DNA of 20,409 nucleotides from a virus, in IMG/VR virus record IMGVR_UViG_3300034994_000063, positions 1 through 20,409 of that record; one strand, 5' to 3'. The first letter of the stretch is position 1, and each line of letters begins with the position of its first letter. A program made the translations under genes and the position numbers. Shown here piece by piece: positions 1 to 20,409 of the stretch. The notes below the pieces were generated by a model. It had not been told where the DNA came from and did not search any database. It saw only the letters and a program-made list of their open reading frames with translations.

Positions 1-301
1 GGCCACGGTTCTCCCCACCTACTTCCCGTGGGTGCTCATCCAGGTGTTGCCGTGCATAGGCGGCCATAAGATCCCCAAACGACCCCACGCTTGTTATTAC
101 GGCTTTAGCCCTGCGGAGCGGAGCGGCCAAAGCCGCCGAGGTCTTGTCGTCAACAACCCCAGTTGCAGGTAACCCGATTTTTAACTGAAACTGTTTTATA
201 GCAAAGGCCGTGGCTGGGCCAAAGTCCCCGTCCAGCACGACCTTAAAACCATTGAGAGCCAGCCACTCTTGAGTCTCTCTTGTACCGGCATCAATCTTCA
301 T
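1..301 (-). CDS. Endolysin, N-terminal part (peptidoglycan-binding domain), runs off left edge
   Basis: This is the first 100 codons of a gene whose 3' end lies outside the window. Residues 8-58 match a PG_binding_1 domain: T10, Q11, W13 and L14, then the turn DGDFG (24-28), T31, AIKQFQ (34-39), GLPATG (43-48), VDDKTSAAL (50-58). Residues about 92-99 read EVGGENRG, which resembles the start of CHAP/amidase-type peptidase domains in phage lysins (family knowledge, tentative). The likely role is peptidoglycan cleavage at lysis. A strong Shine-Dalgarno GAGGGGG lies at 306-312, four bases before the ATG (299-301). It sits 77 bp downstream of the tailspike stop, the usual place for a lysis gene after tail fibres. 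The catalytic domain cannot be seen. Confidence 0.85.
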   Translation of the reverse strand, partial: MKIDAGTRETQEWLALNGFKVVLDGDFGPATAFAIKQFQLKIGLPATGVVDDKTSAALAAPLRRAKAVITSVGSFGDLMAAYARQHLDEHPREVGGENRG

Positions 302-378
302 CTCGCCCCCTCGGATTTACCAGTTTTTATAGATCAATTTCGGCTTTTAATTTTGCTGAATTGCCCACACGGTAAGAA

Positions 379-2091
379 TTATAGCTTGATCATCGACCAT
401 TCCACAGAGTTGGGGATGCCGGATGTTTGCGTAAATTGAACATCCAGGCCGGATAAGGTAATGGCTATATTTAGGCCGTTGGCATAATTCAGGAGCATAG
501 CGTTTATACCGTCGTTAAATACTATCGCAGAAGCAACAAAAGTAGGCCCGCCACCAGTCATGTGCACGGTTACTAAGTAAGTTCCCTCTGTAGAAGTAAA
601 CGCCGTGAATGGCACCCCGCTTGTTGGAGAACCCAGAGAACCACCCCGAGAAATGGACTTGCCGTCTTTTATAATTACAATATTATTACTTGCCCTGATA
701 TTGTCCGCGAGTTCGATCATTGGACCCGCTGTATAACCCGTGGTGGCTGTCTGCTGCTTGTTATTGATGCCAACATAATTTAACGCGGGGGCCGCACCAC
801 CTACTCCGGCAGTATCGAAAGTACAATCTTGGACTGTGATATTAGTTTTAGCCCCCACGACTATATGAGATGTCCCAGCCGCAAGCGACCCGAAAAAACT
901 CGACTTAACAGATATATGGTTGCCACCTGACCCATACCTGCCCACCGCGTCTATGGACCCGTACCCACCGTTGTTTTCGAAATAACTATCTGAGACAGAT
1001 ATATAATTTGCGGTAGATTCGCCTCCATGGACTATGCCTCCCTCCGTGCAACCTTGTATTACAGACTTGTTAGTAATAGAAATATCTCCGCCGTTCACGT
1101 AAATACCAGTACCCGTTTGATCTTGGATAAGTATGTGGTCGAGCAAAAGGGCGTTTGACTGCACCAAAGCATCGCCAGGGACAGTTATACTGGAAAAAAC
1201 GGAAGCTGAATTATTGTCACTAAAATTGCAATCCCTGAGTGTCATGCCCTCACCAGAAAAATGGTAGATAAGCGCATCCGTGGCGGTAACTAGCCGAATA
1301 TGAAAGTTTTCTAAAAGAGCATAGTAACCGTGATACAACACTTTTACTACGCTAGTCGGGTGAAGTGCCTCGGCCCCATAAACAACGGCATCTTTTAAAA
1401 TAACCCTGTCAGACGCCCCCACTACATGATAAGGATCTGCGGTAGATTGTTGACGGATAGTAAACATTACACCAGTCGTATTCGGGATGATTTTTGATCT
1501 GTTAAAATCAAACGTAATAGCTTCAGTGATATCATCCAAAGCCCCAATGAGGTAGGTCCCCGTTTTAAAGTGGATAACAGCTGCGCTGGCGTAGGGGTGT
1601 GGCGCAGGCGCGTATCTTGCCAGAACCCCCGCCGTTACCGCTGCAATGGCCTTATTAACGGCGGCAGTGTCAGCATCAGTCACCCCATCGCCTTTGGCTC
1701 CATGCCAGTGAGCTCTTGTTTCAAGAAGGGACACACTACCATCTCCCCCAAAAATTTGATAATCACCTGCAACGATTGAACCGGTTGGGGTAAAAATCTT
1801 TCCCGCGTTGACATTTATCATGCCACCATCGGTAACCGAGATTGTCCGGTTTGTGGTTGTATTGTTGATGCTCATGGGCTTGGAAACTACAACAGTTTTG
1901 CCCGCAGTGGAAGGGGATGCAAGTGCTGTGGAAAGGTTTTTAAAGCCTCCCGCATCTATACCCCAAGGGCCAGTGGTATTAGTTGGTGCGGCCAGAGACG
2001 GTAGTGCCGTAACGAATAAGAACAACAGCGCAAAAAAACTTTTTCCAATCATCATGTCTCTGGCTAAAAATAGCGAAGCAATCTTTTTCAT
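379..2091 (-). CDS. Tailspike, pectate-lyase-fold beta-helix, with N-terminal signal peptide
   Basis: This 570-aa protein is a probable receptor-binding or polysaccharide-degrading tailspike. Residues 128-139 read HWHGAKGDGVTD, the hallmark entry to the pectate-lyase-like right-handed beta-helix of phage spikes. Residues about 140-480 are rich in the short N, G, I and V strand-turn pattern of such helices, and the last 70 residues look like a beta-sandwich trimerisation end. I chose the ATG at 2089-2091 because AAAGGGG lies five bases upstream (2097-2103) and it follows the fibre stop by 10 nt. A longer reading from 2208 would overlap the fibre by 107 nt. The N-terminus has basic residues and then a hydrophobic run (residues 18-33) ending in SLAA before PTN, a Sec signal peptide. 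That is unusual for a virion protein. No catalytic residues were assigned. Confidence 0.85.
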   Translation of the reverse strand: MKKIASLFLARDMMIGKSFFALLFLFVTALPSLAAPTNTTGPWGIDAGGFKNLSTALASPSTAGKTVVVSKPMSINNTTTNRTISVTDGGMINVNAGKIFTPTGSIVAGDYQIFGGDGSVSLLETRAHWHGAKGDGVTDADTAAVNKAIAAVTAGVLARYAPAPHPYASAAVIHFKTGTYLIGALDDITEAITFDFNRSKIIPNTTGVMFTIRQQSTADPYHVVGASDRVILKDAVVYGAEALHPTSVVKVLYHGYYALLENFHIRLVTATDALIYHFSGEGMTLRDCNFSDNNSASVFSSITVPGDALVQSNALLLDHILIQDQTGTGIYVNGGDISITNKSVIQGCTEGGIVHGGESTANYISVSDSYFENNGGYGSIDAVGRYGSGGNHISVKSSFFGSLAAGTSHIVVGAKTNITVQDCTFDTAGVGGAAPALNYVGINNKQQTATTGYTAGPMIELADNIRASNNIVIIKDGKSISRGGSLGSPTSGVPFTAFTSTEGTYLVTVHMTGGGPTFVASAIVFNDGINAMLLNYANGLNIAITLSGLDVQFTQTSGIPNSVEWSMIKL

Positions 2092-2096
2092 AAATT

Positions 2097-2103
2097 CCCC
2101 TTT
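2097..2103 (-). promoter_or_regulatory. Ribosome binding site that fixes the tailspike start
   Basis: The minus strand reads AAAGGGG, then five bases, then the ATG at 2091. It overlaps the stop codon of the upstream fibre gene (2102-2104). This site supports the 570-aa start, and with it the signal peptide at the true N-terminus, over the longer reading from 2208. Confidence 0.75.
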
Positions 2104-3487
2104 AATCGATTTTAAGTGATGTTGCCACCCAGGCGCCACTTGGACATGGGCCTGCATTGCCCCTACCGAGCAGTCCCGCATTTGTACCACCGTTGCAGTA
2201 ATAAACAATATTTGTACCGTTGACGGAAAGAGTCCCTACAATTTGCATCTTGTTCCCATTATCTGTCAAGGTCCCCACCAGCACATTACTTCCTTCTGGT
2301 TGTAATACATAGGGTTTGTAAGCCGTCACGTTGCCGTTATACACTTGTAATTGTGCATACGTTGCTGCGGCATGGGTATAACAACGGCTTCCCGCTGAAG
2401 TCAAGTCAACTGTTGTCACCCCCAAATCAGTCATACCTGTCAAGGGACCCTGCACCTCTAACTTTGAACCAATTAACGGGGTAGAACCACCGATTATAAT
2501 ATTGCCCGAGGTACCCGCAAAATAACCGCCTGTAACGGAAGTGATGCCTGCAGTCGCGTTCAATGTCGAGGCACTAAATGCCTGGGAAGCACTACCTGCC
2601 AGCAAAGCCCGTGCGGTACTATCAACAGCGTTAATGGTGATTGGGGTAGTGCCATCGAAATTGACGCCATTAATTGCCCTGGCGGTTGTAAATTTGGCCG
2701 CGCTGCCTGTGGTGTTTTGGTTGAGATCCGGGAAACCGGTAAGTGCGGCCGCGCTGCCTGACGGAGCAAGATAGTCGGACCCTGCAACAGCAATGCTAGG
2801 CGCTCCTGTACCGGAGGTGTTTTTGAGGAGGCCGGTAGAGAGGCCCGCCAGAGATGTGCCGTTAATGCCGCTGACAGTCAGTGCCGTAGAACCGGTAGCA
2901 TCTCCGGTGTGAGTGGCATTTGACACCAGACCGCTATAGAGGGAATTAGCGGCATCATCTCCAGTGTTGCTACCGCTCAAGGTGGTGATGCCGAGCGCGG
3001 ACTTGATCGTGGTAGCGGTCTCGGCGGGCGCGGCGGCCAGAGCATCTATAGCAAAAGTACCGAGGCTCTTGTCGCCACGCAAATATTGAGCAGCAATGCC
3101 CCCGGAGATGAGCGGTTCTTTGGTGGTGTCAACTATTGTGATATTAGCTGTGCCGTCGAAGGGCACGCCATTAATATTCCGGGGCGTAGTCAACCTGGCC
3201 GCGCTTAATGCTGTACCGGGTATTGCAGGCCAAGCGCCCCCCATCCAAAGCGGTGCGCCAGCCTCTTCAGTGATCTTGCGAAGCGACGACTCATTGGCGA
3301 AGGTCCACTTAACTTTTTCAGCATCGGTAACTGTACGGGCGCTGGTATATGTCTTGAACAACGTGATTGGGTCGCCTTCGGAAACGACCCTTTTACCGTT
3401 GGCTGTGAACCCTTGGACGATACCCGCGAGAGCGAACAGGCTGACGCCAGCAATTATGATGATTGAAAATGTGCCGCCATATTTCAT
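2102..3487 (-). CDS. Tail fibre protein with N-terminal signal peptide or membrane segment
   Basis: This 461-aa protein has the composition of a phage tail fibre: rich in G, A, S, T and N. Two copies of a fibre repeat occur at residues 97-118 and 264-285, sharing INGV-x-FDGT and ITI. Residues 171-205 carry the SGSNTGDDA...THTGD...TALTV pattern common in fibre shafts. Residues 6-25 are strongly hydrophobic (FSIIIIAGVSLFALAGIV) after MKYGG, a signal peptide or membrane anchor. The C-terminus has C431 and C448 with W453, a cysteine-bracketed module that resembles the ends of PilV/shufflon-type adhesins (tentative). The start ATG (3485-3487) has a poly-G Shine-Dalgarno. The gene follows the fibre adaptor and precedes the tailspike. 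It probably forms the distal fibre, but no obvious baseplate-binding N-domain is visible. Confidence 0.8.
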   Translation of the reverse strand: MKYGGTFSIIIIAGVSLFALAGIVQGFTANGKRVVSEGDPITLFKTYTSARTVTDAEKVKWTFANESSLRKITEEAGAPLWMGGAWPAIPGTALSAARLTTPRNINGVPFDGTANITIVDTTKEPLISGGIAAQYLRGDKSLGTFAIDALAAAPAETATTIKSALGITTLSGSNTGDDAANSLYSGLVSNATHTGDATGSTALTVSGINGTSLAGLSTGLLKNTSGTGAPSIAVAGSDYLAPSGSAAALTGFPDLNQNTTGSAAKFTTARAINGVNFDGTTPITINAVDSTARALLAGSASQAFSASTLNATAGITSVTGGYFAGTSGNIIIGGSTPLIGSKLEVQGPLTGMTDLGVTTVDLTSAGSRCYTHAAATYAQLQVYNGNVTAYKPYVLQPEGSNVLVGTLTDNGNKMQIVGTLSVNGTNIVYYCNGGTNAGLLGRGNAGPCPSGAWVATSLKID

Positions 3488-3493
3488 AGTTCG

Positions 3494-3501
3494 CCCCCCC
3501 T
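3494..3501 (-). promoter_or_regulatory. Poly-G ribosome binding site of the tail fibre gene
   Basis: The minus strand reads A followed by seven G, then CGAACT, then ATG. The Shine-Dalgarno function rests on a G7 homopolymer, so a change in tract length would alter spacing and translation of the fibre gene. Confidence 0.55.
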
Positions 3502-3512
3502 AATCTGTGTAA

Positions 3513-4427
3513 TTAAAAAGTCCGCCAATTGGTGCCATCTTTGATGATATCGCCGCGATCTCCGGGCGCTAAATTAAGCAGTACATCATTATCAATTAGT
3601 GTACCATCTGTCGTGTCGAAGCGAGCCTGGCCCTGGCCAATGTTGTAATAGCGGTATTGTTTTGTGGCCGCAATGGTCCCGTAGACTGGAAGGTGATACA
3701 ACACGGTAGTTCCTTCTGGCGGGTCGAGCCAGACCAATCCTTCGTCTGTTAATGTGGTTTCCACCGCAAGCGTGGCGGTCCGCCCGCCAGTGTTCCCCCG
3801 CACTTCCCGGACATCAACTACCATCGCAGCGGTAATGGTATTGTTTGCTCCCAGACGGTTTATCGTAGCAAGGCCATAATACCAATGGAATAAGTTTTGG
3901 CCATCTAACCCGTTAGCCGGGACAGTGGTACCTTCTGCCACTTTGATTGCATAGTTTAGTTTTAACCTGGTAGAAGTCCGTACCCCCAGTGAAGGATCTA
4001 TGATTGTGTTATCTCCGACCCCTGAAACTTCATCCAAATAGATATCAAGATATACCCGGTCAGTACGATCCACTCCTGGGGTTGTGAGGCCCGTCTGCCC
4101 TATAGGCTGGGCAAGATAGGACGTGTCCACCGCCAAACTTATCAACCACCCGTCCACCAGAATATTGCCTGCTTTGACAGTGAAGTCGTTGACTGTACCC
4201 ATGCCGATTATTTGCATACCTGCGTCAGGGGACCCATTCCCAAACATGGTGGAAATAAATTTGCGGTGTCTCGCAAGGGCCATTAATTGCATGGTGTTAA
4301 GCTCATCATCCAACAGTTCCACGTCCTGCTCGTGCAACAACAGTTCATACGACTTATCGAAATTGTATGACAATCGGGATAGGTTGGCCAACCACGTATC
4401 GCCCCTTACTATATTTTCTCCGGACAT
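3513..4427 (-). CDS. Baseplate-to-fibre adaptor / proximal tail fibre protein
   Basis: This 304-aa protein probably links the baseplate to the fibres. The N-terminal third has a helical stretch (residues 26-66, LLLHEQDVELLDDELNTMQ and RHRKFISTMFG). It is followed by beta-rich segments with VKAGNILVDGWLI (84-96) and YLAQPIG (104-110). This layout is typical of phage fibre N-domains of the DUF4815/DUF6519 kind (recognised from memory, not searched). The C-terminus ends GDIIKDGTNWRTF, a motif common at the ends of tail fibre domains. The Shine-Dalgarno AAGGAG overlaps the stop of the preceding gpI-like gene, eight bases before the ATG at 4425-4427. It has no signal peptide, unlike its two downstream neighbours. 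Confidence 0.65.
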   Translation of the reverse strand: MSGENIVRGDTWLANLSRLSYNFDKSYELLLHEQDVELLDDELNTMQLMALARHRKFISTMFGNGSPDAGMQIIGMGTVNDFTVKAGNILVDGWLISLAVDTSYLAQPIGQTGLTTPGVDRTDRVYLDIYLDEVSGVGDNTIIDPSLGVRTSTRLKLNYAIKVAEGTTVPANGLDGQNLFHWYYGLATINRLGANNTITAAMVVDVREVRGNTGGRTATLAVETTLTDEGLVWLDPPEGTTVLYHLPVYGTIAATKQYRYYNIGQGQARFDTTDGTLIDNDVLLNLAPGDRGDIIKDGTNWRTF

Positions 4428-4437
4428 ATTATTCTCC

Positions 4438-5364
4438 TTAGACGATGACTTCTAACCAACCTTTATTCCCAGGACCGACCACAAAATCACGGCTGTTGAG
4501 CCGGTTGTTCGGCACATTGCATTTCAACACGAAAATGGGCGCAAAATATTTTACTGCTTTACCGGAAGCTTTGTATTTATTCACTATCCCCACAATGGCG
4601 GCTTTTTCGTTTGCTAGTAGATTATTGATGCTGCCGTTGTAAAGATACACGCCAATTATTCCTTGAAGATTTTCTAAGCTGGAAACGTTTGTTAATTTTT
4701 GACCTGCCGCGTTAAGTCGGGAAAGGGAGTCGTTACACCTAAAGCCTCTTTTGGTTACTGATGACCCCATATCCCTGACGTCTACATAATAGCCGGTCGC
4801 TTTGCTTATGATCTGCATTAGGGCTTTATTGTTCACCTTGGGGGCGAACAGCTCCGCGATCCCCCTCGTAATAAAAGACAGGTCGTTTTCGCCTTCTATC
4901 CGAGCAATAGCAAAATAAGACAGCCAATAATCAAGCCAGCTGCCTTCTGCCGTGTTGGCGTATAGTTGTTTTTCTGCGTTTTCCCGTTGTGCAACTTCAT
5001 CCGTAAGGGCCAACGCACAAGTTTGCAACTCACTGTAAAGTAGGTTAGTCGGGTATTGTAGTGGAAACCCAGAATCTTGAATTGCCGCCTCAAGCAAACC
5101 AATGGCTAGGTACCCAGCGAAACTACTGTTTCTGAGAACGGCAGTGAAAACACCACTACCATTTATTTCAGCCACCAACTCCTCAATAGTTTTATTGGCC
5201 AAATAGTGGGTTTGAGTAGAGGACCCCGCCTCCCGCAAAGTAAGTATGCCTGAATCGACACTTGCCGTGGATGGCGATGCCGGAGCCATTAAATCAATAA
5301 CCGGTGTTCCGTAAGGATTTTTATCGAATACTTGGTGAAGCCTTCCGAGGAGACGTTTGATCAT
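4438..5364 (-). CDS. Baseplate/tail protein, P2 gpI-like
   Basis: This 308-aa protein follows baseplate J with an ATGA overlap (5361-5364), the standard J-I order of P2-like baseplates. Residues 139-165 read EGSWLDYWLSYFAIARIEGEND and are followed by NNKALMQII (178-186), the typical core of gpI-family proteins, which connect the baseplate wedge to the fibres. P2 gpI is about 176 residues, so the N-terminal extension (about residues 1-135) is long. Part of it (residues about 20-80) is compact and of unknown function. No signal peptide is present. Confidence 0.75.
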   Translation of the reverse strand: MIKRLLGRLHQVFDKNPYGTPVIDLMAPASPSTASVDSGILTLREAGSSTQTHYLANKTIEELVAEINGSGVFTAVLRNSSFAGYLAIGLLEAAIQDSGFPLQYPTNLLYSELQTCALALTDEVAQRENAEKQLYANTAEGSWLDYWLSYFAIARIEGENDLSFITRGIAELFAPKVNNKALMQIISKATGYYVDVRDMGSSVTKRGFRCNDSLSRLNAAGQKLTNVSSLENLQGIIGVYLYNGSINNLLANEKAAIVGIVNKYKASGKAVKYFAPIFVLKCNVPNNRLNSRDFVVGPGNKGWLEVIV

Positions 5365-6464
5365 GGGAAGACCACATCTATAGTTCCAGGGACTAATATG
5401 TGGCCAGCATCAATATACGCTGTAGGGTAACCAATTACTGTCAAATCAGAGACCCCCGCAAGGTTTTTTACCCGGCGGATTAGCTCATTCAGCACAAAAC
5501 CTTGGCCAATAGGCAAACTCTGAATGTAAACAGACACAGTTCTAATTATTTGTGGCCGCAAAATATTTTGTATTGCCCCTGGCATAGGCGAAATTTCCAG
5601 TGAGACATTCCCGACCACAGTCTGCACCGACGCCACTGTGCAAACATCCCCAGCTGCCTTATAACCAGCGACCGGATTGTTATTTGCATCAAGGTAGCCG
5701 TCGATTATTTTCTGGGTCTCTGCTACTAAATCGGAACTGGCAACGCCTATGCCATTCCATATATAGAGATTAAAATGACTTACCGCAGTGACTGGAGGAC
5801 CCACTACTTTTGCGTCGGCAACATATTCTATAACGTCCCCGCCAGCGCCCAGAAGACGTACCGTAGTGGCCCCGTACTCATTCGCGGCGTCAGTCGCACG
5901 GGATAATGATGCAATGAATTTTTGAAAACGTGCCTGCCGCTGTTCTTCCGTCTCCCAGTCGAGGCCATTAATAACTGCGGCTGGGTTATCAACGGAGGCG
6001 ATCCCTGCTATGGCTGTTTTCAAAGTATTGATAACGCTAATGTCGGCGTTACCTATCGTGCCAGCGGACACGCAAACAACCGGGACACTAACTGTTGTGG
6101 CCCCGGCAATCAGGACTGCTGCAGCTGTCGTGACATAAGTCTGTGACGTTGAAGAAACTTGGCTCCCAGTGGATATAATAATGTCTTGGGTGGGTGCGGA
6201 TGTTGCGATGAAGGTCACATATCCGCTTGCAGGTATAGGCGGCCTGAGGGTAAATCCAAACGAGGTATAAATAGAAACGGCAATGGCTTTTTTGATGGCT
6301 CCATAAAATTGTGCATACTGGTATTCGATTTCGACAGCTATTGCTTCGAACTCAGTGCGGATCTTGGACCCTGGAAGAAAGTCGGTAATCTGGCTTTGCA
6401 CACCAGCGAACCAAGTGATCATCCTGGCCACGATTGTCTCAGCTTTAATTATTTCGAATGCCAT
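5361..6464 (-). CDS. Baseplate J-like wedge protein
   Basis: This 367-aa protein is a baseplate wedge component homologous to P2 gpJ, Mu gp47 and the core of T4 gp6. The diagnostic region is residues 135-179: GTIGNAD, then SVDNPAAVINGLDWETEEQRQAR. The N-terminus (residues 10-75) is helical, with the usual beginning PGSKIRTEFEAIAVE. The length is normal for the family. The start ATG at 6462-6464 lies 43 nt after the 647-aa gene, with a modest AGGGA ribosome site. Downstream it overlaps the gpI-like gene by ATGA. Confidence 0.92.
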   Translation of the reverse strand: MAFEIIKAETIVARMITWFAGVQSQITDFLPGSKIRTEFEAIAVEIEYQYAQFYGAIKKAIAVSIYTSFGFTLRPPIPASGYVTFIATSAPTQDIIISTGSQVSSTSQTYVTTAAAVLIAGATTVSVPVVCVSAGTIGNADISVINTLKTAIAGIASVDNPAAVINGLDWETEEQRQARFQKFIASLSRATDAANEYGATTVRLLGAGGDVIEYVADAKVVGPPVTAVSHFNLYIWNGIGVASSDLVAETQKIIDGYLDANNNPVAGYKAAGDVCTVASVQTVVGNVSLEISPMPGAIQNILRPQIIRTVSVYIQSLPIGQGFVLNELIRRVKNLAGVSDLTVIGYPTAYIDAGHILVPGTIDVVFP

Positions 6465-6507
6465 AGTGTCCCTATTATGATTTGATACTTTGGTTTATCA
6501 AATAGTT

Positions 6508-8451
6508 TTAGGCTACAAGGATCGAGATGCTTTGCGCCTTTAATTTGCCAATTGGCACTATTGAAGCATTGATATAAATAGCTGTGTTGACTGCCAAAAA
6601 CCGAAGCTTTTTTACTTCCTTGATTCTAGGGTCAGACATAACTGTTATTTCCGCCTCCAAGAGCGCCCGCTCCAGCCAAAGATCAGTAGATATCTTTCCT
6701 ATTATCTTTGGCAAATATGAGCCATACCTCGGGTGGCTTAATAGTTGCCCTTGCACGGTGTTGACCCGATGCCGCAGTTGCATAGTTAGGTTTGCTAACC
6801 CGGAGACTGTATCAATATCCCCGAGGTGAGCGCCCCGCAAACCAGCCTCGTCAAGAGAAGCATCCGTACCATAGAGCTGTTCATCGAAACCGCTATCTGC
6901 CCCAGTCAAAATGCTGGACTTACCTTGGGGAGATCCGGGCACCTTCACTTTTTCTCCCGGCTGCAATACGGACAAAACCCGTTCATGAAGCGTAATGGGT
7001 GTGCTTATTGGGTATTCAGCCGATAGAGGCATCTCTAGTGTCACGACACCATCTTGAAAAGCAATCACTTTGCCGGGTTCATCTGCTAATAATACAATTT
7101 CTCCAACTTTCGGCATAATGCCAGAGACAGTAAGATTTACTCCAACTTGGGCCACCAAGTAGCCTGAACCCAAAACGGACGAGTATGCTTTTATGCCTGT
7201 GGCAACATAGGGGTATTCAAGCCTGTTAAGATCCGCGAGACGCCTCCACGACGATGAATCCCCGAGAGTGCGAAAAGCAACCGATTCGATGGTGTCATTA
7301 CTGAATATGGGTTCTTCTCTTGTCGCCACATTTTGCACTTCCGCCTGCCCAGCGGTGAACAGTGTTGTTTCTGGCGTCTCCATGCTAATAGCCAGGGTTT
7401 GACCGGGCGGCAGCTGGACACTGAATATTTCGGTTTGCGTGCCGGATGGCGGGAACATCGCTGTTTCTTTTAAATAGTCACTGTTGTTGAATTTATCCAC
7501 ATGGAATGTCAGCTGCAACATATCCCTTTTAAGTTCTCGCATTTGAACGGTAAATTCATGCGGAATTTCCTGAAGGCTGATTACCGAAACTAATACTGAA
7601 TCCACGGTTTGGATAATACCTCTCACCAGTGAGAATGGCGCAGAGATAACCGCAGAAACCCCATTGCGGAAAGCAATCACTGAGGTCCTAACCACCGCGA
7701 GGTCAGATTGAATGCCTTGTACCGCTGACACAATTTTATCCATACCGGCCATCACGGTACTATACCCGGCCATAATCTTGTCCCACGGACCCAACTCTTT
7801 TGGAATTTGCGGGGTTAAAAACATATCCGCCAGCGTGTCTTCTTCGATGGTCGGGAAATTCAGTCTTCGGAGCCCGGTCATTTGTATGTCGTACTGGTAA
7901 AGAAGCCGCCGAGCTGTGCTGCGGCTGATCCGGAATTTATGGAGCTGCACTACATAAAAATGCTTGTCTGTATAATTGTAAAATCTCAGTTCCGGAAGGT
8001 TGCCAGGATCGACAGGATCTTTCACTTGGGACCCGTCAGAGGTCCCGAACCGCGAGTGGAAATCCAGAATCATGTTCTCAATTTCTTTGTAGAGATCCCA
8101 GGCATCTTTTTTGTCGCCGTTGATGTGGCGGGCATTGCTGCCGGCAGGCAAAGTGCCAAGATAGCCAAACGTACCGGCTAAAGAGATTTTCGGCAATCCC
8201 AGGCCAATCTTGTCTTCGAAGCTGCCACCCTGAGTCAACGTGAAAGCGGATCTGAACACAGGATCGTAATTGTAGGCTTCCGGGTTAAAGGGGAGAATGT
8301 AGGTGGCATCCGGGGCACCGGTAACCATATCCATAATTTCAAACATGAATGGCAGGCGTTGGTCCCGGATATCAATCCCTACTGTCAACTTTTGCACGTC
8401 TTCTGGCTTGGCAAGATAGTCTTTATAGAGACTTTGGACATTATCGAACAT
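6508..8451 (-). CDS. Baseplate protein: tube-initiator-like region, LysM-like segment and C-terminal gp25/W-like wedge domain
   Basis: This 647-aa protein appears to be a fusion. Residues 1-200 (IRDQRLPFMFE at 28-38, KISLAGTFG at 88-96) resemble hub-proximal proteins that cap the tail tube. Residues 225-300 are a long hydrophobic, helix-prone stretch. Residues 384-415 (DTIESVAFRTLGD, RRLADLNRLEYP) look like a LysM-type fold. Residues 548-640 match the gp25/W baseplate wedge family: LTMQLRHRVNT, GQLLSHPRYGSYL, ALLEAEITVMSDPRIKEV. In P2 and T4 that wedge protein is a separate gene of about 110-130 residues. The ribosome site AAAGGGG precedes the ATG at 8449-8451. The next gene is baseplate J, the normal partner of gp25/W. 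No stand-alone gp25 or gpX homologue is seen elsewhere in the window. Confidence 0.8.
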   Translation of the reverse strand: MFDNVQSLYKDYLAKPEDVQKLTVGIDIRDQRLPFMFEIMDMVTGAPDATYILPFNPEAYNYDPVFRSAFTLTQGGSFEDKIGLGLPKISLAGTFGYLGTLPAGSNARHINGDKKDAWDLYKEIENMILDFHSRFGTSDGSQVKDPVDPGNLPELRFYNYTDKHFYVVQLHKFRISRSTARRLLYQYDIQMTGLRRLNFPTIEEDTLADMFLTPQIPKELGPWDKIMAGYSTVMAGMDKIVSAVQGIQSDLAVVRTSVIAFRNGVSAVISAPFSLVRGIIQTVDSVLVSVISLQEIPHEFTVQMRELKRDMLQLTFHVDKFNNSDYLKETAMFPPSGTQTEIFSVQLPPGQTLAISMETPETTLFTAGQAEVQNVATREEPIFSNDTIESVAFRTLGDSSSWRRLADLNRLEYPYVATGIKAYSSVLGSGYLVAQVGVNLTVSGIMPKVGEIVLLADEPGKVIAFQDGVVTLEMPLSAEYPISTPITLHERVLSVLQPGEKVKVPGSPQGKSSILTGADSGFDEQLYGTDASLDEAGLRGAHLGDIDTVSGLANLTMQLRHRVNTVQGQLLSHPRYGSYLPKIIGKISTDLWLERALLEAEITVMSDPRIKEVKKLRFLAVNTAIYINASIVPIGKLKAQSISILVA

Positions 8452-8454
8452 ACG

Positions 8455-8580
8455 TCACCCCTTTGCTACGGCTCTAGTGCCGCCTGTGTGGGCGTCTCGC
8501 CTTTTATTTGAAATGCCGTGACGACAGGAATTGTTGAATTGACCGATTGTGAAGGCTAAAAATGAGCTGCCTGATTTCAT
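8455..8580 (-). CDS. Possible 41-aa small protein between spike and baseplate genes
   Basis: An open frame with ATG at 8578-8580 and TGA at 8455-8457 fills most of the 131-nt gap between the spike gene and the 647-aa baseplate gene. The product begins MKSGSSFLAFTIG and ends GTRAVAKG. It shows no recognisable motif. No good ribosome site is visible, though the start lies 2 nt after the upstream stop, so coupling is possible. The last codons overlap the AAAGGGG ribosome site of the next gene. It may simply be an untranslated spacer. Confidence 0.3.
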   Translation of the reverse strand: MKSGSSFLAFTIGQFNNSCRHGISNKRRDAHTGGTRAVAKG

Positions 8581-8582
8581 GG

Positions 8583-9326
8583 TTATGCCCCTGTCTCAAT
8601 TACCCCAACCGAGAGGCCGGTGATGACTACCGCTCCGGGCGCCACGATTGTCAGTCCTCCGGTTGCGGCAATGGATGAAGTTGTTAATGCCCCACCTACT
8701 ATCACATTCTCACTCGCTATCAGATTGCCGTTTAACTGTATATCCCCGTTCACGGTAGTCAGCGGGCTCGTTAGAGTAGTATTGCCATCCACTGAAATAT
8801 TGGCATCTCCCATAATCTGTACGTTCAAGGTTTCTTGAACGACCACGTTACCGGTGCCGGCAATAGTAAGGGTTTCGTTGCCCTTGACATAGACGGTCCG
8901 GTTGCCGTCCTTGTCTATTGTTTCAGAGGTGCCATTGCGCTTCTTATGGTTGCGGGGGGCCTCTGCCATGGTCGCCGTCATGTTTTGCTGCCGGGGTGTT
9001 ATAAACCCGGTCACTATGGGAATATTCTTGTTGCCAGCAATGAACTGGACAATGGCTATATTGCCCTCTTTTGGGGTCCACTCTTCACCCTCGTCCGCAT
9101 TGATATATGGATAGGCTAAGGGGACTTTATAGACCGCTGGATATCCATCCAGGAGCATTATATCAACAACAGTTTCCCCGCTGTTATTGGCCTCGTCGTC
9201 TTTGAGATAAACGGTTTTGATGATGCCGCGCAACGGGAACGTGTAACTGTAGATCCCTTTTGCGGATGGGTGCTGCTCCATCATCGCCTGGGGGATAGCC
9301 CCCTCTGTGTTGTCTCTGCTTCTCAT
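8583..9326 (-). CDS. Baseplate central spike, gpV-like (OB fold plus beta-helical stalk)
   Basis: This 247-aa protein overlaps the hub gene by ATGA. Residues about 30-112 form the OB-fold region (GIIKTVYLKDDE, WTPKEGNIAIVQFIAGNKNIPIVTGFI) seen in P2 gpV and T4 gp5. Residues about 133-240 are a repetitive beta-stalk: KDGNRTVYVKGN, LTIAGTGNVVV, INGDIQLNG-type steps. Trimers of such proteins form the membrane-piercing needle under the tube. The HxH iron-binding tip motif of P2 gpV is not evident, and the C-terminus VITGLSVGVIETGA looks plain. A separate PAAR-type tip protein is not seen. Confidence 0.85.
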   Translation of the reverse strand: MRSRDNTEGAIPQAMMEQHPSAKGIYSYTFPLRGIIKTVYLKDDEANNSGETVVDIMLLDGYPAVYKVPLAYPYINADEGEEWTPKEGNIAIVQFIAGNKNIPIVTGFITPRQQNMTATMAEAPRNHKKRNGTSETIDKDGNRTVYVKGNETLTIAGTGNVVVQETLNVQIMGDANISVDGNTTLTSPLTTVNGDIQLNGNLIASENVIVGGALTTSSIAATGGLTIVAPGAVVITGLSVGVIETGA

Positions 9327-10567
9327 GACGGATGCACTTGTCCGCGAGTCACGGCCAGGGTTGTGAGAAATTGGGGAACATCCCCGAAGGTTATCTGGTG
9401 GTCCACTTGCTCAACAAGATATTCTCTCTTGGTAAACTTTTCCAGCACGGCGCTACCTGCCCGAATATGGGGATTCAGGTGAAGGGCAAAGGACCCCGAC
9501 CACAAAAGATGATTGTTTCTCAGCCTGTTCCAAAACGCAGTAGATCTTTTGGCAAGCTCCTGGACAAAACCGGCGCTGGCCACGGTGTCGCCCTCTTTGA
9601 CCAGCTTGGAAAAATTGGTTCTGCTAATTTCTCCGTTGAAGCCATTACGAGCGACAGACATATCATCTGAATTGACTATCCCATCGAGCACCATGAAGAT
9701 GGGGATCTTTTCGTCTACACCCTCAATAGTGAGGTTTGCCTGCAGCCAGAAGTAATTCACCCGTTCGTCATCACAAGCCCCAACGTCGGCCCGGACAATT
9801 GTGGCGGTTTCGAGGGTGATGAAAGTATCATGCCACAAATAGCCGTCATCACGAATCGGGTTCTTTTCCAGTATCACTGCAAATTTCAGTCGGGCAGGAT
9901 CTGGGTCAGTTTCGGTGGTAAGGATATTCCAGGGGTGATTAGAGTTTTGCACCATAGCCGACCATGCTGCCCCGGTCTGGTAAAAAACTGCCGTGTTGAA
10001 GGTTTCCCAGTCGTCGTCAGTACGGGGGGAATATTCAAAATAAGGGGCCATCTCCGTTACGTCGTCAAGAAAGAGGGCCTTGAAAATACCCCCCACTATG
10101 TCGTTGGCGGTCCCGGTAAAGCGGAGATCCTTCGACATCCGCTGAATCATCGGATTCCCTTCGTTGCCCTCTTTCAAGGTGATACTCCAGCCGCAGTCGT
10201 GGCGGAGCAAGAGTTTACCGAAGTCAAGGCCGGCAAGCTTTACACTGCGTTGTGGTCTACCTTCCGCGTCTTGTGACCACACCTGTCCTATCCTGGAAAC
10301 GAGCCCCAGCATGACAAGGACGCTCCCTCTGCCATCACCGCCATCCATTTCGATAGTGACGATATCATTGGCCCGGACTATTTCATCATACCGCAAGCCG
10401 TATTTCTTGATGGTCCGAAATGGCAAAGTCAAATGCCAGGCACCAGCTGCCCGGCCGTAAGCTTTGCTGGTGGCAACCGTGACGAGATCCACAGAGATGT
10501 CGAGCCATTCGCCTTTGTATTCCGAGAGCTGGATTCTCACTTTAACTTTAGGAGTATAACTGTTCAT
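9323..10567 (-). CDS. Baseplate hub protein, gp27/gpD-like
   Basis: This 414-aa protein starts inside the tape-measure stop (ATGA, 10564-10567) and ends by the same overlap into the spike gene. The C-terminal part (about residues 365-411) has the classic hub pattern: LNPHIRAGSAVLE, then YLVEQVDHQITFG, then LTTLAVTRGQ. The N-terminal third (WLDISVDLVTVATSKAYG, AGAWHLTLPF) fits the first tube-like barrel of gpD/gp27 proteins. Trimers join the tail tube to the spike. Its position directly after the tape measure and before gpV matches this role. Confidence 0.85.
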   Translation of the reverse strand: MNSYTPKVKVRIQLSEYKGEWLDISVDLVTVATSKAYGRAAGAWHLTLPFRTIKKYGLRYDEIVRANDIVTIEMDGGDGRGSVLVMLGLVSRIGQVWSQDAEGRPQRSVKLAGLDFGKLLLRHDCGWSITLKEGNEGNPMIQRMSKDLRFTGTANDIVGGIFKALFLDDVTEMAPYFEYSPRTDDDWETFNTAVFYQTGAAWSAMVQNSNHPWNILTTETDPDPARLKFAVILEKNPIRDDGYLWHDTFITLETATIVRADVGACDDERVNYFWLQANLTIEGVDEKIPIFMVLDGIVNSDDMSVARNGFNGEISRTNFSKLVKEGDTVASAGFVQELAKRSTAFWNRLRNNHLLWSGSFALHLNPHIRAGSAVLEKFTKREYLVEQVDHQITFGDVPQFLTTLAVTRGQVHPS

Positions 10568-12513
10568 CTATTCGGCACCCGGACAGGTAGCGGGGTCCTC
10601 GCTGGGGTCAATGAAGGCAGCGCAAGGATCTTGACGACAACCTCTTCCAGTTTTCTGAAACTGGCAGTCTGCCCGCCGAAATCTCCAGCGAAAAGATCAT
10701 GCACGCCTTGCCGGAGCTTCTGTCTGTTTTCTTCCCTTTTGTCGGTATTGTAACTCAGTACCTTATCCGTATGTTTTGCGGTTGCGGTGTCCCACCATTC
10801 CCTGATTGATTCGGTGGCAATTTTAAAACCCTTGCCGTCCTTCACTCCCAGAAGATTTTCGAGCCCTTTAACCGTGCTTTCCATTTGTTTCACTACAAGT
10901 TCACCGCCGCCTAGTACCGCAGTACGAAGGCCCTGAAGCGGTGGGCCAAGCACCTTACCGGCGCCGTACAGGCTCCCCTCTTGTTCGGCCAGCTCACCAC
11001 GGACAGCACTCGGTTTGTAGTTTGCGAATACTTTGGCGATGTTGGCGTCTTTGCCACCCTTCGCCTTCCATTGTTTAATGAAATCGTCGTTGCTTGCTCC
11101 TCCATATTCCCCGAGCATGTCCAACATTAAGTCAGCTTCGTTGCCTTTGCCCGGTGCAAGGTCATACATGGCATTTAGCGCCATACGGGCCTTGGCCGGG
11201 TCCATGCCTTTCAAATACCCAGCCATCCCTTTACGGTATTGTTCGTTGCCCAACCCCTGTTTTTGTGCGGTCTTTATTTTTTCTATAGATTCGAACGAAC
11301 CATTAAATTCATCGCCGCCCGCCAGTTTCCATGACAAGAGCTGTTCACCAGGGGATCTCCCCCCAGCCGCCATGCCCGAATTTAATTTGTCGTAGGCCCC
11401 GGTAGCCTGGAGCATAACGCTTTTGTCGAAGCCGCCCGTGAACATCGCGGACAGAAAGGCGGCCTGGCCAGCAGATACTGCTCCGCCCTGTTGGGTCATC
11501 TGTTTCTGCTGCAACTGGAGAATACCGGTGAGCACGTCGGTTTGCCGCAAGCCGTTCTTGGTGTTGGCAAAGATCCACGCAGTCATCCCCTGAATTGTCT
11601 GCTTATCGATACCCGTGGATCTGTAGGAGCCAGTCATGAACCCCCCTACGTCCCCTACGTCCATACTCCGGCCCCGAGCCAGCCGCATGGCATCATCGCC
11701 AGCGCCGGCAACATCCCGCCATCCACCCCCCGCTGCAAGCTGCCGGGAAAGGGCAATGCGTTCCCCGAGCATGTAGCCATGAGAGCCATACCCGGAAGGG
11801 CGTAGCCTCAGCGTGGACATATCTGCTTGTGCCGGCTCCAATTCCCTATATTTGGAAACGGCTTCCGCAATCAGGGCGACAACTCCCCCTATCCCGGCAA
11901 GCCCGAGAGTAGTCAGAGCCATCCGCTTCATGCCGCTCGCCGCAGAGGCGCCGGCATTTCGGCCAGAGTCTACCTGGTAGCCTTCAATCGCGGCACCGTG
12001 CTCTTCTGCCCGCTTACGCAACATTTCGCCACGGGCATCAAGTTTGCCCCGGTTCTTTAGTTCGGCATCGACTTCTGCTTTACGGGCCTCCAGGGAATTC
12101 ATTTCCGTAAGGATCGAGCCCCTCGTTTTGGCACTAAGAGCTGGGTCGTGCGAAGCTTTGCTCAACCCGTCGAGATCGTCTTTGATATGGCGCAGCTCAC
12201 CACGGAGGTCCTTGGTATGCTTCAGCCAACCACCAAGATTTTCCCCTACCCTCTTTGAAAGGTTGGCCGCATCCAGCCATTGCTTTTGATCGAGAGATCC
12301 GCCCCTGGCTTCACCCGACCGGGCGATACTCCCCAATCGGGTGACATCCAGGGACGCCTGGCGCAGCATCTCCACATCACGGGCGAGACTTTCTCCGCCG
12401 AGATCAATACTGGATTGATCAAAAGAAGACATCTGTTGTGACAGGTCAGCGACTGCTTTTCTAGCTGTGTTTATTTGGGAGGTATTTACCCGGAGGTCAA
12501 TAGCTGTGCTCAT
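10564..12513 (-). CDS. Tape measure protein
   Basis: This 649-aa protein sits between the tail-assembly chaperone and the hub, the usual tape-measure position. Residues 10-180 are charged and helix or coiled-coil-like (KAVADLSQQM, ELRHIKDDLDGLSK, EARKAEVDAELKNRG). Residues 198-219 are a hydrophobic segment (MALTTLGLAGIGGVVALIAEAV), as in many tape measures. The rest is rich in G, A, M and Q. It spans the tube lumen and sets tail length. At the accepted rule of about 0.15 nm per residue the tail would be near 95-100 nm (inference). No lysozyme or peptidase motif was recognised. The start overlaps the chaperone stop by ATGA. Confidence 0.85.
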   Translation of the reverse strand: MSTAIDLRVNTSQINTARKAVADLSQQMSSFDQSSIDLGGESLARDVEMLRQASLDVTRLGSIARSGEARGGSLDQKQWLDAANLSKRVGENLGGWLKHTKDLRGELRHIKDDLDGLSKASHDPALSAKTRGSILTEMNSLEARKAEVDAELKNRGKLDARGEMLRKRAEEHGAAIEGYQVDSGRNAGASAASGMKRMALTTLGLAGIGGVVALIAEAVSKYRELEPAQADMSTLRLRPSGYGSHGYMLGERIALSRQLAAGGGWRDVAGAGDDAMRLARGRSMDVGDVGGFMTGSYRSTGIDKQTIQGMTAWIFANTKNGLRQTDVLTGILQLQQKQMTQQGGAVSAGQAAFLSAMFTGGFDKSVMLQATGAYDKLNSGMAAGGRSPGEQLLSWKLAGGDEFNGSFESIEKIKTAQKQGLGNEQYRKGMAGYLKGMDPAKARMALNAMYDLAPGKGNEADLMLDMLGEYGGASNDDFIKQWKAKGGKDANIAKVFANYKPSAVRGELAEQEGSLYGAGKVLGPPLQGLRTAVLGGGELVVKQMESTVKGLENLLGVKDGKGFKIATESIREWWDTATAKHTDKVLSYNTDKREENRQKLRQGVHDLFAGDFGGQTASFRKLEEVVVKILALPSLTPARTPLPVRVPNR

Positions 12514-13218
12514 TTTTCACCCGGCTCCAGCGTCTTGAATTCTTCGTTAGGAAACATGGCCGCAAAGTCTACGGCCTGACCGTTGGCGATCTTAGCGTTC
12601 ATGGCATCCATTTCGGCATCGCCAGTCAGCTCCAAACCCTCCCCGCCACAGTAAGGGCATTCTTTCCGGAAGGTCTCTTTATTGCAAGTAAGACAGAGCC
12701 GCCTTGCTTCCCCGGCATGGCACAGCATCGCTTCGTATTCGATTATCATCTCTTCGAGCGTGGTGGCCAAGTACCGTGGATCGTGGAGCGGAAGTTTATA
12801 GTGTTGCCGGTACCAGAAACCGATTGAATCAGCTTCCTTCTGCGCCAGCCCCGCTATTGTTGCCGGATCGAAAGGAAGTGAGGAAACCGCTCACCTCTTT
12901 ATTAACCTCGGCAAGAGCTTTCATATCGGTTTCATCATCAAGAAAGATCGTAGTACGGTTGAACCATGTTGGTGTTTTTTCGGTAGCGATTTGAGATACG
13001 GTATTGAATATGCGTGAGACCTGGTTATGCAGAGGCGGCATCTGGGCCTCATCGACCAGGCCAAAAGAATTACGTTCTGCGGCTATCCGGCATTCAATCA
13101 TGGTCTCGTCAAGGAAAGCGGGCCGACGTATGTGAAAATTCCCGGAATACTTGGCGCCGAATGGTTGCTGGGTGAGTGGATTGACTTTGCTTTCGATGGA
13201 GAATGAGTGCGGTGACAT
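12510..13218 (-). CDS. Tail assembly chaperone, long form made by +1 (or -2) frameshift
   Basis: The zero frame (ATG 13216-13218) ends at 12829. A second frame, open from 12890 to the TGA at 12510-12512, codes for a conserved-looking stretch: DPATIAGLAQKEADSIGFW, then YRQHYKLPLHDPRYL and TTLEEMIIEYEAML. This resembles the second half of gpG-GT-type chaperones. That frame has no ATG or GTG start before this stretch, so it is best reached by a shift out of the zero frame. A shift at TTT CGA (12868-12873) or at the GGGG (12849-12852) gives 235 residues either way. The extension carries C175, C178, C187 and C190 (CxxC-x8-CxxC), a zinc-ribbon-like cluster. These proteins coat the tape measure during tail assembly. 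A sequencing indel would give the same picture. Confidence 0.75.
12829..13218 (-). CDS. Tail assembly chaperone, short form (gpG analogue)
   Basis: This 129-aa zero-frame product lies between the tail tube and the tape measure, exactly where gpG-like chaperones are encoded. It begins MSPHSFSIESKVNPLTQQPF and has a mixed alpha/beta body up to about residue 112. The last 13 residues (RSGNNSGAGAEGS) are low-complexity, as expected if the functional alternative is to shift frame just before them. The start is well supported by AGGAGG about seven bases upstream of the ATG at 13216-13218. Confidence 0.75.
   Translation of the reverse strand: MSPHSFSIESKVNPLTQQPFGAKYSGNFHIRRPAFLDETMIECRIAAERNSFGLVDEAQMPPLHNQVSRIFNTVSQIATEKTPTWFNRTTIFLDDETDMKALAEVNKEVSGFLTSFRSGNNSGAGAEGS
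12868..12873 (-). promoter_or_regulatory. Candidate +1 frameshift site in the chaperone gene
   Basis: The zero frame reads TCC TTT CGA TCC. With UUU in the P site, slipping one base forward gives UUC, which pairs with the same tRNA-Phe, while the A-site codon CGA is often read slowly. After the slip the frame continues GAT CCG GCA into the conserved extension. A second possibility is AGC GGG GCT at 12849-12852, where GGG can slip +1 onto GGG. Which site is used cannot be decided from sequence alone. Confidence 0.5.
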
Positions 13219-13240
13219 AGAAACCTCCTGGTAGGATTAA

Positions 13241-13262
13241 GGGGGAGCCGGCAGGCCCCCCC
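13241..13262 (-). terminator. GC-rich hairpin between tail tube and chaperone genes
   Basis: In the 53-nt gap after the tube stop, GGC with its partner GCC closes a TGCC loop on the minus strand. After one mismatch, five more G-C pairs follow (13241-13245 with 13258-13262). It is not followed by a long T-run (the minus strand continues TTAATCC), so it may act as a partial terminator or as a 3' stabiliser of the tube message. Confidence 0.5.
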
Positions 13263-13271
13263 CTCTGCTGA

Positions 13272-13670
13272 TTAAAGTTTATCCAGTGCGATGAAGGTCG
13301 CGTCCTGGCCGCTGATAGCGAACTTCGGGTAGTTCCGGTTGTAGGTATTGCACTTACAGCCGATGTAGTGTTCCATGGTCTGGTTGGTGACGTTATCCTG
13401 AACTTCGATATCAATGCCCACCGAGGTCATGATGGTTTCGGGGGTATCGACAATCCCGAGATCATCCAGCCGCTGTTTCGGCACATAAAAGGAAGACAGG
13501 TTAATCGTGAAGTTGATTTCCCCCGGCACCAGTTCCTGCGCTTTCCCGGAGCCCACCCCATCGACCCGCTGCAGACCGTAACTGTCCTGGAAACTGACAT
13601 TCTGGACTCCGTAGCCGATATACTGCCCTTTATATTTCAGTCGTACTCTATTGCCAGTCATTGCACCCAC
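13272..13670 (-). CDS. Tail tube protein
   Basis: This 132-aa protein directly follows the sheath gene, the standard sheath-tube pair of contractile tails. It is predicted mostly beta (VRLKYKGQYIGYGVQNVSF, GEINFTINLSSFY, IDIEVQDNV, FAISGQDATFIAL), fitting the tube beta-barrel whose hexameric rings form the DNA channel. The start is taken as GTG at 13668-13670 because GAAAGGGGG ends eight bases upstream. An ATG three codons in (13659-13661) would lie 17 bases from that site. A hairpin follows the stop, and the chaperone gene comes next. Confidence 0.8.
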   Translation of the reverse strand: MGAMTGNRVRLKYKGQYIGYGVQNVSFQDSYGLQRVDGVGSGKAQELVPGEINFTINLSSFYVPKQRLDDLGIVDTPETIMTSVGIDIEVQDNVTNQTMEHYIGCKCNTYNRNYPKFAISGQDATFIALDKL

Positions 13671-13678
13671 GGCACATA

Positions 13679-13686
13679 CCCCCTTT
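13679..13686 (-). promoter_or_regulatory. Ribosome binding site that fixes the GTG start of the tail tube gene
   Basis: The minus strand reads AAAGGGGG, eight bases before GTG at 13670 and 17 before the in-frame ATG at 13661. The spacing favours GTG. Confidence 0.6.
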
Positions 13687-13701
13687 CGTTATTCGTTATT
13701 T

Positions 13702-15429
13702 TTACAGACCTACCGAGAAAACCTGCTCCAGCGGTTCGACATGGTACGTGCTGAAGATCCAGTTGACCGGGTAGATAGGAACGGCAGCATAGTCCACGTA
13801 CCGGATCATCCCGTCAGCCCGCAGCACGGTTTTCTTCGGGTCGAAACTTCTGATGTAGCCTTCCCGCAGCGCCATTTGGAGAACCGAGTTGGTCAGGCTG
13901 ATGATACTCAGGTCCAGACCCTCCGTGCCCGGAGATCCTTTCAAACGGTCGTGCCGCTGGCGGATCTGGGCGGCGACATAGAAGGTCCCACGTCTCACGG
14001 AAAATTCAATGCGGGTAAGATCGTCGTTCTGGTTCCATGTAGTAACCTGGCGAGAGATCTGGTAACCGGCGCCCTGCACTGTATCGGGAATTGGGACTGC
14101 AACACCGGCCTCTACAAGATCCCCTGCTTCTTGTTCGGTGAGTTCAACTTCCAGGCCGAGGCAGCGGAGGTACTTGGCTGTCAATGGAAGGACCGGGGAC
14201 CCGCCAGCAGCGATACCGGCATACATTGCCGCCGTGATATAGGCAGGGTACAGCTTACTCTTGCCGTTTGGATCGTACTGGTAGTTACCGAGACCGGCAT
14301 GCAGGGTCAGGTCGGAATTGAGTACCTTTGCAGCGGCCTTGAGGGTCGCAATAGCTGTGGCCCTTGCATTGACACTACCCCAAGCCTGGAGTTCCCCGCC
14401 AACGAAAACCTGCCGCTCGTTCTTGGCTCCCAGCATGTAGTCAGCATGGCTATCGGCCATGGCGTGAATTGAGGCATCGCCTGACAAGACCAGGATGAAA
14501 TCACCTTTTACTGCTTTGAGGTTGTCAAAAGCAGCCTGCCAGTCGTTGTTGGTAGTGACTCCGTTTGTACCGCCAGCCAGGTATGTCCAGTCGAAGTTCG
14601 CCGGCACCCCGGTAGCGTCTACGATCCGTTCGGCAAGAGCGTAGCCAGACCGGGCGTTAATCCCGTCGATTATTGCCTGGAGATCCGACTTGACTGTATA
14701 CGCAGCAGCTTTAATAGCCTGCCCGACAACTGCATCGAGATCCATCGTGGAGTCACCTGGCTTATCGGCCATGATGATAGCCGTGTATTTGCCGGTGGCG
14801 TTGATTGCATCCGTCAGGGACTGGATGGTCGTGTAAACGTTCAGGTCCAGGGCCAAGTTGTCCACGTCGCCCGTGTTGGCTGTAGACAGAAGATGAGTCG
14901 CAGCTGACACGTCGATTGTCAACAGAGATGCAGCAGCGGCTCCTGTGTACTGGAGTGAAAAGGAACTCTTCGTCAGGTTGTCGAATACCTCGGTACTGCC
15001 GGCGTAATCGATAGAGACTTTTTTGCCAGTGGTCCCGGCTTCCTGCTTGGCCTTCACCTGATTGGCTGGTAGCCCGAAGAGATAACCGGTCAGTTTGTAA
15101 GCGGTAAACGTCTTGGTTGCGGGAGTACAGGGATTGACCGGGATAACCCGGACGTCTGAAGCTCCCTGTATTTCACTTCCTGGCGCCGGGTCGAACACGA
15201 GCTGGAGAGCCAGCCTTGCCTCTTCCGAGAAAGGGTGGAGGTAACGCAGCGCCAGAGCCGGGTCGTTAATCGGGGTAGGGATTCCGGGTGGTAGGAGACC
15301 AATCATCTCCCCCAGAACAAACAACCGATTGTTCCCCCCCAGCGGGGTCTTGGCCAGGGCCGACGAGTCTATTCTCGACCGCGCCCCCGGCAGTACATCA
15401 TATCTTCCATTCCAAAGAACTCCCTTCAT
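13702..15429 (-). CDS. Contractile tail sheath protein
   Basis: This 575-aa protein is the tail sheath, whose contraction drives the tube into the host. Residues 274-335 hold a conserved sheath core: FDWTYLAGGTNG, NDWQAAFDNLKAVKGDFILV, then SIHAMADSHADYM. This is followed by a Rossmann-like region. The C-terminal domain (about residues 478-568) has FSVRRGTFYVAAQIRQRHD, LREGYIRSFD and VPIYPVNWIFSTYHVEPL, the part that interlocks sheath subunits around the tube. Residues 130-260 are a probable surface-exposed inserted domain. The ATG overlaps the stop of the 83-aa gene (ATGA) and has AAGGAGG at 15440-15446. The tail tube gene follows after 31 nt. Confidence 0.93.
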   Translation of the reverse strand: MKGVLWNGRYDVLPGARSRIDSSALAKTPLGGNNRLFVLGEMIGLLPPGIPTPINDPALALRYLHPFSEEARLALQLVFDPAPGSEIQGASDVRVIPVNPCTPATKTFTAYKLTGYLFGLPANQVKAKQEAGTTGKKVSIDYAGSTEVFDNLTKSSFSLQYTGAAAASLLTIDVSAATHLLSTANTGDVDNLALDLNVYTTIQSLTDAINATGKYTAIIMADKPGDSTMDLDAVVGQAIKAAAYTVKSDLQAIIDGINARSGYALAERIVDATGVPANFDWTYLAGGTNGVTTNNDWQAAFDNLKAVKGDFILVLSGDASIHAMADSHADYMLGAKNERQVFVGGELQAWGSVNARATAIATLKAAAKVLNSDLTLHAGLGNYQYDPNGKSKLYPAYITAAMYAGIAAGGSPVLPLTAKYLRCLGLEVELTEQEAGDLVEAGVAVPIPDTVQGAGYQISRQVTTWNQNDDLTRIEFSVRRGTFYVAAQIRQRHDRLKGSPGTEGLDLSIISLTNSVLQMALREGYIRSFDPKKTVLRADGMIRYVDYAAVPIYPVNWIFSTYHVEPLEQVFSVGL

Positions 15430-15677
15430 GGGCTTGCTACCTCCTTATTGGATTCCTGCCAAATTTGCCACGGAACATTTACCGGTTTGGTCTGGAAAAG
15501 CGTGTATAGCCTCTGCCACTCTTCCTTGGATTTGTGCCCGGTTATCCCCTCTTTTTTAATCAGTTCGTGAAAAGCCCGCTTCATCTCCGGTTGGTTGATG
15601 CCCTGGAGAAATTCTATGACCATTACCGGGAACTTTCGCTCATCGTCAACCAGTAAAATTCTGTCTGTTTTCGCCAT
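15426..15677 (-). CDS. Small 83-aa protein upstream of the sheath, unknown function
   Basis: The product begins MAKTDRILLVDDERKFPVMV and is charged and probably helical, with many K, E, Q and W residues. There is no signal peptide or membrane segment and I do not recognise a family. The ILLVDDE start only superficially recalls response-regulator receivers. The protein is too short and lacks their later conserved Asp and Lys. Expression is well supported: GGAGG eight bases before the ATG at 15675-15677, three bases after the previous stop, and an ATGA overlap into the sheath gene. It may help neck or tail assembly. Confidence 0.7.
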   Translation of the reverse strand: MAKTDRILLVDDERKFPVMVIEFLQGINQPEMKRAFHELIKKEGITGHKSKEEWQRLYTLFQTKPVNVPWQIWQESNKEVASP

Positions 15678-15680
15678 CGC

Positions 15681-16337
15681 CTATGCCTCCGTGTTGTTGC
15701 CTATTTCAAACCCATTGTAAACAGGGACCCGCGTGGTCCATGTATGCAGTGATTTACCTGTGAAAATAACCGCTCTACTGAATACCAGCGCCGGGTAATG
15801 TTCCTGTTCTGGTTTCGTGTCCCCGGCGGATATCCGGGCTTCGATAACTCCTTTTGCTTCAAGAGCCATAATGTTAGAAGCAATGGCACGCTGGCAGATC
15901 CGGGACAGCCAGATAACTTCGGCCTTGCTGTTTGCTATGATGTCCGCCCGGTAATTAATACCGGCGTAGTAACCTTTTTCAGTGTCCCAGTTGGTGATCT
16001 CGTTATTTACGAGGACCGGTACCGGAGGCGCCCCGGTTTCTTGCCCGAGCATAAAGTCTTGCGAATCTTCACCACCAAGATAGACGCCTATTTGTGGGAA
16101 AGGGAGGTGCCCCAGCGGGAAAGACTCAAGAACGTAAATGCCCCGTTCACGTTTTCCCAGCTCTTCGTTCATATCGGTCAGCACCCGGCGCTCAGAGAAA
16201 TACTGCTGCACAGCAGAACGTTCTGCTTCCGGGCGGTCCGAGAAGAGATCGGCAATGATTCTGTCGTCGGTCCCGGCCTCTACGATTGCAGCAGCAAACA
16301 GGTCCCTGAAATATAGTTCGAGATTAATGAAGGCCAT
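15681..16337 (-). CDS. Probable tail terminator / tail completion protein
   Basis: This 218-aa protein begins MAFINLELYFRDLFAAAIV, with a short N-terminal helix. An alpha/beta body follows (RGIYVLESFPLGHLPFPQIGVYLGG, KAEVIWLSRICQRAIASNIM). Size and position, two genes before the sheath, fit tail-terminator or neck proteins of myoviruses. This is inference from context, with no specific family recognised. The ATG (16335-16337) shares one base with the upstream TAA (TAATG), so it is coupled to the 264-aa gene. Confidence 0.5.
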   Translation of the reverse strand: MAFINLELYFRDLFAAAIVEAGTDDRIIADLFSDRPEAERSAVQQYFSERRVLTDMNEELGKRERGIYVLESFPLGHLPFPQIGVYLGGEDSQDFMLGQETGAPPVPVLVNNEITNWDTEKGYYAGINYRADIIANSKAEVIWLSRICQRAIASNIMALEAKGVIEARISAGDTKPEQEHYPALVFSRAVIFTGKSLHTWTTRVPVYNGFEIGNNTEA

Positions 16338-17131
16338 TAGTTTACCGTTATCTCCATCCCGACACCTTTAAACGTCAGGAAGTCATTTTGGGCTGCCATC
16401 TTGAGATTGCGCTCTATCGCCGGCAGGCAGTAGTCAACTACGAATTGCACATGACGCTGCGCGGATCGGCCCGGATGCCACCATGACAGCGGGTCCGATT
16501 TGTCAGACACGATCCGGAAAGTCAAGTATTTGCTCTGAGCTGCTTTGCCGTAGGACGCCTGGATTTTCAACATACCCTCATGGATGGGGTTCTTGTGGGT
16601 ATAGCTGCCATGGCCGGATATGACTTTTGTCTGTGGAGATCCCAGTATTGCCCCGTGGTCTTTCTGGTTCAAGCGGCCACCGTAAATGGTTTTGCCAGTT
16701 CCTGAAATAGTTGGCTTCAATGCCCGAGCAGCAGCCATGATGTTTTGCGGCATAGGCTTGAACTGAGCATTCTCTGCTTTGCCTCCAGTGCCGTGTCTGA
16801 ATGGTATGATATTGAACAGGGTCCCGTTCTTAGACCGGCGGGCTTTAGGACCACCCAACAACATCGGCTTCATGTCCCAGGAGGAATAACCCTCTTCGGT
16901 TTTTTCGGCCATTTTATCAGTGGCCAGGATCTTTCTATTGAACTCACCCGCTTCCGGCATATCGAAGGCGGTGCCCTGGATAATGCTATCGGCGTACAGG
17001 TTTCGCTGGGTGATTGTGTCGAACCGTAAGGCCGGGGCTCCTGGAGTTTGACCGTCACCACGCACAACAGACACCCAGGTATTCTGGATGAACTCTGAAG
17101 CCATATCCATTGCGTTAATGAGGTTTATCAC
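16337..17131 (-). CDS. Probable neck / tail-completion protein, 264 aa
   Basis: The start is GTG (17129-17131), three bases after the previous stop, with AGGGG just upstream. The protein is basic and glycine-rich in the middle. Near the C-terminus it reads PLSWWHPGRSAQRHVQFVVDYCLPAIERNL. A W-HPG segment followed by a long helix resembles HK97 gp10-type head-tail completion proteins (tentative). It lies in a run of four neck-position genes between head and sheath. Function beyond virion assembly is not supported by the sequence alone. Confidence 0.5.
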   Translation of the reverse strand: MINLINAMDMASEFIQNTWVSVVRGDGQTPGAPALRFDTITQRNLYADSIIQGTAFDMPEAGEFNRKILATDKMAEKTEEGYSSWDMKPMLLGGPKARRSKNGTLFNIIPFRHGTGGKAENAQFKPMPQNIMAAARALKPTISGTGKTIYGGRLNQKDHGAILGSPQTKVISGHGSYTHKNPIHEGMLKIQASYGKAAQSKYLTFRIVSDKSDPLSWWHPGRSAQRHVQFVVDYCLPAIERNLKMAAQNDFLTFKGVGMEITVN

Positions 17132-17134
17132 TCT

Positions 17135-17770
17135 CTACCCCTGCGCCACCATCAAGTGGAGTTTCCGCAGCATGACTTTCGACCCGATATCCTCCCCGTG
17201 CGAGAATCTTTCCATCGGCGGGAAGAAGGCGATCCATTCAATGAACGCCCGGTATTTGACGGTGTACTTCTTCCCGAGGGAGGGCTTGTCGCCGTCTTTC
17301 CCGGCCCAGTCCCAGAGGATTGTTTTTTCACTGAATTTGAAGTCCACTCCTTCCTTGTACCGGTTGCGATCTTCGTCCATGCAGAAGATGGCCGACTCGG
17401 CTTTGTAGAGGAGGGAATCGTGGGCCTCATTTCCCCTTATTCTTGCATCCCCAGCCCCGTAAGGCAAAGGTTTCAGGAGAGTGATTTTATCGCCTTCGGA
17501 GACGGTGGCTCCAGTTTGTGGGGAGAAGAGGGCATCGCCTGGAAGGAACAAACCTGTGGAGACAAGTTCTTTGCGCTGGGTCAAATCAGTGAACAGGCCG
17601 ACGATCTTTTCCGGGTCGTCATAGACTGAACCCGTGACGTCGTGTGCGTTGCAGTTCGGGTCAAGTTGGCCGTCTCTGCCTTGGCACCAGCACCGCATGC
17701 CGGTAGCATGCAGGACCAGCTCGCCTTCTTCACGAACGAACCTGTTTACCTCTGCGCCATGGATTGGCAT
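17135..17770 (-). CDS. Probable head-completion/neck protein with CxC...CxxH cluster
   Basis: I take the ATG at 17768-17770, which shares a base with the upstream TAA (TAATG), giving 211 residues. A start at 17836 would overlap the 445-aa gene by 67 nt and add a cysteine- and arginine-rich leader unlike a structural protein. Residues 27-43 hold C27, C29, C40 and H43 around WCQGRDGQLDPN, a compact metal-binding-like cluster similar to cysteine motifs in neck proteins of several large myoviruses. The rest is mixed alpha/beta with a YKEGVDFKF segment typical of phage virion beta-domains. The role is inferred from its place between head genes and tail genes. Confidence 0.55.
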   Translation of the reverse strand: MPIHGAEVNRFVREEGELVLHATGMRCWCQGRDGQLDPNCNAHDVTGSVYDDPEKIVGLFTDLTQRKELVSTGLFLPGDALFSPQTGATVSEGDKITLLKPLPYGAGDARIRGNEAHDSLLYKAESAIFCMDEDRNRYKEGVDFKFSEKTILWDWAGKDGDKPSLGKKYTVKYRAFIEWIAFFPPMERFSHGEDIGSKVMLRKLHLMVAQG

Positions 17771-19107
17771 TACATTGTCGCCATAACAAAGCCGCCGTAC
17801 CGCTGCCGGAGCTTGCCCTTGTTGGCATCTAACCATTTCTGATTCTGGTCAACAGTCGCACCATAGACACCGGTCTGGCCAAACGAGGAGGACCGGGATA
17901 CACCATCCTTGGACATCGACTCACTCTGCCGACCGCCCCTTGCCGCCTGGCCTGCGATGGTCAGGATCGGTATGGACGCCACATAGCCAACTGCTTTCAA
18001 CAGGTCGGCTTTGTCCTCTACGTGCATGAGGCCAATAATGGCCTGGTACCGCCAGAAGTCGGTAATAGATTCTCTGATTCCCCAGTAGTTCAACTGGGTA
18101 AAGAAGGTAATGATGTAGGAAAGCTCGGCTGCTTGCGGCAGGATCTCCACGCTGCCGACGCCGTGATTCAGCGCGAAGACACCATGAGATAATTCCAGCA
18201 CCTTATTGCCGCCGAAATACCCGTCGAGAACGGACATCTTCTGAACGTGGGTATATGGCAGGTTGATTCTCCATGACAGCGAAGACTGAGAAAAGGCTTC
18301 CCGCCTGAAGAAGTGGGCGCCCTCAGCTTTCAGATCGTAGGTGTCATCGTAATACGGAGCGGTTGCGGCCCGTTTGGGTTCTAAAAACGTACCGATACAC
18401 CGCTCAATTTCGGCCACACCATTTCTTATTTCTTGGCGGATCGTGGCGTCGTCAATTGTTGCGTAGTCGAGGATGATTCCTTCAGCGACATTCCCGTCTG
18501 GTAAGTTGAAAGGATCAATATCCACGTCGATATAATTGCCTCGGTCGTCAGGAAGGATTTCATTTCCTGGGGCGGCGGCCAGCTCAACTATAGCACCATT
18601 GTTCCATTGGATCGTGGCTGCACCTACCGGGTCAACCGTTGCTGCTTTGTAGACCAGCAGGTAGATCCCCGGACCGGTGCCTTGTGACGCCTGGGTAATC
18701 GAGATCCCGGTAACAAGCGAGGGCTGTTTTACCGCCGTGATAATATCAGCCTGTTTCAAAGGCAGACCGGCACAATAACTTTTTTTCAGGTTGGCAACTG
18801 TCATGAGGCTGACAATGAAGGTCGAAGAAGCAGAGACGTCCCCGCTTATAGCGGTTATCTCATACGTGCCCGTTGTGAAGAGGGGGAAGCCGTCTGCAGC
18901 CAACACCTTTAAATCGAAAACAGCCACGGCCCCTTTCGGAGTAGTGACAGCGATCTCTTGTACCGCCAGTTCGGTCCCACGGCGCAGGACACGAACGGTT
19001 GCTGTGCCGGCAGCGTCTGGGACAACCCGGACTTTTAATACTGACCGGTCAGATTCCAGTCTGGAGTATTCTGACCGGTCAGTATGTATTTGCAGAATGG
19101 TAATCAC
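17770..19107 (-). CDS. Neck-region protein with N-terminal Ig/MG2-like domain, 445 aa, unknown function
   Basis: The start is GTG at 19105-19107, three bases after the 145-aa gene. No clear ribosome site is present, so it is probably translationally coupled. Residues 5-100 form a beta-sandwich-like domain (HTDRSEY near residue 8, VLKVRVVPD, TATVRVLRRG, GTYEITAISGDV) of the Ig/macroglobulin-like type. Residues 100-215 look like a second beta or mixed domain. Residues 220-445 are mostly helical and aromatic, with a hydrophobic stretch (LLKAVGYVASIPILTIAG) before a Gly/Ser/Gln-rich tail ending RQRYGGFVMATM. Its place after the head genes suggests a connector or head-completion role, but I recognise no named family. 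The first 24 codons contain a perfect 16-bp inverted repeat. Confidence 0.65.
   Translation of the reverse strand: MITILQIHTDRSEYSRLESDRSVLKVRVVPDAAGTATVRVLRRGTELAVQEIAVTTPKGAVAVFDLKVLAADGFPLFTTGTYEITAISGDVSASSTFIVSLMTVANLKKSYCAGLPLKQADIITAVKQPSLVTGISITQASQGTGPGIYLLVYKAATVDPVGAATIQWNNGAIVELAAAPGNEILPDDRGNYIDVDIDPFNLPDGNVAEGIILDYATIDDATIRQEIRNGVAEIERCIGTFLEPKRAATAPYYDDTYDLKAEGAHFFRREAFSQSSLSWRINLPYTHVQKMSVLDGYFGGNKVLELSHGVFALNHGVGSVEILPQAAELSYIITFFTQLNYWGIRESITDFWRYQAIIGLMHVEDKADLLKAVGYVASIPILTIAGQAARGGRQSESMSKDGVSRSSSFGQTGVYGATVDQNQKWLDANKGKLRQRYGGFVMATM
19038..19085 (-). repeat. 16-bp perfect inverted repeat built from two copies of a 12-bp palindrome
   Basis: The arms 19038-19053 and 19070-19085 are exact reverse complements. 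Each contains CTGACCGGTCAG, itself a palindrome, and the palindrome centres are 30 bp apart. The 16-nt spacer holds a further small inverted repeat (TCCAG at 19055-19059, CTGGA at 19061-19065). In the message this would fold into a stable hairpin over codons 8-24 of the 445-aa gene, starting 22 nt after its GTG. In DNA it could be a paired operator. Confidence 0.85.
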
Positions 19108-19110
19108 TGG

Positions 19111-19548
19111 CTACTGTTTGTAAATGACGACTTGAGGACGGGCCGCGTATGAAGTAGAAGCACAGCCATAGACCGCTATCCGTTTGGTATTAAGGCCCGG
19201 ATGCCACGGACCCACCCCGGAAGTCGGAAATTTACCGGTCGCAGAAGTGCCATAGACTGAACTGTACCCGCCGAATTTGGCGCTGCAGGCCACCGCCGTA
19301 TTGTCACTCAGTTTGACAATAGATATCTGATACTTGGTGAGCTTGTCCACAGCGATATTGGTGTAACCACCTTTGGTCCCCAGGTCAATCACGGTAACTG
19401 AACTGGGAGCGAAGTCCGTCCCGAAAAGGGCCGCCCCGCCGAATTGTCCGAACGTGGGGAAACCGTCTCCCGCACCCGGAAAAGCAAATGCCCCCGTTGC
19501 CATTGCCAACAGCAGAACTACCCCGCACAGAAAACTTAACTTTTTCAT
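19111..19548 (-). CDS. Secreted 145-aa protein with signal peptide, unknown function
   Basis: The product starts MKKLSFLCGVVLLLAMATG and has a clear Sec signal peptide with likely cleavage after AFA (residues 20-22). The mature part (about 123 residues) is rich in G, S, T, V and Y and probably beta. It carries two cysteines (C88 and C129) that could pair in an oxidising compartment. I recognise no family. The gene lies inside the head-to-neck block, where capsid decoration or head-completion proteins are normal and exported proteins are not. AAGGAGG lies 10 bases before the ATG (19546-19548), which overlaps the stop of the 51-aa gene. It could be a moron product displayed on or secreted from the cell, or a virion protein with an unusual route. 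Confidence 0.8.
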   Translation of the reverse strand: MKKLSFLCGVVLLLAMATGAFAFPGAGDGFPTFGQFGGAALFGTDFAPSSVTVIDLGTKGGYTNIAVDKLTKYQISIVKLSDNTAVACSAKFGGYSSVYGTSATGKFPTSGVGPWHPGLNTKRIAVYGCASTSYAARPQVVIYKQ

Positions 19549-19700
19549 CCTTTTGTTACCTCCTTGAAAGTGATTTTTTGCGGCAGTCTGGTGGGCCGGC
19601 GCTTCTCAGAAAGAGCAAGAAGCGCCTCCACCATAACGTTATGCTCTTCAACCAGAGCTCTTACTTGTTCGGAATGGCAATCTGCGAGGACAAGTCGCAT
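19545..19700 (-). CDS. Small 51-aa protein in the head module, unknown function
   Basis: ATG at 19698-19700 follows the previous TAA by one base (TAAAATG) and TGA at 19545-19547 overlaps the next ATG. The product begins MRLVLADCHSEQVRALVEEH and is predicted helical in its first 33 residues (HNVMVEALLALSEKRR), followed by a basic TRLPQKITFKEVTKG tail. Its last codons contain the strong AAGGAGG site of the next gene. The perfect fit between both neighbours supports a real coding region. No family is recognised and no ribosome site is clear, so translation is likely coupled. Confidence 0.65.
   Translation of the reverse strand: MRLVLADCHSEQVRALVEEHNVMVEALLALSEKRRPTRLPQKITFKEVTKG
19559..19565 (-). 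promoter_or_regulatory. Strong ribosome binding site of the secreted 145-aa gene
   Basis: AAGGAGG on the minus strand, 10 bases before the ATG at 19548 and inside the end of the 51-aa gene. It is among the best Shine-Dalgarno matches in the window, suggesting high translation of the secreted protein. Confidence 0.7.
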
Positions 19701-19701
19701 T

Positions 19702-20301
19702 TTATGCGGTCAGTTCGGTAAGCCTGACGGTCAACAGGTCGATCCGGTCCTGGCGGGCTTCACCGTTTGCTTCAGCGGCGATAAGCTGTTTGATCAATTC
19801 GGGATCGGTTGTGGCGGCCAAGGGCATAGCCAGGTCTTCAGTCGTTATCGCTTCGTACCCTTCAACGGTCAGGGGCTCGCTTGACTTCTGGTCACCAGTA
19901 CCAGCTGCTGCGGCGTCGGTGTCTTTTTTCATCTCAACGGCATACAGAGCCTGCAGTTTATCTGTACCCAGTTTTGGGTGAAATTTAGCGCCCTTCCCGG
20001 TCAGATACACCCGGATCTCGTCGTCGGAAGGGGTGTCCTTGTTGGCCTTGCCGGCGCCAGTAGTGCCGGAGCCAGGGCCTTTATCGTCAGGAGAAATTAC
20101 TGCTTTTGCGTAGCCCGGCAGCGGCTGGCCGTTGTTACCGGAAAGCAGGGTTTCTGCTACTTCTTCATCGACCTTGACAATGCCGTTTCTGATAGGGCAG
20201 AGGAATTCATTGCCTTTGAGAGTGGTGAGTTTGAGGTTACCGACTACGTTTGCCGGCACGCTTATTTCGATATCGCCCACGTTGATTGTCGTCTTGTCCA
20301 T
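19702..20301 (-). CDS. Head-associated protein with HeH/LEM-like segment, 199 aa
   Basis: Residues 1-70 are a compact beta-rich domain (INVGDIEISVPANVVGNLKL, LCPIRNGIVKVDEE). A G/K/T-rich linker (residues 72-91) follows. Residues 95-122 (EIRVYLTGKGAKFHPKLGTDKL, then QALY) match the HeH/LEM helix-extended-helix pattern found in small phage proteins encoded beside the major capsid gene. The C-terminus is helical and ends with a probable coiled coil (residues 165-199). It has GGAGGT six bases before the ATG (20299-20301). It may be a head completion, head fibre or capsid-stabilising protein. The exact role is unknown. Confidence 0.65.
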   Translation of the reverse strand: MDKTTINVGDIEISVPANVVGNLKLTTLKGNEFLCPIRNGIVKVDEEVAETLLSGNNGQPLPGYAKAVISPDDKGPGSGTTGAGKANKDTPSDDEIRVYLTGKGAKFHPKLGTDKLQALYAVEMKKDTDAAAAGTGDQKSSEPLTVEGYEAITTEDLAMPLAATTDPELIKQLIAAEANGEARQDRIDLLTVRLTELTA

Positions 20302-20322
20302 CTTGCACCTCCATACTAAGAT

Positions 20323-20350
20323 ATCAGGGGCTCCCGCAGGAGCCCCTGAT
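20323..20350 (-). terminator. Perfect 12-bp hairpin after the probable capsid gene
   Basis: The arms 20323-20334 and 20339-20350 are exact complements around a 4-nt loop (TGCG on the minus strand). The stem holds the GC-rich core GGGGCTCC/GGAGCCCC. It starts 20 bases after the stop of the upstream gene. There is no U-run downstream and the next ribosome site comes soon after, so read-through into the next gene is expected. It is probably a partial terminator or an mRNA-stabilising stem. Confidence 0.7.
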
Positions 20351-20369
20351 TCGTTACTGCCGGCGAAAC

Positions 20370-20409
20370 CTACGGAGCGATGTACGGACCGCAGTTTTTG
20401 AAGATGATG
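20370..20409 (-). CDS. C-terminal end of upstream gene, probably the major capsid protein (partial)
   Basis: Only 12 codons and a TAG stop (20370-20372) are visible, reading IIFKNCGPYIAP. The fragment is too short to identify by sequence. It is called capsid because the downstream gene has a HeH/LEM-like segment, which often follows the major capsid gene, because a strong hairpin follows the stop, and because the neck genes come next. The frame is open up to the window edge. Confidence 0.45.
   Translation of the reverse strand, partial: IIFKNCGPYIAP

Follow-up and report, generated by a model that had tools for sequence, protein, structure and literature searches.

Predicted Sec-type export signals at the N-termini of tail-fibre and tailspike proteins in a contractile-tail phage and in divergent relatives

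Introduction

The tail fibres of tailed phages are normally assembled in the cytoplasm, and their N-terminus is the end by which they attach. In the stretch of viral DNA analysed here (a 20,409-base IMG/VR record, hereafter the window), two adjacent genes for a tail-fibre-type and a spike-type protein appear to begin with export signals, raising the question of whether their products are virion parts that leave the cytoplasm before they are fitted, fibre-derived proteins that serve in the host envelope, or proteins whose starts have been misread. We know of no tailed phage that builds its fibres through export. Beyond what a first-pass annotation of this DNA had reported, we find that the window holds a third signal-bearing gene (19111-19548) and that divergent relatives have the same property.

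Results

All signal-bearing candidates of the window lie on the minus strand (Table 1). Read along that strand from the head side, the genes are p199, the 145-aa protein, the head-to-tail adaptor homologue and connector genes, followed by the sheath, a tape-measure-like gene, the hub, baseplate J, a baseplate wedge-like protein and the fibre adaptor, and finally by the fibre, the spike and the start of a peptidoglycan-binding-like gene, which is the arrangement of a contractile-tail phage. Among named phages the window has distant relatives only: Bordetella phage PHB04, Pseudomonas phages Touem01 and Dolphis and Aeromonas phage ST4 have syntenic myovirus tails with ~30-37% identity in the sheath or baseplate J, and the fibre-region genes checked in them lack signals, unlike those of the window. 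The first-pass annotation had entertained a device derived from a phage tail in place of an ordinary phage, an idea that finds no support given the head-to-tail adaptor homologue, sheath, tape-measure-like gene, hub and baseplate J, ordered as in myovirus relatives of 80-95 kb; an extracellular contractile injection system or tailocin was likewise rejected, given the head-to-tail adaptor homologue and the synteny with complete myoviruses. The fibre gene follows the adaptor gene after 25 nt and the spike gene follows the fibre gene after 10 nt, and there is therefore little room for a separate promoter before either of them. A pattern scan for the promoters and terminators that would mark a separately expressed moron gave few matches, near the expectation from shuffled sequence.

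Elsewhere in the tail module, comparison of window positions 9323-15429 with the related stretch L007 revealed a sheath that is 92% identical, next to tail genes whose identity falls to ~28-31%, and a tape-measure match (67%) that is confined to the first 230 residues. This drop suggests a recombination boundary inside the tape-measure gene.

Table 1. Positions of the window features considered here; signal peptides are predictions.
Feature	Position	Strand	Remarks
Start of peptidoglycan-binding/lysis-like gene, cut by the window end	1..301	-	No signal; assigned by sequence pattern only
Spike-type protein, 570 aa	379..2091	-	10 nt past the fibre gene; N-terminal domain 37% identical to the G011 spike (residues 51-155)
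Spike residues 1-35, predicted Sec signal peptide	1987..2091	-	Score 8.6; ALPSLA/A end; ribosome site AAGG
Tail-fibre-type protein, 461 aa	2102..3487	-	25 nt past the adaptor gene; residues 77-132 match tail-fibre PHROGs
Fibre residues 1-26, predicted to be a signal peptide or signal anchor	3410..3487	-	Uncharged core, KD 2.9; score 4.2
Baseplate-to-fibre adaptor, 304 aa	3513..4427	-	No signal; 46% identity to the G011 adaptor over ~250 aa
Head-to-tail adaptor homologue, 445 aa	17770..19107	-	Placed by analogy with the annotation of Aeromonas phage ST4
Exported-type 145-aa protein	19111..19548	-	Immediately precedes the head-to-tail adaptor gene; G011 and G012 have homologues
Residues 1-22 of the 145-aa protein, predicted Sec signal peptide	19483..19548	-	Score 10.1; AFA/F end; ribosome site AAGGAGGT

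The fibre and spike N-termini do resemble export signals, as first proposed, each having a basic residue and an uncharged hydrophobic core, at about residues 6-26 of the fibre (MKYGGTFSIIIIAGVSLFALAGIVQGFTANG) and residues 18-33 of the spike (MKKIASLFLARDMMIGKSFFALLFLFVTALPSLAAP), the latter with the cleavage-like end ALPSLA/A. In the fibre the core is strong and the cleavage site, possibly after A21 or G26, is moderate by its von Heijne-type score. Scores were taken from a small home-made von Heijne matrix based on 22 signal peptides of E. coli, and all signal calls rest on this matrix, a heuristic and the analysis of start sites. On this scale the 145-aa protein ranks first, followed by the spike and then the fibre (Table 1), and the other confidently called proteins of the window score 2.4 or less and have no strong hydrophobic core. 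The predicted export signal of the spike is clear: the spike and the 145-aa protein plainly have the features of a Sec type I signal, and the fibre has them with its moderate cleavage site. The same combination of features occurs at 0.07-0.27% of 1485 internal-methionine starts. No such N-terminus was seen in the 32 fibre and tail proteins of named phages that we checked, where 12-residue hydropathy reaches at most 1.38.

The start codons of all three proteins are very probably correct, judging from their ribosome sites. When in-frame starts were listed with these sites, the spike (ATG 2091, with the Shine-Dalgarno-like AAGG 7 nt upstream) and the 145-aa protein had good ones, and a G-rich run, an imperfect Shine-Dalgarno-like site, was present upstream of the fibre ATG at 3487. 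The sole other in-frame start of the fibre within 50 codons is a TTG at codon 43. The open frame of the spike reaches back as far as 2208, within the end of the fibre gene, but ATG 2091 has the better ribosome site. Mis-called starts were thus rejected, as Shine-Dalgarno-like sites are present, if imperfectly for the fibre, and no later start is well supported.

We also considered cysteines as a marker of compartment in the exported-type proteins, which contain 10 pairs spaced 8-20 residues apart where 3.9 are expected (P 0.003; controls P 0.13). This excess was noted post hoc, stems mostly from one protein and is suggestive only as a disulfide-like compartment marker; overall cysteine content was not informative and was dropped as a marker.

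According to the first-pass annotation, the property begins sharply at the fibre. The adaptor upstream indeed lacks a signal, as had been stated, but the property recurs at the far end of the window, beside the head-to-tail adaptor gene. Because the homologue of that adaptor adjoins it, the 145-aa gene belongs to the head-tail module. Among 25 records searched its homologues were found in G011 and G012 only, where they are 141 and 119 aa long, occupy the same place and both have predicted signals; all three proteins have a DFAP...LGTK motif, and BLASTP between the window protein and its G011 homologue gave 1e-8 (the E-values of the family profile are inflated, since it was built from the same three sequences). 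Other relatives have a short signal-less gene at this place. In the annotated Aeromonas phage ST4 the corresponding genes are flanked by those for the major capsid protein and the head-to-tail adaptor, and one of them is annotated as a putative head fibre. As a weaker case than the fibre and the spike, the 145-aa protein might belong to the outside of the head and be exported in the same way.

Searches for known domains and relatives gave mostly negative results. Neither Pfam nor PHROG searches found a virion-attachment family at the fibre N-terminus, where the segment is signal-like, although an attachment domain might lie behind this segment; PF03406 (Phage_fiber_2) had no match in the window, and the S74 domain was absent from the window fibre in the Pfam search. 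Pfam matched no YadA-type C-terminal membrane anchor, as trimeric autotransporter adhesins have, in the fibre or spike, and no known outer-membrane anchor domain in any of the proteins scanned. The spike may form a beta-helix by analogy with its G011 homologue (PF13229). Structure models were poor (mean pLDDT 38 for the spike and 53 for the 145-aa protein), Foldseek found no match to these models at E <= 0.001, and we claim no fold. No direct relative of the window fibre was found in the viral contigs or genome contigs searched, and none of the spike in the viral contigs, its divergent G011 homologue apart. A PDB sequence search had no match for the fibre or spike, a sheath-profile scan of the genome contigs none either, and plasmid searches and further searches of named phages returned nothing useful.

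Signals recur in relatives with different fibres. After its adaptor, G011 (95 kb) encodes a 720-aa spike, a 297-aa signal-less protein, a 1394-aa fibre, a 198-aa glycine-rich protein and a GH108 endolysin. The spike is homologous to that of the window (37% over the first domain) and has a predicted signal, MRQLIYIALLSIMLAAC/G, that is a lipobox (LAAC); the 1394-aa fibre (MKRYLFLLILFLTAAVAIA/ADI, a good cleavage-type end) and the glycine-rich protein (MLARLLIILLLLPSLCWA/GPS) have predicted signals as well. Nearly all of this 95-kb record was listed and no other large fibre-like gene stood out, so that the candidate receptor-binding proteins of G011, except for the adaptor and the 297-aa protein, carry predicted signals. 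The endolysin-like protein of G011 (L034:6176-6802, minus strand; GH108 and PG_binding_3) has a predicted signal peptide at its start.

One signal-bearing fibre of 1251 aa is common to G016 and G019; its start overlaps the end of a 327-aa protein homologous to the 297-aa protein of G011. A signal-less proximal protein therefore directly abuts or overlaps the exported-type long fibre in G011 and G016, and in L046 the homologous proximal domain lies within one signal-less 719-aa protein. Members of a signal-less proximal fibre family that starts with REINNAGQPL... (L043:15582-16475, L047:15180-16163 and L046:6295-8454) stand directly before exported-type fibres in two phages and form part of a long protein in a third.

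Scanning with a fibre-repeat motif common to the G011 and G016 fibres yielded four distinct fibres, a small and non-random sample in which all four have predicted signals; new among them were fibres of 1688 aa in G017, whose head/tail genes form a different set, and of 1838 aa in G018. Phage_fiber_2 repeats are present in the G011, G016, G017 and G018 fibres, and PF03406 exceeded its curated cut-off in 5 of the 15 records searched, each time in a signal-bearing fibre (the G016 and G019 fibres are identical, as are the pair from G017). The first-pass annotation had proposed that homologues starting after the hydrophobic segment would speak against export; the starts in the signal-bearing relatives include that segment, none lies after it, and this attempt at refutation failed. 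Signal-less proteins occupy the fibre place in G005, G008, G009 and others. As the sheath tree places G016, with its signal-bearing fibre, as sister to G009, which has none (support 99/100), the signals move with fibre modules and not with the tail backbone.

Two further observations were made in the collection. Close to the tape-measure gene of relatives, small exported-type open reading frames run against the direction of the tail genes (L023:6827-7186, L008:15681-16418 and L098:9664-10065), and when read with table 11 the tail-fibre genes of the crAss-like phage cr125_1 (L092) contain internal stops, as would fit a recoded stop.

Discussion

We tentatively favour, at somewhat less than an even chance, the reading in which fibre and spike are receptor-binding virion proteins that leave the cytoplasm through Sec and meet the tails at lysis or later. 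They would be made as Sec precursors, cross the inner membrane late in infection, lose the signal by cleavage or retain it as an anchor, fold and trimerise in the periplasm, and attach to the cytoplasmically built tails once the envelope breaks at lysis. If the signals work, both proteins would be kept apart from the cytoplasmic tails until the membrane breaks; in vitro, steps of T4 tail assembly can go to completion in mixed lysates (PMC3004832, PMC9576892), which makes attachment at lysis or later feasible.

Several features argue for such virion proteins: the fibre-type content (tail-fibre PHROGs in the window fibre, PF03406 in relatives), the operon spacing and the position behind the baseplate genes of the tail module, where relatives have their fibres, the start-site support at fibre and spike, the lack of another large fibre-like gene in G011, the signal-less proximal protein next to the exported-type long fibre in G011 and G016, the lack of a known outer-membrane anchor domain in the proteins scanned, and the recurrence of predicted signals across different fibre sequences and phage types. 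The excess of closely spaced cysteine pairs points the same way, though it is suggestive only. Other features argue against them: the LAAC lipobox of the G011 spike suggests lipid anchoring rather than a free virion part, the cleavage site of the window fibre is only moderate, several close relatives use signal-less fibres and, as the window is part of a genome, a second fibre set could be encoded elsewhere. The papers we searched, a set that leaves out most subscription journals, describe no tailed phage with Sec-exported virion fibres.

Nearly as likely, the fibre and spike are fibre-derived proteins outside the virion, exported to the host envelope or released, which would mask receptors, digest exopolysaccharide to aid release or change adhesion, the virion itself using the adaptor or fibres encoded elsewhere. 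The Sec-type N-termini would suit this role, as would the lipoprotein-type signal of the G011 spike, the small exported-type family of the 145-aa protein in the same phages and the place of the exported-type G017 fibre between an endolysin-like gene and head/tail genes, and cellular tail-fibre-like proteins with signals are known (Bdellovibrio MAT, PMC10769870; WceF, PMC7949094). However, such a role would leave G011 without an obvious long fibre, the window fibre has no space ahead of it for a promoter of its own, and crossing of the outer membrane goes unexplained by any Pfam translocator or anchor in the scanned proteins.

Less probable is an uncleaved hydrophobic N-terminus that anchors the fibre in the inner membrane during membrane-assisted assembly, or that is buried in the baseplate. 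The score of the window fibre (4.2) would agree with this, as would the low cleavage scores that accompany strong cores in G017 (2.8) and in the 198-aa protein of G011 (1.9), but the spike, the 145-aa protein and the 1394-aa fibre of G011 have good cleavage-type ends (8.6-10.1), and from one phage to the next the sequence of the segment is entirely different, in contrast to a baseplate-binding domain. Least probable, and largely refuted, is an artefact of wrong starts, chance hydrophobicity or an unused relic signal from a captured host gene, to which the home-made predictor, the lack of close homologues of the window fibre in the collections searched and the identity of the G016/G019 and G017 pairs lend some weight, but which is opposed by ribosome sites at the called starts with few or no later starts that have one, by the low chance rate and by recurrence in divergent phages.

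In comparison with known systems, the preferred virion fibres and spikes resemble Phage_fiber_2 (PF03406) tail fibres and beta-helix tailspikes in the shaft repeats of signal-bearing relatives, in the tail-fibre PHROGs of the window fibre and in their place after the baseplate genes, and differ from them by the N-terminal export signal, absent from the named-phage proteins checked. The Lom and Bor proteins of lambda are exported envelope morons encoded near tail genes and are not tail fibres; the window genes, in contrast, lie 10-25 nt apart inside the tail operon and do not look like separate units. The Bdellovibrio MAT proteins are phage-fibre-like, bear a signal peptide and are displayed on the predator surface, their superfamily having a conserved ~130-aa beta-rich domain after the signal and, in one subfamily, an S74 domain (PMC10769870), which Pfam did not find in the window fibre; moreover, MAT is encoded by the bacterium, whereas the genes described here lie in phage tail operons. 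WceF of Pantoea is reported to be an exported enzyme of tailspike fold (PMC7949094) and thus also combines likeness to a tailspike with an export signal, but its signal is of the Tat type and it belongs to a host exopolysaccharide cluster and is non-phage. Phage endolysins such as Lys44 of fOg44 are exported via Sec before lysis (PMC6116005), a precedent for a late phage protein passing through Sec, although Lys44 acts on the cell wall and is no fibre.

Taken further, there may be a class of tailed phages that finish their virions outside the cytoplasm, with Sec-secreted fibres, spikes and perhaps an outer head protein that mature in the periplasm and are fitted at lysis, a proposal that we regard as rather doubtful at present. 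Recurrent Sec signals on the fibres and spikes of divergent phages would mean either a two-compartment assembly that is finished at lysis or a widespread second use of fibre genes in the host envelope. Either reading would bear on the annotation and testing of receptor-binding proteins, and a signal peptide is no reason to set a fibre candidate aside as a bacterial adhesin.
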